Origin: Glutamicibacter halophytocola
GTDB taxonomy: Bacteria; Actinomycetota; Actinomycetes; Actinomycetales; Micrococcaceae
Assembly: GCF_001302565.1 (NCBI RefSeq)
Contig: NZ_CP012750.1
Span: 372,001 to 436,000, forward strand
Reading direction: 5' to 3'
DNA length: 64,000 nucleotides
Shown: piece after piece, positions 1-64,000 of the stretch
How positions within the stretch are numbered: position 1 is the stretch's first letter
Layout: each line of letters starts with the position of its first letter
Translations under genes and position numbers: made by a program
Notes under the pieces: model-generated
Told to the model about the DNA's origin: nothing
What the model saw: only the letters and a program-made list of their open reading frames with translations
The model's database searches: none

Positions 1-2
1 GC

Positions 3-1289
3 CCGCAGCTGTTCTCGGCAATGTTCTCCTCCGTCTTCGGAGAGCGCATTGTGCACGGCTGGGGCGGCCGCACCATTAATATCCTCGCCATTATCGCTAC
101 CCTATTCGGCTCCGCCTGTTCACTGGGACTGGGCGCACTGCAGATTGGTGGCGGCATCCAGTCCGCTGGCATCCTTGAAAAGGTTGGCTCCGGCGTCCTG
201 GTAGTGATCATCGCGATCCTTACCGCATTGTTTGTCGCTTCGGCTGTCTCCGGCATCGAGCGCGGCATCCAGTGGCTGTCGAACATCAACATGGTCTTGG
301 CAGTGATCCTGGCGCTGATCGTCTTCATCGGCGGCCCAACGCTATTCATCCTCAACGTCGTCCCGAACGCCGTGGGCGCATTCATTGGCGACCTTCCAGA
401 GATGGCTTCGCGTACCGCGGCCTCCGGCGACGGCACCATGTCCAGCTGGCTGTCCTCCTGGACTGTCTTCTACTGGGCTTGGTGGATCTCATGGAGCCCA
501 TTCGTGGGCCTGTTCATCGCTCGCATTTCGCGTGGCCGCACCATCCGCCAGTTTGTCACCGGCGTGCTGCTGGTTCCATCGGCTGTCACCCTGCTGTGGT
601 TCTCCATCTTCGGCGGTGGCGCCATTGGCTTGCAGGAACGCGCGGAGCGTGCAGGCAACACCGGCGAGGCGCTGGCCAAGGTGGTGGATGGGGCTCCGGA
701 CATCAACTTCGACCTGATCCTCTTCGATCTGCTTAATGCGCTTCCGCTCTCCGGCTGGATTGCCACGGTGCTGATGATCGTCACGGTCTTGCTGATCGCG
801 ATCTTCTTCGTCACCGGCGCCGACTCGGCTTCCATCGTGATGGGTGCCTTGAGCGAGCGCGGGGCCGAGGAGCCGACCAAGAAGTCCGTGGTCTTCTGGG
901 GTGTCGCCACCGGTGCTGTTGCCGCAGTCATGCTGTTGGCGGGTGGCGATCATCCGGCCGAGGCGCTCAACGGCTTGAAGAACATCACGATTGTCTCGGC
1001 CTTGCCGTTCGTGATCGTGATGCTGCTGTTGTGCGTCGCACTATGGAAGGACCTGAGCCGCGATCCGCTGATCTTGCGCGGCAAGGTGGCCCGCACCGTG
1101 CTTGAGCAATCGGTGACCCAGGGCGTGGACCGGCACGAAGGCAGCCAGTTCAGCCTGATGACCACCGAGATTCCCATCATCAAGCCGGCCGGGAAGCCGG
1201 AAGATGGTGTGGTGGATTCAGCTCCGGTGATAGTTACCGAGGCTGTTGTGGAACCGTCCACGGATTCTTCCGAATCCAAGGATTCCTAG
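3..1289 (+). CDS. BCCT family osmolyte transporter, 5' truncated
   Basis: C-terminal part of a secondary transporter of the betaine/carnitine/choline family, which imports compatible solutes with Na+ or H+ across the cell membrane. The frame is open from base 3, so the start lies outside the window. Several hydrophobic segments are visible. The family's tryptophan-rich signature (WTVFYWAWWISWSPF, then GLFIARISRGR) is encoded around 459-540, in the helix that lines the substrate site. The final ~70 residues are hydrophilic and acidic, a cytoplasmic tail of the kind that senses osmotic state in this family. The substrate cannot be told from this part. The gene converges on acs, with a shared palindromic terminator between them. 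Confidence 0.93.
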   Translation, partial: PQLFSAMFSSVFGERIVHGWGGRTINILAIIATLFGSACSLGLGALQIGGGIQSAGILEKVGSGVLVVIIAILTALFVASAVSGIERGIQWLSNINMVLAVILALIVFIGGPTLFILNVVPNAVGAFIGDLPEMASRTAASGDGTMSSWLSSWTVFYWAWWISWSPFVGLFIARISRGRTIRQFVTGVLLVPSAVTLLWFSIFGGGAIGLQERAERAGNTGEALAKVVDGAPDINFDLILFDLLNALPLSGWIATVLMIVTVLLIAIFFVTGADSASIVMGALSERGAEEPTKKSVVFWGVATGAVAAVMLLAGGDHPAEALNGLKNITIVSALPFVIVMLLLCVALWKDLSRDPLILRGKVARTVLEQSVTQGVDRHEGSQFSLMTTEIPIIKPAGKPEDGVVDSAPVIVTEAVVEPSTDSSESKDS

Positions 1290-1293
1290 CATC

Positions 1294-1337
1294 AAATAGT
1301 CGAAGCCACGTCCCGCGGGACGTGGCTTCGACTATTT
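1294..1337. terminator. Perfect bidirectional terminator hairpin
   Basis: A perfect 44-base palindrome, two 22-base arms with no spacer. It begins AAATAGTCGAAGCC and ends GGCTTCGACTATTT, so it ends in a T-rich run on either strand. It lies 4 bases after the BCCT stop and 25 bases before the acs stop, so it can serve both converging genes. Confidence 0.9.
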
Positions 1338-1362
1338 AAAGCGGATTTTCTTCAGTTGCGCT

Positions 1363-3324
1363 TTAGCGGCGTGCCCGGCAGATTGCATTGATCTCGGGAA
1401 TGCACGGTTCATTCTGCAGGCTGGTGGTGTCACCCAGCGTGGTTCCTTCAAATAGCTGTGTGAGCAGGCGGCGCATGATCTTGCCCGAACGGGTTTTGGG
1501 AACATCCGGTACCAGCAGCACATCGCGCGGCTTGGCAATCGGGCCTATCTGGGTGGCTACCGTGGAACGAAGCTCAGCTATGAATTGTGCCTGGCGCGCG
1601 GCGAGCTGCTCATCAGGGTTTTCGCCAATCAGCGACTTGTCCAGGGGCACCACGAAGGCGGTGGCCGCATGTCCGGTTTTTGCATCCGGGGTGGGGCAGA
1701 CGCCGGCCTCGACGACACCGGAGTTGGTGACCAGCGCAGACTCGATTTCAATGGTCGATAACCGGTGCCCGGAAATATTGATCACGTCATCGGTGCGGCC
1801 CAGGATGAAAATATCTCCATCCTCGTCAAAACGTGCCCCATCGCCGGCGAGGAACCAGCCTTGCTGGACGTACTTCTCCCAGTAGCTGGTGTAGTAGCGT
1901 TCAGGGTTGCCCCATACCGTGCGCGCCATGGACGGGCCGGTGCGGGTGATGACAATATTGCCCTGGGTATTGGGCTCAACTCGCTGTCCCTGGGCATCAA
2001 CGATATCCACGGAAACGCCCGGCAGGGCACGGGCGGCGCAACCTGGCTTGAAGTAGTCGTCGGTCGGCAAAGGGGAGAGGACCGTCGCCCCGGACTCGGA
2101 CTGCCACCAGGTATCCACCATCGGAATGCCTGCCGGGGTATCACGGCCAAGCTGTTCGCGCAGCCACCGCCAGGCCTCCGGGTTAACGGCTTCGCCAACG
2201 GTGCCGCCGACGTTGATGGAGGACAGGTCGTAGGATTTGGGAATGCCCTCGGGGAACCAGCCCATCAACGAGCGGACCAAGGTCGGGGCCGTGTAGTAGC
2301 TGGTGACCTTGTAGCGTTCGACGACTTCGAAGTGGCGTCCGGGATGCGGCGCGTTGGGCACGCCTTCATAAATCACCTGGGTGACGCCGTTGGATAGCGG
2401 TCCATAGATCTCATAGGTGTGGGCCGTGATCCATGCCAGGTCCGCGGTGCACCAGTGCACGTCATTCTCGCGCTGGGAGGCATCCGGGTTGGCGAAGAGC
2501 ATGTTGTAGCTGGCGGCAGCCTGGGTCAGGTAGCCACCGGTGGTGTGCACCAGGCCCTTGGGCTGTCCGGTGGTTCCGGAGGTGTACATGATGAACAGCG
2601 GAGTTTCGGAGTCGAAGAACTGCGCTTCATGTTCGGTGGGCTGGGTGTCGACAACATCGTGCCACCAGACGTCGCGGCCTTCGGTCCACGGGATCTGATC
2701 GCCGGTGCGTCGAATGACCAGCACTTTTTCGATTTCATTCTCGCCGGAGACCGCTTCGTCGGCATTGTCCTTGACAGGCACCGAGGTGCCGCGGCGGAAT
2801 TGGCCATCGGTGGTCACCAGCACCTTGGCCTTCGTGTCTTCCACGCGGAACTTCAACGCTTCGGCAGAGAATCCGCCGAAGACCAGCGAGTGGACGGCGC
2901 CGATGCGGGCGCAGGCCAGCGTGATGACGACGGTTTCGATGAGGACCGGAAGGTAGATGACCACGCGGTCGCCTTTGGCCACGCCCAAGGATTCCAAAGC
3001 GTGGGCGGCCTGGCTGATGCGTTCTTGCAGGTTCTTGTAGGTGACGGCCACCCGGTCGCCGGGTTCGCCCTCGAAATACAGTGCGACCTTGTCTCCGCGG
3101 CCGGCGGCCACATGCCGGTCGGCGCAGTTCACCGCGGCATTGAGCTTGCCACCCAGATACCAGGAGATCTGCGGTCCGCGCTTGGCTTCCGGGTCAGCTG
3201 GGAGGATCTGGCTGGTGGTATGCCAGCTGGTGTCCCAATCAAGGAGGCGTGCCGCGTCGTCCCAGAATGCTTGGCGTGCTTCCTCTGAGGCAAATGCAGA
3301 GGTTGGTGCCGATTCGATGGTCAT
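1363..3324 (-). CDS. acs: Acetyl-CoA synthetase (AMP-forming)
   Basis: Makes acetyl-CoA from acetate, ATP and CoA through acetyl-AMP, in the cytoplasm. 653 residues, the usual Acs length. Visible motifs are the P-loop-like SGTTGQPKG, the adenylate motif WWQSESG, the hinge region GRTDDVINISGHR and the C-terminal TRSGKIMRR. The lysine of that last motif is catalytic and is the known acetylation switch in the family. The ATG at 3322-3324 follows an AAGGAA ribosome binding site. The frame stays open another 109 codons upstream, but that stretch is low quality. A SAM-clan riboswitch on the same strand lies about 350 bases upstream with a short ORF between. A propionyl-CoA synthetase is the alternative. 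Confidence 0.93.
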   Translation of the reverse strand: MTIESAPTSAFASEEARQAFWDDAARLLDWDTSWHTTSQILPADPEAKRGPQISWYLGGKLNAAVNCADRHVAAGRGDKVALYFEGEPGDRVAVTYKNLQERISQAAHALESLGVAKGDRVVIYLPVLIETVVITLACARIGAVHSLVFGGFSAEALKFRVEDTKAKVLVTTDGQFRRGTSVPVKDNADEAVSGENEIEKVLVIRRTGDQIPWTEGRDVWWHDVVDTQPTEHEAQFFDSETPLFIMYTSGTTGQPKGLVHTTGGYLTQAAASYNMLFANPDASQRENDVHWCTADLAWITAHTYEIYGPLSNGVTQVIYEGVPNAPHPGRHFEVVERYKVTSYYTAPTLVRSLMGWFPEGIPKSYDLSSINVGGTVGEAVNPEAWRWLREQLGRDTPAGIPMVDTWWQSESGATVLSPLPTDDYFKPGCAARALPGVSVDIVDAQGQRVEPNTQGNIVITRTGPSMARTVWGNPERYYTSYWEKYVQQGWFLAGDGARFDEDGDIFILGRTDDVINISGHRLSTIEIESALVTNSGVVEAGVCPTPDAKTGHAATAFVVPLDKSLIGENPDEQLAARQAQFIAELRSTVATQIGPIAKPRDVLLVPDVPKTRSGKIMRRLLTQLFEGTTLGDTTSLQNEPCIPEINAICRARR

Positions 3325-3400
3325 TACAGAGTATTCCTTGGAGTGTCTATTCGGTGGCTGGTTTGGTACTTGATCGCTAGTGCCCTCGGGCCCGGGGCTT

Positions 3401-3664
3401 TTATGGCGCGGCGTTCGGAGGCAGCGAGCAGGGCAACGGCAAGTATTCCGAGGAAGGCCAGCTGTTGCTTGTGCCCTGGAGGTTCTTGGCCGAGGCGAAT
3501 TGCCTGTCTTTGCCCATAGCCCGTTGCGGCTGCGAGCCTGAAAGCGCGGTGCGGCTCTGTGCCGTGGTGGCGAATCTGCGCGAGAAATTGGCGAGGCCGG
3601 CGCCCAGCGCCATGGATGCGAGGCCCGGGTACTGCATTTGAGGCTGCGCAAAGCACAGTGCCAT
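3401..3664 (-). CDS. Possible 87-aa ORF directly behind a SAM riboswitch
   Basis: Not recognised. This is the first ATG after the minus-strand riboswitch. A GGAG ribosome binding site (3671-3674) overlaps the 3' edge of the riboswitch P1 helix and sits 6 bases from the ATG, an arrangement that would let SAM binding hide it. The predicted product begins MALCFAQPQMQYPG and has no clear domain, signal or membrane helix. The other two frames across this stretch are also open and look no better, so it may be the eroded start of a lost sulfur gene rather than a true small protein. It ends 76 bases before acs. Confidence 0.3.
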   Translation of the reverse strand: MALCFAQPQMQYPGLASMALGAGLANFSRRFATTAQSRTALSGSQPQRAMGKDRQFASAKNLQGTSNSWPSSEYLPLPCSLPPNAAP

Positions 3665-3672
3665 GATCATCT

Positions 3673-3769
3673 CCATCGGTCCTGGCGGTAGCACCGGCCT
3701 ATGGAAGGTGTCCTCCATAGGTGGTTGCTGCGGTGTCACTGAGCCAGATCTCTCGGCCGCTCGGGATGG
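3673..3769 (-). ncRNA. SAM-clan riboswitch (SAM-I or SAM-I/IV type)
   Basis: Read on the minus strand, the P1 arms are GGATGG-complement and CCATC-complement at the two ends. Between them are the conserved blocks GCGGCCGAGAGATCTGGCTC, the core GCAGCAACC and GGTGCTACCGCCAGGACC. These match the SAM-I core (GAGGGA, TGGCCC, GGCAACC, GGTGCTA) without a clear P4 hairpin, which points to the SAM-I/IV variant. The blocks are nearly identical to those of the elements at 4043 and 10220. Its first downstream gene is uncertain (see the ORF at 3401 and acs). Confidence 0.87.
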
Positions 3770-3779
3770 TTACACGTCT

Positions 3780-3809
3780 ATTACAGGGTTTCGAAGGAAT
3801 TGAATGCAA
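3780..3809 (-). promoter_or_regulatory. Probable sigma-70-type promoter for the minus-strand riboswitch
   Basis: On the minus strand TTGCAT (3804-3809) is followed after 18 bases by TGTAAT (3780-3785), which matches five of six bases of TATAAT. It ends 10 bases before the riboswitch, so the transcript would start at or near P1. Confidence 0.5.
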
Positions 3810-4001
3810 ATCTTGCGTAACATGAAAAATCTTCGATAACTGTGCCACATGCGCGGGATATTTCGTTATTTATTTCATTGAATGCCGGTTTGATCGATAA
3901 TGGGCGAATATGGGCAATTCATCTTCGGCATGATGCGCCATTAGCTGTTCAACCTGCCGGTCATCTCGGAACCGCCCAAGGTCGAAATGTGACTTCGTGG
4001 C

Positions 4002-4031
4002 TTGGATGCATCGGTTTATTACGGCTACAAA
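4002..4031 (+). promoter_or_regulatory. Probable sigma-70-type promoter for the plus-strand riboswitch
   Basis: TTGGAT (4002-4007), an 18-base spacer, then TACAAA (4026-4031), 11 bases before the riboswitch P1 helix. With the minus-strand promoter at 3780 it forms a divergent SAM-controlled promoter pair. The 3810-4001 stretch between them holds no supportable gene. Confidence 0.45.
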
Positions 4032-4042
4032 TGAATGACGAC

Positions 4043-4128
4043 CCATCCAGAGCGGCTGAGAGATCTGGCTCGACGACGCCGCAGCAACCACCCGAAAAGG
4101 GAGACGGTGCTACCGCCAGGACCGATGG
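4043..4128 (+). ncRNA. SAM-clan riboswitch ahead of a monooxygenase operon
   Basis: P1 is CCATCC (4043-4048) paired with GATGG (4124-4128). Between them lie GCGGCTGAGAGATCTGGCTC, GCAGCAACC and GGTGCTACCGCCAGG, the SAM-I core blocks, again with no P4. The next ribosome binding site (GAGG, 4137-4140) starts only 9 bases after P1, and the ATG is at 4148. No terminator fits in that space, so control is probably by access to the ribosome binding site. Confidence 0.9.
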
Positions 4129-4147
4129 AAAGAATTGAGGACTTTTA

Positions 4148-5488
4148 ATGTCATTTGGCGAGTTGCCAAACACCTCCGGTTTGGACTTCAACCATCTCAG
4201 CGATCCTTCGCAGGCTAGCGCCATGGGACTAGACGACTTCGAAGAGCAGCTGCCCACGCGGCAACTGCTCAAGGTCACCCCCGGCCCCGGCGCGGATGAG
4301 CAATACGACCGGCTGGCTGAAATCTTCCGTCCGGTCTTCGCGCAAATCGCCAGCACCGCCAAGGACCGCGACCGCAACCGCGTTCTGCCCTTCGAGCAAG
4401 TAGGCCTGCTCAACCGCGAACGTTTCGGCGCACTGCGCATCCCGGTTGCCGAGGGCGGATACGGCGCGCGCCTGGTCGACGTGTTCCGCTTGCTCATCGA
4501 GCTGTCCGAAGCCGACTCGCATGTCGGCCAGCTGTGGCGCGCGCATATCGCGTTCGTGGAAAACGTGCTGGTCCTCGACGACCAAAAGCTGCGCAGCAAG
4601 TGGACCGCCCGCATCGCCGCCGGGCAAATTGTCGGCAACGCCTACACCGAACGCGGTGGCAATGCCCTGGGTACGCTGAACACCAAGGTGAGCCAGGTTG
4701 ATGGCCGCTGGCTGGTGGACGGTGAAAAGTACTACTGCACCGGCACCATTTTTGCCGACTGGACCACCGTGGCCGTGGCCCACCCGGAACTGCCCGGGCG
4801 CCAGATCGCGGTAGTCTCCACCCAGCACAGCGGCGTCAAGATCCTTGATGACTGGGATGGCTTTGGCCAGGGGCTCACCGGCACCGGAACCACAGAGTTC
4901 CACCAGGTCCCGGTGGACACGTTCATGCCGCAGCAGAGCAACGACTCCGAAGCGGCGATCTTCCAGCTGGTGCTCATGGCCGTGCAGGCAGGTATCGCCC
5001 GGGCGGCCCTGAATGACCTGCGCATTTCGGTGCAGAACCGCACCCGCATCTTCACCACCGGCACCGGCGTTCCGGTGCACCGCGAACCACAGGTGTTGCA
5101 ACTGGTCGGCGAGGTGTCCGCAGAATCCTTCGCCGCGGACTCGGTCGTGATCGGCGCCGTCCTTGAAGTCGAAGCCGCACTGGTGGATCCGGGGCTCAAC
5201 GACGAGGAACGCTATGCGGTCTGCGAACTGGCAGCCAACCGGGCGCAAACCATCGTCCAGCCACTCGTCATCGGTGCCACCAGCAAGCTCTTTGACGGCC
5301 TGGGCGCATCCTCGACCAGCGTCATCTGCAACCTGGACCGGCACTGGCGCAACGCCCGGACCATCGCCACCCACAACCCGGCCATTTACAAGGCCCGCAT
5401 TGTGGGGGATTACGAGATCAATGCGGTCCAGCCGCAACGACTCTCGGTCACCGGCGAAGACAGCAACCATCGAGCCCACGGCGCCTGA
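4148..5488 (+). CDS. DszC/SfnB-like flavin-dependent monooxygenase (acyl-CoA dehydrogenase fold)
   Basis: 446 residues with the acyl-CoA dehydrogenase fold of group D flavin monooxygenases, which use reduced FMN and oxygen to oxidise organosulfur compounds in the cytoplasm (DszC, SfnB/SfnC relatives). Visible features: an N-terminal helical domain from about residue 50, the strand-domain signature TERGGNALGTLNTK, GEKYYCTGTIFADW, the motif ILDDWDGFGQGLTGTGT, and the C-terminal helical end DRHWRNARTIATHNP. It has about 45 extra N-terminal residues compared with its paralogue at 12940. A SAM riboswitch precedes it and a luciferase-like monooxygenase follows after 51 bases, so a two-enzyme sulfur-scavenging unit is likely. 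The substrate is unknown and no flavin reductase gene is nearby. Confidence 0.88.
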   Translation: MSFGELPNTSGLDFNHLSDPSQASAMGLDDFEEQLPTRQLLKVTPGPGADEQYDRLAEIFRPVFAQIASTAKDRDRNRVLPFEQVGLLNRERFGALRIPVAEGGYGARLVDVFRLLIELSEADSHVGQLWRAHIAFVENVLVLDDQKLRSKWTARIAAGQIVGNAYTERGGNALGTLNTKVSQVDGRWLVDGEKYYCTGTIFADWTTVAVAHPELPGRQIAVVSTQHSGVKILDDWDGFGQGLTGTGTTEFHQVPVDTFMPQQSNDSEAAIFQLVLMAVQAGIARAALNDLRISVQNRTRIFTTGTGVPVHREPQVLQLVGEVSAESFAADSVVIGAVLEVEAALVDPGLNDEERYAVCELAANRAQTIVQPLVIGATSKLFDGLGASSTSVICNLDRHWRNARTIATHNPAIYKARIVGDYEINAVQPQRLSVTGEDSNHRAHGA

Positions 5489-5539
5489 GCGCGAACCACA
5501 AATCTTCACCACTACCCAACCACGGCAAGGGGAACATCA

Positions 5540-6940
5540 ATGAGCCAGCAGCGCGAAATTCTCTTCAACGCATTCGACATGAACTGCGTGGTGCACCAGT
5601 CGCCAGGCCTGTGGCGCCACCCGGATGACAAGGCCTCGACCTACAACACCATCGGCTACTGGACCCACCTGGCCAAGGTACTGGAAAAGGGCAAGTTCGA
5701 CGGCCTGTTCATCGCCGATGTCCTGGGCACCTACGATGTTTTCAACGGCACCAATGAGTCCCCGTTGCGCTCCGGCGCCCAGGCCCCGGTTAATGACCCG
5801 ATGATGCTGGTCTCCGCCATGGCAGCGGTCACCGAGAACCTCGGCTTCGGCGTCACCGCGGGCACCGCCTACGAGCACCCCTACGCTTTCGCCCGCCGCC
5901 TGGCCACCCTGGACCACCTGACCAACGGCCGCGTGGGCTGGAATGTCGTGACCGGGTACCTGCCATCGGCCGCCCGCAACATGGGCCAGGAAGACCAGAT
6001 GGAGCACGACGAGCGGTACAATCACGCCGATGAATACCTCGAGGTCGTCTACAAGCTGCTCGAAGGCTCGTGGGAAGACGACGCCGTGCAGAACAACAAG
6101 GAAACCGGGATCTATACGGACCCGGCCAAGGTGCACAGCATCGAGCACGAAGGAAAATTCTTCAAGGTGCCCGGAATCGCCATCACCGAGCCTTCCATCC
6201 AGCGCACCCCGGTGATCTACCAGGCCGGCGCCTCGTCGCGCGGCATCAAGTTCGCCTCGGAAAACGCTGAAGCAGTATTTGTCACCAGCCCGACCCGTGA
6301 AATCCTCAAGGCCACCGTCGCCAAGATCCGCGATGCCGCAGAGGCCGCCGGCCGCGACCGCTACGATGTGAAGATCTTCGCGATGCAGACCATCATCACC
6401 GATGAGACGTCCGAGAAGGCCCAGGCCAAGTACGAGGATTACAAGTCCTATGCGGACGTTGAAGGTGCGCAGGTCCTGATCTCCGGCTGGATGGGCATTG
6501 ACCTGTCGGAGCTGAACCCGGATGAGCCATTGGGCGCCAACCTGAAGTCCAACGCCATCCAGTCCACCGTGGAAACCTTCCAGAAGGCCAGCGGCGACGA
6601 CGGCAACCCGTGGACCATCCGCCAGTTGGCCGAATGGGTGGGCGTGGGCGGCTTCGGCCCGATCACCGTCGGCTCGGGCGCCGAGGTGGCCGAGAAGCTC
6701 ATCGACTGGGTGGACTATACCGACGTTGACGGTTTCAACCTGGCCTACGCGGTCACCCCGGCAACCTTCGAGGACGTTGTCGAATACGTGGTTCCCGAGC
6801 TGCAGGCTCGCGGCGCCTACAAGACCGAATACGCCCAGGGCTCGTTGCGCAACAAGCTCTTTGGCGAAGGGGACCGGGTGAAGGAGACCCATCGCGCCGC
6901 GCAGTACAAGATCTCCAATCGCCTGCCAGCTAAGGGCTAG
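5540..6940 (+). CDS. NtaA/DmoA/DszA-like FMN-dependent monooxygenase
   Basis: 466-residue luciferase-fold (group C) monooxygenase of the nitrilotriacetate/dimethylsulfide/DszA family. It needs FMNH2 from a separate reductase. Family features: the opening NAFDMNCVVHQSPGLWRHP, GKFDGLFIADVLG, LDHLTNGRVGWNVVTGY, and the C-terminal VVPELQARG...QGSLRNKLFG. The start has an AAGGGG ribosome binding site. It is second in a riboswitch-led operon with the DszC/SfnB-like gene. In the dibenzothiophene (Dsz) pathway such a pair oxidises a sulfide and then opens the resulting sulfone, so sequential action is plausible here. The substrate is an inference only. Confidence 0.9.
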   Translation: MSQQREILFNAFDMNCVVHQSPGLWRHPDDKASTYNTIGYWTHLAKVLEKGKFDGLFIADVLGTYDVFNGTNESPLRSGAQAPVNDPMMLVSAMAAVTENLGFGVTAGTAYEHPYAFARRLATLDHLTNGRVGWNVVTGYLPSAARNMGQEDQMEHDERYNHADEYLEVVYKLLEGSWEDDAVQNNKETGIYTDPAKVHSIEHEGKFFKVPGIAITEPSIQRTPVIYQAGASSRGIKFASENAEAVFVTSPTREILKATVAKIRDAAEAAGRDRYDVKIFAMQTIITDETSEKAQAKYEDYKSYADVEGAQVLISGWMGIDLSELNPDEPLGANLKSNAIQSTVETFQKASGDDGNPWTIRQLAEWVGVGGFGPITVGSGAEVAEKLIDWVDYTDVDGFNLAYAVTPATFEDVVEYVVPELQARGAYKTEYAQGSLRNKLFGEGDRVKETHRAAQYKISNRLPAKG

Positions 6941-6971
6941 GCATCCTGCCCGAGGCCCTGGCCTCAAAATG

Positions 6972-7014
6972 GCATCGGCTCCCTCCACCTTAGAAGGGTG
7001 GACGGAGCCGATGC
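6972..7014. terminator. Terminator hairpin between converging genes
   Basis: Arms beginning GCATCGGCTCC and ending GGAGCCGATGC (about 18 pairs with one mismatch) around a TTAGAA loop, then TGTTTC. It lies 31 bases after the monooxygenase stop and 13 bases before the ggt stop. Confidence 0.8.
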
Positions 7015-7027
7015 TGTTTCCAGGAGC

Positions 7028-8851
7028 CTACTGGGCGGGATTCACCACCATGGCAGATCCTCCGCCACGGCGCACCGGCTCGGCTGCCGCAGTCAGAGTT
7101 CCATCCTCATTGATCTGCACCGCTTCCACCGCGCCGATCTCTGCCTGCGGGGTGAAGGAGTCCCCGGCCGGGGTGAGCTTATGCCCGAAGGCCTCCATGG
7201 CCGAACCGTACTGGTCGATGAATTCCGGTTCTGCAGTCACCGCAGCGGTATTGCGCTGCGAGGCCCGCGGGGCGGCGATGGCTTCGCTGATATCCATGCC
7301 CAGGTCGTAGCGGTTGAGCAGCGTCTGCAGCACCGTGGTGATGATGGTTGAACCACCGGGGGAACCGATGGCCATCACCGGCTCGCCGTCACGCAGCACG
7401 ATGGTTGGCGCCATCGAGGAGCGCGGGCGCTTGCCCGGCTCAAGGCGGTTTGGATCTTCCGGGTCATAGACCGTGGAGAAGTCCGTGAGCTCATTGTTCA
7501 GCAGGAAGCCACGCCCCGGCACCACCATGCCCGACCCTCCGGTCTGCTCGATGGTCAGCGTGTAGGACACGACGTTGCCCCAGCGATCCACCACCGACAG
7601 GTGGGTGGTGGAGATGTTCTCGGTGTCATGCTCAACGGCCGGCTCAGCGGCAGCTGCCGGGCATTGGCCATCAAAATTCTCGATGTCGCCCGGGGCCACC
7701 GGCTTGGCGGCCGCATGATCGGGGTTGATCGCGCAGGCCCGGTCGGCGCCGAAGAGCTCGCTGGTCAAGGTCTCGGTCGGCACATCCACAAAGGCGGGGT
7801 CACCCACGTATTTGCCGCGATCCGCATAGGCCAGCGCGGTGGCCTCGAAGTAGTGGTGCAAGGCGTCGGCGGGTTCCATGGAGGACAGGTCGTAGTTGCC
7901 CAGGATATTCAGCGATTCGCCAATGGTGGTGCCACCGCTGGAGGAGGGCGCCATGCCGAAGATGTCCAGCCCGCGATAGTCCACCGCGGTTGGCTTCTGC
8001 TCGGCCACCTCATAGTTGGCGAGGTCCTCGGTGCTGACAAAACCGGCAGGGACCGGCAGCTTGGTGTCCTCGACCTTGGGCGGGGCCTGGACCGTCTGGG
8101 AGATTTCGGAGGCCAGATCACCGTGGTAGAACGCCTTTGGGCCTTCCTTGGCCAGCAGGCGATAGGTATCGGCCAGCTCGGGGTTCTTGAAGATGCTCCC
8201 CACCTGTGGCGCATCGCCACCGGGGAGGAAAAGCTCGCTGGTGGAGCCGAAGGCTTCGAAGCGTTCCTTGTTGTCCAAGGTTTGTTCCCGGAAGGTCTCA
8301 TCAACAACAAAACCGCGGGAAGCCACCTGCGTCGCCGGACGCAGCACCTGCTTCAGGCTTTGCGAGCCCCAATTGTCCAGGGCTCGCTGCCAGGTGGCTA
8401 CGGTCCCCGGAACGCCCACGGCAACACCGCTGGTGACCAGTTCCGGAGTGAAGTTGTAGGGCTCGCCGGTCGCCGGATCAATAAATGCGTCCTGAGGGGT
8501 AGCAGCTGGGGCAGTTTCACGCCCATCGATGGTGCTGACCTTGCCGGAAGCCGCGTCGTAATACAGGAAATAGCCGCCACCGCCGACACCCGCGCTGTAT
8601 GGTTCGGTCACGCCCAGCGCCGCCGCTGTGGCGACCGCGGCGTCTACCGCGTTGCCTCCCTTGCGCAGTACCTCGATGCCTGCCGCTGATGCTTCCGGAT
8701 CTACCGAAGAGACCGCGCCACCGGTGCCGGTGGCCGTGGGATTCTTTTCGGTGTGCCGTGGATCGGCGCTCGCCGGGATCGCGCTGAATGCGCCAAGGCC
8801 CAGGGAGAGAATCGCGGCGCCAGCCAGGGCGCGCAAACTTGATCGTTGCAT
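7028..8851 (-). CDS. ggt: Secreted gamma-glutamyltransferase
   Basis: 607 residues. Cleaves the gamma-glutamyl bond of glutathione and related compounds, or transfers the glutamyl group, outside the membrane. A Sec signal peptide (SSLRALAGAAILSLGLGAF, cleavage near ASA-DP) starts the protein. The precursor self-cleaves before the catalytic threonine in NISTTHLSVVD. The small subunit then carries GSGMVVPGRGFLLNNELTDFS-type and SPGGSTIITT motifs typical of the oxyanion and substrate pocket. The ATG follows AGGAG. Glutathione breakdown releases cysteinylglycine, so its place beside SAM-controlled sulfur genes fits sulfur salvage, though it has no riboswitch itself. Confidence 0.95.
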   Translation of the reverse strand: MQRSSLRALAGAAILSLGLGAFSAIPASADPRHTEKNPTATGTGGAVSSVDPEASAAGIEVLRKGGNAVDAAVATAAALGVTEPYSAGVGGGGYFLYYDAASGKVSTIDGRETAPAATPQDAFIDPATGEPYNFTPELVTSGVAVGVPGTVATWQRALDNWGSQSLKQVLRPATQVASRGFVVDETFREQTLDNKERFEAFGSTSELFLPGGDAPQVGSIFKNPELADTYRLLAKEGPKAFYHGDLASEISQTVQAPPKVEDTKLPVPAGFVSTEDLANYEVAEQKPTAVDYRGLDIFGMAPSSSGGTTIGESLNILGNYDLSSMEPADALHHYFEATALAYADRGKYVGDPAFVDVPTETLTSELFGADRACAINPDHAAAKPVAPGDIENFDGQCPAAAAEPAVEHDTENISTTHLSVVDRWGNVVSYTLTIEQTGGSGMVVPGRGFLLNNELTDFSTVYDPEDPNRLEPGKRPRSSMAPTIVLRDGEPVMAIGSPGGSTIITTVLQTLLNRYDLGMDISEAIAAPRASQRNTAAVTAEPEFIDQYGSAMEAFGHKLTPAGDSFTPQAEIGAVEAVQINEDGTLTAAAEPVRRGGGSAMVVNPAQ

Positions 8852-9068
8852 ACTCTGATCTCCTGAAAAGGTGGGGATGAAGTATGCGTCAATTTACGGG
8901 AAGGACTGGATTCGCCAGCGTTGTGACACGCGCCATTTTGTATTGCATGCTCTATTTCCGCGCTGGTCGAAGGATTATTTTGCGCTATGCCGTTAAAACC
9001 CGGAGGCAACCAGCGGCCCATGAATCGCCCTGGCTGATTGCCTCCAACGGTGAAAATACCAGCCTGCC

Positions 9069-9932
9069 TTAGCGGGCCAGGGCGTCCTTGATCGCCTTGC
9101 CAAGGGAGGTAGGCGCGCGGCCAATGAGCCGTGCCAAGTCCCCGGAATGCACTTCCAGGGCGCCTTCGCGAATGCGCAGGTCCGTATCCACCAGAATGTC
9201 AGCGAACACCGCGGGAACACCTGATTCGGTGTAGATCTCAACCAGCTTTTCAGGGTCCATATCCTGGTAGGCGACATCTTGTCCCGCGGCAGCGCCGACA
9301 GCCCCGGCGAGCTGGCTGAGGGTGAAAGGCTTGTCCCCGCCCAGTTCGTAGATCTTCCCGGCTTCCCCGGCTTCCGAGAGCAATACCGCAGCAGCCGCCT
9401 CGGCATAGTCCGCGCGCGTGGCGGCGCTGATCTTGCCGTCGGCCGCGGCGCCGAGCACGACTTTGCTGTTCAGGTAGCCCAGGAGCTGATCGGTGTAATT
9501 TTCCGTGTACCAGCCGTTGCGCAAGAGGACGTAGCCGATGCCGGAACCAGCCAGCAGGTGTTCGGTGGCGATATGCTCCTGCGCCAGTTTCATGTTGCCG
9601 GTGAGGGCATTGGCGATGGAGGTGTAGGCGATGAGCTTGACGTTGACGCGTTGCGCAGCGGTGATGACATTTTCATGCTGGGTTGCCCGCTGGCCCACTT
9701 CGCTGCTCGAAACCAGCAACAGCTTGTCGACGCCCTCCAGCGCGGCGACCAGGCTGGCCTCCACGTTGTAATCGGCGACGCGCGTCTGAAGACCTTTGCC
9801 GGCCAGGGGTTCCAGCTTCTCTTCCGAACGGCCGATGGCAACCAGCTGGGCGGGGTCGGCTCCGCGCCGCAGCAATGCATCGATGACCAGTCGTCCAAGT
9901 TGTCCGGTGGCACCGGTAATTGCGATCTTCAT
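9069..9932 (-). CDS. NmrA-like NAD(P)-binding reductase (QorB/YtfG type)
   Basis: 287 residues. A Rossmann-fold protein of the atypical SDR/NmrA group, close in style to quinone oxidoreductase 2. The N-terminal GATGQLGRLV binds NADP(H), and the later residues ELGGDKPFTLSQLA are typical of the YtfG/QorB line. The ATG at 9930-9932 follows AGAGGA. A start 11 codons upstream is open but lacks a ribosome binding site. It is transcribed away from the SAM-riboswitch/metN promoter region, so it may share that divergent control zone. The likely role is quinone or aldehyde reduction, or redox sensing. The substrate is unknown. The 217 bases between it and ggt hold the ggt leader and nothing else clear. 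Confidence 0.88.
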   Translation of the reverse strand: MKIAITGATGQLGRLVIDALLRRGADPAQLVAIGRSEEKLEPLAGKGLQTRVADYNVEASLVAALEGVDKLLLVSSSEVGQRATQHENVITAAQRVNVKLIAYTSIANALTGNMKLAQEHIATEHLLAGSGIGYVLLRNGWYTENYTDQLLGYLNSKVVLGAAADGKISAATRADYAEAAAAVLLSEAGEAGKIYELGGDKPFTLSQLAGAVGAAAGQDVAYQDMDPEKLVEIYTESGVPAVFADILVDTDLRIREGALEVHSGDLARLIGRAPTSLGKAIKDALAR

Positions 9933-10219
9933 GAAGTCCTCTCGTAGGTTTGCACTCCAGTACAACCACGGCGCCCAGCACAGAATTCCCGCACCATGAT
10001 CGCTGGCGCATCGATGGCCAGAGGTGCAAGTTCTTCAAGCCTTTTCGTCTTAAAGGGAGCAAGTGACGAAATATTTCGTATTGCTACGCGGATTATTGCG
10101 TGATTCCTTTCCCGGTCCGTCCGAACTGCGACTTCATGACGCTGATTGACGTAACGTTTGCCGGCTTGCATCCATGGAGGACAGACTTGAATTGTTCGGG
10201 CGGTACAACCGAACACACA

Positions 10220-10303
10220 CCATCCAGAGCGACTGAGAGATCTGGCTCAACGACGTCGCAGCAACCACCCGTATGGGAGCGGTGCTACAGCCAGGACCGA
10301 TGG
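10220..10303 (+). ncRNA. SAM-clan riboswitch ahead of metNIQ
   Basis: P1 is CCATCC (10220-10225) with GATGG (10299-10303). Core blocks are GCGACTGAGAGATCTGGCTC, GCAGCAACC and GGTGCTACAGCCAGG. It differs from the other two copies mainly in helix-compensating positions. The location upstream of methionine transport genes is the classic one for this RNA. The region 9933-10219 before it holds the divergent promoters and no gene. Confidence 0.92.
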
Positions 10304-10391
10304 AGTACTTTCACTTCGCGACGGAAAAATCTGTCCCCAGCAGATGGTTTCTTGCGAAGTACGCTCCGCATAACCAAGCATCAAGGGAGCG
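10302..10391 (+). promoter_or_regulatory. Likely translational expression platform of the metN riboswitch
   Basis: CGCTCC (10362-10367) can pair with GGAGCG (10386-10391), which contains the metN ribosome binding site AAGGGAG. The same CGCTCC, with AAGTA before it (10357-10367), can instead pair with GGAGTACTT (10302-10310), whose GG belongs to the 3' arm of P1. Formation of P1 with SAM would therefore free CGCTCC to hide the ribosome binding site. The pairings are seen in sequence and the switching is inferred. Confidence 0.55.
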
Positions 10392-11198
10392 ATGATGATT
10401 CGTCTTGAGAACGTAACAACAACCTTCGGCAAAGGCCGCGACCAGTTCACGGCCGTCAAGGATGTCACGCTGGATATTCAAGCCGGAAGCATTCACGGTA
10501 TTATCGGTTTTTCCGGTGCCGGCAAATCCACGCTGTTGCGCAATATCAATTTGCTCCAGCGCCCGACCTCGGGCCAGGTCTTTGTTGACGGCGTAGAACT
10601 GACCGGGCTGAGCGAAGGCGAGTTGCGCAAGCAGCGCCATGAGATCGGGATGATCTTCCAGCACTTCAACCTGCTGAACAATCGCACCGCGCAACAGAAC
10701 GTTGAACTGAACCTGAAGTTCGCCGGTGTGCCCAAGAAACAACGCCGCGAACGTGCCCTGGAAGCACTATCCATCGTGGACCTCGCCGACAAGGCGTCCG
10801 CCTATCCTGGACAGCTCTCGGGCGGGCAGAAGCAGCGCATCTCCATCGCCCGCGCGCTGGTCACCGAGCCCAAGGTCTTGTTGTGCGATGAACCTACCAG
10901 CGCGGTGGATCCGCGAACCACTACCTCGGTGCTCCAGTACCTCAGCGACATTAACGCCAGCCTTGGCATCACCACCGTTATCGTCACCCACGAAATGAAT
11001 GTCATTAAGGCCATCGCCGACAAGGTCTCGGTGATGGAAGACGCCGCGGTCGTGGAAGAGTTCGCCCTGAGCTCGCTACAAGAACCAGGCTTTGAACCAA
11101 AGACGCCTATCGGCCGCTACCTGATCAGCGATGAAATCACGCTGAACCGCCAGCCCAAGCAGGCCCAAGACCTTGCCGCCAACGTAACCCGCGTATAG
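10392..11198 (+). CDS. metN: Methionine ABC transporter ATP-binding protein, lacking NIL domain
   Basis: 268 residues. The ATPase of the MetNIQ importer for methionine and related compounds, on the cytoplasmic face. Walker A is GFSGAGKST, the signature LSGGQKQR, Walker B VLLCDEPTSAVD and the switch histidine VTHEM. Typical MetN proteins have about 340 residues, with a C-terminal ACT-like NIL domain that binds methionine and shuts the transporter. This one stops about 70 residues short, so that feedback site appears to be missing. The start overlaps a tandem ATGATG, and the first ATG is best placed for AAGGGAG. It leads a five-gene run under a SAM riboswitch. Confidence 0.93.
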   Translation: MMIRLENVTTTFGKGRDQFTAVKDVTLDIQAGSIHGIIGFSGAGKSTLLRNINLLQRPTSGQVFVDGVELTGLSEGELRKQRHEIGMIFQHFNLLNNRTAQQNVELNLKFAGVPKKQRRERALEALSIVDLADKASAYPGQLSGGQKQRISIARALVTEPKVLLCDEPTSAVDPRTTTSVLQYLSDINASLGITTVIVTHEMNVIKAIADKVSVMEDAAVVEEFALSSLQEPGFEPKTPIGRYLISDEITLNRQPKQAQDLAANVTRV

Positions 11199-11214
11199 AG
11201 AACCTGGATTACCA

Positions 11215-11931
11215 ATGAACTTCACTTCAGTAGTGCTAGCCACGAGCAACGGCAGCGCAGCAGCATTCAGCCTTGACCGCATTGTGGAACTGGCCCCGGA
11301 AATCTGGGTGGCCATGGCACAGACCTTTGCGATGCTGCTGGTTTCGATCCCGATCGCCATTCTCTTGGGAACCCCGCTGGGCATCTGGCTCTATTCGATG
11401 TCTCCCAACGGCTTGCGCCCGCGTCCGCGAGTGCACAAGATTGTTGACGGGCTGGTGAATACGATCCGCTCCTTCCCATTCCTGATCTTGCTGATCGCCA
11501 TTATTCCGTTCACCCGATTTGTTGTGGGAACGACTATTGGCACCGCCGCGGTTATCGTGCCGCTGACCATCAACGCGATCCCGTATTTCGCCCGTTTTGT
11601 GGAGCAGAACATCAGCCAGCTGGGCAACGGAGTGGTCGAAGCCGCGCAGGCCATGGGAGCCACGCGCGGACAGATCATCCGTGAAGTGCTGCTGGTCGAA
11701 GCCAAGCCGGCGCTGCTGTCTTCCATCACCATCATGACGGTCAGCTTCATCTCGTACTCGGCCATGGCCGGTCTCGTTGGCGGCGGCGGCATCGGCGACT
11801 TCGCCATCCGCTACGGCTACTACCGCTATGAAACCGGAGTCATGCTGCTGGCCATCGTCTTGATGATCCTGCTGGTCCACGCAGTTCAATTCTTCGGAAC
11901 CCGGCTATCGCGCGCCGCTGACAAGCGCTAA
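11215..11931 (+). CDS. metI: Methionine ABC transporter permease
   Basis: 238 residues with about five membrane helices. The membrane channel of MetNIQ. The EAA loop that docks on MetN is visible as EAAQAMGATRGQIIREVLLVEAKPALL-like sequence near residues 140-165. It starts 16 bases after metN with only a weak ribosome binding site, which suggests coupling to metN translation. Strong family match by helix pattern, EAA loop and position. Confidence 0.93.
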   Translation: MNFTSVVLATSNGSAAAFSLDRIVELAPEIWVAMAQTFAMLLVSIPIAILLGTPLGIWLYSMSPNGLRPRPRVHKIVDGLVNTIRSFPFLILLIAIIPFTRFVVGTTIGTAAVIVPLTINAIPYFARFVEQNISQLGNGVVEAAQAMGATRGQIIREVLLVEAKPALLSSITIMTVSFISYSAMAGLVGGGGIGDFAIRYGYYRYETGVMLLAIVLMILLVHAVQFFGTRLSRAADKR

Positions 11932-11973
11932 ACACTGAACCACTCAACTCGCAATTCATCAAAGGACAACACC

Positions 11974-12846
11974 ATGGCTTTATCCCGCCGCACCTTTTTG
12001 ACCTTCACCGCCGGCTCCGCCGCAATTCTCGCACTGACTTCTTGCGGCCTGGTAGGCGGCCCAGAGGCCAGCTCGGGGGATAAGACCATCAAGGTCATCG
12101 TCACCGAATCGGCTCCATCCCAGGAACCAACCAAAATCGCCCAGAAGCTGCTGGCTGAAAAGGGCTGGACCCTGGAAGCCACCTATGTCACCGACATCGT
12201 GCAGCCAAACCACGTGGTGTCCAACGGCGAATACGATGCCAACTTCTTCCAGCACGGTGCCTACCTTGAACAGTTCAAGAAGGACCAGAACGTCGACGTG
12301 GAGCCGGCCTTCTACATGTACAGCTCGCCGGCAGGCGTGTACTCGAAGAAGTACGACGACATCAAGGACCTGCCTAACGGTGCGACCATTGCCCTTCCTG
12401 TGGATACCGCCAACAACGGCCGCGCGTTGGCGCTGCTGGATCGGGCCGGGCTCTTGAAGGTCACCGAAGGCAAGAGCGTGATCCACCTGTCGCAGAACGA
12501 CATCCTGGAGAACCCCAAGAACTTCAAATTTGTCGAGGTGGATCAGCAGTCGCTGTCCAAGACGCTTCCCGACGTGGATGCAGGATTCCTCTTCGCCCGC
12601 CTCGGTGCGGAAATCGGGCTCACCCCGAAGGATGCGCTGCTCTTTGAAAAGGAAGAAGAGGCGCTGCCATATATCAACATCATCGCCGCGAAGCCAGGCT
12701 TCATGGACACCGAAAAGGGCAAGGCCCTGGAAGAGGCCTACCATTCCGACGAGGTGCGCGAATGGTATGCGAGCTATCTTGACGGTGCGCTGGGCACCCC
12801 ATGGGATCGCGATCTGGAAGCAGACTTCGCGACCTGGAACAAGTAG
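11974..12846 (+). CDS. metQ: Methionine-binding lipoprotein
   Basis: 290 residues. The extracytoplasmic binding protein of MetNIQ, anchored to the outer face of the membrane by lipid. The N-terminus carries a twin arginine (SRRTFLTF) and a lipobox ending LTSC, which suggests Tat export followed by lipidation. The body has the NLPA/MetQ family pattern (QPNHVVSNGEYDANFFQH, YSSPAGVYSKKYDDIKDLP, LPVDTANNGRALALLD). AAGGA ribosome binding site, 42 bases after metI. A hairpin follows, but the monooxygenase genes beyond it are on the same strand and may be read through. Confidence 0.94.
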   Translation: MALSRRTFLTFTAGSAAILALTSCGLVGGPEASSGDKTIKVIVTESAPSQEPTKIAQKLLAEKGWTLEATYVTDIVQPNHVVSNGEYDANFFQHGAYLEQFKKDQNVDVEPAFYMYSSPAGVYSKKYDDIKDLPNGATIALPVDTANNGRALALLDRAGLLKVTEGKSVIHLSQNDILENPKNFKFVEVDQQSLSKTLPDVDAGFLFARLGAEIGLTPKDALLFEKEEEALPYINIIAAKPGFMDTEKGKALEEAYHSDEVREWYASYLDGALGTPWDRDLEADFATWNK

Positions 12847-12852
12847 GCCATA

Positions 12853-12887
12853 GGCCCCGCGACGCCGCTTTTCCGTGTCGCGGGGCC
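12853..12887 (+). terminator. Hairpin terminator or attenuating stem after metQ
   Basis: GGCCCCGCGAC (12853-12863) and GTCGCGGGGCC (12877-12887), an 11-pair GC-rich stem. It is followed by CGCCACTTTT, a short T run a few bases late, so termination may be partial and let some transcripts reach the next pair of genes. Confidence 0.7.
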
Positions 12888-12939
12888 GCCACTTTTCCGA
12901 CCTAGTACTCAAATTATCGACGTCCTGCAGGGAGAACCA

Positions 12940-14157
12940 ATGACGATTGTCGCCACGGCAGCTGCCGAGAGCAGATATCAGGAGCTTCTCGACCGCTTCA
13001 GCGCGGTCTTCGCCCGAATCGCCGAAGGCAGCCGCGAGCGGGAACAAAGGCGCATCCTGCCCTTTGAGCAGGTGCAGTGGCTCAAAGAGGCCGGATTTAC
13101 CACGCTGCGCGTGCCAGAGAGCCATGGCGGATCACCGATTAGCCATGAGCACCTGTTCCGCTTGCTGATCGAGCTGGCTGCAGCGGACTCCAACGTGGCG
13201 CACCTGCTGCGCAGCCACTTCTCCTTCGTTGAAACCATCTCCCTGCAGCCAGCAGAATTCCAGGACCGCTGGTTCCCCAAGGTGCTTGAGGGGCAGATCT
13301 TCGGCAATGCCGCCACCGAGCGCGGTGGCAATGCTTTGGGCACCACGAATACCAAACTGGTGAAGAAGACCGTCGGCTGGGTTCTGCATGGCGAAAAGTA
13401 CTACACCACAGGGTCGATTTTTGCCGACTGGATTGTGGTCATGGCAACGACCGAAGGGGTCGAAGGCCGCCAGTATGCCGTCGTTGACCGGAATGCCGAA
13501 GGCGTTGAAATACTTGATGACTGGGATGGCTTTGGCCAGCCGCTGACCGGCACCGGTACCGCCATTTTCTCTGAAGTTCTTGTCGCGCCGGAGAACATTA
13601 TCCAGCGCAAGGTGGCGTCCACCCTGGAACCGGCCTTCTTCCAGCTGTGCCTGCTTTCGGTACTGGTAGGCATCGGCAAGGCTGCCCGAAATGAAGCTGC
13701 CAGCATCGTGGCCACCAGAACCCGTACCTTTAATACCGGCTCCGGTTCGCTGTTCAAGGATGATCCGCAGATCCAGGAACTCGTGGGACGCCTGGCGGCC
13801 AACGTATTTGCCGCAGAATCCATTGTCACCATGGCTGCCCGGGAACTGGACGCAGCCGTTGACCAGCAGCTGGGGCTTGACCCGGAAGCAGCCTACCTGC
13901 GTGCAGAGCTGGCCGTGCAGCAGGCCCACGTGGCAACGCCCAAGCTGATCCTGGATGCCACCAGCGAGCTCTTTGACGTCACCGGGGCATCAGCAGTGTC
14001 GACTTCCAAGTCGCTGGATCGTTTCTGGCGCAATGCACGTACCGTAGCTACCCACAATCCGGTGGCCTTCAAGGCACGCTCGGTGGGCGACTACTTCATC
14101 AATGGCACGGTGCCGACCGGATTGAACTCCATCGGCGAAGCTAAGGCAGGCAAATAA
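12940..14157 (+). CDS. Second DszC/SfnB-like flavin-dependent monooxygenase
   Basis: 405 residues, an evident paralogue of the gene at 4148. It shares RILPFEQV, FRLLIEL, TERGGNALGTTNTK, GEKYYTTGSIFADW, EILDDWDGFGQPLTGTGT and FWRNARTVATHNP. The acyl-CoA dehydrogenase fold is intact but, as in group D monooxygenases, it is used with FMN and oxygen. The GGGAG ribosome binding site fixes the ATG. It lies 93 bases after metQ and 2 bases before its partner luciferase-like gene, which suggests that the compound imported by MetNIQ, or one related to it, is oxidised by this pair. Exact substrate unknown. Confidence 0.88.
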   Translation: MTIVATAAAESRYQELLDRFSAVFARIAEGSREREQRRILPFEQVQWLKEAGFTTLRVPESHGGSPISHEHLFRLLIELAAADSNVAHLLRSHFSFVETISLQPAEFQDRWFPKVLEGQIFGNAATERGGNALGTTNTKLVKKTVGWVLHGEKYYTTGSIFADWIVVMATTEGVEGRQYAVVDRNAEGVEILDDWDGFGQPLTGTGTAIFSEVLVAPENIIQRKVASTLEPAFFQLCLLSVLVGIGKAARNEAASIVATRTRTFNTGSGSLFKDDPQIQELVGRLAANVFAAESIVTMAARELDAAVDQQLGLDPEAAYLRAELAVQQAHVATPKLILDATSELFDVTGASAVSTSKSLDRFWRNARTVATHNPVAFKARSVGDYFINGTVPTGLNSIGEAKAGK

Positions 14158-14159
14158 TC

Positions 14160-15578
14160 ATGGCAACTTTCCAAGAACGTCCGCGCTTGCTGCTCTCAGC
14201 ATTCCTGATGAACACTTCGAGCCATATTCTTGGTGGAATGTGGCGCCACCCCGAAGCGCAGCAACACCGCTTTAATGAGCTGGGCTTGTGGGTGGATCTG
14301 GCGAAAAAGCTGGAGGACGCAAAATTTGATGCGCTGTTCTTCGCTGATGTGGTGGGCCTCTATGGGGACCACGAAGGTGGATGGGCCTCCCATGTGCGCA
14401 AGGGGCTGCAAGTTCCTAGCCACGACCCGCTGGTGCTGCTGTCCGCACTGGCAGCTGGGACGAAGGACATCGGCTTGGCGATGACCAGCTCGGTTATCCA
14501 AAGCCACCCCTTCCAGTTCGCACGCCAGATTTCCACCCTGGACCATCTGTCGCAGGGACGGGTTGCGTGGAATATCGTGACCAGCGTTCTGGAAAATGCC
14601 CACCGCAATTTCGGCGGCCAAGACCTGGTGGCTCACGATGACCGCTACGGTTGGGCCGAAGAGTACGTTGAAGCCGCCTACAAGCTGTGGGAGGGCTCGT
14701 GGGAAGACGATGCGCTGCTGGCCGATAAGGAATCCGGCCTTTACGCTGATCCGAGCAAGGTCAACAAGATCAACCACCGTGGCGACTTCTACTCGATCGA
14801 CGGACCGCATCTGGCATTGCCCAGTGCCCAGCGCACCCCATTCCTCTTCCAGGCTGGATCATCAGCCCGCGGTTCCCAGTTCGCTGCGACGCATGCCGAG
14901 GCAACCTTCCTCTTCGCCCCGCATGCACAGTATGTGGCCAAGAAGAATGCGCAGCTGATCGAAAATCTCGCTGCCGCTGGCCGCAGCCGCGAAGATATCA
15001 AGGTCTTCGCCGGGCTGTCCTTTGTCGTGGGATCCACCGAAGCCGAGGCCAAGGCGCTGGAAGCCGAATACGACGAGTACCTAGACCTGGAGGCAATCGT
15101 TGCCCACATCGGCGGTGGCTTGGGAGTGGATCTTGGCGGTTTGGACCTGGATACGCCCTTGGGACAAATCCAAACCGAGGGCGCCCAAGGTGTGCTCGAA
15201 GCGGCCAAGGCCTCGGTGCCTGGAGGCAACCCGACCTTGAAGGATTTGGCCCACTACCGTGCGAAGGCCCAGCAAATTGTTGGCACCCCGGAAAGCATCG
15301 TGGATGAACTTGAACGTTGGCAGGACGCGGGAATTGATGGGCTGAACATCATGAACCATGTACTGCCAGGCTCCTACGACAATTTCATTGAAGGGGTCAT
15401 TCCTGAATTGCGCCGCCGTGGCCTGGCACAGAGCGCATACGACCAGGGAAGCCTGCGCCAAAAGGTCTTTGGCCGCGGTGACTACCTGCCTGGAAATCAT
15501 CCTGCCGCCAAGTTCCGCGGCGCTTTTTCGGAATTGAGCGCAGCCAATACCGAGGCTGCGGTGCAGCTGCAGAGCTAA
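14160..15578 (+). CDS. Second NtaA/DmoA/DszA-like FMN-dependent monooxygenase
   Basis: 472 residues, luciferase fold, paralogue of the gene at 5540. Family motifs: HILGGMWRHPEAQQHRFNE, AKFDALFFADVVGLYG, HPFQFARQISTLDHLSQGRV, and the C-terminal VIPELRRRGLAQSAYDQGSLR. It needs FMNH2 from elsewhere. The ATG is 2 bases after the previous stop, so the pair is almost certainly co-translated. A strong terminator at 15590 ends the five-gene unit that begins with metN. Probable role: the second oxidative step in recovering sulfur from an organosulfur compound. Confidence 0.9.
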   Translation: MATFQERPRLLLSAFLMNTSSHILGGMWRHPEAQQHRFNELGLWVDLAKKLEDAKFDALFFADVVGLYGDHEGGWASHVRKGLQVPSHDPLVLLSALAAGTKDIGLAMTSSVIQSHPFQFARQISTLDHLSQGRVAWNIVTSVLENAHRNFGGQDLVAHDDRYGWAEEYVEAAYKLWEGSWEDDALLADKESGLYADPSKVNKINHRGDFYSIDGPHLALPSAQRTPFLFQAGSSARGSQFAATHAEATFLFAPHAQYVAKKNAQLIENLAAAGRSREDIKVFAGLSFVVGSTEAEAKALEAEYDEYLDLEAIVAHIGGGLGVDLGGLDLDTPLGQIQTEGAQGVLEAAKASVPGGNPTLKDLAHYRAKAQQIVGTPESIVDELERWQDAGIDGLNIMNHVLPGSYDNFIEGVIPELRRRGLAQSAYDQGSLRQKVFGRGDYLPGNHPAAKFRGAFSELSAANTEAAVQLQS

Positions 15579-15589
15579 AGATGCGGTTC

Positions 15590-15628
15590 GGCAGGGCGGT
15601 GGAAGCCAATGGCCTCCATCGCCCTGCC
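15590..15628 (+). terminator. Strong terminator at end of the metNIQ-monooxygenase unit
   Basis: GGCAGGGCGGTGGA (15590-15603) pairs with TCCATCGCCCTGCC (15615-15628), 14 pairs with one G-T wobble. It lies 12 bases after the last stop. Its position shows that the following CoA-binding gene starts at 15680 and not at the earlier in-frame ATG at 15581. Confidence 0.8.
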
Positions 15629-15679
15629 CGCTTTAGCCGAAGGGACCATCTCGTCGCCATACCGAGTAAGGTGTCGAGC

Positions 15680-16096
15680 ATGGAGAACAGCCACGTCAAT
15701 GATCCGCAGGTAATCCGCCGGCTTCTGGGCACCCCAGCCCGATGGGCGGTCGTTGGCCTGACCAACAATCCATCCCGGGTGGCTCCATCCATTGCCCGTT
15801 TCCTGCGGGACGAATTATCCATGCAGATCGTCCCGGTTTCGCTGGATGCCCAGAACGTGATGGGGGAGCAGGGGTATGCGCGACTTGCCGATATTCCCTG
15901 TCCCATTGACGTGGTTGATTGCTTTGTGAACTCGTCGAAGGTAGGCAGCATTATTGATCAGGCCATTAGCATTGGGGCCAAAGCCGTCTGGATGCAACTG
16001 GGCGTCATCGATCACGAGGCAGCGCAACGGGCCAAGGACGCCGGGCTGGACGTAGTGATGAATACCTGTCCGAAAATTGAGTACCCTTTTCGGTAG
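15680..16096 (+). CDS. CoA-binding domain protein (YccU-like)
   Basis: 138 residues. A single CoA-binding Rossmann-like domain as in YccU and the succinyl-CoA synthetase alpha chain, without the ligase part. It has VGLTNNPSRVAPSIARFL near the start, then IDVVDCFVNSSKVGSIIDQAI and AVWMQLGVIDHEAAQRAKDAG. A cytoplasmic protein of unsettled biological role. The ATG at 15680 is chosen because the terminator of the preceding unit lies inside the longer reading. The gene for a YjbR-like protein follows after 11 bases, so a small operon (15680-16855) is likely. Confidence 0.88.
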   Translation: MENSHVNDPQVIRRLLGTPARWAVVGLTNNPSRVAPSIARFLRDELSMQIVPVSLDAQNVMGEQGYARLADIPCPIDVVDCFVNSSKVGSIIDQAISIGAKAVWMQLGVIDHEAAQRAKDAGLDVVMNTCPKIEYPFR

Positions 16097-16107
16097 CGGA
16101 GGCGGGA

Positions 16108-16527
16108 ATGAAAAACGAAAATAGCCAAGAAGCACTGGAACAACAGTGGGCGCAGTTGTGCCTGGGCATGCCATGCTCCTTCGCCGACTATCCCTTCGGG
16201 CCCGAGAGCACCGTCTTCAAGGTTTCGGGCAAGGACAAAAGCAAGGCAAAGATGTTCGGCCTATTGATGAACGTGCGCGGGGAGCTGGTGCTTAACCTGA
16301 AATGCGAGCCGGCTCTGGCCGATCAGCAGCGCAGTGAGCACCCGGAAATCACTCCGGGCTATCACATGAATAAAAAGCATTGGAATTCCATCCGCGCTGG
16401 TCTTGATCCGGAATTGCTGCAGGAACTGATTGAGGATTCCTACGATCTTGTGGTTGACGGCATGCCACGACGGGATAAGGAATACATTCGATTGCAAGAC
16501 ACCATCAGCCAATCGGTCCTAGACTAG
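16108..16527 (+). CDS. MmcQ/YjbR family protein
   Basis: 139 residues of the MmcQ/YjbR family, a small double-wing fold protein proposed to bind DNA but without a proven function. The family pattern of FADYPFGPESTVFKVSGKDK, then LNLKCEPALADQQR, PGYHMNKKHWNSI and the C-terminal SYDLVVDGMPRR is clear. A good GGAGG ribosome binding site precedes the ATG. Probably co-transcribed with its neighbours. Confidence 0.88.
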   Translation: MKNENSQEALEQQWAQLCLGMPCSFADYPFGPESTVFKVSGKDKSKAKMFGLLMNVRGELVLNLKCEPALADQQRSEHPEITPGYHMNKKHWNSIRAGLDPELLQELIEDSYDLVVDGMPRRDKEYIRLQDTISQSVLD

Positions 16528-16531
16528 AACC

Positions 16532-16855
16532 ATGTACTTCATCGTTGTTAAATATCAGGTAAAGCCAGAAAACACCGAGAATTTCATGGACCACGTTGCA
16601 GAGTTCACCCAGGCCACCCGCGCCGAAGAAGGTAACCTCTGGTTCGACTGGTCCGTGAGCGTGGAAGACCCCAACGAGTTCGTTCTTGTCGAGGCCTTCC
16701 GCGACGACGAGGCAGCTTCTGCCCACGTTAACTCCGCACACTTCGCAGCAGGCATTGAATCCATGCGCCCGCTGCTGATTTCCACCCCAAAGATCGTCTC
16801 GCGCAAGGTCGAGGGCGAAGGTTGGGACTCCATGGGCGAGCTAGTGATCGACTAG
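16532..16855 (+). CDS. Antibiotic biosynthesis monooxygenase (ABM) domain protein
   Basis: 107 residues with a ferredoxin-like ABM fold, as in YgiN-type quinol monooxygenases. VKYQVKPENTENFMDHVAEFTQ starts the domain, and FDWSVSVEDPNEFVLVEAFRDDEAASAHVNSAHF carries the conserved W, E and H pattern. Such dimeric, cofactor-free enzymes oxidise quinols or remove reactive compounds. It begins 4 bases after the previous stop with a poor ribosome binding site, so translational coupling is likely. A perfect terminator follows. Confidence 0.87.
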   Translation: MYFIVVKYQVKPENTENFMDHVAEFTQATRAEEGNLWFDWSVSVEDPNEFVLVEAFRDDEAASAHVNSAHFAAGIESMRPLLISTPKIVSRKVEGEGWDSMGELVID

Positions 16856-16865
16856 TTTTTACGGC

Positions 16866-16915
16866 AAATAAGGGAAGGAACCGCGAGATCATTCTCGCGG
16901 TTCCTTCCCTTATTT
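16866..16915. terminator. Perfect bidirectional terminator
   Basis: A 23-base arm (16866-16888, starting AAATAAGGGAAGG), a TCAT loop, and its exact complement (16893-16915) ending CCTTCCCTTATTT. It serves the ABM gene and the convergent nucleotidase gene that ends at 16928. Confidence 0.92.
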
Positions 16916-16927
16916 CGTACCGTCGGT

Positions 16928-19213
16928 TTAGCGTCCGGCCTTGTTGCCGAAGCGGCGAATCAACAGCAAGACGATGCCCACGAGGACAACGATGCCTGCG
17001 GCAATGCCGACCCAGCTGGCGCTGAATCCGGTGTCGGCCAGGTCTTGGCTATCCTGCTGCTTCGAGTCATCCGAGGAATCTTCTTCGGAATCCGAAGTTG
17101 GCTCAGCGCTCGGATCCGAATCAGTGGTCGGTGCTGGCGATTCAGTTTCAGAGTTATCGTCTTCGGTTGGCGAAGGAGTAGGTTGCGGGTCATCGCTTGG
17201 CGAAGGAGTTGGCTCCTGGGCCTGGGCAACGACGGCGAAGTCCACGGCGATATCTTCGTGCTGCACCTGCGAGACCACTAGCTGGTAGTCGCCTGGCTCC
17301 ACGGAGCTGCCAACTGGGAGCTGGAACGCAGTGGTTCCCGAAGCATCAGCTGCCGGAATATCAGCGACCTTGGTGGCACCCTCAAATGCGGAAGCCGAAA
17401 TCTGGGCTCCTTCTTCCAAGTCCGATACCGTGACGTTCACGGTTTCGCCAGCCTTCACTTCGGTGGCATCCAGGACAACGGTGGCCCAATCAGTGCCGGC
17501 GAGCACTGCTCGGCCCAGCGGAGATGGGGATACCACGTCATGGGCCTTGAAGAAGTTCACGGTCGCGTCCAGATCAACCTGGCCCGAATCGGCGTGGTCG
17601 GTGCCTTCAGCGAAGGCGGTGAAGTTATCGCCACCGGTAGCCAGGAACGCGTTGGCAGCAACGCGAAAGGTTGCCGACTCGTCCAATGGTTCACCGTTGA
17701 AGGTGATCTTTTGGATGTGCTCGCCCGCAGGTGCATCCTCGATGTAGGTGTATGCCAGTCCCTCTGAAATGCCGAGGTGCAGCTTGTTGCGCTCCGAGCC
17801 TTCAGGCTGCCATTGCTGTTCCAGTGCCTCACGGATTTGCGCGCCTGTCAGATTGAAGGTGATCAGGGTATTGGCAAAAGGCTGAACTTCTGCCGCCTCT
17901 TGATAGGTCACCGTGCCGTCTTCGCCATAGAGCAGGTCCGAGCGCAGGCCTCCGGGGTTCATGAAGGCAATCTGTGCTGGCTCACCGGCAAAATCGTCAT
18001 TAGAAGTAGCCCACAGGTGTACGTCGGCTACGGTGTTGCCCAAGGCGGATTCAACACCGCGGTCTTCACCTGGCACGTCACCGCCGCGCAGGATATCTTC
18101 CGAGATTTCACCGACTTTTACGCTGCCAACAACTTCAGCTTCTTTTTCGGCTTCGGCAACGATCTTTGCAACGGCTGGATTCGCTTCGTAGTTAGCGGTC
18201 CAGTCGCCGTCTGCAGATTTGCTAGCGAGTGGCAAGCGGGTGCTGGAAGACTGCAGGACCTCACCGGTGGCTGGGTCAACGTCGAGGCTGACTTTGCCTA
18301 GCGTGGTGCCGTACTGGTGCGATTGGATGACTGGACGCTCGCCGTCAGGACCGGCAATGTCGCAGTTGTAGGAAGAGTGGGTGTGACCCGAGAAAATAGC
18401 GTCGATCTCGCCACTGGCCTCGCGGATCAAGTCCCCGTAGGACGTGGCTTCACCAGCGACGGCAGCACAGTCGGTATTGGCCGAGCCGTTGTGGGTCAGC
18501 AACACGATAACGTCCGCTTCTCCGTTCGCCTCGTCACCGTCGCTGAGCTGCTTGGCTACGCGATTAGCCGCCTCGACTTCACTGCCAAAGTCCAAACCGG
18601 AGATTCCGCTAGGGGAGACCAGCGATGGAACATCCTCGGTGACGGTGCCAATGAATCCTACGGAGAGTCCACCGGCTTCACGAATTGCATATTCTTTGAG
18701 TGCTGGGGTTTTGGTGCCGGCTTGGTAAACGTTGGCGCCCAGTGCAAAATCCTCGCCGGACTGGCCGGTGGCTGCAGCAAAGCGCTCGGTGACTCGCGTG
18801 GCCAGGTCTTCAAAGCCCTTGTCGAACTCGTGATTGCCCACGACGGAAACATCCAGCCCGGCTGCACCCAGCGCATCAATGGTTGGAGCATCCTCCTGGG
18901 ACGCGGAAGCAAAGGTCGAAGCCCCGATATTGTCGCCGGCCGATACGAACAACGTGTTTTCATTCTCGGCGCGCAGCTGGTCCACAGCTCCGGCGAGCAC
19001 TGCAGCGCCGGCAGAGTCCCGATCGGCAGCGATGCGGCCGTGGAAGTCATTAATGCCAACTAGATCCAGGGTTACAGGATCAGCTGCTGGGGAAGCAGTG
19101 CTGATTGATTCCTCGGTGGGCATTGCCTGCGCCATGGCTGTTCCTGTGGCCATGAGCGAGAGGGTGGCCAAGGAGGCGAAACTGAGTTTTCTCATCTGCG
19201 CGAATGCAGACAT
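16928..19213 (-). CDS. Cell-wall-anchored 5'-nucleotidase/metallophosphatase (UshA-like)
   Basis: 761 residues. Exported nucleotidase that releases nucleosides and phosphate. A signal peptide is cut near AMAQA. The metallophosphatase domain has NDFHGRI, GNHEFDKG and GHTHSSYN as metal ligands. The 5'-nucleotidase C-terminal domain contains MNPGGLRSDL, NTLITFNLTGAQIREALEQQ and FRVAANAFLATGGDNF. An Ig-like stretch and a Ser/Pro/Asp/Glu-rich spacer follow, then the sorting signal LADTG, a hydrophobic helix and a basic tail, which fits a class E sortase LAxTG substrate. The ATG at 19213 follows AGGAG. Nearby phoD suggests phosphate scavenging, but no Pho box was identified. Confidence 0.93.
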   Translation of the reverse strand: MSAFAQMRKLSFASLATLSLMATGTAMAQAMPTEESISTASPAADPVTLDLVGINDFHGRIAADRDSAGAAVLAGAVDQLRAENENTLFVSAGDNIGASTFASASQEDAPTIDALGAAGLDVSVVGNHEFDKGFEDLATRVTERFAAATGQSGEDFALGANVYQAGTKTPALKEYAIREAGGLSVGFIGTVTEDVPSLVSPSGISGLDFGSEVEAANRVAKQLSDGDEANGEADVIVLLTHNGSANTDCAAVAGEATSYGDLIREASGEIDAIFSGHTHSSYNCDIAGPDGERPVIQSHQYGTTLGKVSLDVDPATGEVLQSSSTRLPLASKSADGDWTANYEANPAVAKIVAEAEKEAEVVGSVKVGEISEDILRGGDVPGEDRGVESALGNTVADVHLWATSNDDFAGEPAQIAFMNPGGLRSDLLYGEDGTVTYQEAAEVQPFANTLITFNLTGAQIREALEQQWQPEGSERNKLHLGISEGLAYTYIEDAPAGEHIQKITFNGEPLDESATFRVAANAFLATGGDNFTAFAEGTDHADSGQVDLDATVNFFKAHDVVSPSPLGRAVLAGTDWATVVLDATEVKAGETVNVTVSDLEEGAQISASAFEGATKVADIPAADASGTTAFQLPVGSSVEPGDYQLVVSQVQHEDIAVDFAVVAQAQEPTPSPSDDPQPTPSPTEDDNSETESPAPTTDSDPSAEPTSDSEEDSSDDSKQQDSQDLADTGFSASWVGIAAGIVVLVGIVLLLIRRFGNKAGR

Positions 19214-19330
19214 GGGTACTCCTAAAAGTGACGGGTGTGACAAGACTTATGTCTATCGCATCTAGGTGAACCTGTCGATGCCTGCGAGTTAAATTGCTGT
19301 GCAGGGCCATGAGAACTAGCGGTTAAATAG

Positions 19331-19371
19331 TCGAAGCAACGCACCAGCCTGTGGTTGATACGTTGCTTCGA
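19331..19371 (-). terminator. Hairpin after the small membrane protein gene
   Basis: TCGAAGCAACG (19331-19341) and CGTTGCTTCGA (19361-19371), 11 perfect pairs. On the minus strand it is followed by CTATTT. It is 15 bases after the stop at 19387. The outer sequence AAATAGTCGAAGC also opens the terminator at 1294. Confidence 0.6.
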
Positions 19372-19386
19372 AAAAACTTGATGCGG

Positions 19387-19599
19387 CTAGAGCCGTCGGT
19401 TGTGGCGTGATTTGGTTGCTGTGACCGAGGAAGCTCCTACGATGGCACCGAGCATGAGCATGGCAGCCGCGATGAAGAAGACTGTGGACAGGATCCAGCA
19501 AGCCATGGCTGTGTCTCGATGCGCGGCGTTCAGGGCAAAACCAAAAAGGCACACGCTGGCAAGCAGCAAGAGCGCTCCCGACAACCGTGTCTTCATCAT
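19387..19599 (-). CDS. Small membrane protein of unknown function
   Basis: 70 residues, not recognised. Two hydrophobic segments are visible: GALLLLASVCLFGFAL near the N-terminus, then ACWILSTVFFIAAAMLMLGAIV. They are joined by a short loop, AAHRDTAM, and the protein ends in a basic tail (TKSRHNRRL). The two-helix hairpin would place both ends inside by the positive-inside rule. Tandem ATG codons at 19594-19599 follow AAAGG. A hairpin lies just downstream. A longer in-frame version begins 26 codons earlier but has no ribosome binding site. Confidence 0.55.
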   Translation of the reverse strand: MMKTRLSGALLLLASVCLFGFALNAAHRDTAMACWILSTVFFIAAAMLMLGAIVGASSVTATKSRHNRRL

Positions 19600-19736
19600 T
19601 GACCTTTGCAGCAGAAAATTTTGCCAACAATCACCACACATAATGGCTATTGGCTTGAGTAATATCCATACTGTCACAAATCCATCGATTTGACGATAGC
19701 CCTTAAGGAGGATCTTTCACTGCGACTTTAGGCTAA

Positions 19737-20444
19737 CTACACGCAAGCCTTCAGGATGCGTTCGATGGCATCGTGTTCGCCCTTGGTCATCCAAGCCCCA
19801 TATTTCGCTTTGACCTGAGTCTGGCGTGAGACGTATTCGCAGCGGAAACTCTTGTTGGGAGGAAGCCATGTTGCGGCATCCTTGTCGCCTTTAGCCGCGT
19901 TCGTCGGCCCGTCCGAGGCCATGAGGTTTAGCGGGTCATTGGCGAATTCGAAACGAGCTTCCTGGTCCCAGCGCTGGGCGCCCTTTTGCCAGGCATCCGA
20001 CAGCGCGACAACGTGGTCGATCTGAACTGCGGTGCTGGTTTTCTGGCCCCGAACAAAATTGATGGTGGTGTTGGTATACGGGTCGTGGAAAGTTCCGCTG
20101 AGCACTACGCAAGGCTTCGACGCAGATTTGTATTTCACGTGTTCCAAGTCGCGAGCCAGGATGTCGTTGCGGGCATCGCAACCGTTGCGGTCCGGATCCT
20201 TCCAACCCTTGCTGAACTTTTCCCGTTCATAGCCAGTCTTGGGGGCACGGCCCTTGACGTCGATATCCGCGAGCAACTCAAGCGAGTCAGCATAGCTGGC
20301 GCGTTGCTCCGCGCTGTTGTGGGTAGTGTCAGCCTGCGCGTCGGGAACTCGATACTGCTCGATGGAATCAAGAGTTGAGCATCCAGTGAGGGCAAGGGAT
20401 GAAGCGATGAGTGCAAATGAGATTGCGCGGCGCAGCAGCTGCAT
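19737..20444 (-). CDS. HNH-family nuclease lipoprotein (DUF1524-like)
   Basis: 235 residues. The N-terminus (LLRRAISFALIASSLALTGC) is a signal peptide ending in a lipobox, so the mature protein should sit on the outer face of the membrane. The body matches the actinobacterial secreted HNH/DUF1524 type, with NGCDARNDILARDL, the nuclease motif QIDHVVALSDAWQKGA, FANDPLNLMASDGPTNAAKGD and a C-terminal YGAWMTKGEHDAI. The DHV histidine and the N-rich block are the expected metal and catalytic residues. Likely a cell-surface nuclease for nutrient use or for limiting DNA entry. No neighbours clarify its role. Confidence 0.9.
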   Translation of the reverse strand: MQLLRRAISFALIASSLALTGCSTLDSIEQYRVPDAQADTTHNSAEQRASYADSLELLADIDVKGRAPKTGYEREKFSKGWKDPDRNGCDARNDILARDLEHVKYKSASKPCVVLSGTFHDPYTNTTINFVRGQKTSTAVQIDHVVALSDAWQKGAQRWDQEARFEFANDPLNLMASDGPTNAAKGDKDAATWLPPNKSFRCEYVSRQTQVKAKYGAWMTKGEHDAIERILKACV

Positions 20445-20868
20445 GCGGAAGTACGACTCCTAGGAAAGCGACAGTTGGCAAGGGGGGACAGGCCCTTAGG
20501 AAACTATATGAAGCGGGGTGGACCATTTAGCTGCGTCCATGCCGTGTTTTAGTGTGAGATCGGTGTGAACCAGTTCTAGCGATCATGTCGAGACCTGCTG
20601 GCTATCGAGTTTCTGTTCCTCGATATGCATTGGTCAACTCGGTTTCCGACCTCAAGGCCGATTTATCTGTATCTTGTCGGGAAAGCAGCGAAGTGGTGGC
20701 ATGGGTTTCCTTGCGTTGCGCAAATCCCGCTGCCGAATGGAGCCGGGAAATCACGGTTCCAGATGGCGCTCAACCCCGGGTTGCCCAAGAACCGAGTGCT
20801 GATACGCGCGGGATTCATGAAGTAATGTTCTACAGCTAAGCCGTGCGTGTGCTACTAATGGGAGCAGT
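20445..20868. other. 424-base non-coding stretch before the TPP riboswitch
   Basis: Between the nuclease gene start and the riboswitch. It holds the promoter region of the nuclease gene and presumably that of the TPP unit. An 84-codon open frame (20585-20839) lacks a ribosome binding site and is not supported. No repeat or RNA was recognised here. Confidence 0.5.
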
Positions 20869-20943
20869 GACACGGGGTGCCGCAGGGCGGCTGAGAGAAC
20901 ACCCGTTGAACCTGATCCAGTTAGTACTGGCGAAGGGAATGTC
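20869..20943 (+). ncRNA. TPP (THI element) riboswitch
   Basis: The canonical blocks are all present in order: GGGGTGCC, CGGCTGAGA, ACCCGTTGAACCTGATC, CAGTTAGTACTGG and CGAAGGGAA. P1 is GACA (20869-20872) with TGTC (20940-20943). These are the TPP-binding CUGAGA and the pyrophosphate-side GAAGGGAA motifs. P3 is short, as in many bacteria. The first gene starts 100 bases downstream. No T-rich terminator is obvious between, so translational control is more likely. Confidence 0.96.
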
Positions 20944-21042
20944 CTGGATTCTGCGTATGTGTGCACCCGAAGTGCTTGAACCGTCCGCGTCTTTGGTCAA
21001 AAATCCATTCGCCAACAGACGCCGTCAAGGAGTTCAAACAAG

Positions 21043-21843
21043 ATGAGCACGGACACCCAATCACCAGCAACCCCCATTGCCCTTCCACTTGAAGAGCAGG
21101 TCATTCTTGTCACCGGCGGAGCTCGAGGGCTCGGTGCCGCCATCAGCAAGGCCTTCCTTGCAGCTGGCGCGAAAGTCGTCATCAATTACAACTCTTCGGA
21201 ACAAGCAGCCAATGATCTCGTCGCGCTCTACCCGAATGATGCAGTAGCCATTCAGGCTGATGTTCGCAACGAATCTGCGCTCAAGTCGATGGTGGCTGAA
21301 GCCGAAGATCATTTTGGACAGCCGGTGACAACTCTGGTGAACAATGCCTTGGTGGATTTCTCCTTTAATGGCGACGCCCGCTCCACCGCCGAAGCGATTT
21401 CCGCCGCAGAGCTCAGTGCCCAGTTCGCCGGATCGGTGCTGGCTCCCGTAGCTGCCATCCAGGCTGTACTGCCGGGAATGCGGCAAACAGGATTTGGCCG
21501 CATCATCAATATCGGCACCAACCTATTCCAGCACCCGGTGGTTCCGTACCACGACTACACCGCCACTAAAGCTGCGCTGCTGTCCCTGACCCGTACCTTC
21601 GCTGATGATCTTGGGCCAGAAGGAATCAACGTCAACATGGTTTCTGGAGGGCTCCTGCGCACCACCGACGCCTCGGCTGCGACCCCCGAGGCAGTATTCG
21701 ACCTGATCGCCTCGGGAACGCCATTGCGTCGAGTCACCACGCCCGCGGAACTGGCCGATACCGTCCTGTTTTTCGCTTCCCCGCTATCTCGTGGGGTTAC
21801 AGGTCAGAACCTTATCGTGGATGGCGGGCTGGTGAAGGGATGA
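21043..21843 (+). CDS. SDR family oxidoreductase under TPP riboswitch
   Basis: 266 residues, FabG-like short-chain dehydrogenase using NAD(P)H in the cytoplasm. The cofactor motif is TGGARGLG and the catalytic YxxxK is YTATK. Three positions are unusual. The residue 13 before the tyrosine is Thr rather than the usual Ser. NNAG is changed to NNAL. The usual PG after strand six is GG. It is therefore an SDR with an altered active site, and probably not the housekeeping FabG. AAGGAG (21027-21032) fixes the ATG. Its stop overlaps the next start (ATGA), and a TPP riboswitch lies upstream, so it should be expressed when thiamine is scarce. Substrate unknown. Confidence 0.9.
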   Translation: MSTDTQSPATPIALPLEEQVILVTGGARGLGAAISKAFLAAGAKVVINYNSSEQAANDLVALYPNDAVAIQADVRNESALKSMVAEAEDHFGQPVTTLVNNALVDFSFNGDARSTAEAISAAELSAQFAGSVLAPVAAIQAVLPGMRQTGFGRIINIGTNLFQHPVVPYHDYTATKAALLSLTRTFADDLGPEGINVNMVSGGLLRTTDASAATPEAVFDLIASGTPLRRVTTPAELADTVLFFASPLSRGVTGQNLIVDGGLVKG

Positions 21844-23168
21844 GCCAGAAGAAACAGGTACATCTGAATCTGTTCCTCTATGGAACCGGGCATCACCAAG
21901 CGGCCTGGCGTGCCGAGGACTCGGCGGCCGAAGAGCTTCCCGATACCCAGTACTACATCAAGCTGGCCCAGCTGGCTGAGAAGGGGCTGTTGGACGCGGT
22001 GTTCTTCGCCGATGGCCAAGCGGTGTCAGCCTCAGCTGCGCAGGCCGGTCCCACCTGGTTCTTTGAGCCGGTGACGCTGTTGTCGGCGATCAGCCAATGC
22101 ACCACGAATATCGGACTGGTCTGCACCATCTCGGCCAGCTTCTACTCTCCTTTCCACGCGGCACGCATGCTGGGCAGCTTGCAGCATTTGTCCAACGGGC
22201 GGGCCGGGATCAACGTGGTGACGAGCATGTGGGATACCGAAGCGCAGAACCATTCGCTCACCGAGCTGCCTGCGCACGCGCAGCGATATGGCAGAGCCGC
22301 AGAATTCATTGACGTCTTGCGCAAGTTGTGGGGATCATATCCGCATCAAGCAGTCCAAATTGACCGTGGCGGAAATTTCACCGATACGCGATTGCTTCAA
22401 GAAATCAATCACGAAGGCGAGCACTTCTCGGTGCGAGGTCCCTTGAATATGCCCAACTCAGTTCATGGCGAGCCTGTCATGTTCCAAGCAGGCTCCTCGC
22501 CAGCTGGCCGTGAACTGGCAGCAGCACACGCTGAAGCGATCTACTCGGTAGCAGCCGATCACGAGATGGCATCCGAATTCGCCCAAGACCTTTCCGAACG
22601 CACCAGAGCTTCGCGATGCTCGGACAACAGGGCGCTGATCATGCCCGGGCTGGTGACCTATGTGGGGCGCACAGCAGAAGAAGCCAAAGCCAAGCAGCGT
22701 GCACTGAACGAATTGCTGCCAACGGGGGACGCTCTGCGCCAGCTGGGAGTATTCTTGCAGCAGGACACCAGCCGCTGGCCTTTGGATGGACCCGTACCGG
22801 ATCTGCCGCCACTGGAAGAATTCACTGGCCCGGCTGGCCGATACACCACGATTCTGCGGCTCATCGAGCTGCACCAGCCCACGGTTCGTGAACTACTCGG
22901 CCTGCTGGCTGCTGGCGGGGGCCACTGCACCATGGTGGGAACGCCGGAAATGATTGCAGATGAGATTGAACTCTGGATCGATAGCGGGGCCGCAGATGGC
23001 TTCAACCTGATGCCGCCGTCCCTGCCAGGATCTCTGGAGGACTTCATTGAGCTAGTGATTCCGGAATTGCAGCGCCGTGGCAGATTCCGTACCCGCTACG
23101 AGTCGGCTACCTTGCGTGGAAATCTTGGTTTGGCTGTTCCGGAGGCTGTGGCCTTGGCGCGCGGCTAG
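21840..23168 (+). CDS. NtaA/DmoA-type FMN-dependent monooxygenase in the TPP-controlled operon
   Basis: 442 residues, luciferase fold, related to the enzymes at 5540 and 14160. It has LNLFLYGTGHHQAAWR, GLLDAVFFADGQAV, LQHLSNGRAGINVVTS, VMFQAGSSPAGRELAA and the C-terminal VIPELQRRGRFRTRYES. It requires FMNH2 from another protein. The start overlaps the SDR stop by four bases. TPP control and the pairing with an SDR suggest an oxidative step in salvage or breakdown of thiamine, its thiazole, or a thiamine-like sulfur heterocycle, but this is inference. The gene converges on a siderophore-binding protein gene and both stops share one CTAG. Confidence 0.9.
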   Translation: MSQKKQVHLNLFLYGTGHHQAAWRAEDSAAEELPDTQYYIKLAQLAEKGLLDAVFFADGQAVSASAAQAGPTWFFEPVTLLSAISQCTTNIGLVCTISASFYSPFHAARMLGSLQHLSNGRAGINVVTSMWDTEAQNHSLTELPAHAQRYGRAAEFIDVLRKLWGSYPHQAVQIDRGGNFTDTRLLQEINHEGEHFSVRGPLNMPNSVHGEPVMFQAGSSPAGRELAAAHAEAIYSVAADHEMASEFAQDLSERTRASRCSDNRALIMPGLVTYVGRTAEEAKAKQRALNELLPTGDALRQLGVFLQQDTSRWPLDGPVPDLPPLEEFTGPAGRYTTILRLIELHQPTVRELLGLLAAGGGHCTMVGTPEMIADEIELWIDSGAADGFNLMPPSLPGSLEDFIELVIPELQRRGRFRTRYESATLRGNLGLAVPEAVALARG

Positions 23169-24196
23169 TTGTGTGGTTGCGCTTCGGGAGCCAAGCCGGG
23201 GAAATCATTCTCAAAGTAATCCAGGATTTTCTGTGTTGAGAAGAAATCCAGGAGGAATGACTCCTGAAGCGCAAAGACGTTGCCTCCGCGAACGGAAGGC
23301 AATTGTGCAAGGGAGGCATCGGAAGAGAACTGCTCGGTGGCCTCTGGATCCGAGGAGAGCAGGAAGGCCGTATCGCCCGGCAAGGACTTGGCCAGTCCTT
23401 CGTAGCTGGTGAACGAGAAGTCTTCGCGTTCTTGCATGGAAGTATCAAACTCTGCTGGAGGATCCAGCACGGTGAACCCCAGGGACTCGAACAGCTGTGC
23501 ATGCGGACCGGTGCTCTGGGCTATGGGGGAGATGTTTCCCTGGTGATAGGAAAGAATCGATGCCGTGGTGCCGGCGGGGATCGACAGGGACTGTTTCAAG
23601 CTGGCAACACGTTGGCTGATGATGCTGTTGTTGCGAGCCGCTGCTTCCTCCGTGCCGGTAGCCTTGGCTAGATCCGCGCTGAGCGCGGTCCATTTCTTTT
23701 CGGTGTAATCGACGAGGAGAGTTGGGGCGATTTCCCGCAACTGGTCGAGATGCTCCAATTCGGAATCCGCGCCTGAGGCGGAGACCAATATCAAATCAGG
23801 CTTGCGATCCCGAATAGCTTCGAGATCAAAATTCCCGATTTCATAGAGTGCATCTACCGAGCGTTTTGAGGCCACTTGGCCCCACTGGTTCAAGAATCCA
23901 TGCTTGTCTGTTGCCGGGTTCTGTGGTGCGACGGACGTGGCAACGACCGGGGCGTCGAGGGACAATAGAGTTCCGGTCACTGATACGGAGGTTGAGACGA
24001 TGCGCTCGGGCTTGGACGGAATCTTGATGAGGTCTCCGGTCTCGTCGGTGACGACCCGTGGCCAGCCGTCGGCCTCGACATCGGCGGTACTGGCGTAACG
24101 GACTTCGGGCTTCGTCGTGGACGTGCATGCACCCAGCGAAATAACGAGAAGGCAAGCAATGATGGCAGCGGCGGCCTTGGGCAAACTTGAACGCAC
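23165..24196 (-). CDS. Iron-siderophore ABC transporter substrate-binding lipoprotein
   Basis: 343 residues of the FecB/FepB class III binding proteins. It captures ferric siderophores outside the cell for an ABC importer. The signal ends in the lipobox LGAC. The body has the expected PSKPERIVSTSVS opening of the first lobe, NFDLEAIRDRKPDLILVSASG, and a long helix joining two lobes. It starts with GTG at 24194-24196 after AGGAG. No permease or ATPase is adjacent, so it is an orphan binding protein. The siderophore-interacting protein gene upstream fits a joint iron role. No clear DtxR/IdeR box was found in front. Confidence 0.92.
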   Translation of the reverse strand: MRSSLPKAAAAIIACLLVISLGACTSTTKPEVRYASTADVEADGWPRVVTDETGDLIKIPSKPERIVSTSVSVTGTLLSLDAPVVATSVAPQNPATDKHGFLNQWGQVASKRSVDALYEIGNFDLEAIRDRKPDLILVSASGADSELEHLDQLREIAPTLLVDYTEKKWTALSADLAKATGTEEAAARNNSIISQRVASLKQSLSIPAGTTASILSYHQGNISPIAQSTGPHAQLFESLGFTVLDPPAEFDTSMQEREDFSFTSYEGLAKSLPGDTAFLLSSDPEATEQFSSDASLAQLPSVRGGNVFALQESFLLDFFSTQKILDYFENDFPGLAPEAQPHN

Positions 24197-24337
24197 GAAA
24201 GCTTCTCCTAGGCATGACTCGTTGCACGAAGTTGATCCGGAAGCTCAGGTTGAGTCCCGCAATCCATCACCACATTATGCGATGTTATTGTGAACTGCTG
24301 ACCTGGAGCTCCAGCTGAACCCTCCGTTGATCAGACG

Positions 24338-24556
24338 TTATTTCGCTGTGCTCGGTACCAGATGCGTGCTGAAGATCATTCCGGGCACACTGAAGCACTC
24401 TTCGGGGACGTTGTTCTTGTTGCCAAGAGCGACTGGGTGAACTTCGGGGGAGCTTGGTTCATGGCCGAGCCTCGCCGACCATCGGATTGCGGCCAGATTC
24501 GGGTTTTCCACGCAGCCGAACACCACGCGATACCTACCGATGCAACCTGCCTTCAC
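24338..24556 (-). pseudogene. Possible GNAT acetyltransferase C-terminal remnant
   Basis: A 72-codon frame beginning with GTG inside the 3' end of the siderophore-interacting gene (23 bases overlap). The stretch VENPNLAAIRWSARLGHEP resembles the end of an acetyl-CoA-binding GNAT domain (ENxxAIxxxxxLGF), and about 45 residues follow. The front half of such an enzyme is absent and there is no ribosome binding site, so it looks like a fragment. The match is short and could be chance. Confidence 0.25.
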
Positions 24557-25703
24557 GCAAGGTCCAGTAGGAAGAGATATGCGATGAATGCTTATTCAGA
24601 TGCCAATACTCGGTGATCCGGCTGATGGCTTTGATAGTGGACCGTTCGGCATGGGCGATGACGCCCACTTGGCCCGCTGGGAGCGGAAGCGATTGGAACG
24701 CGGCCGGAAGCGCGTTGCTTTTGCCTGCAGGCATTGATTCCCGAGAAAGCCACTGTAAAACAACGCCTTCTGGATGTTTCACGTCAAACATTGCGTTTTT
24801 GTCGGCCGCTTCGATCAGCGCAGTTCCCTGGGCATGCGCGGGCAGGGCTTCTAGGACTTTGGCAATAGCGGGCAGGCCAGCTTCATCGGCTGCTAGGACG
24901 TAGTAGTCGGCATTGAGCGATAGCGACGTCTTGCTGCGGGCCGGGGAGATGACCAAGGGATCTCCTGGCTGTGCAGTTCCTGCCCAGTGGCCAACGGTGC
25001 CTGGCGCACCATGAACTACAAAATCAATAGCCAGCTCATTGAGGACCGGGTTGACCCAGCGAATGGTGTAGGACTTTGAGCGGGGAACTTGTTCGCGCGG
25101 CAGCCGATGGCGCAGGGTGCGCAAATCGTAGGGAGGAACCAGGCCGAGCGAAGGATCCGCGACAAAAACCTTGACGTACTCGTCTAGCGCGGAATTGGAA
25201 CGGTAGCCGTCAAGGTTTGGTGCACTGGCAATGAGCCGCACCATCTGGTCGTTGAGCCATTCCACCCGCGTGATGGTCAAAACGTGCTGGTCGACTTTGG
25301 TGCGCGGAGTATCCAGAAGGCCTAGCGGTGGCGAATATTTGGCCAGGGGTTCTTCGTAGGCGGGGGTTGGAAATTCAGGTGCGATGGCCATCGAAGCGCC
25401 CGATTCTGCGGGCCGGTGATGGTGGTTGAAGGAAGTGCGAAGCGTCTTGTCGAGGACTTTGCGTGCTGCAGCCAGCGCTGCCGCCGACCCGGCGCGCTGC
25501 GCTGCGGCGAGCAGCTCGTCGGTTTCCTGCTCGTTGAGGAACCGGCTGGAAGCGATGTTGCGGTAAAGCTCTTCTTTGGCCACGGCGTATCCTGCTTTGG
25601 CTCCAGCCTTTTCAGCCATGGCTAGAACGTCCAAGGTCAAGCCCTCTTTGGGGGAGACCGAAAACTGCGCTCCGTAGCTGCGGTGCTTATGATGCTTAGA
25701 CAT
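24534..25703 (-). CDS. Siderophore-interacting protein with N-terminal helical extension
   Basis: 389 residues. Flavin-dependent ferric-siderophore reductase of the SIP family, which frees iron from imported siderophores in the cytoplasm. The FAD domain starts near residue 125 (VLTITRVEWLNDQMVRL), with RSKSYTIRWVN and FVVHGAPGTVGHWAGTAQPGD. The C-terminal NAD(P)H domain has YVLAADEAGLPAIAKVLEALP and ends SSYWTLREGRLHR. The first ~120 residues are an added, alanine-rich helical region not expected in the family (about 270 residues). The ATG at 25703 follows TAAGGGG. Likely works with the siderophore-binding lipoprotein downstream. Confidence 0.9.
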   Translation of the reverse strand: MSKHHKHRSYGAQFSVSPKEGLTLDVLAMAEKAGAKAGYAVAKEELYRNIASSRFLNEQETDELLAAAQRAGSAAALAAARKVLDKTLRTSFNHHHRPAESGASMAIAPEFPTPAYEEPLAKYSPPLGLLDTPRTKVDQHVLTITRVEWLNDQMVRLIASAPNLDGYRSNSALDEYVKVFVADPSLGLVPPYDLRTLRHRLPREQVPRSKSYTIRWVNPVLNELAIDFVVHGAPGTVGHWAGTAQPGDPLVISPARSKTSLSLNADYYVLAADEAGLPAIAKVLEALPAHAQGTALIEAADKNAMFDVKHPEGVVLQWLSRESMPAGKSNALPAAFQSLPLPAGQVGVIAHAERSTIKAISRITEYWHLNKHSSHISSYWTLREGRLHR

Positions 25704-25854
25704 AATGTGCCCCTTAGCTTCGCTGTCGCGGGAATCAGCTCGTATGCCTGAGTATGAGCGAAACAGGGCGAACAAAACAAGTAGTTTTAAAGCAGTGTTC
25801 TGGGTTCGTGGAAGGTGGTCGCCTCTAAGGGGTTTGCCGCTATCTACAAGGATT

Positions 25855-25876
25855 ATTCGATATTCGATTCATTCGA
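25855..25876. repeat. Three direct ATTCGA repeats
   Basis: ATTCGA occurs at 25855, 25862 and 25871, in the divergent region between the siderophore-interacting gene and the zinc-ribbon gene at 25910. Could be a regulator site. No known factor is assigned. Confidence 0.35.
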
Positions 25877-25909
25877 CAATAGGCGTTCAGAGTAACTAAA
25901 ATTAGCCGC

Positions 25910-26257
25910 ATGCCTGATACATTGCCACCGTGCCCCCAATGCTCCAGTGAGTACACCTACGAGCTTGATGCATTGCTGGTCTGCCCGGAATGCGCTCATG
26001 AATGGAACGCGAGTGCCGAGGAATCCGAGTCGATTGAAACTGTCATCAAGGACGCAGTAGGCAACGTTCTGCAGGATGGCGATACTGTCAGCATTACCAA
26101 GACCATGAAGGTCAAGGGCGCCCAGAGCGCACTGAAAGCTGGAACCAAGGTGCGCAATATTCGATTGACTCCTGGCTCTGGCGACCATGATATCGCTGCC
26201 AAAGTTGATGGCTTTGGCCAGATGGAACTGAAGTCTTCTATCGTCAAGAAGATCTAA
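25910..26257 (+). CDS. PhnA/YjdM family zinc-ribbon protein
   Basis: 115 residues. N-terminal zinc ribbon with two CxxC pairs (CPQC and CPEC), then the PhnA/YjdM core (VIKDAVGNVLQDGDTVSITKTMKVKG) and C-terminal strands. Despite the name alkylphosphonate utilisation protein, its role is unproven and it often stands alone, as it does here. Complete at its usual length. Its ribosome binding site is weak, but the cysteine motif directly after the start supports this ATG. Confidence 0.92.
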   Translation: MPDTLPPCPQCSSEYTYELDALLVCPECAHEWNASAEESESIETVIKDAVGNVLQDGDTVSITKTMKVKGAQSALKAGTKVRNIRLTPGSGDHDIAAKVDGFGQMELKSSIVKKI

Positions 26258-26278
26258 GGGCCTGGTTTCTTGTAGATG

Positions 26279-26309
26279 GCAGTCCGTTCTCCTTTCGGAG
26301 GCGGGCTGC
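26279..26309 (+). terminator. Probable terminator after the zinc-ribbon gene
   Basis: GCAGTCCGTTCTCC pairs with GGAGGCGGGCTGC across a TTTC loop, with one wobble and a one-base bulge, then TTCCGTCTTT. The rest of 26310-26467 holds no gene. Confidence 0.5.
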
Positions 26310-26467
26310 TTCCGTCTTTAAGGGCGCTTCCTGACCGGGCTTTGCTTGTCAATCATCGGCCCGCACTTCTGCGGGGCACCGGCCTGCAGGCCGATTTCCG
26401 CCCGTTCCCTGCCGAGCCTTCGAACGAGGTGCTCCAGATGCCCTGCGCTCCCGAGGCGCAGGCGAGG

Positions 26468-27052
26468 CTAGAGCTTTTGTTCCTTTTTGCGTGCGTAGGA
26501 ACGGGCAGCGCGTACTCGGTCTCCGCAACGAGTTGAGCACCATTGTCTGCGGCCGTGGGTTCTGAGGAAGAATCGCGTGCATGGCTCTGCCTCGCATTGA
26601 GACAGCTGGTCTGCTTCATCGCCGCTGAGCAGCGAGGCAGCGTCTTCTGCCAAAGCCGCGAGCGCGTGCTCGGTGAGTTGCGTCGCTGGGTGCTCTAGGG
26701 CACGGAAAAATCCTTTGCCGTTCTCCTGCCTGAGCAGAGCAGTGTTGGGTGCCGCCAGCAGCGCGCCATTGATGCCCCGCAATGCTTCTCGGCCAATTTC
26801 TGTTCCCGACGTGCTTGCGGTGAAGGCTTCGCGAATTTGGGCGCGCAACGTCGCCAGGCGGTTCTGGCAATAAGCCTGCAAGGATGCCTCGTGGGGGACT
26901 AGGTTCCGCTCGATGAGCCACTGCGTTGTTGATTCAGGTGTAGCTAGCGCATCAAAACTCTTGTTGCTGGGTAGCTGGATTTCACTGTTGACCAAGTCGA
27001 TACTGCAGTGTTCCTGTGCACCTGGGCTCGGAGGAAGCGGCATTTGAAGCAT
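26468..27052 (-). CDS. CGNR zinc-finger regulator
   Basis: 194 residues. An N-terminal ABATE-like ligand-sensing region (DLVNSEIQLPSNKSFDALATPE, residues ~19-130) and a C-terminal CGNR zinc finger. The zinc-finger motif here is written CEAEPCTRFFLRTHGRRQWCS then TRCGDRVRAARSYARKK: two cysteine pairs plus the basic helix, with CGDR in place of CGNR. Such proteins act as ligand-responsive transcription factors in actinobacteria. It is divergent from a luciferase-like oxidoreductase, with an inverted repeat between them, so it probably controls that gene. The start may be the ATG three codons later. Confidence 0.88.
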   Translation of the reverse strand: MLQMPLPPSPGAQEHCSIDLVNSEIQLPSNKSFDALATPESTTQWLIERNLVPHEASLQAYCQNRLATLRAQIREAFTASTSGTEIGREALRGINGALLAAPNTALLRQENGKGFFRALEHPATQLTEHALAALAEDAASLLSGDEADQLSQCEAEPCTRFFLRTHGRRQWCSTRCGDRVRAARSYARKKEQKL

Positions 27053-27079
27053 AACCTCATGGTATCAGGATTGTTTTAA

Positions 27080-27108
27080 CGTGATTTAATGCTAGTGTGA
27101 GCATCACG
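27080..27108. promoter_or_regulatory. Inverted repeat between the CGNR regulator and a luciferase-like gene
   Basis: CGTGATTTAATGCT and AGCATCACG form an imperfect palindrome (CGTGAT/ATCACG outer, ATGCT/AGCAT inner). It lies in the 81-base divergent promoter region. A candidate operator for the CGNR protein. Confidence 0.45.
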
Positions 27109-27133
27109 GTAAAAATGACAATAAACGTGAGAA

Positions 27134-28204
27134 ATGAGTTTTGCATTGCATCCTGCGCCACGGTTCGGCTCAGCTCCCTTTGGCCTGTCCGCCCATGCCG
27201 GCGGTGGTCCGGGAGTGGGCCAGTCTGCACAAGAAGGCTTGAACGACACCATCGAGACCGCCAAAACCGCCGATCGAATGGGCTACCACCGCTTTTGGAT
27301 GTCGGAGCATCACGCGATGCCGGCTCTGTCCGTCGCTTCGCCTCCATTGATGATGGCCCGGCTTACCGCGGACACCCAGCGGATCCGACTCGGAGCGGGC
27401 GGGATCATGTTGCCAAATCATGCGCCGCTGATCGTTGCGGAGCAATTCGGCATGCTCGAAGCACTGGCTCCAGGCCGAATAGATCTTGGAGTTGGGCGCG
27501 CTCCGGGAACTGATGGAGCCACAGCTTCGGCTTTGCGCAGGGAGAACTTGGGCGCCGAATCATTTGATGAGCAAGTTGCTGAACTCTTGGGATTCCTCGC
27601 CGATGATTTCCCTGACCATCATCCATATAGCCAGGTGCATGCCGTGCCGGGGCCTTGGCAAAACAAGGAGAATCGGATTGCTGTTCCAGGGCGTCAAACC
27701 CCGTTGTGGATTCTGGGCTCATCGCCGTATTCGGCTCAATTGGCCGCGCGCCTTGGCCGCCCCTACGCTTTTGCCCTGCAATTCGGGGACGCTGATATTG
27801 AGACGGCACTGCGCATCTATCGGGGCAACTTTGCGCCCTCCAAGGTTTTGGGCGCTCCGTACGTGATGGTCAGTCTCAGTGCCATCGCCAGCCGCGACGC
27901 CGAATTTGCCAAGGCGGAAGCCACCAGCACTGCGATGGCGATGTTGCGGATGTTCAAGCGCGAATCTTTCAAGCTCTTGGATCCGAAAGAAGTGGCCGAA
28001 TATCCAGCGACAGTGCAGGAGCAGGCCATAATCCAGATGTATGCCCAGCGCACCCTTGCCGGAACTGCTGAACAAGTGGCCCGGCGGCTCGAGGCGCTGC
28101 AGGCATCGACCGGTGCCGATGAGCTGATGCTAGTGACGGCAAGCTATTGGCAAGGCAGCGGGGCACAAACTCTGCGGCTGCTGGCTGAACATTACCAAAA
28201 CTGA
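27134..28204 (+). CDS. Luciferase-like flavin-dependent oxidoreductase (MsnO8 type)
   Basis: 356 residues, bacterial luciferase-like fold, FMN or F420 using. The N-terminal YHRFWMSEHHAMPALSVASP, RLGAGGIMLPNHAPL and the signature EALAPGRIDLGVGRAPGTD place it in the MsnO8 group. The C-terminus has the FGTAxQVxxxL-like LAGTAEQVARRLEAL. Substrate unknown. Divergent from the CGNR regulator, and followed after 51 bases by a cysteine hydrolase on the same strand, with which it may form a unit. Confidence 0.9.
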   Translation: MSFALHPAPRFGSAPFGLSAHAGGGPGVGQSAQEGLNDTIETAKTADRMGYHRFWMSEHHAMPALSVASPPLMMARLTADTQRIRLGAGGIMLPNHAPLIVAEQFGMLEALAPGRIDLGVGRAPGTDGATASALRRENLGAESFDEQVAELLGFLADDFPDHHPYSQVHAVPGPWQNKENRIAVPGRQTPLWILGSSPYSAQLAARLGRPYAFALQFGDADIETALRIYRGNFAPSKVLGAPYVMVSLSAIASRDAEFAKAEATSTAMAMLRMFKRESFKLLDPKEVAEYPATVQEQAIIQMYAQRTLAGTAEQVARRLEALQASTGADELMLVTASYWQGSGAQTLRLLAEHYQN

Positions 28205-28255
28205 TCCCGGCAATCGCCACCACAGGCGCAACACCTAGAAGATGGAGAGAAAACA

Positions 28256-28885
28256 ATGGAAACACCACGTCGAGCATTGATCATTATCGACGCTCAGCAG
28301 GAGTACTTTGAAGGCCTTCTGCAGATTCAGTATCCCGACCGTGAGCAGTCTGTGTCGGCCATCGCGCGCTCGATGGACGTTGCGCGACAGGCCCAGATCC
28401 CCGTAGTAGTGGTCCAGCATCAGGCCCCGGAAGGGTTCCCGGTGTTTGCCCCGGAATCGTCAACCTTTGCGCTGCACCCGCAAATCTCCGATCGCTTGAA
28501 TATAACTGAGCATAGCTTCACCAAGAACTTCGCCAGTATTTTTGCAGGCACCGGTTTGGAGTCCTGGCTTCGAGAGCGGGAGATCGATACGCTCACGCTG
28601 GTTGGCTACATGACAAACAACTGCGTCATTGGCTCCGCCGCAGCTGCTGAACCACTGGGCTTTAAGGTGGAAGTGCTTTCTGATGCCACCGGCGCCATCG
28701 ACATCGCCAACGCGGCGGGTGCAGCCCCGGCGCGACAGGTCCACGAAACGCTGATGGCCGTATTGAACTCGAGCTGGGCGGCTGTTGCGCCCAGCGCCGA
28801 GTGGGCCAACGCCGTGGAAAAGGGCCATGCTTTGGCCGGGGACAACCTCATCGAGTCAGCAGCGCGCGGGCGCGCTGGCCAGTAG
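28256..28885 (+). CDS. Isochorismatase-family cysteine hydrolase
   Basis: 209 residues. The catalytic triad is visible: Asp in LIIIDAQQEYFEG, Lys in HSFTKNFASIF, and Cys in GYMTNNCVIGSAAAAE. The MTNNCV form and the cis-peptide before it are typical of hydrolases that cut amides such as nicotinamide, N-carbamoyl compounds or ureas. Which one cannot be told. GGAGAG ribosome binding site. It may be co-transcribed with the luciferase-like gene upstream. A GC-rich stem (28871-28895) spans the stop codon but lacks a T run. Confidence 0.9.
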   Translation: METPRRALIIIDAQQEYFEGLLQIQYPDREQSVSAIARSMDVARQAQIPVVVVQHQAPEGFPVFAPESSTFALHPQISDRLNITEHSFTKNFASIFAGTGLESWLREREIDTLTLVGYMTNNCVIGSAAAAEPLGFKVEVLSDATGAIDIANAAGAAPARQVHETLMAVLNSSWAAVAPSAEWANAVEKGHALAGDNLIESAARGRAGQ

Positions 28886-28931
28886 CGCCAGCGCGGATCC
28901 GAAGCTTTGCAAACGAAGTGGAACCGCAAAG

Positions 28932-29588
28932 CTAGGCTGAGGTGGCCAAGCTGGCCAAGCTGATTAGTTCGGACAGCTGGTCACTGGGCTGGTTGGCGCC
29001 AAACGCCGGCTGGCCCGGCTGCAGGCGTACGCCTTCAGCCAAGGTGCCGATGCGGAGCGGATCAAAGCCGAAGGCGTCTACCAGCTGGGCCACCTCTTCG
29101 ACATCCGCAGCACCATTTCCGGCAATGGCAATGGCCTTGCGTTCACTGCCTTCCGGCCGGGCTTCTTCCTCAAGGTCGTGGTATCCCATGTGGTTGAAGG
29201 CCTTGACCACGCGCGCGCCGGCGATGAAGTCCTGGATCAATTCGCTGGTGGAGACCTCCGGGCCGTTCAGATCCTCTCGGATGCCATCGGTTTCCCACCA
29301 ATAATTCATCGCATCGACCACCAGCTTGCCCGACAACTGCTGGACAGGGATAGTCCGGTACTTGCCCAGCGGCAGGGCCAGGAAGACCACATCAGCTTCA
29401 CTGGCAGCGGTGGCCGCATCAACAGCCACCGCTCCCGGAGTCAGGATCTCGATGGTCAAGGCGATCGCGCTGGGATCCCCGGATCCGGCGATAAGCACCT
29501 CGTGGCCCGCCTTGAGAGCCAGCCGTGCCAATGCGGTGCCGATCTTCCCGGCGCCAAGGATGCCAATTTTCTGCAGTGCCATGTTCAT
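28932..29588 (-). CDS. F420-dependent NADP reductase-like protein
   Basis: 218 residues. An N-terminal dinucleotide-binding domain ([23 protein letters not shown]) of the NADPH-F420 oxidoreductase/ProC-like superfamily, then [25 protein letters not shown] and [19 protein letters not shown], as in bacterial Fno-like proteins. It may supply reduced F420 or act on another substrate. It follows the luciferase-like gene at 29603 by 14 bases on the same strand, so electron transfer between the two is a reasonable idea, not shown. Confidence 0.87.
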
Positions 29589-29602
29589 TTCCTCGCAGGT
29601 GC

Positions 29603-30664
29603 TTATCGTCCAGCTGGGACCGGTTGCTCGGCGAGCATTTCCCGGACTAGCGGGATGACCTTGTTGCCGTAGAGCTCCACGGCGTGAAGCCGCGCACCGG
29701 CTTCTACGGCGCCGCCGGAGTAGATCAAATCGAAGCGGCCGATGTCCAGCGTCTTCACGGTGTTGGCGATCTTGCGGGCCACGGTTTCGGGGGATCCGAT
29801 GTAGAGCGAGCCCTCGCTGGCTTCGTGCTCAAATTCGGAGCGGCTCATCGGAGGCCAGCCGCGCGTTGCGCCGATCCGGTCGCGCTGTGCCTTGTAGGCG
29901 TCAAACATGTATTCACGGGCCAGCTCATCGGTGTCAGCCACGAAGCCGGGGGAGTGCAGGCCCACCGGTGTGCTCTGGTGCCCGAACTGTTCATTGGCCC
30001 GTCGGTAAAGGTCCACGTAGGGTGCAAAGCGTTCAGGAGATCCGCCGATGACGGCCAGCATCATGCGGAAACCGTAATGCGCCGCGCGGATCACGGATTG
30101 CGGGGAGCCGCCTACGCCGACCCAGGTGCGCAGCCGCCCGGACTCGGTCTTGGGGAAGACATCCATATCCGTGAGCGGTGCACGCTTGGTGCCTTGCCAG
30201 GTTACCGGCTTCTCGTCGAGCAGCTTGTGGAACAGGTCGATTTTCTCCTCAAAGAGGACTTCGTAGTCGGCCATGTCGTAGCCGAACAGCGGAAAGGATT
30301 CGGTGAAGGAGCCGCGCCCCAGCATGACTTCGGCGCGTCCGTTGGATAGCGCGTCCACCGTAGCGAAGCGCTGGAATACGCGTACCGGATCATCGGATGA
30401 CAAAACGGTTACGCCGGAGCCAAGGCGAATATTTTCCGTTGCGGTGGCGATGCCGGCCAGCACCGTTTCCGGGCTGGAAATAGCGTATTCCGGGCGATGG
30501 TGCTCACCGACGGCAATAACATCCACGCCAGCCTGATCGGCAACGATGGCCTCCTGCACCGTGGCGCGGATGGCCTGCGCCTGGGTCAGCAGCTGGCCGG
30601 ATTCCGCACTGGGCACATCTCCGAAAGTGTCGATGCCAAATTCGATATTCTCGATGGCGTTCAT
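29603..30664 (-). CDS. Luciferase-like flavin-dependent oxidoreductase (Atu2307/SP_0267 type)
   Basis: 353 residues. [15 protein letters not shown] opens a luciferase-like fold. [54 protein letters not shown] and [21 protein letters not shown] are typical of the putative oxidoreductase group often found with NADPH-dependent FMN reductases. The ATG at 30664 follows GGGAG. A start 12 codons earlier is not supported. Two palindromes in front suggest repression by a MarR- or TetR-type protein that is not encoded next to it. Confidence 0.9.
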
Positions 30665-30688
30665 GACCGCTCCCTCTTCAAAAATAAG

Positions 30689-30700
30689 TTGATGCATCAA
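30689..30700. promoter_or_regulatory. Palindromic operator TTGATGCATCAA
   Basis: A perfect 12-base palindrome 25 bases upstream of the luciferase-like gene start at 30664, within an AT-rich promoter region. Probably a repressor site. Confidence 0.55.
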
Positions 30701-30715
30701 TTATATTCAATATTA

Positions 30716-30727
30716 TTGACGTGTCAA
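30716..30727. promoter_or_regulatory. Second palindromic operator TTGACGTGTCAA
   Basis: TTGAC and GTCAA arms around GT, 27 bases (centre to centre) from the first palindrome. The TTGA..TCAA half-sites match those of the first, so one dimeric repressor could bind both. Confidence 0.5.
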
Positions 30728-30868
30728 TTAGTTTTAGGCGGCGTACCTCGGCGGTCGCCGCTGATATCGCAAAAGACGTTGAACTGCAACGGATTCTTGC
30801 TGGATTGGGCTTGCCAAGCAGACCTACGGTAGAAAAACCCGGTGTACGGGAATCACAAGGAGGGAACC

Positions 30869-31501
30869 ATGCGCGCTCAACAATCCTCTGCAGTGCCGAT
30901 GGCGCTTGCTCTTGGGGTGCTGCTGTCAATCGCCGGCTGCAGTTCAAGCCCTGGCGGCGAAGCGTCAGAAAGCCCGGCATCTCCAACGACAGCCGAAAAT
31001 TCGGCTCCTGCGCAAAGCACGCAACCGGCGACAGATTCTGCCGCAGCAAGCATGCCAGCGAGTTCTGCGGCAACTGGAAGCTCAGCTGACCCGATGACAG
31101 GTGCCTTGACCCTGTTCTACGTTGCCGTGGGCGATGAGGGAAAATCCGGTCCGAAGATTGGCTGCGGCGATTCGCTGGTCGCAACTGAAACCGGGCCCGT
31201 GGAATTCACCAACCAGATCGAAGCCTCAATGATCGCCCTCCTTGACGATGATGAACAGGAACTAGGAGGTTCCGGATTGCGCAATGCGTTGGCCAGTTCC
31301 GACCTCGACTATGTTTCATCAACGGTGAAAGGCGATTCGGTGAGCGTTGAGTTGAGCGGATCCGTGAGCTCCGGCGGCATCTGCGACGATCCGCGCATGA
31401 TCGGGCAACTCGAATACACCGCAATGACCGCCGCTGGTACCGGCCAGGCCCAGATTCTTGTCAACGGCGAAAAGCTCGAGGAAGTGCTCAGCGCCAAATA
31501 G
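30869..31501 (+). CDS. Lipoprotein with GerMN-like domain
   Basis: 210 residues. Signal peptide with the lipobox SIAGC, then a Ser/Ala/Pro/Thr-rich spacer of about 60 residues (SPASPTTAENSAPAQST). The globular part TLFYVAVGDEGKSGPKIGCGDSL through QILVNGEKLEEVL resembles the GerMN fold of actinobacterial lipoproteins, with an alternating strand-helix pattern and internal cysteines. The function is likely in the cell envelope and not catalytic. AAGGAGGG ribosome binding site at the ATG 30869. An earlier in-frame ATG (30842) is worse. A strong terminator follows. Confidence 0.85.
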   Translation: MRAQQSSAVPMALALGVLLSIAGCSSSPGGEASESPASPTTAENSAPAQSTQPATDSAAASMPASSAATGSSADPMTGALTLFYVAVGDEGKSGPKIGCGDSLVATETGPVEFTNQIEASMIALLDDDEQELGGSGLRNALASSDLDYVSSTVKGDSVSVELSGSVSSGGICDDPRMIGQLEYTAMTAAGTGQAQILVNGEKLEEVLSAK

Positions 31502-31518
31502 TCCTGCTGGAACAAAAA

Positions 31519-31551
31519 ACGGCGGTTCTCCCCAGTGAGGAGAACCGCCGT
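31519..31551. terminator. Bidirectional terminator
   Basis: ACGGCGGTTCTCC (31519-31531) and GGAGAACCGCCGT (31539-31551), 13 perfect pairs, with an A tract before the stem that serves as a T tract on the other strand. Between the lipoprotein and purL stops. Confidence 0.88.
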
Positions 31552-31569
31552 TCAGGCGTGGGCCAAGGC

Positions 31570-33885
31570 CTAGCCGAAGTACTTCTTCATGGTGCCTTCG
31601 TTAGCCTCGCGAAGCTCGTCCACCGATACGGTGAATTCGCCTTGGACTTCGAGGGAACCGGACTGTGCATCAACAATGCCCAGGCGGGCCACGGTGACAC
31701 CGCGAGCGCTGGTCATGTCGTTGAAGCGAACCTCTTCGCTGCGTGGAACTGCAACCACGGCACGAGCCTGGGTTTCGGAGAACAGGGCGGTGAAGGAATC
31801 GATGCCGTCACGATCCTTGATCTCGTCCAGTGCCACACGAGCGCCGACGCCGAACCGCAGAACCATCTCGGACAGGGCAGCAGCCAGGCCGCCTTCGGAC
31901 AGGTCGTGAGCCGAATCGATCATGCCATCGCGGCTGGCATTGATCAGGATCGCGCCCAGTTCCTTTTCCGCTGCCAGGTCAACCTTGGGCGGAAGGCCGC
32001 CGAGGTGGCCGCGCAGGTTGGCGAACTCGGAGCCATCGAGCTCATCCTTGGTGGAACCGATCAGGTAGATCGCCTGGCCGTCGGCCTCTTCGCGCCAGCC
32101 CGAAGGGGTGCGGCGGGCGACGTCGTCGAACTTGCCCAAGGTGGCCACCACTGGGGTCGGGTGGATGGCCTTGTCACCGGTCTGGTTGTACAGCGAGACG
32201 TTGCCGCCGGTCACCGGAACTCCGAGCTCCATGCAGGCGTCGGACAGGCCGCGGATGCCCTCGGCCAGCTGCCACATGACATCCGAGTCCTCGGGGGAAC
32301 CGTAGTTCAGGCAGTCCGAGACAGCCGCTGGGATAGCACCCGAGGTGGCGACGTTGCGGTAGGACTCGGCCAGTGCCAGCTGGGCGCCGGCGTACGGGTC
32401 CAGGTAGGTGTAGCGGCCGTTGGCATCGGTAGCAATGGCAACGCCCAGGCCGGTGGACTCGTCGATGCGGACCACGCCGGAATCATCCGGGGAAGCCAGC
32501 GCGGTGTTGCCGCCAACGTAGCGGTCGTACTGGTTGGTGATCCAGGACTTGTCGCACATGTTCGGGCTGGCAATCAGCTCCAGAACGGCAGCCTTCAGCT
32601 CCTCGCCGGTGGCTGGCAGGTTCTTGCCGGCCTGGGAGGACTTGAAGGTGTCGGCCTGCAGCGCGTCCTGCCACTCGGGACGGGCGTACGGGCGGTCGTA
32701 GACCGGGCCGTCGTGGGCGACGGTCTTAGGGTCCACGTCCACGATGACTTCGCCCTTCCAGGTGATGATCAACCGGTCGGTGTCGGTCACCTCGCCCAGC
32801 CAGGAGTACTCCACGTTCCACTTGGCCATCACGGCCTCGAACGCCTCAACGTTCTCGGGGGTGACCACAGCCATCATGCGTTCCTGGGACTCCGACATCA
32901 GGATTTCGCCCGGGGTCAGGGTGGAGTCGCGCAGCAGCACGTCGGTCAGCTCGACCTGCATGCCGCCTTCGCCGTTGGATGCCAGCTCGGAGGTGGCGCA
33001 GGAGATGCCCGCGGCGCCCAGGTCCTGGATGCCCTCGACCAGCGAGGCCTTGAACAGCTCCAGGCAGCACTCGATGAGCACCTTCTCGGCGAACGGGTCG
33101 CCGACCTGGACAGCAGGTCGCTTGGATGGCTTGGTGTCATCGAAGGACTCGCTGGCCAGCACCGAGGCGCCGCCGATGCCGTCGCCACCTGTGCGCGCAC
33201 CGAAGAGCACGACCTTGTTGCCCACGCCCGAGGCGTTGGCCAGGCGCAGGTCCTCGTGGCGCAGCGCGCCGACAGCCAGCGCGTTGACCAGCGGGTTGCC
33301 CTGGTAGATCGGGTCGAACACGGTTTCGCCGCCGATGTTCGGCAGGCCCAGCGAGTTGCCGTAGCCGCCGATGCCGGAGACCACGCCGTGCACCACGCGC
33401 TGCGAGTCCTCATGGTCGATGGCACCGAAGCGCAGCGGATCCATCACGGCGATCGGGCGGGCACCCATGGAGATGATGTCGCGCACGATGCCGCCGATGC
33501 CGGTAGCGGCACCCTGGTATGGCTCGACATAGGAAGGGGAGTTGTGCGACTCGATCTTGAAGGTCACGGCCCAGCCGTCGCCCAGGTCGGTGACACCGGC
33601 GTTTTCGCCGATGCCGACCATCAGGTCCTTCTTCATCTCGTCCGTGACCTTCTGGCCGAACTGGCGCAGGTGGTTCTTGGTGGACTTGTACGAGCAGTGC
33701 TCGGACCACATCACCGAGTACATGGCCAATTCCGCGGCGGTCGGACGACGGCCCAGGATCTTGACGATCTCGGCAAACTCGTTGTCCTTCAGGCCCAGCT
33801 CTGCCCAGGGCAGTTCTACATCCGGGGTGCCAGCGGCGTTTTCAACGGTATCGATGTTGAATTCCTTGGTGACTTCCTGGCTCAC
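31570..33885 (-). CDS. purL: Phosphoribosylformylglycinamidine synthase subunit II
   Basis: 771 residues, the small (Gram-positive type) PurL. It makes FGAM from FGAR with ATP and ammonia delivered by PurQ, the fourth step of purine synthesis. Visible motifs: [18 protein letters not shown] near residue 62 (catalytic His), [21 protein letters not shown], and [16 protein letters not shown] [18 protein letters not shown]. Its ATG lies within the 3' end of purQ (4-base overlap), and the gene ends the purS-purQ-purL operon. The opposite strand is open for over 800 codons, which is a by-product of the GC-rich third positions. Confidence 0.97.
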
Positions 33886-34634
33886 TTTTTTCCTCCAACA
33901 AGGTGGGTCAGAACACTGGTGAAGAAGGTCAGGCCGTCGGTGCCGCGGGCGTCCGGGCCAAAGCCGACCTCAATGGCGTGCTCCGGGTGCGGCATGAGGC
34001 CCACCACGTTGCCAGCCTTGTTGCTGATGCCGGCGATCGAGCGGCGCGAACCGTTCGGGTTCCAGCCCACGTAGGAGAACGCAATGCGGTTTTCCGCTTC
34101 GAGCTCGTCCAGCACCTTCTCGTCGGCCACGTACTGGCCGTCCTGGTTCTTGAGCACGATGGTGATCTCCTGGCCAGCCTCAAAACCATTGGTCCATGCG
34201 GTCTGGTTGTTCTCCACGCGCAGCAGCTGGTCGCGGCAGATGAACTTCAGGTGGTCGTTCTTGATCATCGAACCGGGCAGCAGGTGCGACTCGGTGAGGA
34301 TCTGGAAGCCGTTGCAAATGCCCAGTACCGGCAGCTTGGCCTCGGAGTTCGCGGCGTCCGCGATCTTGGCCATCATCGGTGCGAAGCGCGAGATCGCGCC
34401 GGCACGCAGGTAGTCGCCGTAGGAGAAGCCGCCGGGGATCACCACGGCGTCAACGTCCTGCAGATCGGTGTCGGCGTGCCACAGGGACACGGCCTCGGCA
34501 CCAGCGGCGCGCACGGCACGAGCGGCATCACGGTCATCGAGGGTGCCCGGGAAGGTCACCACGCCGATGCGTGCTCCGGAAAGTTCGGTGCTTGGCGTTG
34601 AGTAGTCGCCAATCAGGGGGAGTTCGGTGCTCAT
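33882..34634 (-). CDS. purQ: Phosphoribosylformylglycinamidine synthase subunit I (glutaminase)
   Basis: 250 residues. Class I glutamine amidotransferase that supplies ammonia to PurL. The nucleophile is the Cys of [11 protein letters not shown], and the His-Glu pair is in MPHPEHAIE. It also shows [18 protein letters not shown]. About 20 residues more than usual precede the first strand. The start shares bases with the purS stop (TAATG), and its end overlaps purL by four bases, so all three subunits are made from one transcript by coupled translation. Confidence 0.97.
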
Positions 34635-34885
34635 TAGTCTTCGACTACCTCGACGTTGACGACATCTTCGATCACCGGGTTGGAGAGCAGGGTTTCTGCT
34701 GCCTCGCGCGCCTGGGCGAGGATTTCTTCGGTCACCTCGCCGTCCACGGAAAGTTCAAAGCGCTTGCCCTGGCGGACAGCTTCGAAGGAGGTGAAGCCTA
34801 GGCGGGGAAGTGCTCCCGCGATGGCCTTGCCCTGAGGGTCAAGGATTTCTGGCTTGAGCATGACATCTACAACGATGCGGGGCAT
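34634..34885 (-). CDS. purS: Phosphoribosylformylglycinamidine synthase subunit PurS
   Basis: 83 residues. The small structural subunit that joins PurL and PurQ into the active complex. Family pattern: [37 protein letters not shown] and [15 protein letters not shown]. First gene of purSQL. AGGAG precedes the ATG at 34885. The ~190-base leader upstream (34886-35079) shows no known purine riboswitch. Confidence 0.97.
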
Positions 34886-35106
34886 CCGGCATATCTCCTG
34901 TTGGCGAGGTTAAGTTAAATGCCACACGGAGATGCCGTCTCACACCAGGGGGATTTGGCGCTCCGCGAGCTTGCCCTCATAGTCTACCCGTGAATGTGAT
35001 GGGGCAGATGTGCCTGTGTGCCATAGCACCCGATATCGCTGGATAAAAGCCATGTGATCTTTGGCTCACGGGGTGCAAGATGGTTCCATGCGCGTATTCT
35101 GAAAGC

Positions 35107-35517
35107 GTGAAAAACTCTAGTCAGACGACGTGTTATTGCCGGGAACTGGACTCGCTCAAGCTCAGCTACCAAGAGTGCTGCCAACGCTTTCATGACGGGC
35201 GGGCAGATGGATCCGCGTTGCCTGAAACCGCTGAGCAGCTGATGCGCTCACGGTATAGCGCCTTCGTAGCCGGCCTGGCGCCGTACTTGCTGGCGACTTG
35301 GCATGAAAGCACGCGCCCCCAGGAATTGGAACTTGATCCGCAGATGCGCTGGACGGGGCTGGAAATCATCACAACGCGCAGCGGTGGCGCGGAAGCGAGC
35401 CGTGGCGTGGTGGAGTTTGCGGCGCACTATCTCGAAGGCCAACGAGAAGCGCAGCAACATGAAGTCAGCACGTTCGTGCGCGAAAACGGGGCGTGGTTCT
35501 ACCTCGACGCCCTGTAG
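35107..35517 (+). CDS. YchJ/UPF0225 family protein
   Basis: 136 residues. The N-terminal SEC-C-like metal motif is present as CYC and CCQRF, followed by the family core AEQLMRSRYSAFVAGLAPYLLATWH and the NTF2-like domain ending FVRENGAWFYLDAL. The C-terminal SEC-C motif of E. coli YchJ is missing, as is common in actinobacteria. The GTG at 35107 places the cysteine motif at the right distance. An in-frame ATG at 35080 is the alternative. It ends 3 bases before the converging ankyrin lipoprotein gene. Function unknown. Confidence 0.88.
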   Translation: MKNSSQTTCYCRELDSLKLSYQECCQRFHDGRADGSALPETAEQLMRSRYSAFVAGLAPYLLATWHESTRPQELELDPQMRWTGLEIITTRSGGAEASRGVVEFAAHYLEGQREAQQHEVSTFVRENGAWFYLDAL

Positions 35518-35520
35518 CGA

Positions 35521-36513
35521 TTAGCGGTTGCTGGCCGACTGAAGCATGTTCAGCATCTGCGTCTGCTGGCGTTCGCGGGCCAGCTTGAAGGCATCGGCAC
35601 CGGTGCGGTCTTTCAACCGTGGATTCGCGCCATTGGTGATGAGCATCTGGGCGATATTCACCGAGCTGTTGGTGCCCTGCCCGAGCACGATGGTCTCATG
35701 CAGGGCGGTCCAGCCCAGATCATTGACGTGGTCGATGTCGATATCGGTGTGCAACAAGATGCGAACGGCGGCAACTTGGCTGTTTTCGCTGGCGACGGTC
35801 AAAGCGGTTCCGCCCATGCGGCTGACCTCGTGCACATTGGCCCCGCTATTGATGAAAGCTTGCAGGGCGCCGGTCAAGCCATTGGCGCTGGCGCGCAGGA
35901 ATGGTGATTCCTGGTACTCATCCTTGACGTTCGGATTAGCCCCGGCATCGAGCAGGGCCTTGGCGATCAGCTCATCCTTGACGATGACCGCACGCATGAG
36001 CGGGGTGCGCCCGGCATCGTCCTTGACGTTCAGATCGGCACCGGCCTTCAACGACTTCTTCACGGCGTCGAGATTGCCGGAATCAATAGCGGCGTAGAGC
36101 TTGCGTGCGGCAGCAGGCAGGGTCGGGGAGGCTGGGGTCATCGCTTTCAGCGAGGCGCCGGAGGCAGCCCCTGAGGCCAAAGGCGATAGCGTGGACTGCG
36201 AACTTGCGGCGCTCGGGGTGCTGCTGGCGCTGCTAGGCGCCGGCGAGCTGCTTTGCGCTGGGGTGGACTTTACCGGTGCCGAGGATTTGGCACTAGGCAC
36301 CGACGTGGTCGAAGCCTGCGGGACAGCGGTTTCTCGTACAGCCGAGGATGTGGCCTTGGGCGTAGCACTTGCCGCGGGGCTGCTGCTCGGAGCTTCAAGG
36401 GCCTGGGGCGATGAAGCTGCGCAACTAGTGCAGGCCCCAATGGCCGCGGCCAGCGGAAGTGCAATTAAAGCGATGCCACGACGGTGCGTGGAGAGCCCGG
36501 TTCGAAGTGCCAT
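35521..36513 (-). CDS. Ankyrin-repeat lipoprotein
   Basis: 330 residues. Signal peptide with a lipobox near AIGAC, then a Ser/Ala/Pro/Thr-rich linker of ~100 residues that could span the cell wall. At least four ankyrin repeats follow from about residue 135: GNLDAVKKSLKAGADLNVKD, RTPLMRAVIVKDELIAKALL, GGTALTVASENSQVAAVRIL and GWTALHETIVLGQ. Ankyrin repeats bind proteins, so an exported partner is expected, none of which is visible nearby. ATG after AAAGGA. Confident as a gene, function unknown. Confidence 0.9.
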   Translation of the reverse strand: MALRTGLSTHRRGIALIALPLAAAIGACTSCAASSPQALEAPSSSPAASATPKATSSAVRETAVPQASTTSVPSAKSSAPVKSTPAQSSSPAPSSASSTPSAASSQSTLSPLASGAASGASLKAMTPASPTLPAAARKLYAAIDSGNLDAVKKSLKAGADLNVKDDAGRTPLMRAVIVKDELIAKALLDAGANPNVKDEYQESPFLRASANGLTGALQAFINSGANVHEVSRMGGTALTVASENSQVAAVRILLHTDIDIDHVNDLGWTALHETIVLGQGTNSSVNIAQMLITNGANPRLKDRTGADAFKLARERQQTQMLNMLQSASNR

Positions 36514-36694
36514 CTGTCCTTTCGCGGTTTAAACACCCGATCCCCCGCGGCTGTCGCAGCTGGCTGGGGACTTAGCTTGTAGGCTTCTGTTTTCAAATGC
36601 GAGCTTAGCGCTCGAAGCTGAAAATTTGCGGTCAATCAGCGCCAAGAATTCTTGGCGTTCGGAATTGAAGAACTTCGCTAAAATTATAAGCATC

Positions 36695-37825
36695 ATGGAA
36701 TGCCTCTACTTTTCAGCCTCCCGCTGCCGTTCGTGTACCCAAATGACGGTTCCCTATGCCCAGCAATTGCAAGCAAAAGTAGCGGACTGCCAGCACCTGC
36801 TTTCCGGCTTCGACTCGCTCAAATTCCTTCCGGCCCAAGCCAGCAGCGAACAAGGTTTTCGCAACAAGGCGAAGATGGTGATTTCCGGTACAACCGCGCA
36901 ACCCACCATCGGCATTCTTGACGCCGATGGGCATGGCATAGACCTGCGCAATTGCGGGGTCATCGCGCCGGCATTGCGTTCGCTGTTCCCTGTCATCGAG
37001 AACTTCATCAAAGAGCTGAAGCTCGTGCCCTATAGCGTTCCGCAGCGCAAAGGCGAGCTCAAGCATGTGATCCTCACTCTGTCGGACACCGGATCCGTGA
37101 TGGTGCGATGGGTGCTGCGCACTAAAAAGCACTTCGTGGCTCTGCGCGATTCACTTCCGCAGTTCCTTGAGCAGCTGCCGCGCCACAGCGTCGTTTCGGT
37201 GAATTTCCTGCCGGAACACAAGGCCGTGCTGGAGGGCGAGGAAGAGATCATCCTGACCCGCCGCACCACTTTGGAATTCGGGCTGAACGGTGTGCCAATG
37301 CACCTTCGCCCGCAGGGCTTCTTCCAGACCAATACCGAAATTGCCGCTGCCTTGTATCGCCAAGCGCGACAGTGGATCGATGATATCGATCCCGAGAGCG
37401 TCTGGGATCTGTACAGCGGGGTCGGTGGCTTCGCACTGCACTGCGCCGGCGAGGGCCGCGCCGTCTACGGCATTGAAACCAGCACCGAGGCGGTAGCCGC
37501 GGCCAAGACCAGCGCCGATTCCCTGGGGCTGGGCGACACCCACTTTGTCGCCCAGGATGCCACCGAGTTTGCACTGAACGCAGGCTGGGCTCCGGACGCG
37601 GTGATTGTGAATCCACCGCGACGCGGAATCTCGGCCGAGCTGGCGACGTGGCTGAACGGTTCGGATATCCAGCATGTGATCTACTCCAGCTGCGATGCCA
37701 AGTCCCTGGCCCGCGATCTGGAACGCATGGGGAACTACACGCCACAGCTGGCGCGCGTCATGGACATGTTCCCGCAGACCGACCACTATGAGGTCATCGT
37801 GAAGCTGGAGCGCAAAGCCTCCTAG
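36695..37825 (+). CDS. rlmC: 23S rRNA (uracil-747-C5)-methyltransferase
   Basis: 376 residues. SAM-dependent methylation of a uridine in 23S rRNA. The start MECLYFSASRCRSCTQM carries the three cysteines that, with one later, bind a [4Fe-4S] cluster and matches RlmC rather than RlmD or TrmA. The methyltransferase core has VWDLYSGVGGFALHCA and VIVNPPRRGIS, and the catalytic Cys is in YSSCDAKSLARDL. It lacks the TRAM domain, as expected for RlmC. The ATG at 36695 has only a weak ribosome binding site but begins exactly at the family's N-terminus. The stop shares CTAG with the converging antiporter gene. Confidence 0.93.
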   Translation: MECLYFSASRCRSCTQMTVPYAQQLQAKVADCQHLLSGFDSLKFLPAQASSEQGFRNKAKMVISGTTAQPTIGILDADGHGIDLRNCGVIAPALRSLFPVIENFIKELKLVPYSVPQRKGELKHVILTLSDTGSVMVRWVLRTKKHFVALRDSLPQFLEQLPRHSVVSVNFLPEHKAVLEGEEEIILTRRTTLEFGLNGVPMHLRPQGFFQTNTEIAAALYRQARQWIDDIDPESVWDLYSGVGGFALHCAGEGRAVYGIETSTEAVAAAKTSADSLGLGDTHFVAQDATEFALNAGWAPDAVIVNPPRRGISAELATWLNGSDIQHVIYSSCDAKSLARDLERMGNYTPQLARVMDMFPQTDHYEVIVKLERKAS

Positions 37826-39399
37826 CGGTCCAGGGTTGCGGTACGCCGGTCCAGCCGCACGACAATCTCATCCACCAGATGCGGATCGATGTTCGGTTCG
37901 CGCCGGGCCTTGAGCAGCTCATCGCGGGCCGCCTCCAAGGCGATAGCCTGAATCGAATCGGCTTTGGCGATCACGGCGCGAATCTGGGTGTACTTCTCGT
38001 CGGAAATGGCATCGTGCGGGTCTGGATCCCTGGCCAGGATCGAGTGCAGGGAATTCATGCGACGCCGAACCGCCTGCTGGTAATTCTCCGGAAGCTCCTG
38101 CAGGTCAACGTTGTTGCGCAGCGCGGACATCGCAACAGCTTCGGCGCGACGGGCCAGCGCGCGACGGGCACGCTTGGTATCCTGCTCGTTGTTGCGCAGC
38201 TTCAGGACGCGCATCAAGGACGGCAAGGTCAGGCCCGGCAGCACCAAGGTGCACAGCAGCACCGAGCACGCGGCCACCACGACGAAGTTGCGCTCTTCAA
38301 TTACCGTGCCATCGGCAGTGGCATGAGGCAGTGCCAAGGCCAAAGCCAGCGTGGCCAGTCCGCGCATGCCGCACCAGGTCAGAACCAATGCGTCCTTGCG
38401 GGCAGGAATCTTGGTCTTGGTGCGGTTGGGCAGGTAATAGGTCGCCAGCATCCACAGGGCACGTACCGCGATGACCACAAAGCAGATTGCCGCAATGCCA
38501 GGAATGTAGCCAATCAGGTTGCTTCCTTCTTCCTGGATCACCTGATTCATTTCGATGCCCATGAGGCCGAAGGCCAGGCCGGTAGCCAGCAGCTCGAGCA
38601 CTTCCCAGAAGGCCTGGCGGGTCAAGCGTTCCGCAGAGTCCTGGGGGCGGTCGCGCCGGACCATTTCAAGTGCGGTGACCACCACCGCGATCACGCCGGA
38701 AACATGGACTTCCTCGGCGAGCATGTACACCGCGTATGGAGCCACGAGGGTGGCTGCGCAACGGGCGGCAAGATTGGGGACGAAGCGGTTCAGCGCACCG
38801 ATGACCCAGCCCATGGCCAGGCCCAGGACCACGGCGCCTGCGGCGCCGATGAGGAACTGCGGGACGATCTCCAAGCCGACTTCTGAATCGTTGACAGTTG
38901 CCTGGACGGCCAGCTGGAAGATCACGATGGCCATGGCATCGTTGAACAGCCCTTCGGTTTCCAGCAGCGAGGTCAACCGCCGTGGCATGTTCACCTTGGT
39001 GGCGATGGCATCCACCGCTACCGGGTCAGGCGGCGCGACAATAGCGCCAAGGGCCAGTGCCAAGGGGATGGAGACGATGGGGGAGAAGGCCAACGCCGTG
39101 GCGGCAACGGTGCCTGCAGTGACCACGATGAGGACCACTGCTAGGCGGATCAGGGCTTTCCATCGGAAACGGAACACTGACCAACTGCTTCGCTGCGCTG
39201 TAGCAAAAAGCAGCGGCGGCAAGAAAATTGGCAGGATCAATTCTGGATCGATATGCATTTCGGGCATGAACGGGAGAAAGCCCGCCAGCGTCGCGAAAAT
39301 GAGCATCAGGATCGGGTACGGCAACTTAATGCGCTCGCCGATGCCAACGATCAGAATAGTGGCGAATAACAATCCGATGATCAGCAGGAAAAAATCCAT
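37822..39399 (-). CDS. Na+/H+ antiporter, CPA1 family
   Basis: 525 residues with about 12 hydrophobic segments. Exchanges Na+ (or K+) for H+ across the membrane for pH and salt tolerance. The ion site motif is APPDPVAVDA, and the second conserved element is LLETEGLFNDAMAIVIF. The last ~110 residues are hydrophilic and helical, a cytoplasmic regulatory tail. A TAGTTG/CAACTA palindrome lies just upstream of the start and may place it under a MarR-type regulator. Good family match. Cation preference not visible. Confidence 0.93.
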   Translation of the reverse strand: MDFFLLIIGLLFATILIVGIGERIKLPYPILMLIFATLAGFLPFMPEMHIDPELILPIFLPPLLFATAQRSSWSVFRFRWKALIRLAVVLIVVTAGTVAATALAFSPIVSIPLALALGAIVAPPDPVAVDAIATKVNMPRRLTSLLETEGLFNDAMAIVIFQLAVQATVNDSEVGLEIVPQFLIGAAGAVVLGLAMGWVIGALNRFVPNLAARCAATLVAPYAVYMLAEEVHVSGVIAVVVTALEMVRRDRPQDSAERLTRQAFWEVLELLATGLAFGLMGIEMNQVIQEEGSNLIGYIPGIAAICFVVIAVRALWMLATYYLPNRTKTKIPARKDALVLTWCGMRGLATLALALALPHATADGTVIEERNFVVVAACSVLLCTLVLPGLTLPSLMRVLKLRNNEQDTKRARRALARRAEAVAMSALRNNVDLQELPENYQQAVRRRMNSLHSILARDPDPHDAISDEKYTQIRAVIAKADSIQAIALEAARDELLKARREPNIDPHLVDEIVVRLDRRTATLDR

Positions 39400-39412
39400 A
39401 GTCTTCTAATAG

Positions 39413-39431
39413 TAGTTGATTTACCCAACTA
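39413..39431. promoter_or_regulatory. TAGTTG-N7-CAACTA palindrome before the antiporter
   Basis: TAGTTG (39413-39418) and CAACTA (39426-39431), 14 bases upstream of the antiporter ATG. The half-sites equal those of the operators before the MFS gene at 58668-58715. Confidence 0.45.
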
Positions 39432-39449
39432 AATTGATGATTGTTGCTC

Positions 39450-39878
39450 TCAAAGTCCGGAATTGAAAAGGAATTCCGCATCCTCCCACTGGCTTATGAA
39501 ACAGCCATTAGAGCGGGAGAATTCACTGTCGATTGGCTGTCCGTTGACCGTTCCAGAGACCTCGGCGCGCTGCGGTCCACCGTAGATTTCCGTGCACGCG
39601 GTCGCCGGATCCAGAGATGGTGCTGCAAGGCTTGGCTGCTGGTTCAGCCTTGCGCAGGCAGCGGCGGCATTGGGCAAGGTGCTGGAATCCATTGCTTGTT
39701 CGCCAGAGCATTCCAAAGTGTACTGCGCGGACACTTTAGTGCCATCTGCCTTGATAATGATTTCCAGTTTTATCTCCGAGGGTGCCGGGCGTTGCGCCTC
39801 GCAGGAGGACACAGCAAATGCCAGCAGCAAGACGCAGCTGCCGGACACTGCCCGTCGATGAATATCAGTGATGCCCAC
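39450..39878 (-). CDS. Subtilisin-inhibitor-like (SSI) lipoprotein
   Basis: 142 residues. The leader ends in a lipobox-like VSSC, so the protein should be tethered outside the membrane. The mature part follows the Streptomyces subtilisin inhibitor pattern: YTLECSG, PNAAAACARLN, ACTEIYGGPQRAEVSGTVNG and FSRSNGCFISQW. The two expected disulfide pairs are visible. SSI proteins block secreted serine proteases, and they are usually freely secreted rather than lipid-anchored. The reading starts at a GTG with a weak ribosome binding site. The antiporter start at 39399 is 50 bases away on the same strand. Confidence 0.82.
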   Translation of the reverse strand: MGITDIHRRAVSGSCVLLLAFAVSSCEAQRPAPSEIKLEIIIKADGTKVSAQYTLECSGEQAMDSSTLPNAAAACARLNQQPSLAAPSLDPATACTEIYGGPQRAEVSGTVNGQPIDSEFSRSNGCFISQWEDAEFLFNSGL

Positions 39879-39910
39879 AGGGACATTGTGCGTTGTGCCG
39901 TGGCTGAATA

Positions 39911-40810
39911 CTAGTCTTTTGGTGCAAGCTGCAGGTTGTTGGCAACCTCCAGCAGCTTGAGGCGCAAGTGATCTGCTCGCGACGCAAAACCCTTTTGCCT
40001 CCGGATGTATTCGGCTTTGCCGGAGGGAGTCTCAATCCGAATGGGTTCGTGGCCCCAATCGGCCAAATCATAGGGCGAGGCCTGCATGTCCATGGTGCGG
40101 ATATCCCATGCGAGTTCGAAGCAATCCATCACCAAGCTGCTGGGGACAGCAGGGGACAGCTTGTACGCCCACTTGTAGAGGTCCATGTTGGCATGCAAGC
40201 AACCGGGCTGTTCCAGATCGCGCTGTGTTTCGCGGGTGGGCTGCAGTTCATTGAGCTCAATAGCCTGCGGCGTGTAAAAGCGGAAGGCGTCAAAGTGCGT
40301 GCACCGGATCTTCTCGGACTCCACTACTGCGTCGGTTCCCTTGGCCCCGAGCCGCAAGGGCAGGTACTCATGCCGAATTCCGTTGTCTTCCGATTTATAC
40401 GCCATCGCCCATTCATGCAGACCGAAGCAGGCGAAATTCCCCGGCCGCTGTGAAGTCCCGGCCAAGATCACGCGGGCAAATTCTATGGCGCGAGCTCGCG
40501 CCTGGGCGAAGGCCTGGACATCAAATTCATATCCAGTGCCCTGACCGGTTTCCACCGCGCGATAGAACTTCCACGTCGCCCGCTCTTGGGCCTCTTCGCC
40601 GGTGAGCACAACATTCAGCCCCGGGTGCCAGCGATAGAGCTGGCCCGGCTTTTGCGTGTAGTAGGTGAAAAGAAAATCCTCTATGGGATGCTTCCGACCG
40701 GTCATGCGGCGTTCGACAAAAGGTTCTCCGAAGGCGCGCGCACGAGCCTCATGGCTGTGGGCCAGGGGCATCCACTGGGAGGCTTCCAAAACGGCGGCGG
40801 TAACGGGCAT
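39911..40810 (-). CDS. 3-methyladenine DNA glycosylase-like protein
   Basis: 299 residues. Matches a conserved actinobacterial family usually annotated as 3-methyladenine DNA glycosylase. Landmarks are RKHPIEDFLFTYYTQKPGQLYRWHPG, NFACFGLHEWAMAYK, RCTHFDAFRFYTPQA, LEQPGCLHANMDLYKWAYKL and FELAWDIRTMDMQASPYDL. No helix-hairpin-helix motif is obvious, so the named activity rests on the family label alone. The ATG at 40810 has GAGAAG before it. An ATG three codons upstream does not. Divergent from the DinB gene across 78 bases. Confidence 0.8.
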   Translation of the reverse strand: MPVTAAVLEASQWMPLAHSHEARARAFGEPFVERRMTGRKHPIEDFLFTYYTQKPGQLYRWHPGLNVVLTGEEAQERATWKFYRAVETGQGTGYEFDVQAFAQARARAIEFARVILAGTSQRPGNFACFGLHEWAMAYKSEDNGIRHEYLPLRLGAKGTDAVVESEKIRCTHFDAFRFYTPQAIELNELQPTRETQRDLEQPGCLHANMDLYKWAYKLSPAVPSSLVMDCFELAWDIRTMDMQASPYDLADWGHEPIRIETPSGKAEYIRRQKGFASRADHLRLKLLEVANNLQLAPKD

Positions 40811-40888
40811 ACTTCTCATTATTCAATTCATCCGCCCAACAGACCACTTTGGTACCTCAACTCACATCTCATCGCTCAGGAGCTAGAC

Positions 40889-41446
40889 ATGGCTGACTTT
40901 CCCATCTGGGAACCACCAATCTTCGCCAGCGAACAGGAACATCTGTTCGCCATGCTTGATCGCCTTCGAGCCACTTTTCGCTACAAAGCCGATGGCTTGA
41001 ACCTGGAGCAGCTCAAAGCCCGGCTGCCCAGCAGCGAGCTGAGCGTGGGCGGATTGCTGCAGCATCTGGCGACCGTGGAAGACGAGAAATTCAGCTATTT
41101 CATTGCGCGCGAGCGCCCAGAGGTTTTGCTCGAATTCCTGGAGCAGGACAAGAATCCTTTTATCGTCCAAGACGATGAAGACCCTCGGGCACTGTATGAA
41201 CGCTACGACAAGGCGGTAGCAAAGAGCCGGCGGATCCAGCAGCAGATTATTGACGATGGCACGCTGGATACTGCCTCGGGGCTGGAATTCGAGGGGCAAC
41301 AACCCTCGGTGCGCAGGATTATCTGCGACCTGATTGAAGAGTATGGACGGCATACCGGCCATTCGGATCTGATCCGAGAAGCGATCGATGGGCGCGTTGG
41401 CGAAGATCCCCCGCAGGACTTTCTCCCAATGTGGTTCAAGGGCTAA
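40889..41446 (+). CDS. DinB superfamily protein
   Basis: 185 residues. A four-helix-bundle DinB/DUF664 protein with the three histidine-type metal ligands in place: H in LSVGGLLQHLATVEDEKF and the H pair in YGRHTGHSDLIREAIDGR. Members include mycothiol- or bacillithiol-dependent transferases. In a mycothiol-making actinobacterium a thiol S-transferase role is possible. AGGAG lies 6 bases from the ATG. The frame is open for 101 further codons upstream but these lie across the divergent gene's coding region. Confidence 0.9.
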   Translation: MADFPIWEPPIFASEQEHLFAMLDRLRATFRYKADGLNLEQLKARLPSSELSVGGLLQHLATVEDEKFSYFIARERPEVLLEFLEQDKNPFIVQDDEDPRALYERYDKAVAKSRRIQQQIIDDGTLDTASGLEFEGQQPSVRRIICDLIEEYGRHTGHSDLIREAIDGRVGEDPPQDFLPMWFKG

Positions 41447-41758
41447 GGGCCGCGCCACGTACGGGCCCCTTGCCGGGTAGCCCTGCGAGGCTGGGCCATT
41501 GAGGGGACGAGCCGGACGGGCAAGGGCATGGCGATGCCCAGTGAGGACGAGTTGATACTGTAGGTGCTGGCCAGAAGACTGAAGGAAAGCAGGAGTTCTC
41601 GAATCGCTACGCGTCCTGCGGGGCGTTTCTGAAAACCGCCAGCTTGGCCGCGTACGTGGTGCGGCATCATGCAGCCGGCCCGGAGGAAAGCTGGGAGTAT
41701 CCCGTGCTGCCGAGGCCTGTGCTGGGGCAGGCCGGAAAATGAATCCTATGATGAGCGC
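41447..41758. other. 312-base stretch with no supported gene
   Basis: Between the DinB and epimerase genes. A 75-codon frame on the minus strand (41443-41670) has no ribosome binding site or recognisable content. GC-rich short stems near 41450-41480 may end the DinB transcript. Nothing else seen. Confidence 0.5.
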
Positions 41759-43108
41759 ATGATCATTGAACGTTCCAGCCAGCTGCCGGCAGATCCTTCC
41801 GCTGTCTTCGATTGGTTCTCCCGGCCAGGTGCCATTGTCCGCCTTCTTCCCCCTTGGCTGCCTCTGAAACCCATTCGCGAGGCGGCGTCACTTGAGGATG
41901 GGACTGCCGTGTTGGGAATTCCCGGCGGTTTGAGGTGGATTGCGAAACACCAGCCCCTCAAGTTCTCCGAAAATCGCCGATTTGTCGACCAGCTGGAGCC
42001 CGAAGGCCTTCGCGGCTTGCCGACCCGGGCGATCAAGTGGAAGCATGAGCACCTTTTTGAGCCTGCGGGAACAGGTGCGACTACGGTCAGCGACCGCATC
42101 GAATCGAATGTGCCGCGGCGCCGGATCGAGCAGATGCTCGCTTATCGCCATCGGCAATTGGCAGCGGATTTTGCCGCCCACCGCAGCGCGGCTGAAGCCG
42201 GGCTGGCTCCTCAGGTAATTGCCGTGACTGGATCCAGCGGCCTGGTTGGCGAGGCGTTGTGCGCCTTCTTGTCCACAGGTGGCCATCGCGTCATCAAGCT
42301 GGTGAGACGTGCGCCGGCATCGCCAGATGAGCGCCGCTGGGATCCGGATAATCCGGCGGAGGATCTGCTGGAGGGATGCGATGCCGTCATCCATCTGGCT
42401 GGAGCCAGCATTTTCGGCCGGTTCACGCAAGAGCACCGGCAGGCCGTGCTCAAGAGCCGCATCGGGCCAACACGCTCCTTGGCTCTGCTCGCGTCGCGAT
42501 CCGGGGTATCCACATTTGTCAGCGCTTCGGCGATAGGGATCTATGGAGCCAGCACCGGTCCAGAGGCCGTCGAAGAGTCCGATGCCCAGCCAGCCCAATC
42601 TGGCGACTTTCTTGTTGAAGTGGTCCAGGGCTGGGAAGAAGCGGCACGCGCAGCGGGGCCCGATCTTCGCAGCGTCCAAATCAGAACTGGCGTCGTGCTC
42701 ACGCCCAAAGGCGGCATGCTCGCGGTGCTGCGTCCTCTTTTCGCCGCCGGCGTCGGGGGAAAGCTGGGCAGCGGACTGCAGCGTTTGTCGTGGATCGGAC
42801 TAGACGATCTGCTGGATATCTACCTTCGGGCTCTGTGGGATGGCCAATTATCTGGTCCAGTCAATGCCGTGGCACCGCATATGGCGAGCAACGCTGAATT
42901 CACCAACGCGCTGGCGCATGCGCTTAAGCGCCCGGCTTTTATTCCAGTTCCGGAGGCCGCGCCCAAAGTCCTGCTCGGGTCTCAGGGCGCCCGGTTGCTT
43001 GCCCTGGCAGACCAGTGGGTTATTCCCCGCAAGCTGCTCGACGCGGGCCATGTCTTCCGCAATGAGCGCATCGAAGCTGAATTGGCCCATAGCTTGGGCG
43101 TCAGCTAG
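41759..43108 (+). CDS. TIGR01777 family epimerase with N-terminal SRPBCC domain
   Basis: 449 residues. Residues 1-150 form a START/SRPBCC-like ligand-binding domain (RSSQLPADPSAVFDWFSRPGAIVRLLPPW). The rest is a YfcH-like atypical SDR: VTGSSGLVGEALCAFL for NAD(P), LEGCDAVIHLAGASIFGRF, FVSASAIGIYGAS, IRTGVVLTPKGGML and SWIGLDDLLDIYLRAL. The usual TIGR01777 epimerase is about 300 residues, so the fused lipid-type domain is the two-domain version common in actinobacteria. The ATG at 41759 precedes the SRPBCC start. The ribosome binding site is poor. Confidence 0.9.
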   Translation: MIIERSSQLPADPSAVFDWFSRPGAIVRLLPPWLPLKPIREAASLEDGTAVLGIPGGLRWIAKHQPLKFSENRRFVDQLEPEGLRGLPTRAIKWKHEHLFEPAGTGATTVSDRIESNVPRRRIEQMLAYRHRQLAADFAAHRSAAEAGLAPQVIAVTGSSGLVGEALCAFLSTGGHRVIKLVRRAPASPDERRWDPDNPAEDLLEGCDAVIHLAGASIFGRFTQEHRQAVLKSRIGPTRSLALLASRSGVSTFVSASAIGIYGASTGPEAVEESDAQPAQSGDFLVEVVQGWEEAARAAGPDLRSVQIRTGVVLTPKGGMLAVLRPLFAAGVGGKLGSGLQRLSWIGLDDLLDIYLRALWDGQLSGPVNAVAPHMASNAEFTNALAHALKRPAFIPVPEAAPKVLLGSQGARLLALADQWVIPRKLLDAGHVFRNERIEAELAHSLGVS

Positions 43109-43215
43109 GCGTTATTAGCGAAGAGCCGATGACTGTTTGAGCGGAAGGCCCGGAGCGCAGTGCGGTGGCTTTCAGTGAAGGGGCATGTGCTGATTTCTGC
43201 GGGCAACCATTTATC

Positions 43216-43230
43216 TAGTTTGGCTAACTA
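43216..43230. promoter_or_regulatory. Palindrome in the ferrochelatase promoter region
   Basis: TAGTT (43216-43220) and AACTA (43226-43230) around TGGCT, about 90 bases before the ferrochelatase start. Related to, but weaker than, the TAGTTG/CAACTA sites at 39413 and 58696. Confidence 0.3.
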
Positions 43231-43321
43231 CTTGCTAAGCTATATATCTGATGATGCTGTTGGCGGCCGGTCCCTGCGAGGATACTGTCGGCGCAGCAGT
43301 GGCTAAAAAGGAAAGCAGCAG

Positions 43322-44461
43322 ATGAAAACGACAGATAGTGATCCCCTCGCACCTTTCGACGCCGTAGTGCTGATGTCCTTCGGCGGCCCTGAGAAGCCCG
43401 AGGACGTTCTTCCATTTCTGCAAAATGTCACTCGGGGCAGGGGAATTCCGGACGAGCGCTTGGAAGAGGTCGGAGAGCATTACTACATGTTCGGAGGCAA
43501 GTCGCCGATCAACGAGCAAAACCAGGACTTGTGGCGAGCGCTTCAGCGTGAATTCGACTCTCGCGGGATCACGGTTCCCCTGCTATGGGGAAACCGCAAC
43601 TGGCACCCGTATCTGACCGACGTGGTCCGCAAGCAAGCGCGGGAGCATGGCGCTCGGAAGTTCTTGGCCATCGACACCTCCGCATATTCCTCATATTCCT
43701 CTTGCCGGCAATATCGGGAAGACTTCGCCGCTGTCGTGTCCACCTTGGAGGTCGAAGGGTTATCGGTGGAATTCGACAAGATCAGGCAGTACTACAACCA
43801 TCCGGGATTCGCGAAAGCCCAATTGGACTGCGTGCGCCGTGGCCTTGCCGAACTTGCGACGAGGGCAGGAAGCCTCGATGGGAAGCGCCACAAAATCCTC
43901 TACGTTACCCACTCGATTCCAACTTCCATGCAGGAATCTTCACAGCGATTCACGCCAGGATACGCACAGCAGCACGAGGAGCTGATTGCGTGGATCAGTG
44001 GCCAGCTGAATGAATCGGAGCAGCTGGACGCGGAGCTCGTGTACTGCTCCAGATCAGGGTCCCCGGCCACGCCATGGCTGGAACCCGATATCAACGACCG
44101 CTTGCGAGAGCTATCGCGCTCTGGGATCGAGGCGGTGCTAGCAGTTCCGCTCGGGTTCGTATCGGACCATATGGAGGTCAAATACGATCTGGACACCGAG
44201 GCGGCCCAAACGGCGCGCGAGGAGGGGCTCACGTTTCTGCGAGCTGAAAGCCTTGGCGTCTCGCCGATTTTTGCCAGCGGCTTGGTGGATCTCGCCATCG
44301 AACGGGCGGCGCAGGTCCGTGGAGAACAAATGGAATCGCAGGTTATTTCCGGCAGCACGCCGCTGGGGCCGGGCAGCGGCGCCTGCTCGATGAACTGCTG
44401 CGAAGGGCCCAAGAGCAAACGAGCCCTTCCCGCGTGGGCTACCGGAAGCATCCCTGGGTAG
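43322..44461 (+). CDS. cpfC: Ferrochelatase, coproporphyrin type
   Basis: 379 residues. Inserts Fe2+ into the porphyrin. In actinobacteria the substrate is coproporphyrin III. Opening VVLMSFGGPEKPEDVLPFL, the metal site His in YVTHSIPTSM, PWLEPDINDRL and the C-terminal pocket IEAVLAVPLGFVSDHMEVKYDLD are all in place. The C-terminal CSMNCC, plus an upstream cysteine, supplies the [2Fe-2S] ligands found in actinobacterial enzymes. The ATG follows GGAAAG. The gene stands alone here, away from other haem genes. A strong terminator sits after it. Confidence 0.94.
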   Translation: MKTTDSDPLAPFDAVVLMSFGGPEKPEDVLPFLQNVTRGRGIPDERLEEVGEHYYMFGGKSPINEQNQDLWRALQREFDSRGITVPLLWGNRNWHPYLTDVVRKQAREHGARKFLAIDTSAYSSYSSCRQYREDFAAVVSTLEVEGLSVEFDKIRQYYNHPGFAKAQLDCVRRGLAELATRAGSLDGKRHKILYVTHSIPTSMQESSQRFTPGYAQQHEELIAWISGQLNESEQLDAELVYCSRSGSPATPWLEPDINDRLRELSRSGIEAVLAVPLGFVSDHMEVKYDLDTEAAQTAREEGLTFLRAESLGVSPIFASGLVDLAIERAAQVRGEQMESQVISGSTPLGPGSGACSMNCCEGPKSKRALPAWATGSIPG

Positions 44462-44527
44462 CACTGTCGCTGGACGGGCGCCGTGCGCGATGGCGCACGG
44501 CAAAGTCCGACAGCCATCTGCTTAAAC

Positions 44528-44571
44528 GCCGCACCCCGCTGGTCTCGGAAGCGAGACCAGCGGGGTGCGGC
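44528..44571. terminator. Strong bidirectional terminator
   Basis: GCCGCACCCCGCTGGTCTCG and its complement around a short GAAG loop, about 20 pairs. Located between the ferrochelatase and citrate-transporter stops. Confidence 0.88.
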
Positions 44572-44599
44572 TGACGACAGACCGTTAGGCCTTTGGGCC

Positions 44600-46024
44600 T
44601 TAGCCCATGTGGATTGCGCCCAGCAGCACGCCCGAGACGAGCATGACCAGGGCTACCACCAACGCGCGCCACAGAACCTTCTTGTGGTGATCGCCCAAGT
44701 CCACGCGGGAGAGCGAAACCAGCAGCAGGATTGCTGGAACGAGCGGAGACTGCATGTGCACCGGCTGGCCGGTGATCGAGGCACGAGCCATGTCCACGGC
44801 CGGGACTCCGAAGTGCGCGCCGGCTTCGGTGAGCACTGGCAGGATGCCGAAGTAGAAGGCGTCGTTGCTCATGAGGAAGGTGGCCGGGATGGAGATCAAT
44901 CCGGTGATTACCGCCATGTATGGACCCAGGGAGTCGGGGATGATCGCGACCAGCCACTGGCTCATTGCATCAACCATTCCGGTGCCCGAGAGCACGCCGG
45001 TGAGAACCGCTGCGCCAAGAACCATGGAGACCACGGCGATGATTTCGCTGGAGTGGCCCGCAATCATCTTCACCTGGTCGGAGACCTTCGGGAAGTTCAC
45101 GACCAAGGCGATCGCGGTACCGACCATGAACAGGTAGGACAGCGGCAGCACGTCGACAACCAGCAGCACCATGATGGCTACGGTGAGCACCAAGTTGAAG
45201 TAGAAAGTCTTCGGGCGCAGGGTTTCGCGGTTCGGGTCGAGCACGGTGCCGTCCATGGTGGCAGGTTCCGAGCCATCTCCCTTGCGGGCAACTGCTTCCA
45301 GTACAGCCAGGTGGCCGCCGGAAGGCGCGGTGCCAGCCGGGGATTTGCCACCGGATGGCGAGGTGATGTTGCCGCCACCCATTTCAGTGCCCCACAGTTC
45401 GGGGCGTTCGCGCTGCAGGCGGCGGCGCTCGGAAACGCCCAGCTGCCAAGCGAACAGGCCGATAACGACCAGGGCGATACCCAGCGATGGGAGCATCGGG
45501 ACAAAGACGTCTGCGGCATCGACATGCAGCGCTGCGGCGGCACGGGCGGTTGGACCGCCCCAAGGGACGATGTTCAGCGTGCCGTTGGTCAAGCCGGCCA
45601 CGCAGGTCAGCACCACTGGGCTCATGCCCAGGCGCTGGTAGATCGGCAGCAAGGCCGCGGTGACCACGATGAAGGTGGTGGAGCCATCGCCATCCAGGGA
45701 GATGACCGCGGTGAGCAGCGAGGTGCCCAGAACGACCTTTGCCGGGTCATTGCCCACAAGTTTCTGGATGCCGGCGACCAGGCGGTCGAAGAGTCCAACA
45801 TCGATCATGATGCCGAAGTACATGATGGCGAACATCAGCAGGGCTGCGGTGCCGGACATGTCCTTGATGGCGTCCATGATCATGTCGCCCAGCCCGAAGC
45901 CTGCGCCGGTGAAGATCCCGAAGATGGTTGGGACGAGAATCAATGCCAAAAGTGGCGTCATGCGTTTGGTCATGATCAGCGCCATAAAGGTGGCGACCAT
46001 GAGGAATCCGAGTGCAACTAGCAT
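44600..46024 (-). CDS. CitMHS family citrate/metal symporter
   Basis: 474 residues with ~11-12 membrane helices. Proton-coupled uptake of citrate as a Mg2+, Ca2+ or other metal complex. The family signature SLDGDGSTTFIVVTAALLPIY, VAGLTNGTLNIVPWGGPTAR and the C-terminal FLMSNDAFYFGILPVL are clear. A Gly/Pro/Ser-rich cytoplasmic loop (MGGGNITSPSGGKSPAG) divides the halves. The ATG at 46024 follows GGAGG. Longer starts at 46039 and 46066 are less well placed. Divergent from a CitA/CitB-like two-component system, which likely induces it with citrate. Confidence 0.93.
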   Translation of the reverse strand: MLVALGFLMVATFMALIMTKRMTPLLALILVPTIFGIFTGAGFGLGDMIMDAIKDMSGTAALLMFAIMYFGIMIDVGLFDRLVAGIQKLVGNDPAKVVLGTSLLTAVISLDGDGSTTFIVVTAALLPIYQRLGMSPVVLTCVAGLTNGTLNIVPWGGPTARAAAALHVDAADVFVPMLPSLGIALVVIGLFAWQLGVSERRRLQRERPELWGTEMGGGNITSPSGGKSPAGTAPSGGHLAVLEAVARKGDGSEPATMDGTVLDPNRETLRPKTFYFNLVLTVAIMVLLVVDVLPLSYLFMVGTAIALVVNFPKVSDQVKMIAGHSSEIIAVVSMVLGAAVLTGVLSGTGMVDAMSQWLVAIIPDSLGPYMAVITGLISIPATFLMSNDAFYFGILPVLTEAGAHFGVPAVDMARASITGQPVHMQSPLVPAILLLVSLSRVDLGDHHKKVLWRALVVALVMLVSGVLLGAIHMG

Positions 46025-46198
46025 TGCCCCGACCTCCATTTCGGTGAGTGTACGTCGTTGTGTCACCCAATAACTTCAGGGCACCTATTCAAAGTACGTG
46101 GCGGGGCTCACGTTGCGCCCCTTGTGCTGATTATTGAAGGCTTAAGTTCATTGCCATCTTTTTGCTCTTTAAAATCGCGTTGCCCGGGGAGTGCGTCT

Positions 46199-47905
46199 AT
46201 GCTGGGTGGCATGTTCCGTTCTGGCCCGCGCTCGAGGCATTTCGCATCGCGCATCATGCGTTTGCAGTTCCTCGTCGTTGGCGTGCTGATCGTGCTGGTC
46301 ACCGCCGGAACCCTGTATTCCAGCTATGACCGTGTCTTTTCGCGCGCCGAAGATACCTCGCTGACCATCGCCCGATCCGTGGCGGTGCTTCCAGAGGTCA
46401 TCGACGAAGTGACCCGATATGCAGCCATGGAAGAACTTGACGAGAAGAAGCTCGCCAACGGAAAGCTGCAGCAGCTGGCCAACGCCATACTTGAGCAGAA
46501 GCAAGCGTACTTCGTGGTGATCACCGAAGACCGGGGTCTGCGGCTGAGCCACCCGAATCCCGCGGAAATTGGACAGATGGTTTCCACCGACCCGGTGGCC
46601 CTGGACGGGATCGAAGCGGTGTCAAGGGAGCATGGAACCCTGGGTGAATCGGTGCGCGCCAAAGTCCCCATCCGTGGCTCGTCGGGCCAGGTGATCGGAG
46701 AGGTTTCGGTCGGTGTGACCACGCAGTCGCTGACCGGTGCCCTGCTGGAATCCTTTAGCTGGATTGCGCTCTTTGCGCTCTTGGCTGCCGGGTTGGCCAC
46801 TGTGGCCGGACGAGTAACCGTGCGCCGGCTGAAACGCCAGACTTTGGGACTTGAACCGACCGAAATTGCCCAGCTGGTTCGTGACCAGCAGGCAGTGCTC
46901 TACGGCGTCACCGAAGGCGTCATGGGCATCGGTTCCGACGGGCGGATTACCGTGCGCAACAAGGCCGCTCGTATGCTTTTGGGCCTGCCGCACCGCACCG
47001 AACTGGAAGACGTGGTCGGGAGGCATTTTGAATCCGCCGGCCTGGACCGGCGCCTGGTCAAGGCCATCAAGGAACGGGACCGGGCTCCGGTGCGCCTGGA
47101 AGCCAACGGCCATTCCCTGATCGCCCGGGTGAATGAAGTGAACCGCGACGGGCTCGACCTTGGCCAGGTGGTATTGCTGCACGATGTGACCACCATCGAG
47201 GCGCTGGGCACCAAGCTGGATGCCGTCCAGGACATGGCAGATGCCCTGCGCGCCCAGCGCCACGAATTCGCCAACCGCATGCACGCGGTGCTCGGATTGA
47301 TTGACTTGGGAAAAATCGAACAGGCCGAAGCCTATTTGCGCGAGGTCATGGAAACCGGGCCGAAAATCGCCCAGGTGCCCGGGCTGGAAGCGATCCAGGA
47401 CGCCTACCTATCGGCGTTCATCTCGGCCAAGGCGGTCCGTGCCCACGAGCAGGGGATCGAACTGCGGGTGTCGAGCCAGTCGATGCTCTTCGGGCAGATC
47501 GCCTCGGCCCATGATGCCCAGGATGCAACCGCGGTGCTCGGCAATCTTCTGGATAACGCCTTTACCGCCGCCTTGCGGGGCCACGGGAAACCGTGGGTGG
47601 AAATCGATCTGCTCTCCCAAGCTGCCACACTGCATATTGCTGTAGCTGATTCCGGACCGGGCATCACCACCACCGAGGACATTTTTGCCCGGGACGTCAG
47701 CACCGGTTCCCATCTGGGCAATGATCATGGACGCGGGGTTGGCTTGCCACTGATCAAGCGCTTGGCCCAAGCCCGCAGCGGGGACGTCTGGATTGCCGAT
47801 CCGGGCACCGGAACAGAAGGCGCGGTATTTGCCGCCCGATTGCCAGCGGTGCTGGTTGAACCAGCCACCCCAGAGAACAACGAGAATGAAGGAGCGCAGC
47901 CATGA
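46199..47905 (+). CDS. CitA/DcuS-like sensor histidine kinase
   Basis: 568 residues. Membrane sensor for citrate or a related di/tricarboxylate. The first helix (LQFLVVGVLIVLVTAGTLY) and the second (SWIALFALLAAGLATVAG) border a ~150-residue external PAS-type sensor domain with SYDRVFSRAEDTSL and LRLSHPNPAEIGQMV. Then a cytoplasmic PAS (VLYGVTEGVMGIGSDGRI), the phosphoacceptor His in RAQRHEFANRMHAVLGLIDLG (SpoOB-type) and an ATP domain with LLDNAFTAAL, DSGPGI and GRGVGLPLI. GGGGAG ribosome binding site 7 bases from the ATG. It overlaps the response regulator by four bases. Confidence 0.93.
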   Translation: MLGGMFRSGPRSRHFASRIMRLQFLVVGVLIVLVTAGTLYSSYDRVFSRAEDTSLTIARSVAVLPEVIDEVTRYAAMEELDEKKLANGKLQQLANAILEQKQAYFVVITEDRGLRLSHPNPAEIGQMVSTDPVALDGIEAVSREHGTLGESVRAKVPIRGSSGQVIGEVSVGVTTQSLTGALLESFSWIALFALLAAGLATVAGRVTVRRLKRQTLGLEPTEIAQLVRDQQAVLYGVTEGVMGIGSDGRITVRNKAARMLLGLPHRTELEDVVGRHFESAGLDRRLVKAIKERDRAPVRLEANGHSLIARVNEVNRDGLDLGQVVLLHDVTTIEALGTKLDAVQDMADALRAQRHEFANRMHAVLGLIDLGKIEQAEAYLREVMETGPKIAQVPGLEAIQDAYLSAFISAKAVRAHEQGIELRVSSQSMLFGQIASAHDAQDATAVLGNLLDNAFTAALRGHGKPWVEIDLLSQAATLHIAVADSGPGITTTEDIFARDVSTGSHLGNDHGRGVGLPLIKRLAQARSGDVWIADPGTGTEGAVFAARLPAVLVEPATPENNENEGAQP

Positions 47906-48573
47906 GCGACAGCGCCAATGGAAACTACCAGGTCATGATCGTCGACGATGACTTTCGCGTGGGTGCCCTCCACGCAGACATGGTCAATTCCATTCCGGGT
48001 TTCCAAGCCCTGGAGCCAGTGCAGGATCCGCGCATGGTGCCCAAGCTCGTCGCCACGCTAAAGCCTGACCTGTTGCTGCTGGACCTGTACCTGCCTCATG
48101 TCAGCGGCATCGAGCTGCTGCGTGAACTGGACGTGGATGCCATCATGATTTCGGCTGCCACCGAGCCGAAGAATATCTCCAAGGCTATTCGGCACGGGGC
48201 GCTGGCATTTATCATCAAGCCTTTCGACGCAAAAACACTCAGCGCCAAGCTCAAGGGGTGGGCTCGCTATCGGCGGCAGCTCAGCGGCACGGCTGAATTC
48301 AATCAGCAGGGAGTCGAACGGCTCTTCCGCTCCTTGCAGGGCAGTGAAGAGGCTGCTCCGGCGGCCGGTGCCGCGCCTACCGAACAGGCAGTGCTCAACT
48401 GTGTCAAGGAAGCTTCGGAGCCGATGAGTGTCGCCGAAGTGGCGGAAGCTGTCGGCGTGGCGCGAGCCACGGCCCAGCGTTATCTGGCGGCTCTGGTGGC
48501 CAACGAGTCATTGGAACTACAGCTGGGCTACGGGACCCGCGGTCGTCCAGAGCACCGCTACGTGGCACGCTAG
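47902..48573 (+). CDS. CitB/DcuR-like response regulator
   Basis: 223 residues. Receiver domain with acidic pocket VDDDF, phosphoacceptor Asp in LLLLDLYLPHVSG and the conserved Lys in FIIKPFDAK. A linker is followed by a C-terminal helix-turn-helix (MSVAEVAEAVGVARATAQRYLAAL) as in the CitB family. The ATGA overlap with the kinase gene shows coupled expression. Expected target: the divergent transporter promoter at 46025-46198. Confidence 0.94.
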   Translation: MSDSANGNYQVMIVDDDFRVGALHADMVNSIPGFQALEPVQDPRMVPKLVATLKPDLLLLDLYLPHVSGIELLRELDVDAIMISAATEPKNISKAIRHGALAFIIKPFDAKTLSAKLKGWARYRRQLSGTAEFNQQGVERLFRSLQGSEEAAPAAGAAPTEQAVLNCVKEASEPMSVAEVAEAVGVARATAQRYLAALVANESLELQLGYGTRGRPEHRYVAR

Positions 48574-48583
48574 GCAACCTGAT

Positions 48584-49339
48584 TCAGGTGGCGTCCCAGA
48601 TCTTTCGGTAGAAGGCGATTTTTTCTTCATTTGCTTCCATTCCGTAACCGGCATATACCAGATGTTCGTAGCCGGGACCGTAGTTCCATTCGGTGCTCCA
48701 GGCCGCGATGGCAAGATCTGCCCACCTGTCGGCGATGCCCAATTTGCCCATGTCAACGTGTCCCAAGAAGCCGCCGTTCGCATCCAGCTGCGTGTTGGGA
48801 AGGCAGGCATCGCCGTGGCAGACCACGGCGTCAAGGGGCGGCGCTTCGGCGAGCAGCTCGGATTGCTGGCTTAATGGCAGGGAAGCGATGCGTGAGGATA
48901 AATCCCAGCTGAAGGGGCACTGCCTTGCTGGCAGCCGATCGTGCAGGTGCCGAAGTCCTTGGCCGAGGGCGTGGGCTGAACGCTCGGGATTGCTTTTGCC
49001 CAGTTCGCTCACGGCGCTGTACCCGGGCAGCGCCGCGGTGAGCAGCAGCTGGCCTTCAGGGTACTGCTCAACTGAAAGCACTGCCGGCACGTTGATGAAC
49101 TTCCCTGCCCACTTCATGCGGCGGGCCTCGGATTCCAGATCGATCTCCGCGTCCACCGGTTGCCCCGGCGACCATTTCGCATAGCGGCTGTCCAGTCCGT
49201 GCCCAATCCGGTAAGTGGATCCTCCCAGGGCGTTGAGCCACACTCCTTTCACCGCATGGGTGCCGGCCACGTCACGCACAGCTTCCGGAATCGGGAATCC
49301 GGCAGGGGGAGAACCCGAGATGACTCGTTCATCGCTCAT
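48584..49339 (-). CDS. APH(3')-like aminoglycoside phosphotransferase
   Basis: 251 residues, a protein-kinase-like small-molecule kinase. The catalytic loop VCHGDACLPNTQLDANGGFLG and the following HVDMGKLGIADRWADLA match the APH(3') group closely (HGDxxxxN and metal-binding VD). An N-lobe ATP site is visible around GGSTYRIGHGLDSRYAKW. The length is close to the ~260 typical. Whether it gives kanamycin-type resistance or acts on another sugar cannot be told. The start at 49339 (MSDERVI) is chosen because upstream residues do not fit the family. It converges on the response regulator gene (10 bases apart). Confidence 0.88.
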   Translation of the reverse strand: MSDERVISGSPPAGFPIPEAVRDVAGTHAVKGVWLNALGGSTYRIGHGLDSRYAKWSPGQPVDAEIDLESEARRMKWAGKFINVPAVLSVEQYPEGQLLLTAALPGYSAVSELGKSNPERSAHALGQGLRHLHDRLPARQCPFSWDLSSRIASLPLSQQSELLAEAPPLDAVVCHGDACLPNTQLDANGGFLGHVDMGKLGIADRWADLAIAAWSTEWNYGPGYEHLVYAGYGMEANEEKIAFYRKIWDAT

Positions 49340-49454
49340 TGAACCAGCTTGCCAGCAGGCGACAAGGAAGCCCTGCATCTTAATCTGCCAGGTTTTTCTT
49401 CGTGTTCACCTTGGTGCCATAAATTGGCTAGGCTGACGCACCACAGTTAGTGCC

Positions 49455-51065
49455 ATGACTAATGTTTCGCGACGAAATTTATTGACCGGTGCCTTGGGCG
49501 CAGGAGCCCTGGGCCTCGTTGGCCCCACCGGTGCCGCATTGGCCTCTGGTGCTCCACGCTTGGTCCGTTCGCGTTTGGGATTAACCAGCGGCTTCTCCAT
49601 GGGCGACGTTTCCACCAACAGCGCGGTGCTCTGGGCCCGCAGTTCTGGTGAAGGCCGAGTGCGCGCGCAGCTGCGTGCCGTGGATGAAGCTGGCCAGATT
49701 ATTCGTGGACGCGGATCCTTTATTCGCACATTGAGAGGTGCCCAGGCTACCGAGGGCAGCGACTTCACCGCCAAAATCAACGCTGCCCATCTGCCCGCCG
49801 GAACACGATTCTCGGTCAGCATCGGTTTTGAAGATGAGAACGGAACCCTCGGCGAAACCCAGCAGGGATGGTTCAGCACTGCGCCGTCGGGAACCGGTCG
49901 CCGCAACCATGAGGCTGAGCGAGCGCAAAGTTTTGTCTGGTCCGGAGATACGGCCGGCCAGGGCTGGGGCATCAATGAAGAAATCGGCGGCATGCGCGCC
50001 TATGCCGCGATGCATGCCACCAAGCCTGACTTCTTTGTGCACAGCGGTGACACGATCTACGCTGACGGACCGATCCTTGCCGAGGTCGAAGAAGCGGATG
50101 GCCAGATATGGCGCAACCTGGTGACCGAGGAAGTTTCCAAGGTCGCCGAAACTCTGGCGGAATATCGTGGACGCCACCGCTACAACATGATGGATGCCAA
50201 TGTCCGCGCGATGTATGCCGAAGTTCCAGTCATCGCCCAGTGGGACGACCACGAAACCCACAACAACTGGTGGCCGGGCGAAACCATCACCGATGAGCGC
50301 TACACCGTGCGCGACATCAATACCCTGGCGGCCCGTGGCCGCCAAGCATGGCAGGAATACCAGCCCATCGCCGATCCGCGGGCGATGAGTGGCGGCACTG
50401 GTTTTGAAGCGGCGCGTATCTACCGCAAGATTTCCCGCGGTCCTGCCTTGGACTTGTTCGCATTGGATATGCGCACTTTCAAGTCCGAAAACACGGACGG
50501 CAAGGAGTCCAAGGAAACCGCGATCCTCGGTGAAGAGCAGCTGGACTGGCTCGTTGATGGGTTGAGCCAGTCCAAGTCCACTTGGAAAGTCATTCTCAAT
50601 GATCTGCCGCTAGGCATCATCGTCCCCGATGGCAACGCGCAGGAATCCATTTCCAACGCTGACCACGGTGCCCCGCTGGGCCGCGAACTTGAATTGGCGC
50701 GACTGCTCAAGGCCATCAAGGACCGCGGCATCAAGAACGTCGTTTTCCTGACTGCCGATGTGCACTACTGCGCGGCGCACCACTACTCGCCAGAACGAGC
50801 AGCGTTCAGCGACTTCAACGAGTTCTGGGAGTTTGTTGCGGGCCCGGTCAATGCTGGATCCTTTGGTCCCAATGAGATGGACGGAACCTTCGGGCCGCGG
50901 GTGGATTTTGCCTTGGCGGGCACGATTGCCAACCAGTCCCCGCGCGATGGCAAGAGCCAGTTCTTCGGGCATGTGGATCTTGATGAGCAGGATATGTTTA
51001 CCGTCAGCCTGCGCAACGCACTGGGCGAAACGGTCTATTCCAAGACTCTGGAACCGGCAAAATAA
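49455..51065 (+). CDS. phoD: PhoD-family alkaline phosphatase, Tat-exported
   Basis: 536 residues. Secreted phosphodiesterase/monoesterase that frees phosphate from organic esters using Fe3+ and Ca2+. The Tat signal is SRRNLLTGALGAGALG with cleavage near ALASG. An Ig-like N-terminal domain (GFSMGDVSTNSAVLWARSS) precedes the phosphatase core with HSGDTIYADGP, WDDHETHNNWWPGE and LTADVHYCAAHHYSPE as metal ligands. It starts shortly after a short leader with a weak ribosome binding site. With the wall-anchored nucleotidase at 16928 it suggests phosphate scavenging. Confidence 0.94.
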   Translation: MTNVSRRNLLTGALGAGALGLVGPTGAALASGAPRLVRSRLGLTSGFSMGDVSTNSAVLWARSSGEGRVRAQLRAVDEAGQIIRGRGSFIRTLRGAQATEGSDFTAKINAAHLPAGTRFSVSIGFEDENGTLGETQQGWFSTAPSGTGRRNHEAERAQSFVWSGDTAGQGWGINEEIGGMRAYAAMHATKPDFFVHSGDTIYADGPILAEVEEADGQIWRNLVTEEVSKVAETLAEYRGRHRYNMMDANVRAMYAEVPVIAQWDDHETHNNWWPGETITDERYTVRDINTLAARGRQAWQEYQPIADPRAMSGGTGFEAARIYRKISRGPALDLFALDMRTFKSENTDGKESKETAILGEEQLDWLVDGLSQSKSTWKVILNDLPLGIIVPDGNAQESISNADHGAPLGRELELARLLKAIKDRGIKNVVFLTADVHYCAAHHYSPERAAFSDFNEFWEFVAGPVNAGSFGPNEMDGTFGPRVDFALAGTIANQSPRDGKSQFFGHVDLDEQDMFTVSLRNALGETVYSKTLEPAK

Positions 51066-51087
51066 GCCTATTCTGACAGGCTAAAAA

Positions 51088-51102
51088 AGATCAGGCCTGC
51101 GG
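51088..51102 (+). repeat. 15-bp inverted repeat, left edge of AT-rich island
   Basis: AGATCAGGCCTGCGG. An exact inverted copy lies at 54294-54308. The left copy is 23 bases after the phoD stop and the right copy 17 bases after the lysC stop, so the pair brackets the island. The inner 8 bases, CAGGCCTG, are themselves palindromic. Confidence 0.5.
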
Positions 51103-51753
51103 TGCTGGCAATCTTGTGGGAGGGCTCTAGAGAGGGGCTTCGAAACTATGAATTATGGCATGCAACTGACGCAGGAATCTTGCTCAGATGGAATCTGAAT
51201 GAGTCGCTCTAGAGAGCACTGAGCGATTTAGGAGGTCAGTCCAGTTGGCCCGCATGATTGCTGAATTCGAGAGAGCATTCGAACGAGTTGGGTGACTTTG
51301 CTGGGTCTCCCAATCAACAGAGCTAACGTTAGACTTTCTAAACCACGAATGACTTATGCTTTGCCATCGCATAAGTATCCAATAGTAGTGGGTTTCTCGT
51401 AAGCTTCGTATCGTCGGCCTGAGAAGTAGGTTGGATTGGACATTAAATTTTGAATCGTGTGGATGTAGCTCGGCAGGCTTTTCTGCAGCGAGACGACGAC
51501 TGCACTGGCCATGGTCGACGGAAGAAGTAAGCTTTCGGATGTCACGGCTAAAATTCTGGCGTCATTTCCTCCGTACTAACAATTTGATAACGCGGATGTA
51601 TAAAGTGGAATTATTAGTTATGATTGAGTTCGATGCCTCTAAAACAGAGCGCATTATTCAACTTGTCTATTCGAGCCTCTAGTCTGAAACCGACACTCGC
51701 ACTCGCGGTTACGAGCTGAAGTCGAAGCAGACCACCTATTGAAAGAGGACTTG
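51103..51753. other. Non-coding start of the accessory island
   Basis: About 650 bases, visibly AT-richer than the flanking genes, with many short broken frames on both strands and no gene I can support. The last 60 bases before 51754 presumably hold the promoter of the secreted-protein gene. Confidence 0.5.
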
Positions 51754-52692
51754 TTGAAAGGACTAAAAGCGATATTCGTCTACGGACTAGCTTTGTCACT
51801 AACCTTGGTCGCAATGCCTTCATTTGCGGCACAAGATGTAGCTATGAATTTAGAAGATGCGGCGGCTGTTTCGATCACTTCGCCGGTTAAACCGGGCCCT
51901 GCAGCCGGCGTCACGCTGCCTCCAAAGACGATCACATTGTCAAATGGCGCAGTTGTACCGTTTAATGCAGACGTCCGCACAGGCTCTGAAGAGGAAGCCT
52001 TCCGCAGAGAATTGTCACTGCTGGTTACTTTAGATCAGCTAACTCCGGAAAAGATGAAAGTGATGGGGCTTTCGGAGCCAGAGGAAACCCTTCCAAAAAT
52101 TCCTGTGACGGCAAAACCTAGCGAGCTACTTCTTAACGTTGCTCAACCGGCAGCTATTGGATGCCGTGTCACGAAGCCGTCGTCGAGCGCGGGCGACATG
52201 AATGTTTCTCGCCCCCAGATCGTGAAGTCTGGAACAAAAATTTATGCGTACGCTCGATACAACTGGAAGAACGCCCCTTTTTCGGAGTGCCCACGTAACC
52301 AGGCTCAGATCGGCGGACCTGACGGACTGGCAATTACTTTCAATCGCGCTGTGACCAATAAGGGGGTCTCCTTTGTTGGTTGCAACAGCTATAACAAGTG
52401 CGGAAAAACTGGATGGCTGGAAACGAACAGTCACTACGGTGCGGGTTGGGCATTCCAGGATTGGGGCTACGGTGCCCTTTACGGGCACGGTCCAACTTAT
52501 AAGGGAACCTTGACATATACACTAACCACGAGTTCGACTAAATGCCTTCAAGCATTTGCGAAATATGGCCACTCTTGGAACTCCACGAAGTTGACTGGTT
52601 TTAGTATAGGTAAGTCTTCAATTGGAATCTCATGGAATACGAGCAAAAGCCTGTGGCAGAAATCAAGTCAAGCCGGGTCATATCGATGCTAG
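51754..52692 (+). CDS. Secreted six-cysteine protein of unknown function
   Basis: 312 residues from the TTG at 51754, which has AAGAGGA just upstream. An in-frame TTG at 51739 is an alternative. The signal peptide is clear (IFVYGLALSLTLVAMPSFAA). A ~115-residue low-complexity segment rich in Pro, Glu and Thr follows. The C-terminal half, from GCRVTKP, is rich in Gly, Tyr, Ser and Trp and has six cysteines, the last being the final residue (SYRC), so three disulfides are likely. It has no metal or catalytic motif I recognise. Codon use is AT-richer than the neighbours, which suggests transfer. It overlaps the next gene by 7 bases. A toxin, bacteriocin-like or adhesion role is possible but unproven. 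Confidence 0.8.
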   Translation: MKGLKAIFVYGLALSLTLVAMPSFAAQDVAMNLEDAAAVSITSPVKPGPAAGVTLPPKTITLSNGAVVPFNADVRTGSEEEAFRRELSLLVTLDQLTPEKMKVMGLSEPEETLPKIPVTAKPSELLLNVAQPAAIGCRVTKPSSSAGDMNVSRPQIVKSGTKIYAYARYNWKNAPFSECPRNQAQIGGPDGLAITFNRAVTNKGVSFVGCNSYNKCGKTGWLETNSHYGAGWAFQDWGYGALYGHGPTYKGTLTYTLTTSSTKCLQAFAKYGHSWNSTKLTGFSIGKSSIGISWNTSKSLWQKSSQAGSYRC

Positions 52693-53045
52693 GAGGCAAA
52701 TGGGGGCGGACTATAGTGCTAACTTCACTTGCTTTATTGTTGGCTGCTTGTGCAACCCCCGAAGAAAAGTCGTCCATCTCAGTGGAAGCGGTTATGGATG
52801 TGTGCTCGCGAGATGAGTGCTTCACTGCAACCGTTCCCGCGGAACTGTCAGCGACAGTCAATGGCGAAGAAATAAAAATTCCCTCTCCGGATGGAACTGG
52901 GTCAATCACCCTAGGCTCAGTGGGTAGTGTCCAAGTGACGGCGCGCTGGGGCACTCTTGTGAAAGAACTCGATATCCTGACAAGTGATGGATCTGCTCAA
53001 ACCGTCACTATCAAATTTGATGAAACTGCGAGAGTTTCTGAATGA
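52686..53045 (+). CDS. Small lipoprotein coupled to the secreted protein
   Basis: 119 residues. Signal MLGGKWGRTIVLTSLALLLAAC ends in a lipobox, so the mature ~97 residues sit on the outer face of the membrane. These contain one CSRDEC pair and a strand-rich pattern (ATVPAELSATVNGEEI, TLGSVGSVQVTARWG), like a small beta-sandwich. The ATG lies inside the previous gene's stop region (ATGCTAG), which points to translational coupling. A terminator follows directly, so the two genes form a closed unit. An immunity- or anchor-type partner for the secreted protein is one idea. No family recognised. Confidence 0.72.
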   Translation: MLGGKWGRTIVLTSLALLLAACATPEEKSSISVEAVMDVCSRDECFTATVPAELSATVNGEEIKIPSPDGTGSITLGSVGSVQVTARWGTLVKELDILTSDGSAQTVTIKFDETARVSE

Positions 53046-53048
53046 TTA

Positions 53049-53081
53049 AGAATGGCCACAGGCTTGAATTGTGGCCATTCT
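53049..53081 (+). terminator. Terminator of the two-gene island unit
   Basis: AGAATGGCCAC (53049-53059) and GTGGCCATTCT (53071-53081), 11 perfect pairs, followed by GTTC. Four bases after the lipoprotein stop. The next 240 bases to 53318 hold nothing supportable. Confidence 0.75.
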
Positions 53082-53318
53082 GTTCATCTGCGTCATAAGA
53101 ATGACAACGGCCTCAGATTTCCGGATCGTTGCAGAAACTATGATAGATCTAGATGGATACGACCGAGCCTTCGCGGTGCTGAACCCTAGAAAATCCCAGT
53201 AAGCAACTCAGGAAAGGTGAAAGTGCCTGAGCACCGAGTAGAAGCCTGCCATTAGGGGGCACCACTGCGCATTGCACTCATGACATCCTCCTCCAGCGTT
53301 CGTAAATAGCTGGACCCA

Positions 53319-54080
53319 TCACTCGGCGGTAGGCAGTTTATCCTGAACTCTGACGTCATGGGCCAGCGCTTCGAAAACTTTGATTTGACGCTTATCGCCG
53401 GCAGCCCACCAGCTCAACCGGGCCACTGAGTTATATCTGGAGAGGCAGGAGATTCGGAGCCTGTTAAGGTGTCCTGCAAGCTCCAGATCCATACGATCCA
53501 GGAAGACGATCTGGTCCTCATTGGCGTAGGAATCAATGAACCCCGCAGTATATCCATAGCCGCCCTCACATTTGGCCGATGCTGGAGTGTCCATACAGGC
53601 TTGTGCCAAATCAATCACACAACGTCTCTTGGCGGTGTCCTGATCCTTGATCAGGTACTTGCGATCCACCAGCCAAATGGTGTCGGCAATACCTGTGGCC
53701 CGGTGGGCGGCGCAAAGGGCAAACGCTGTCTCACCGTCGATACGCGGGTTCTGAACCTAGAGGGCTTTAGTTCCGCCTGAGGGTCTCCTGCGACGCGTCA
53801 CGTTTTGGTGACCATTTAGCAAGGTATTGATCAGCGAATCAAGATCTGCTGGAACACAAGCGCCAAAAGACTCACAGGCATTTTCGTCCCGTGGGCTAAC
53901 AGCCGCTAAGCCTCCAATGACTTGACCAGTCTCTTCAAATTCCACTCTGTTGTCTGACGCATTGCATGGTCCTCTGTCCTGGGATCCAGATGTTGAGATG
54001 GTGTTGCGTAAGTCAATTAGCGCTGCGACGGAAATGGATTTTATAGTCCTGCGACGCGCGTAGTCCTTGGCATCGCGTAT
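53319..54080 (-). pseudogene. Broken gene with an in-frame stop
   Basis: One minus-strand frame is open from 54080 to 53319 except for a single TAG at 53757-53759. Reading through gives about 253 codons. The first part reads like real protein (IRDAKDYARRRTIKS, then LIDLRNTISTSGSQ, with cysteines at GPCN and NACESFGACV). The second part, past the TAG, continues with VQNPRIDGETAFALCAAHRATG and RRCVIDLAQACMD. No good start codon is found above 53945 (GTG). I do not recognise the family. It could also be two unrelated open stretches. Confidence 0.35.
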
Positions 54081-54133
54081 CTATTGAAGACACCACTGGG
54101 TTGCTGCGCCGTTTTTTTACGGAGGGTTCTGAT

Positions 54134-54256
54134 TTGAACAAGCATGGCTCGGAGAATCTGAAGCAGGAAGCGGTATTGTTCAGTGGGCGTTTATGCGAAT
54201 CGTCCGGCTGGATGATTTCAGCCGGACGTTTGCAAGATTTAATATTCGAATACTAG
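54134..54256 (+). CDS. Tiny 40-aa ORF with strong ribosome binding site
   Basis: A full GGAGGG (54121-54126) sits 7 bases before a TTG. The product begins with MNKHGSENLKQEAVLF (TTG read as Met), has a near repeat SGRLCESSGWMISAGRL and ends LIFEY. A ten-pair hairpin lies within its 3' half. The ribosome binding site is among the best in the island, but with no homology and a TTG start it may be a leader peptide or chance. Confidence 0.3.
   Translation: MNKHGSENLKQEAVLFSGRLCESSGWMISAGRLQDLIFEY
54201..54228. terminator. Perfect 10-pair hairpin in the island
   Basis: CGTCCGGCTG (54201-54210) and CAGCCGGACG (54219-54228) around GATGATTT, followed by TTTGCAAGATTT. Could end a transcript from the left or form part of a leader structure. 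Confidence 0.5.
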
Positions 54257-54293
54257 CCCGCCGCCGTTGCAGTGACGGTTGGAATACGCTGTG

Positions 54294-54308
54294 CCGCAGG
54301 CCTGATCT
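54294..54308 (-). repeat. 15-bp inverted repeat, right edge of AT-rich island
   Basis: CCGCAGGCCTGATCT, the exact complement of 51088-51102. It lies between the island and the lysC stop. Confidence 0.5.
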
Positions 54309-54324
54309 CTAGTGGAGCGTGGTC

Positions 54325-55611
54325 TTAGCGGCCGGTGCCGCCGTAGACGGTGGCTTCCACATCGGTGTCCAAATCGAATGCGGTGTGGATAGCACGCACC
54401 GCATCGTTGAGCTTGTCGGCATCGGTGACCACCGAAATGCGGATTTCGGACGTGGAGATCATGTCCACGTTCACTCCTGCGTTGTGCAGGGCTTCGAAGA
54501 AGGTGAAGGAAACGCCCGGGTTCGAGCGCATGCCCGCACCGATCAGCGAAAGCTTGCCGACCTCGTCATTGTGCTCGATGTCCTCAAAACCGATCTCGCT
54601 CTTGGCGGTGTTCAATGCGCCAAGCACGTTCTTGGTCTCGGTCATGGGCAAGGTGAAGGAGATGTCGGTTTTGCCCGAGCCGTGGGTCGAAATGTTCTGG
54701 ACGATCATGTCGATATTCGCCTGGGCCGCGGCGATCACGCCGAAGATCTGGGCTGCCTTGCCAGGGATATCAGGCACGCCGATGACGGTGACCTTGGCTT
54801 CGGAGTGGTCGTGGGCGACACCTGAGATGATTGGCTGTTCCAAGGGTTCTCCCTCTTGAATTTTGATTTTGTCGTCGGGGTTCGGGAGCACCCAGGTGCC
54901 CTCGTGAGTGCTGAATGAAGAGCGCACATGCAGTGGCACGCCAAAGCGCCGAGCGTATTCCACGCAACGCAGGTGCAGGATTTTGGATCCGCTGGCGGCC
55001 ATCTCCAGCATTTCTTCGCTGGTGATTTTCTCGATCTTTTTCGCCGAAGCAACTACACGCGGATCAGCGGTGTAGACGCCGTCCACATCCGTATAGATTT
55101 CGCAGACATCGGCGCCCAAAGCGGCAGCCAAAGCCACTGCGGTGGTGTCCGAGCCGCCACGGCCCATGGTGGTGATGTTGTTCGATTCCTTGCTCATGCC
55201 CTGGAATCCGGCAACGATCGCGATGAAGCCGCGGTCGATGGCGCGGCGAATGCGCTGAGGGGAAACCTCCATGATGCGGGCCTTGCCGTGCGTGGAATCG
55301 GTGATCACGCCGGCCTGCGATCCGGTGAAGGAAGCAGCCTGTTCGCCAAACTGGTCAATGGCCATGGCTAGCAGGGACATGGAGATGCGTTCTCCAGCGG
55401 AGAGCAGCATGTCCATTTCGCGCGCTGGCGCATCGTCGGTGAGCTGGCCTGCCAGATCTAGAAGGTCATCGGTGGTGTCGCCCATGGCCGAGACAACTAC
55501 GACGACGTCGTGGCCCTGGGACTTGGTGTCAATAATTCGACGCGCCACACGCTTGATGCCTTCGGCATCTGAAACTGACGAACCGCCAAATTTTTGAACA
55601 ATTAGGCCCAT
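54325..55611 (-). CDS. lysC: Aspartate kinase
   Basis: 428 residues. Phosphorylates aspartate, the first step to lysine, threonine, methionine and diaminopimelate. Motifs: KFGGSS at the N-terminus, VVVVSAMGDTTDDLL, TTMGRGGSDTTAVALAAALGA, and two C-terminal ACT domains for amino-acid feedback (VTVIGVPDIPGKAAQIFG and LSLIGAGMRSNPGVSFTFF). The ATG at 55611 follows GGAG. A GTG two codons upstream is less likely. In many actinobacteria asd follows lysC directly and an internal start gives a beta subunit. Here asd is absent and no internal ATG with a ribosome binding site was found. Confidence 0.95.
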   Translation of the reverse strand: MGLIVQKFGGSSVSDAEGIKRVARRIIDTKSQGHDVVVVVSAMGDTTDDLLDLAGQLTDDAPAREMDMLLSAGERISMSLLAMAIDQFGEQAASFTGSQAGVITDSTHGKARIMEVSPQRIRRAIDRGFIAIVAGFQGMSKESNNITTMGRGGSDTTAVALAAALGADVCEIYTDVDGVYTADPRVVASAKKIEKITSEEMLEMAASGSKILHLRCVEYARRFGVPLHVRSSFSTHEGTWVLPNPDDKIKIQEGEPLEQPIISGVAHDHSEAKVTVIGVPDIPGKAAQIFGVIAAAQANIDMIVQNISTHGSGKTDISFTLPMTETKNVLGALNTAKSEIGFEDIEHNDEVGKLSLIGAGMRSNPGVSFTFFEALHNAGVNVDMISTSEIRISVVTDADKLNDAVRAIHTAFDLDTDVEATVYGGTGR

Positions 55612-55783
55612 GGGCACTCACTCCACCTGTTGAAAGCTGTGACTCGTTATTGGCGCAAGGCACAACGCGAGGCATCTACCAAATAAATATTGTGACAGCT
55701 ACGGGCCAAGTTCTCCTACTTGTGACGGTAAACATTGGTCATATTGCCTAGGAATATTCGCGGCTGTTGTTGAAAAACATGGG

Positions 55784-56335
55784 CTATTGCTTGAATTCAG
55801 CCAAGATTTGTCGCCAAAACCTCTTCCATTCAGACACCTGATCTGGTGTTTCAGCCTTAGTAATGTTAATGGCTATCGCTGATTTGTCGCCCTTAAGCCC
55901 AATATCCACTTGGGCCTTGGTGCCGTCGCTGAAGCTGGCACGCCAATAGCGCCAGCGCTCGGATCCACTGGTCCGTGCTGGTTCGGCTAGTGTTTGCCCA
56001 TTGAAGGTTTCCATGCCAGAGACTTGTTCTTCCCAGCGGGCCAAGGCCGTATCCAAATCGGCGGCCAGGGTAGTGCTGACCGAGCCTTGGAAGGTCCCGT
56101 CTTGAGCCTGCCCCGGGAGCCGGCGGCCAATTTGCTGCTCGTAGGCGACAGCAACCGATTGTGCCCACCACCCCGGGTTGTCAAGTGACGGTGGCATGTG
56201 GGCGAACGCAAGCTCAGCGATTTCCTTATGCGTCAGCTCGCCGGCCTTGGCGTCCTCAAGCTGGCTGCTCCAGGTGTCCCATGGAATGCCGGTGGCATTG
56301 GCTATGGCTGAGGTATTGCTGCTCTTGGTTCCCAT
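55784..56335 (-). CDS. Conserved protein of unknown function (DUF4287/START-like)
   Basis: 183 residues. The N-terminal ~80 residues are helical (WDTWSSQLEDAKAGELTHKEIAELAFAHM then NPGWWAQSVAVAYEQQIGRRLPGQ) and resemble the DUF4287 domain. The C-terminal half alternates strands and a helix (SVSTTLAADLDTALARWEE, RYWRASFSDGTKAQVDIGLKG, ending WKRFWRQILAEF) as in SRPBCC/START proteins. The pairing occurs in actinobacterial unknowns. Cytoplasmic, with no signal or membrane segment. It stands alone between lysC and marR, with no tight link to either. Confidence 0.82.
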   Translation of the reverse strand: MGTKSSNTSAIANATGIPWDTWSSQLEDAKAGELTHKEIAELAFAHMPPSLDNPGWWAQSVAVAYEQQIGRRLPGQAQDGTFQGSVSTTLAADLDTALARWEEQVSGMETFNGQTLAEPARTSGSERWRYWRASFSDGTKAQVDIGLKGDKSAIAINITKAETPDQVSEWKRFWRQILAEFKQ

Positions 56336-56438
56336 GGTTGAAGTCTAGGCAATGCCGGGTCTGCGGGGAAAGGAAAATGGCCGGGCGCCACGGTCGTCCC
56401 GTGATGCCCGGCCTGTCGCACCGGTGTTCAAGTGCAGG

Positions 56439-56915
56439 CTAGATCGCCTGAATTTCCAGATTCAATCTGCTCAGCAGTTCAACCAGCCTGTCCAGGTCAT
56501 CGTCAGCCCAGTTGCTCATGCGCGAACGAAGCTCGCCTCGCCACTGCTCAAATCCGCTGTGCCAGCGCTCTTTGGCGTGCTCGGTGGGGAGCAGATCGAA
56601 AGCCCTGCGATCATCGGCGTTGACCTCGCGAACCACCAGGCTGAGCTGTTCGAGCTTGGAGATCATGCGTGAGAGCGTCGCCTTGTCGATCAGCAGCTTC
56701 TCGCAAATTTCTGACTGCGTGATGCGGCCATGGCGCAGGATCAGGCCGAGCACCGGCAAATAGCCTGGCGTCAGCTGGCCGTTGAGCCGATGGGCAAGTT
56801 CGCGCTTGAATCGTGCAGTGACCGCAATCAGCGAGAACAATTCCTGCTCTGCCAACGAATAGCGGTCCGCGCGATCCTTCGTGCAGGCAGAAGCATCTGT
56901 GCTGGTGGTATCCAC
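56439..56915 (-). CDS. MarR family transcriptional regulator
   Basis: 158 residues. Winged helix-turn-helix with the recognition pattern ITQSEICEKLLIDKATLSRMISKLEQLSLV and the wing VREVNADDRRAFDLLP, flanked by dimerisation helices. It starts 10 bases after the MFS stop, so it is co-transcribed with the efflux gene and probably represses the operon at the tandem palindromes at 58668-58715 until a ligand binds. The first ~20 residues are Thr/Ser/Asp-rich and not part of the fold. Confidence 0.93.
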   Translation of the reverse strand: MDTTSTDASACTKDRADRYSLAEQELFSLIAVTARFKRELAHRLNGQLTPGYLPVLGLILRHGRITQSEICEKLLIDKATLSRMISKLEQLSLVVREVNADDRRAFDLLPTEHAKERWHSGFEQWRGELRSRMSNWADDDLDRLVELLSRLNLEIQAI

Positions 56916-56925
56916 TGGATTTCTC

Positions 56926-58626
56926 CTAGTTGCCGTTCGGCTTCATCGCTGGTTCGGTTCCTTGCTTGCTGGGCGCGGTTGGCTCCTGGATTTCAGCGCC
57001 TGCATTCTCGTCGACGGCAGCTATGCCATTGGCTTCAAGCGCGGCTTCGGCGTCAACTTCCTGCATGCGCTCGGTGGCGGTCTGCGTGGTCAGGGCCTGG
57101 TTGGGTATCAGGCAGACAGCAATCACGATGATCAGCGACAGCGGGGCTGCGAAAGTGAATAGGGAAGGCACCGCGTCACCGTAGATGGATTCGAAGATGA
57201 CGCGCACCGGCTCGGGCAGGGTGGAGATGGTTGGAAGGTTGCCCGAGGATAAGACCTCTGCGACCGCTTTGCCCTTTTCGCCCAGCGACCCGATGGCCTG
57301 CATCAAATCCGCCTGGCGATCGGCAATCATGTTCGGAATGGATGCTGCCAGGATGGCGCCCAATCCGGCGGTGCCGGCGGTGCCGCCCAAGGTTCGGAAG
57401 AAGTTGACCGAGGAGGAGGCGACACCCAGTTCCTTGATGTCAACGGAGTTCTGCACTACCAGCACCATGTTCTGCATGACCAGGCCCATGCCGGCGCCCA
57501 GGATGAACATGAAGGCCGCAACCAGCACGTAGTTGGTGTTGTAGTGGATGGTTCCCAGCAGGAACAGTCCAATGACGATTAGCACCGAGCCGGTGATCAC
57601 CAGCGGCTTCCATTTGCCGGTGCGGGAGATGAACTGGCCGCCGATGGTGGAGATGACCAGCAGGCCGCCCATCAGGGGGAAGGTCATCAGGCCGGCCATG
57701 GTGGCAGAAGCGCCACGGGCCATGATCATGTACTGGCTGAGGAACACCGAGGTGCCGAACATCGACACGCCTACGGCCAGTGAGGCGATCACGGCGAAGG
57801 TGAAGGTGCGGTTCTTGAACAGCGACATGCTCAACAGCGGTTCGGAGGACTTGATCTCGACCAGGATGAACGCTGCCAGCAGCAGCACCGCGCCAACCAC
57901 CATCATCAGGCTGGTGGCCGAAGCCCACTCGAACTCGGAGCCGCCCAGAGACATCCAGATCAGCAGCAGCGAAACGCCGCCGGAGAGCAGCAGGATGCCC
58001 CAGTAGTCGATTTTGACCTTGCGCTTGGCGATGGCCGGAAGGTGCAAGGTGCGCTGGATCAAGATGACCGCAGCGATGGCAAAGGGCAGCGCGATGAAGA
58101 AGTTCCAGCGCCAGTTGATGGTGTCGGTGACGAATCCGCCGATCAGTGGTCCGCCCACAGTGCCGATGGCCATGACCGCGCCGAACAGGCCCATGTACTT
58201 GCCGCGTTCGCGTGGCGAGAGGAAGTCGGCCATGACGATCTGTGCCAGGGCGCCAACGCCGCCGCCGGCCAGGCCCTGGATGACGCGCATGGCGATCAGG
58301 AAGCTGGTGGTCTGCGAGAAGCCCGCGGCAGCGGAAGCCAAGACGAAGATCGCCAGGGAGATCTGCAGCAGCAGCTTGCGGTTGCCGAGGTCTGCGAGCT
58401 TGCCCCAGATCGGGGTCGAAATGGTGGTCGCCAGCAGGGTAGCGGTCACTACCCAGGTGTAGGCGGTCTGGCTGCCGTTCAAATCCGAGACGATCACTGG
58501 CAGGGAACTGGATACTACGGTGCTGGCCAAGATCGAGACGAACATGCCCATGAGGATTCCGGTCAGGGCGGTGAGGATTTCACGGTGCGTCATCTTGGGC
58601 CCGGCGACCGGTGCGATTGCGGTCAT
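56926..58626 (-). CDS. DHA2-type MFS multidrug efflux transporter
   Basis: 566 residues with about 14 membrane helices, the EmrB/QacA class of drug-proton antiporters. Motif A-like GKLADLGNRKLLLQ follows helix 2, and motif C-like GVGALAQIVMADFLSPRERGKYMGLFGA and MAIGTVGGPLIGGFVT are present. The ~70-residue C-terminal tail is rich in Glu, Ala and Asn. First gene of the MFS-marR operon. Two near-identical 20-base palindromes lie 42-89 bases upstream of the ATG. Substrates unknown. Confidence 0.93.
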   Translation of the reverse strand: MTAIAPVAGPKMTHREILTALTGILMGMFVSILASTVVSSSLPVIVSDLNGSQTAYTWVVTATLLATTISTPIWGKLADLGNRKLLLQISLAIFVLASAAAGFSQTTSFLIAMRVIQGLAGGGVGALAQIVMADFLSPRERGKYMGLFGAVMAIGTVGGPLIGGFVTDTINWRWNFFIALPFAIAAVILIQRTLHLPAIAKRKVKIDYWGILLLSGGVSLLLIWMSLGGSEFEWASATSLMMVVGAVLLLAAFILVEIKSSEPLLSMSLFKNRTFTFAVIASLAVGVSMFGTSVFLSQYMIMARGASATMAGLMTFPLMGGLLVISTIGGQFISRTGKWKPLVITGSVLIVIGLFLLGTIHYNTNYVLVAAFMFILGAGMGLVMQNMVLVVQNSVDIKELGVASSSVNFFRTLGGTAGTAGLGAILAASIPNMIADRQADLMQAIGSLGEKGKAVAEVLSSGNLPTISTLPEPVRVIFESIYGDAVPSLFTFAAPLSLIIVIAVCLIPNQALTTQTATERMQEVDAEAALEANGIAAVDENAGAEIQEPTAPSKQGTEPAMKPNGN

Positions 58627-58667
58627 TGAGCCTCCAAAAAGTTAAAGTCAGGCCCAAAGAGCCTGAA

Positions 58668-58687
58668 TGGTTGATTGATGTCAACTA
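58668..58687. promoter_or_regulatory. Operator 1 of the MFS-marR operon
   Basis: TGGTTGATTGATGTCAACTA, an imperfect 20-base palindrome. It matches operator 2 at the half-sites GTTGAT and TCAACTA. Proximal site, 42 bases before the MFS start. Expected to bind the MarR protein encoded downstream. Confidence 0.7.
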
Positions 58688-58695
58688 TACGAGGA

Positions 58696-58715
58696 TAGTT
58701 GATTATTATCAACTA
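58696..58715. promoter_or_regulatory. Operator 2 of the MFS-marR operon
   Basis: TAGTTGATTATTATCAACTA, a palindrome with 8-base arms (TAGTTGAT/ATCAACTA) around TATT. Its centre is 28 bases from that of operator 1, nearly three helix turns, so two dimers could bind side by side. Confidence 0.8.
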
Positions 58716-58765
58716 TGGTGTTTCATCGCACACCGATATCCCGAGGAAAACGGCATTAAAAGAGA

Positions 58766-58800
58766 ACCCCGCACTCCCTTCGGTGAAGGGAGTGCGGGGT
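58766..58800. terminator. Terminator after recR
   Basis: ACCCCGCACTCCCTT (58766-58780) and AAGGGAGTGCGGGGT (58786-58800), 15 perfect pairs around CGGTG. It ends the recR transcript (minus strand) 16 bases after the stop and is followed there by TCTCTTTT. Confidence 0.88.
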
Positions 58801-58815
58801 GCGCCAGGAAAGGTC

Positions 58816-59613
58816 TTATCGGCTGCGGTGGTTATCCATCTCTGGAACTACCGGGTGCGAAGGGCTGCCGTCGCCAGCCTGGGGGGTTTTCGCCGGATCA
58901 ACGGCCCTGAAGAGCTTGGGCTCGGTGGCAGGAGCCTTGCTTGGAGCATTTTCGGCTTTTCCAGATGCTTCGGCATCTTCGGCCGCGGGAGCCGGACGTC
59001 GCGCGTTCGACGCGCTGGACCCGGCGGTGCGACGGCCTTCAAAGGCTCGTGCCAGGGTGACCTCATCGGCGTATTCCAGGTCTCCGCCCACCGGCAGGCC
59101 GGAGGCCAGCCGGGTGATCTGGATGCCCAGGGGAGCCAGCGCGCGCACCAGGTACACGGCGGTGGCCTCGCCCTCGAGGTTCGGGTCTGTGGCCAGGATC
59201 AATTCGGTAATGGACTCGTCGGCCAGGCGCGCGACCAACTCGCGAATGTGCAGCTGCTCCGGGCCGATGCCGGCCAACGGGTTGATCGAGCCTCCGAGCA
59301 CGTGGTACTTGCCGCCGAAGGCGCGGGTGCGCTCAATGGCCATCACGTCTTTGGATTCTTCGACGATGCAGATCTTGGTTCCATCGCGGCGTTCATCGCG
59401 GCAGATGGCGCAGATCTCCTGCTCCGAGATGTTGAAGCAGATCTCGCAGAACTTGACCTTCTCCTTGACCAGCTGGATGGACGCGGCCAGCCGCGTCATA
59501 TCCTCGGCATCGGCATCAAGAATGTGAAAGGCAATGCGCTGAGCCGATTTCGGGCCGATGCCAGGCAAGCGACCGAGCTCGTCGATCAATTCCTGTACAG
59601 CACCTTCGTACAC
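58816..59613 (-). CDS. recR: Recombination mediator RecR, with C-terminal extension
   Basis: 265 residues. Helps load RecA at gaps with RecF and RecO. Helix-hairpin-helix at [20 protein letters not shown], zinc finger in [18 protein letters not shown], then a Toprim domain with [29 protein letters not shown] and [19 protein letters not shown]. The normal protein is ~200 residues. This one carries ~65 further Ala/Pro/Ser-rich residues. It starts with GTG at 59611-59613 after GAAGG. The dnaX gene lies 80 bases upstream on the same strand, the common dnaX-recR arrangement. Confidence 0.95.
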
Positions 59614-59693
59614 GTGCGCCTTCTTTCTGCTTTGCTGGGAATCTTCCCTGTTACACCCTAGTGTCTCACCCCGACAGGATGCCGTGGTTTCCG

Positions 59694-62600
59694 CTACAGG
59701 CTGCGCTTGATTTCCACGACATTCCCGTTCACATCACGCTGCTCGATGACCATGCCGCCGAGCAGCCGTTCCACGGCGGGAACACCGATCAACGCGGAAT
59801 CCTCGACCTCGATGTCATCGTCGCTGGGGACGAACTCCTCGGGCTCCTGATTCTGCGCAGCGGCAGGCGCCGCAGCTGGTCCACCCCACCCGCCGGCAGC
59901 CTGCGCGGGTGCCGGCGCACTAGGCGAGCTCTTGGCCTGGTTCATCAGCTGCTGATAGCGGCTCATACGCTGGCCAGCGGCTGGCGCCGACGGCTCGCTG
60001 GCCGTTGCCGCCTCCTGTTGCGGCGCGCCCCAGCCCGGAGCGGTTTCAGGCGCTGGCGCGGACTTTGCCGGAGCATCATGCTCTGGAGTCCTGGCCGGAG
60101 CAGGCGCCTGGGCTCGCTGCTGTGGTGCTTCGGCGGCCGGGACCTGCGGTTCCGGCTCCACAGCGGGCGCCGGAGCAGCCGATGGCCGCGGGGCCACCGG
60201 CGCGTGAACCTGTGGCGCCGGTTCTTCGCTTTCGCGAACGGCCAAGTCCTGGAACGAGTCCGTGGTGCTCTGCGGGTGCAGTGGAGTGCTCGAGACCGGA
60301 CGTGGAATATTCGGCGTGCCAACTTCAGCCTGCCGGGCACTGAGCCCAGCAGTCAGCCGAGGCTTCGGTGCTACCGGCGGGCCTCCAAAACTGCGTGGCG
60401 CGCTTGGCTGCTGAGGCTCGGGAGCAACCGCTGCCTGTGCGGGGTGCCCGGTGGCTTGAGCAGGCTGGGCCGGCTCAGGCTGGCGCTGTGGTTCGCGCGC
60501 AGCTGCCGGTTCTGGCGAGTAGTACGGATCATCCGGGAACGGCGGCTCGTCCATGAACGGCTCGTCATAGGGTGGCGGCACGTCATCGTAGGAGCTGGCG
60601 TAGCCGTCGGTGGCTCCTGCACCTGGCGTGGCTGGTGGCGGTGCCACTGGCGAGGCGGCCGGAGGCGTGCTGGCAGCAGGCGCCGGGGCGGCGGCTTGTG
60701 CGCGCGCAGCAGCACGCGCAGCTACCCCAGCAGAAGTTGCAGCCTTGGTGAACTTGGTTGGTGCTGGGGTTTGCGCCGGGAGTGGCCGGCGCTCACCTTT
60801 TGGGGAACCACCGCCAGCTGGGTTGGAACCGCCTTCGGTGAGTACTACTTCTATGGGGGAGCCGGCGAATTGCGAAACGACCCCGGTCAGGGTGTTCATC
60901 AAATCCGGCCGGTTGCGCAGGTTTACGATTGGACCGGTGTTGCTGAACGCCAAGGTGAGCGTGCGACCGTCAAAACCAGCGACAGAACCATAGGTTGCCA
61001 CCATGGAATGCAGAACTCGTGAGCTTCCCTGCAACTGCTGCAGGATCATTGGCCAAGCCTGCTGGAACTTCACGACAGGGGAACCGGCGCCAGGCTGCTG
61101 CGCTTGCTGTTGAGCCGGTTGAGCCTGCTGTTGCTGTTGCTGAGCTTGCTCGCGGGCAGCACGTTCCTGGGCTTCGCGTTCTGCCTTCTCGCGCGCAATA
61201 CGTTCCTGTGCTTCACGCTCGGCTTGCTCGCGTTGCGCCTGTTCACGAGCGGCACGTTCCTGGGCTTCTCGTTGTGCCTGCTCTTGCTGAGCCAGCTCCT
61301 GCTGTGCTTGAGCTTGCTGCGCCGCCTGGCGCTGCGCATCGAGTTCTGCCTGGCTGGGTTGCTGTGCCGGAGCCGGAGCCTGGGTTGGGGGAGCAGTCTC
61401 AACGGGTGCCTGCTGTTGAGGTGCAGGAGCAGCCGGCTGCTGGGCACGAGACTCGGCAGCCTTGCGAGCGAATTCGGCCATGGCCGGATTCTGCTTAACA
61501 TCATCGATTGAAACCCCGGTGCCAAATGACAGGTCTTCGCCGCTGGAAGGATCTGGAACCAGGCTGAAAGGCGCAACGCCTTCAGGGCGGGCTGCAGGAA
61601 CACTTGGACCTGGTTGGACTTCGGTGGTCACCGAAAAGCTGTCGTCCTTCGGACCCCATGTTGCACCCCAATCTGCAGCTTCGCCAGTGTTCAGCGAGGA
61701 CTGCGCATCCGGGTCCAGTGGCGCATTAGGATCATCGTCGGCAGGTTGCGGCTGTTCCTTGGCTGCAGCCTGCTGAGCCTCTTGAGGTGGTTGAGGCTGC
61801 TGGGCCTGAACAGGCTGAACCGGAGGCTGCGCCTGAACAGGTTCGGCTTGGGGCTGCTGAATTGGTTGCGCTGGCTGTTCAGCAGGCGCTGGCGCCTTTG
61901 GGGCAGGCTCGTGTCCCGGCGCCGGCATGGCCACACCCTCGCGGCGGGCCTTGGCGGCGGCCAGCGCCTCGCGCACAGCGGCCGCGCCCTGGCGAGCAGC
62001 GCCAGGATTCGGCGTTGCACCTATCGAAGCCGACGAATCGGCGGTCTGGTCAACGTCAAGTGCTGGAAGCTCGCCACCGCTCATCGCGTGGCGTTCCAAG
62101 CGATCCAATCGTGCGGCAAAGGAAGACACCGAGTTCTCGGAACCCGGCAACATCAATCGGGCTGCTAGCAATTCCAAGTGCAAACGAGGAGAGGTGGCGC
62201 CGGTCATCTCGCTCAGCGCCTTGTTGGTGACATCTGCCCATCGGGAAAGCTCGCCGGCGCCAACCAGGCCGGCCTGCAGGTGCAGGGCCTCTAACTGGTC
62301 CTCGGGTACACCGCGAAGGATCTTTTCCAGGCCTTCGGGCATGGCCTTGGCAATGATCAGATCTCGGAAGCGTTCAAGAATATCTTCAACAAAGCGTCGT
62401 GGATCCAAACCGGTCTGGATGATGCGGTCAATGGCGCCGAAGAGCCCGGCGCCGTCAGCTTCGTGAAGCGACAGGGTCACTTCATCCAAAAGGGTCGAAT
62501 GGGTATAGCCCAGCAAGGCAATAGCGGTTTCGTAATCCAGCGTTCCTTCACGGGCACCAGCCATCAGCTGGTCAAGAACCGAGAGGGTATCGCGGACCGA

Positions 62601-63239
62601 ACCGCCACCTGCACGGATAACCAAAGGAAGTACGCCCTCGGCTACCGCGACATGTTCGCGTTCGCACAAAACCTGCAGGTACGCCAACAAGGCCTCTGGC
62701 GGAACCAGGCGGAAGGGGTAGTGGTGGGTACGGGAGCGAATGGTCCCGATAACCTTCTCGGGTTCGGTCGTTGCGAAGATGAACTTGATGTGCGCTGGTG
62801 GCTCTTCAACGATTTTCAACAGGGCGTTGAAGCCTGCCGCGGTCACCATATGGGCCTCATCGATGATGAAGATCTTGTAGCGGTCGCGTGTCGGCGCGAA
62901 AGTTGCCCGTTCGCGCAGGTCGCGGGCGTCGTCCACGCCACCGTGGCTGGCAGCGTCAATTTCGATAACATCCAGCGACCCCGGGCCGCCATTGGCCAGC
63001 TCAACACAGCTAGGGCAGGTGCCACAAGGTACCGGCGTTGGGCCCTGCTCGCAGTTCAGGCAACGTGCCAGAATTCGTGCGGAAGTCGTCTTGCCGCAAC
63101 CGCGTGGGCCGGAGAAGAGGTACGCGTGATTAACGCGGTTTTTCTCCAGAGCTGTCATCAGGGGAGCAGTAACGTGCTCTTGTCCGATGACGTCGGCAAA
63201 CGTATCGGGACGATACCTGCGATATAGCGCTGTACTCAC
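59694..63239 (-). CDS. dnaX: DNA polymerase III gamma/tau subunit
   Basis: 1181 residues. The clamp-loader ATPase. Residues 1-370 are typical: [18 protein letters not shown], Walker [11 protein letters not shown], the zinc module with C at CLNCEQGP and [10 protein letters not shown], Walker [10 protein letters not shown], and the sensor-1 and SRC-like regions. Beyond ~380 lies a very long tail of Pro, Gln, Ala and Glu-rich sequence with a predicted coiled coil ([24 protein letters not shown] repeats, residues ~590-700), a short folded domain ([19 protein letters not shown]), and more low-complexity. The GTG at 63239 begins the family's N-terminus. It starts 9 bases after gluQ. No clear frameshift site was found for a separate gamma form. 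Confidence 0.96.
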
Positions 63240-63248
63240 ACCGGTTCC

Positions 63249-64000
63249 CTATCGGTTGCGTGATGCCGGGGGCATCAGCTGTTGGACGATATTTTCAGGT
63301 TCTACGATCCACGGCTCACGGGGCAAGTTCACCGGATCGAAAGCTTCCAGGGCTGCCAGCAAACTCGTGCTGGGCAAGCCCAATGACTCTAGCAAAATCG
63401 CCACAACATCGGCTGGATGTACCCCATGTTCGGTGATCTCTTCGAGTGTTACAGCACCATCGCGCTTGGCTAGGCGCTGGCCCTTGGTATTCAGGGCGAG
63501 CGGGACGTGGGCGTACTCCGGGACGTCGTAGCCCAAGAGCGTTGCCAGATACCCCTGTCGTGGCGCGGAAGAGAGCAGATCATCGCCACGCACAACCTGA
63601 TCAATTCCGGAGAGCGCGTCATCGACCACGACGGCCAAATTGTAGGCAGGAGCACCATCATTTCGGACCAGGACAAAATCATCAACTACGCCGGCATAGC
63701 CGCCAGCCAGCTGGTCGTGAACCGAGAATTCAGTTACCTCGGCGCGCAGGCGCAAGGCGGCAGGACGGTCTTGTGACTTGGCTTCACGTTCGGCCGGGCT
63801 CAGGTTCCGGCAGGTACCCGGGTAGGCGCCGGGTGCTGCATGCGGCGCGCTGGCAGCTTCGGCGATGTCCTTGCGAGAGCAGAAGCAGGGGAACACCAAG
63901 TCCTGCTTTTTGAGCTGTTCTACGGCGTCGAAGTAAATTGGCAGGCGTTCGGATTGGCGCAAGAGTGAGCCGTCGAATTGCAGGCCCAAGGACTCCAGTT
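63249..64000 (-). CDS. gluQ: Glutamyl-Q tRNA(Asp) synthetase, 5' truncated
   Basis: Charges glutamate onto the queuosine of tRNA-Asp, without an anticodon domain. The frame is open to the right edge, so the N-terminus with the HIGH motif is missing. Visible are the zinc ligands CFCSR and YPGTCR, the catalytic core VVDDFVLVRNDGAPAYNLAVVVDDALSGI, VVRGDDLLSS and LLGYDVPEYAHVPL, and LAKRDGAVTL in place of the KMSKS loop, as in GluQ. It lies 9 bases before dnaX on the same strand. Confidence 0.92.
   Translation of the reverse strand, partial: LESLGLQFDGSLLRQSERLPIYFDAVEQLKKQDLVFPCFCSRKDIAEAASAPHAAPGAYPGTCRNLSPAEREAKSQDRPAALRLRAEVTEFSVHDQLAGGYAGVVDDFVLVRNDGAPAYNLAVVVDDALSGIDQVVRGDDLLSSAPRQGYLATLLGYDVPEYAHVPLALNTKGQRLAKRDGAVTLEEITEHGVHPADVVAILLESLGLPSTSLLAALEAFDPVNLPREPWIVEPENIVQQLMPPASRNR

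Follow-up and report, generated by a model that had tools for sequence, protein, structure and literature searches.

A TPP riboswitch in Glutamicibacter halophytocola stands ahead of two overlapping genes, encoding an SDR-family reductase (SDR) and an FMN-dependent luciferase-fold monooxygenase (LLM). The arrangement is conserved among relatives, where the pair is linked to thiM, thiE and thiD and to a TPP-controlled transporter, and within it the LLM gene depends on the SDR gene for its occurrence. It is likely that the unit serves the salvage of some thiamine moiety, and we tentatively read the whole as a TPP-repressed vitamin B1 salvage module, in which LLM would free a pyrimidine aldehyde and SDR would reduce it to HMP. 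The following features were located in the window, i.e., the whole stretch of 64,000 nucleotides that was analysed:

20863-20956, + strand: TPP riboswitch aptamer (THI element, RF00059), found with cmscan at 72.4 bits over the full length of the model (1-105)
20957-21042, + strand: leader of 86 nt from the aptamer to the SDR start, a putative expression platform, read from the sequence
21027-21032, + strand: Shine-Dalgarno AAGGAG, read from the sequence
21043-21843, + strand: SDR-family reductase, NCBIfam NF006393 / PRK08642, ORF of 266 aa, 402 bits against a cut-off of 292
21840-23168, + strand: LLM of the TIGR03860 NtaA/DmoA family, ORF of 442 aa

The aptamer exceeds the gathering score of its family (72.4 against 54.3 bits, E 2.6e-12 by cmscan) and the two reading frames overlap by 4 nt (ATGA), which bears out the initial annotation in its description of a complete THI element followed by two tightly overlapping genes. 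Five TPP sites were found in the whole genome, the locus aptamer being one of them and the one riboswitch of the window. From a reading of the open frames, the other four precede thiM-thiE-thiD, thiO-thiS followed by thiG, ykoE with an ABC ATPase, and thiC, the positions of ThiG and ThiC being backed by a family search. To our knowledge, the SDR-LLM pair is thus the sole member of this TPP regulon without a known thiamine function.

In the bacterial TPP riboswitches known to us, TPP turns expression off. When the leader tails were folded, between three and six of the six Shine-Dalgarno bases were paired in 11/11 loci of the genus (four in the window, the full length in L016), and in five of these 11 loci (L006, L007, L009, L012 and L014) a CCTTGA/TCAAGG hairpin lies over the Shine-Dalgarno. 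Five distant loci were tried as well: the Shine-Dalgarno is wholly paired in L103 and L117 and partially in L136 and L139, and in the fifth, L118, the site was misplaced by the search pattern. Leader folding hence fits an off-switch, which probably acts at the level of translation.

The SDR belongs to PRK08642 (402 bits, the second-best family reaching 160), a model that NCBIfam labels 3-oxoacyl-ACP reductase. FabG carries the canonical motifs NNAG, a catalytic Ser and PG, whereas the window protein has NNAL at 100-103, Thr159 and GG at 202-203, with Tyr172 and Lys176 intact. In an alignment of 91 rows, comprising the window and 90 fetched orthologs, Leu103 and the GG including Gly202 are found in 91/91 rows and Thr159 in 89/91 (Ser in two), while Tyr172 and Lys176, which form the classical Tyr-x-x-x-Lys active site of SDRs, are invariant (91/91). 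Since the altered residues are kept across the aligned rows, they mark the family and are not signs of decay. The protein also stays below the cut-off of the FabG equivalog model TIGR01830 (123 against 297.75 bits). The residues listed in the initial annotation, and its verdict that this is not a standard FabG, both stand. The protein is probably an aldehyde reductase. Its AlphaFold model (pLDDT 73.9) does not suffice for an analysis of the pocket, and a fold search with it returned generic SDR matches only among the best 50 rows.

The partner had been taken for a luciferase-fold monooxygenase, and both score and fold agree with this: it reaches 474 bits against TIGR03860 (cut-off 279.7), and its AlphaFold model (pLDDT 89.8) has CmoJ/YtnJ as best Foldseek match, followed in order by BdsA, NTA monooxygenase, LadA, EmoA, DmoA and riboflavin lyase. 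Its nearest solved relatives are CmoJ/YtnJ, BdsA, the NTA and EDTA monooxygenases and riboflavin lyase. Many of the related enzymes hydroxylate a carbon beside nitrogen or sulfur, whereupon the product breaks down to an oxo compound. In a tree that also includes 24 paralogs and two characterised enzymes, the 60 rows labelled as TPP-linked group in one branch of their own (support 95/99), which is to be taken as a check of coherence and not as an independent discovery, because the rows were picked by identity and four of the TPP-labelled ones lack a riboswitch of their own.

The initial annotation had named the absence of a riboswitch-operon linkage in relatives as one result that would undo its proposal; the linkage was found. 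Within the genus, an SDR over the cut-off is encoded in 11/18 genomes and absent from 7/18, a riboswitch lies upstream in 10/10 of the other SDR-bearing genomes of the genus and at 0/5 decoy SDR loci, and LLM directly follows SDR in 11/11 loci. In a sample of 295 genomes of the window's family, 86 encode an SDR matching at E <=1e-75, and in 84 of these the match also exceeds the curated cut-off. The riboswitch core pattern is present upstream in 39/41 genus and family loci, the window's own included; of the two remaining loci, L061 lies at a contig end, with just 490 nt ahead of SDR, whereas L070 lies in the thiMED operon of L195. Further afield, 80 named genomes were taken as the best matches to an SDR alignment. 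A TPP riboswitch on the same strand, about 330 nt or less upstream, was detected at 66/80 of their SDR loci with our own covariance model, which was trained on sequences from 19 of those same 80 loci, and at 65/80 with the plain core pattern. LLM lies immediately downstream of SDR in 62/80. Riboswitch and LLM occur together at 58 loci, riboswitch only at eight, LLM only at four and neither at 10, a co-occurrence with a Fisher p of 2e-5, uncorrected for descent. Because 14/80 loci have no upstream riboswitch, and 10 of those 14 no LLM either, the SDR may have other roles.

A connection to thiamine salvage emerges from the neighbourhoods of relatives. Genes of thiamine metabolism lie nearby in six of the first ten regions fetched, a set chosen with bias, and the arrangements are as follows:

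L195: TPP-thiM-thiE-thiD-SDR-LLM in one direction, with LLM split
L203: TPP-SDR-thiM-thiE-thiD, plus a separate TPP-LLM
L202: TPP-SDR-LLM-TPP-thiD-MFS-thiM-thiE
L196, L197 and, outside these ten regions, L173: SDR divergent from TPP-thiMED
L200: ThiO and ThiD inside 8 kb

The fetched regions of L198, L199, L201 and L204 gave no match to the thi proteins sought. In the named loci, within stretches of up to about 8 kb per side, a match to ThiD, ThiM/E/D or YkoE was seen in 7/80, and a sodium symporter (SSS superfamily) in 25/80; in 24 of these 25, a TPP riboswitch immediately precedes the symporter gene on its own strand. This TPP-controlled symporter, often near the pair in proteobacteria, is only distantly SSS (81-92 bits against a cut-off of 184). 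Across the family, ThiE (E <=1e-12) is encoded in 86/86 genomes with SDR and in 169/209 without (Fisher p 4e-7, uncorrected for descent); all association tests across genomes given here ignore the species tree. Both TPP control and linkage to ThiD, ThiM and ThiE, as expected for a salvage module, are thus present, the neighbourhoods being those of relatives and not of the window itself. The retention of ThiE, the thiMED operon neighbours and the TPP-controlled symporter make salvage of a thiamine moiety likely. The proposal of the initial annotation, an oxidative route for salvage or breakdown of thiamine, its thiazole or a degraded thiamine, is therefore upheld insofar as a unit under a TPP riboswitch is tied to salvage genes (thiMED, ThiE in 86/86), whereas the thiazole is not specifically favoured and it is improbable that thiamine is broken down as a nutrient, since TPP turns off the genes behind the bacterial TPP riboswitches known to us.

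A two-step chemistry would accommodate these observations. At low TPP, the riboswitch would permit synthesis of SDR and LLM, probably by freeing the Shine-Dalgarno. LLM presumably belongs to the two-component FMNH2/O2 monooxygenases that cleave C-N and C-S bonds. In a thiamine that is damaged or substituted, such as FAMP/AmMP-type compounds or exchange products of thiaminase, it would hydroxylate the CH2 carbon linking the thiamine pyrimidine to a nitrogen or sulfur atom. The hydroxylated product would be unstable and give the pyrimidine-5-carbaldehyde, which SDR would reduce to HMP, to be used by ThiD and ThiE. We infer the direction and mechanism of the switch, the substrate, the aldehyde and the HMP product, and consider this exact chemistry somewhat less likely than not.

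The order of dependence between the two genes fits such a sequence of steps. An LLM ortholog (at least 54 % identity) is encoded in 78 of the 295 family genomes, and SDR in 78/78 of these; conversely, 78/86 SDR genomes have the ortholog, and five of the remaining eight keep remnants of it. The LLM of L195 is broken into two frames, the match starts only at query residue 74 in L200 and L205 (one genus), and no more than weak or short pieces are left in L198 and L199, while no LLM match was seen in L196, L197 and L206 (one genus), the SDR of L206 itself matching in two frames. Where LLM is missing beside SDR, as in 18 named genomes, a search of the rest of the genome gave no match at E <=1e-60 in 15 and, in the other three, only matches of at most 45 % identity. 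In family genomes, LLM is hence able to decay while SDR persists. Most simply read, SDR would use the product of LLM but could also be supplied with this compound from elsewhere, since LLM implies SDR and not the reverse, as expected for a reductase that uses the product but also works alone. One might go further and regard SDR as the functional core, reducing an imported aldehyde vitamer; LLM would then be an optional enzyme, recruited separately, that acts on a different compound, derived from thiamine or even unrelated to it. Eight named genomes with a riboswitch-SDR and no LLM match anywhere at E <=1e-60 would suit this view, as would the five family genomes with remnants beside SDR and the LLM of L203, which stands under its own riboswitch apart from SDR. 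We nevertheless judge it unlikely: LLM is never found without SDR (78/78) and adjoins it in 62/80 named loci, so that its product most likely goes to SDR. That the relatives of LLM include catabolic enzymes (for EDTA, NTA and hexachlorobenzene) raises the alternative of detoxification, in which the pair, in response to TPP limitation, would remove a toxic thiamine antagonist or damaged thiamine (bacimethrin-like pyrimidines or oxidised thiamine, for instance) and recover no useful moiety. A gene of this kind should also occur in genomes without ThiE, whereas the tie to ThiE (86/86) and the thiMED operons fit supply better, which renders detoxification quite improbable.

Given that a thiamine moiety is salvaged, we lean towards the pyrimidine over the thiazole. 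Sorted by biosynthetic capacity, SDR is encoded in 48/92 ThiC-/ThiG+, 29/106 ThiC+/ThiG+, 9/92 ThiC-/ThiG- and 0/5 ThiC+/ThiG- genomes. Among ThiG+ genomes, SDR is associated with the lack of ThiC when unstratified (p 4e-4), but not significantly so when stratified by genus (odds ratio 0.57, p 0.29), nor across all 295 genomes (p 0.43). The preference thus remains a lean, and these values weaken the SDR-ThiC relation as a proof of a pyrimidine product. Genera differ in this respect: in the ThiG+ genomes of one, 15/15 with SDR lack ThiC, 4/4 with ThiC lack SDR and three have neither; in the window's genus, SDR is present in 3/3 ThiC-less genomes; and at least one other genus shows the opposite trend. 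The window's own genome retains thiC and thiG, hence it needs no SDR-LLM unit for de novo supply. On the thiazole side, LLM and SDR would turn an oxidised or substituted thiazole (cHET, or the aldehyde or acid of hydroxyethylthiazole) into hydroxyethylthiazole for ThiM. In favour of this, thiM is present in the linked operons alongside thiD and thiE, a TPP site precedes a thiM frame in the window's own genome, and an SDR would suit the aldehyde of the hydroxyethyl side chain. However, SDR is missing from the five ThiC+/ThiG- genomes, which would have the greatest need for thiazole (a small number), as opposed to 48/92 of the ThiC-/ThiG+ genomes, although the stratified test is not significant; the class counts lean to the pyrimidine, and we regard the thiazole, which the initial annotation had included, as a rather unlikely substrate side. 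A more radical variant makes LLM an oxidative thiaminase, which under TPP shortage would split the methylene bridge of thiamine, or of a close relative, to yield pyrimidine aldehyde and thiazole, whereupon SDR would form HMP, and ThiD, ThiM and ThiE would rebuild thiamine phosphate. If this were true, bacteria without thiamine pyrophosphokinase could use outside thiamine by dismantling and rebuilding it. We consider it very improbable; PF04263, the thiamine pyrophosphokinase family, was found in 0/55 family genomes, with and without SDR alike, and was therefore rejected as a discriminator, and its absence permits the idea but does not support it, because some of the genomes without PF04263 lack a ThiE match as well, and these must have another means of phosphorylating thiamine.

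Returning to the module as we read it, its closest precedent is cg0825 of Corynebacterium glutamicum, a short-chain oxidoreductase that, like SDR, stands behind a TPP riboswitch, there observed by RNA-seq, and whose role in thiamine metabolism was only guessed; in contrast to the locus described here, the available part of the source names no monooxygenase partner for C. glutamicum (PMC3890552). C. glutamicum is the sole named control genome over the PRK08642 cut-off, and cg0825 is presumably its PRK08642 protein. Such an SDR behind a TPP riboswitch had hence been noted before, with no function assigned. Among the open-access matches listed, judged mostly by title and abstract, no paper was found on the SDR-LLM pair or its function, and PMC3890552 alone touches on SDR. 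No thiamine paper on oarX was recognised by title among the matches listed. In a thiamine regulon study of 2002, 'oarX' is said to be a TPP-linked oxidoreductase.

For LLM, CmoJ/YtnJ, an FMN monooxygenase of modified-cysteine salvage in B. subtilis, is the best match in both fold and sequence (40 % identity, 305 bits). In the same species, the FMN monooxygenase ScmK (YxeK) hydroxylates its substrate, yielding oxaloacetate and free N-acetylcysteine, and thus offers a likeness in oxygenolytic cleavage within a salvage pathway, in that case of a modified cysteine, as far as the portion of the source at hand describes it (PMC12757645). Both systems differ from the present one in the class of substrate and in having acetyltransferase and deacetylase partners instead of an SDR, and in the tree the TPP-linked LLMs are separated from YtnJ by a branch of their own (95/99). 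We know of no TPP riboswitch for CmoJ/YtnJ or ScmK. Riboflavin lyase RcaE (PDB 5w48, 5w4z) shares family and fold with LLM (157 bits) and acts on a vitamin, removing the ribityl chain from riboflavin; it differs as a degradation enzyme with 29-30 % identity to LLM, and no riboswitch is known to us for it. Thiamine salvage has few known enzymes, and the chemistry of TenA, which is the usual route from AmMP, and of YlmB is hydrolytic, their proteins being unrelated to SDR and LLM. In the part of the source available, TenA/YlmB lead from FAMP/AmMP to HMP, the end product proposed here too (PMC10470507). As for transport, ThiV of SAR11 is an SSS symporter behind a TPP riboswitch and likely an HMP carrier, again from a partial view of the source (PMC11452348), and resembles the TPP-controlled sodium symporter that adjoins the pair in proteobacteria, the shared ground being the SSS superfamily.

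The analysis assigns two enzymes, with a short list of candidate substrates, to what had been an orphan part of the TPP regulon, and suggests an oxygen-dependent candidate route of B1 salvage in many actinobacteria and proteobacteria. If confirmed, it would reveal a fate of damaged vitamin B1, change predictions of B1 auxotrophy for soil and marine bacteria, and correct in many genomes the current annotations of the pair as fatty-acid reductase and nitrilotriacetate-type monooxygenase.

Regarding distribution, SDR is encoded in 13/396 genomes of a phylum-wide sample, and the named SDR-bearing genomes span Actinomycetota and Pseudomonadota. A third phylum was suggested by L121, labelled Sporosarcina beigongshangi (Bacillota), but was discounted, because the G+C content of its contig (66.5 %) and the neighbouring genes look actinobacterial: over a length of 66 residues, a TetR piece does not differ from one of a Micrococcaceae-family genome, and BioB is 79 % identical to that of another such genome. 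Matches to LLM at E <=1e-120 were present in 5/72,556 plasmid records, all below 60 % identity. A Bradymonas protein is 60 % identical to LLM.

The window contains two riboswitch-controlled operons that encode an FMN-dependent luciferase-fold monooxygenase (LLM), as a SAM-riboswitch operon carrying a second LLM lies <17 kb from the TPP-riboswitch operon. The SAM-riboswitch operon with the second LLM, two further SAM-riboswitch units and a gene upstream of the TPP riboswitch are as follows:

1363-3772, (-): SAM riboswitch and ORF with an above-threshold match to acetate-CoA ligase AcsA
4040-6940, (+): SAM riboswitch, SfnB/DszC-like oxidoreductase and TIGR03860 LLM
10217-14157, (+): SAM riboswitch, ABC ATPase, permease-like and substrate-binding-protein-like ORFs, SfnB-like gene
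19737-20444, (-): gene for a small GmrSD-domain protein

The operon with the second LLM (TIGR03860, 544 bits) is headed by a riboswitch scoring 57.1 bits and also encodes the oxidoreductase, which at 255 bits does not reach the cut-off of 431; the operon probably functions in sulfur salvage. At 10217-14157, the riboswitch (61.7 bits) is followed by a MetN-like ABC ATPase, which with 291 bits falls short of its cut-off of 500, one permease-like and one substrate-binding-protein-like ORF, both judged by eye, and finally another SfnB-like gene (12940-14157; 306 bits, below the cut-off). The minus-strand riboswitch (49.5 bits) lies upstream of the AcsA-scoring ORF (746 bits versus a cut-off of 725), to our knowledge an unusual target for a SAM riboswitch. 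The GmrSD-domain protein has a lipoprotein-like start; its C-terminal GmrSD domain, which is of the HNH type, scores 83 bits, and its gene lies upstream of the TPP riboswitch on the opposite strand.

In other genomes, PRK08642-like SDRs with 62-70% identity were found at ten loci (L115, L122, L127, L129, L151, L155, L166, L167, L176 and L179) where both the riboswitch and an adjacent LLM are absent, many of them, by record title, from Lysobacteraceae-type genomes. At L195, an SDR locus of genome G051, the LLM is the last gene of a thiMED-SDR operon and is split between two frames; this is possibly a case of LLM loss with retention of the SDR. Another contig of G051 carries a second SDR match. 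The contig of a further SDR locus, L121, was deposited as Sporosarcina beigongshangi, yet this public entry is probably mislabelled or contaminated, because its G+C content is 66.5% and the neighboring genes nearly match those of Micrococcaceae genomes.
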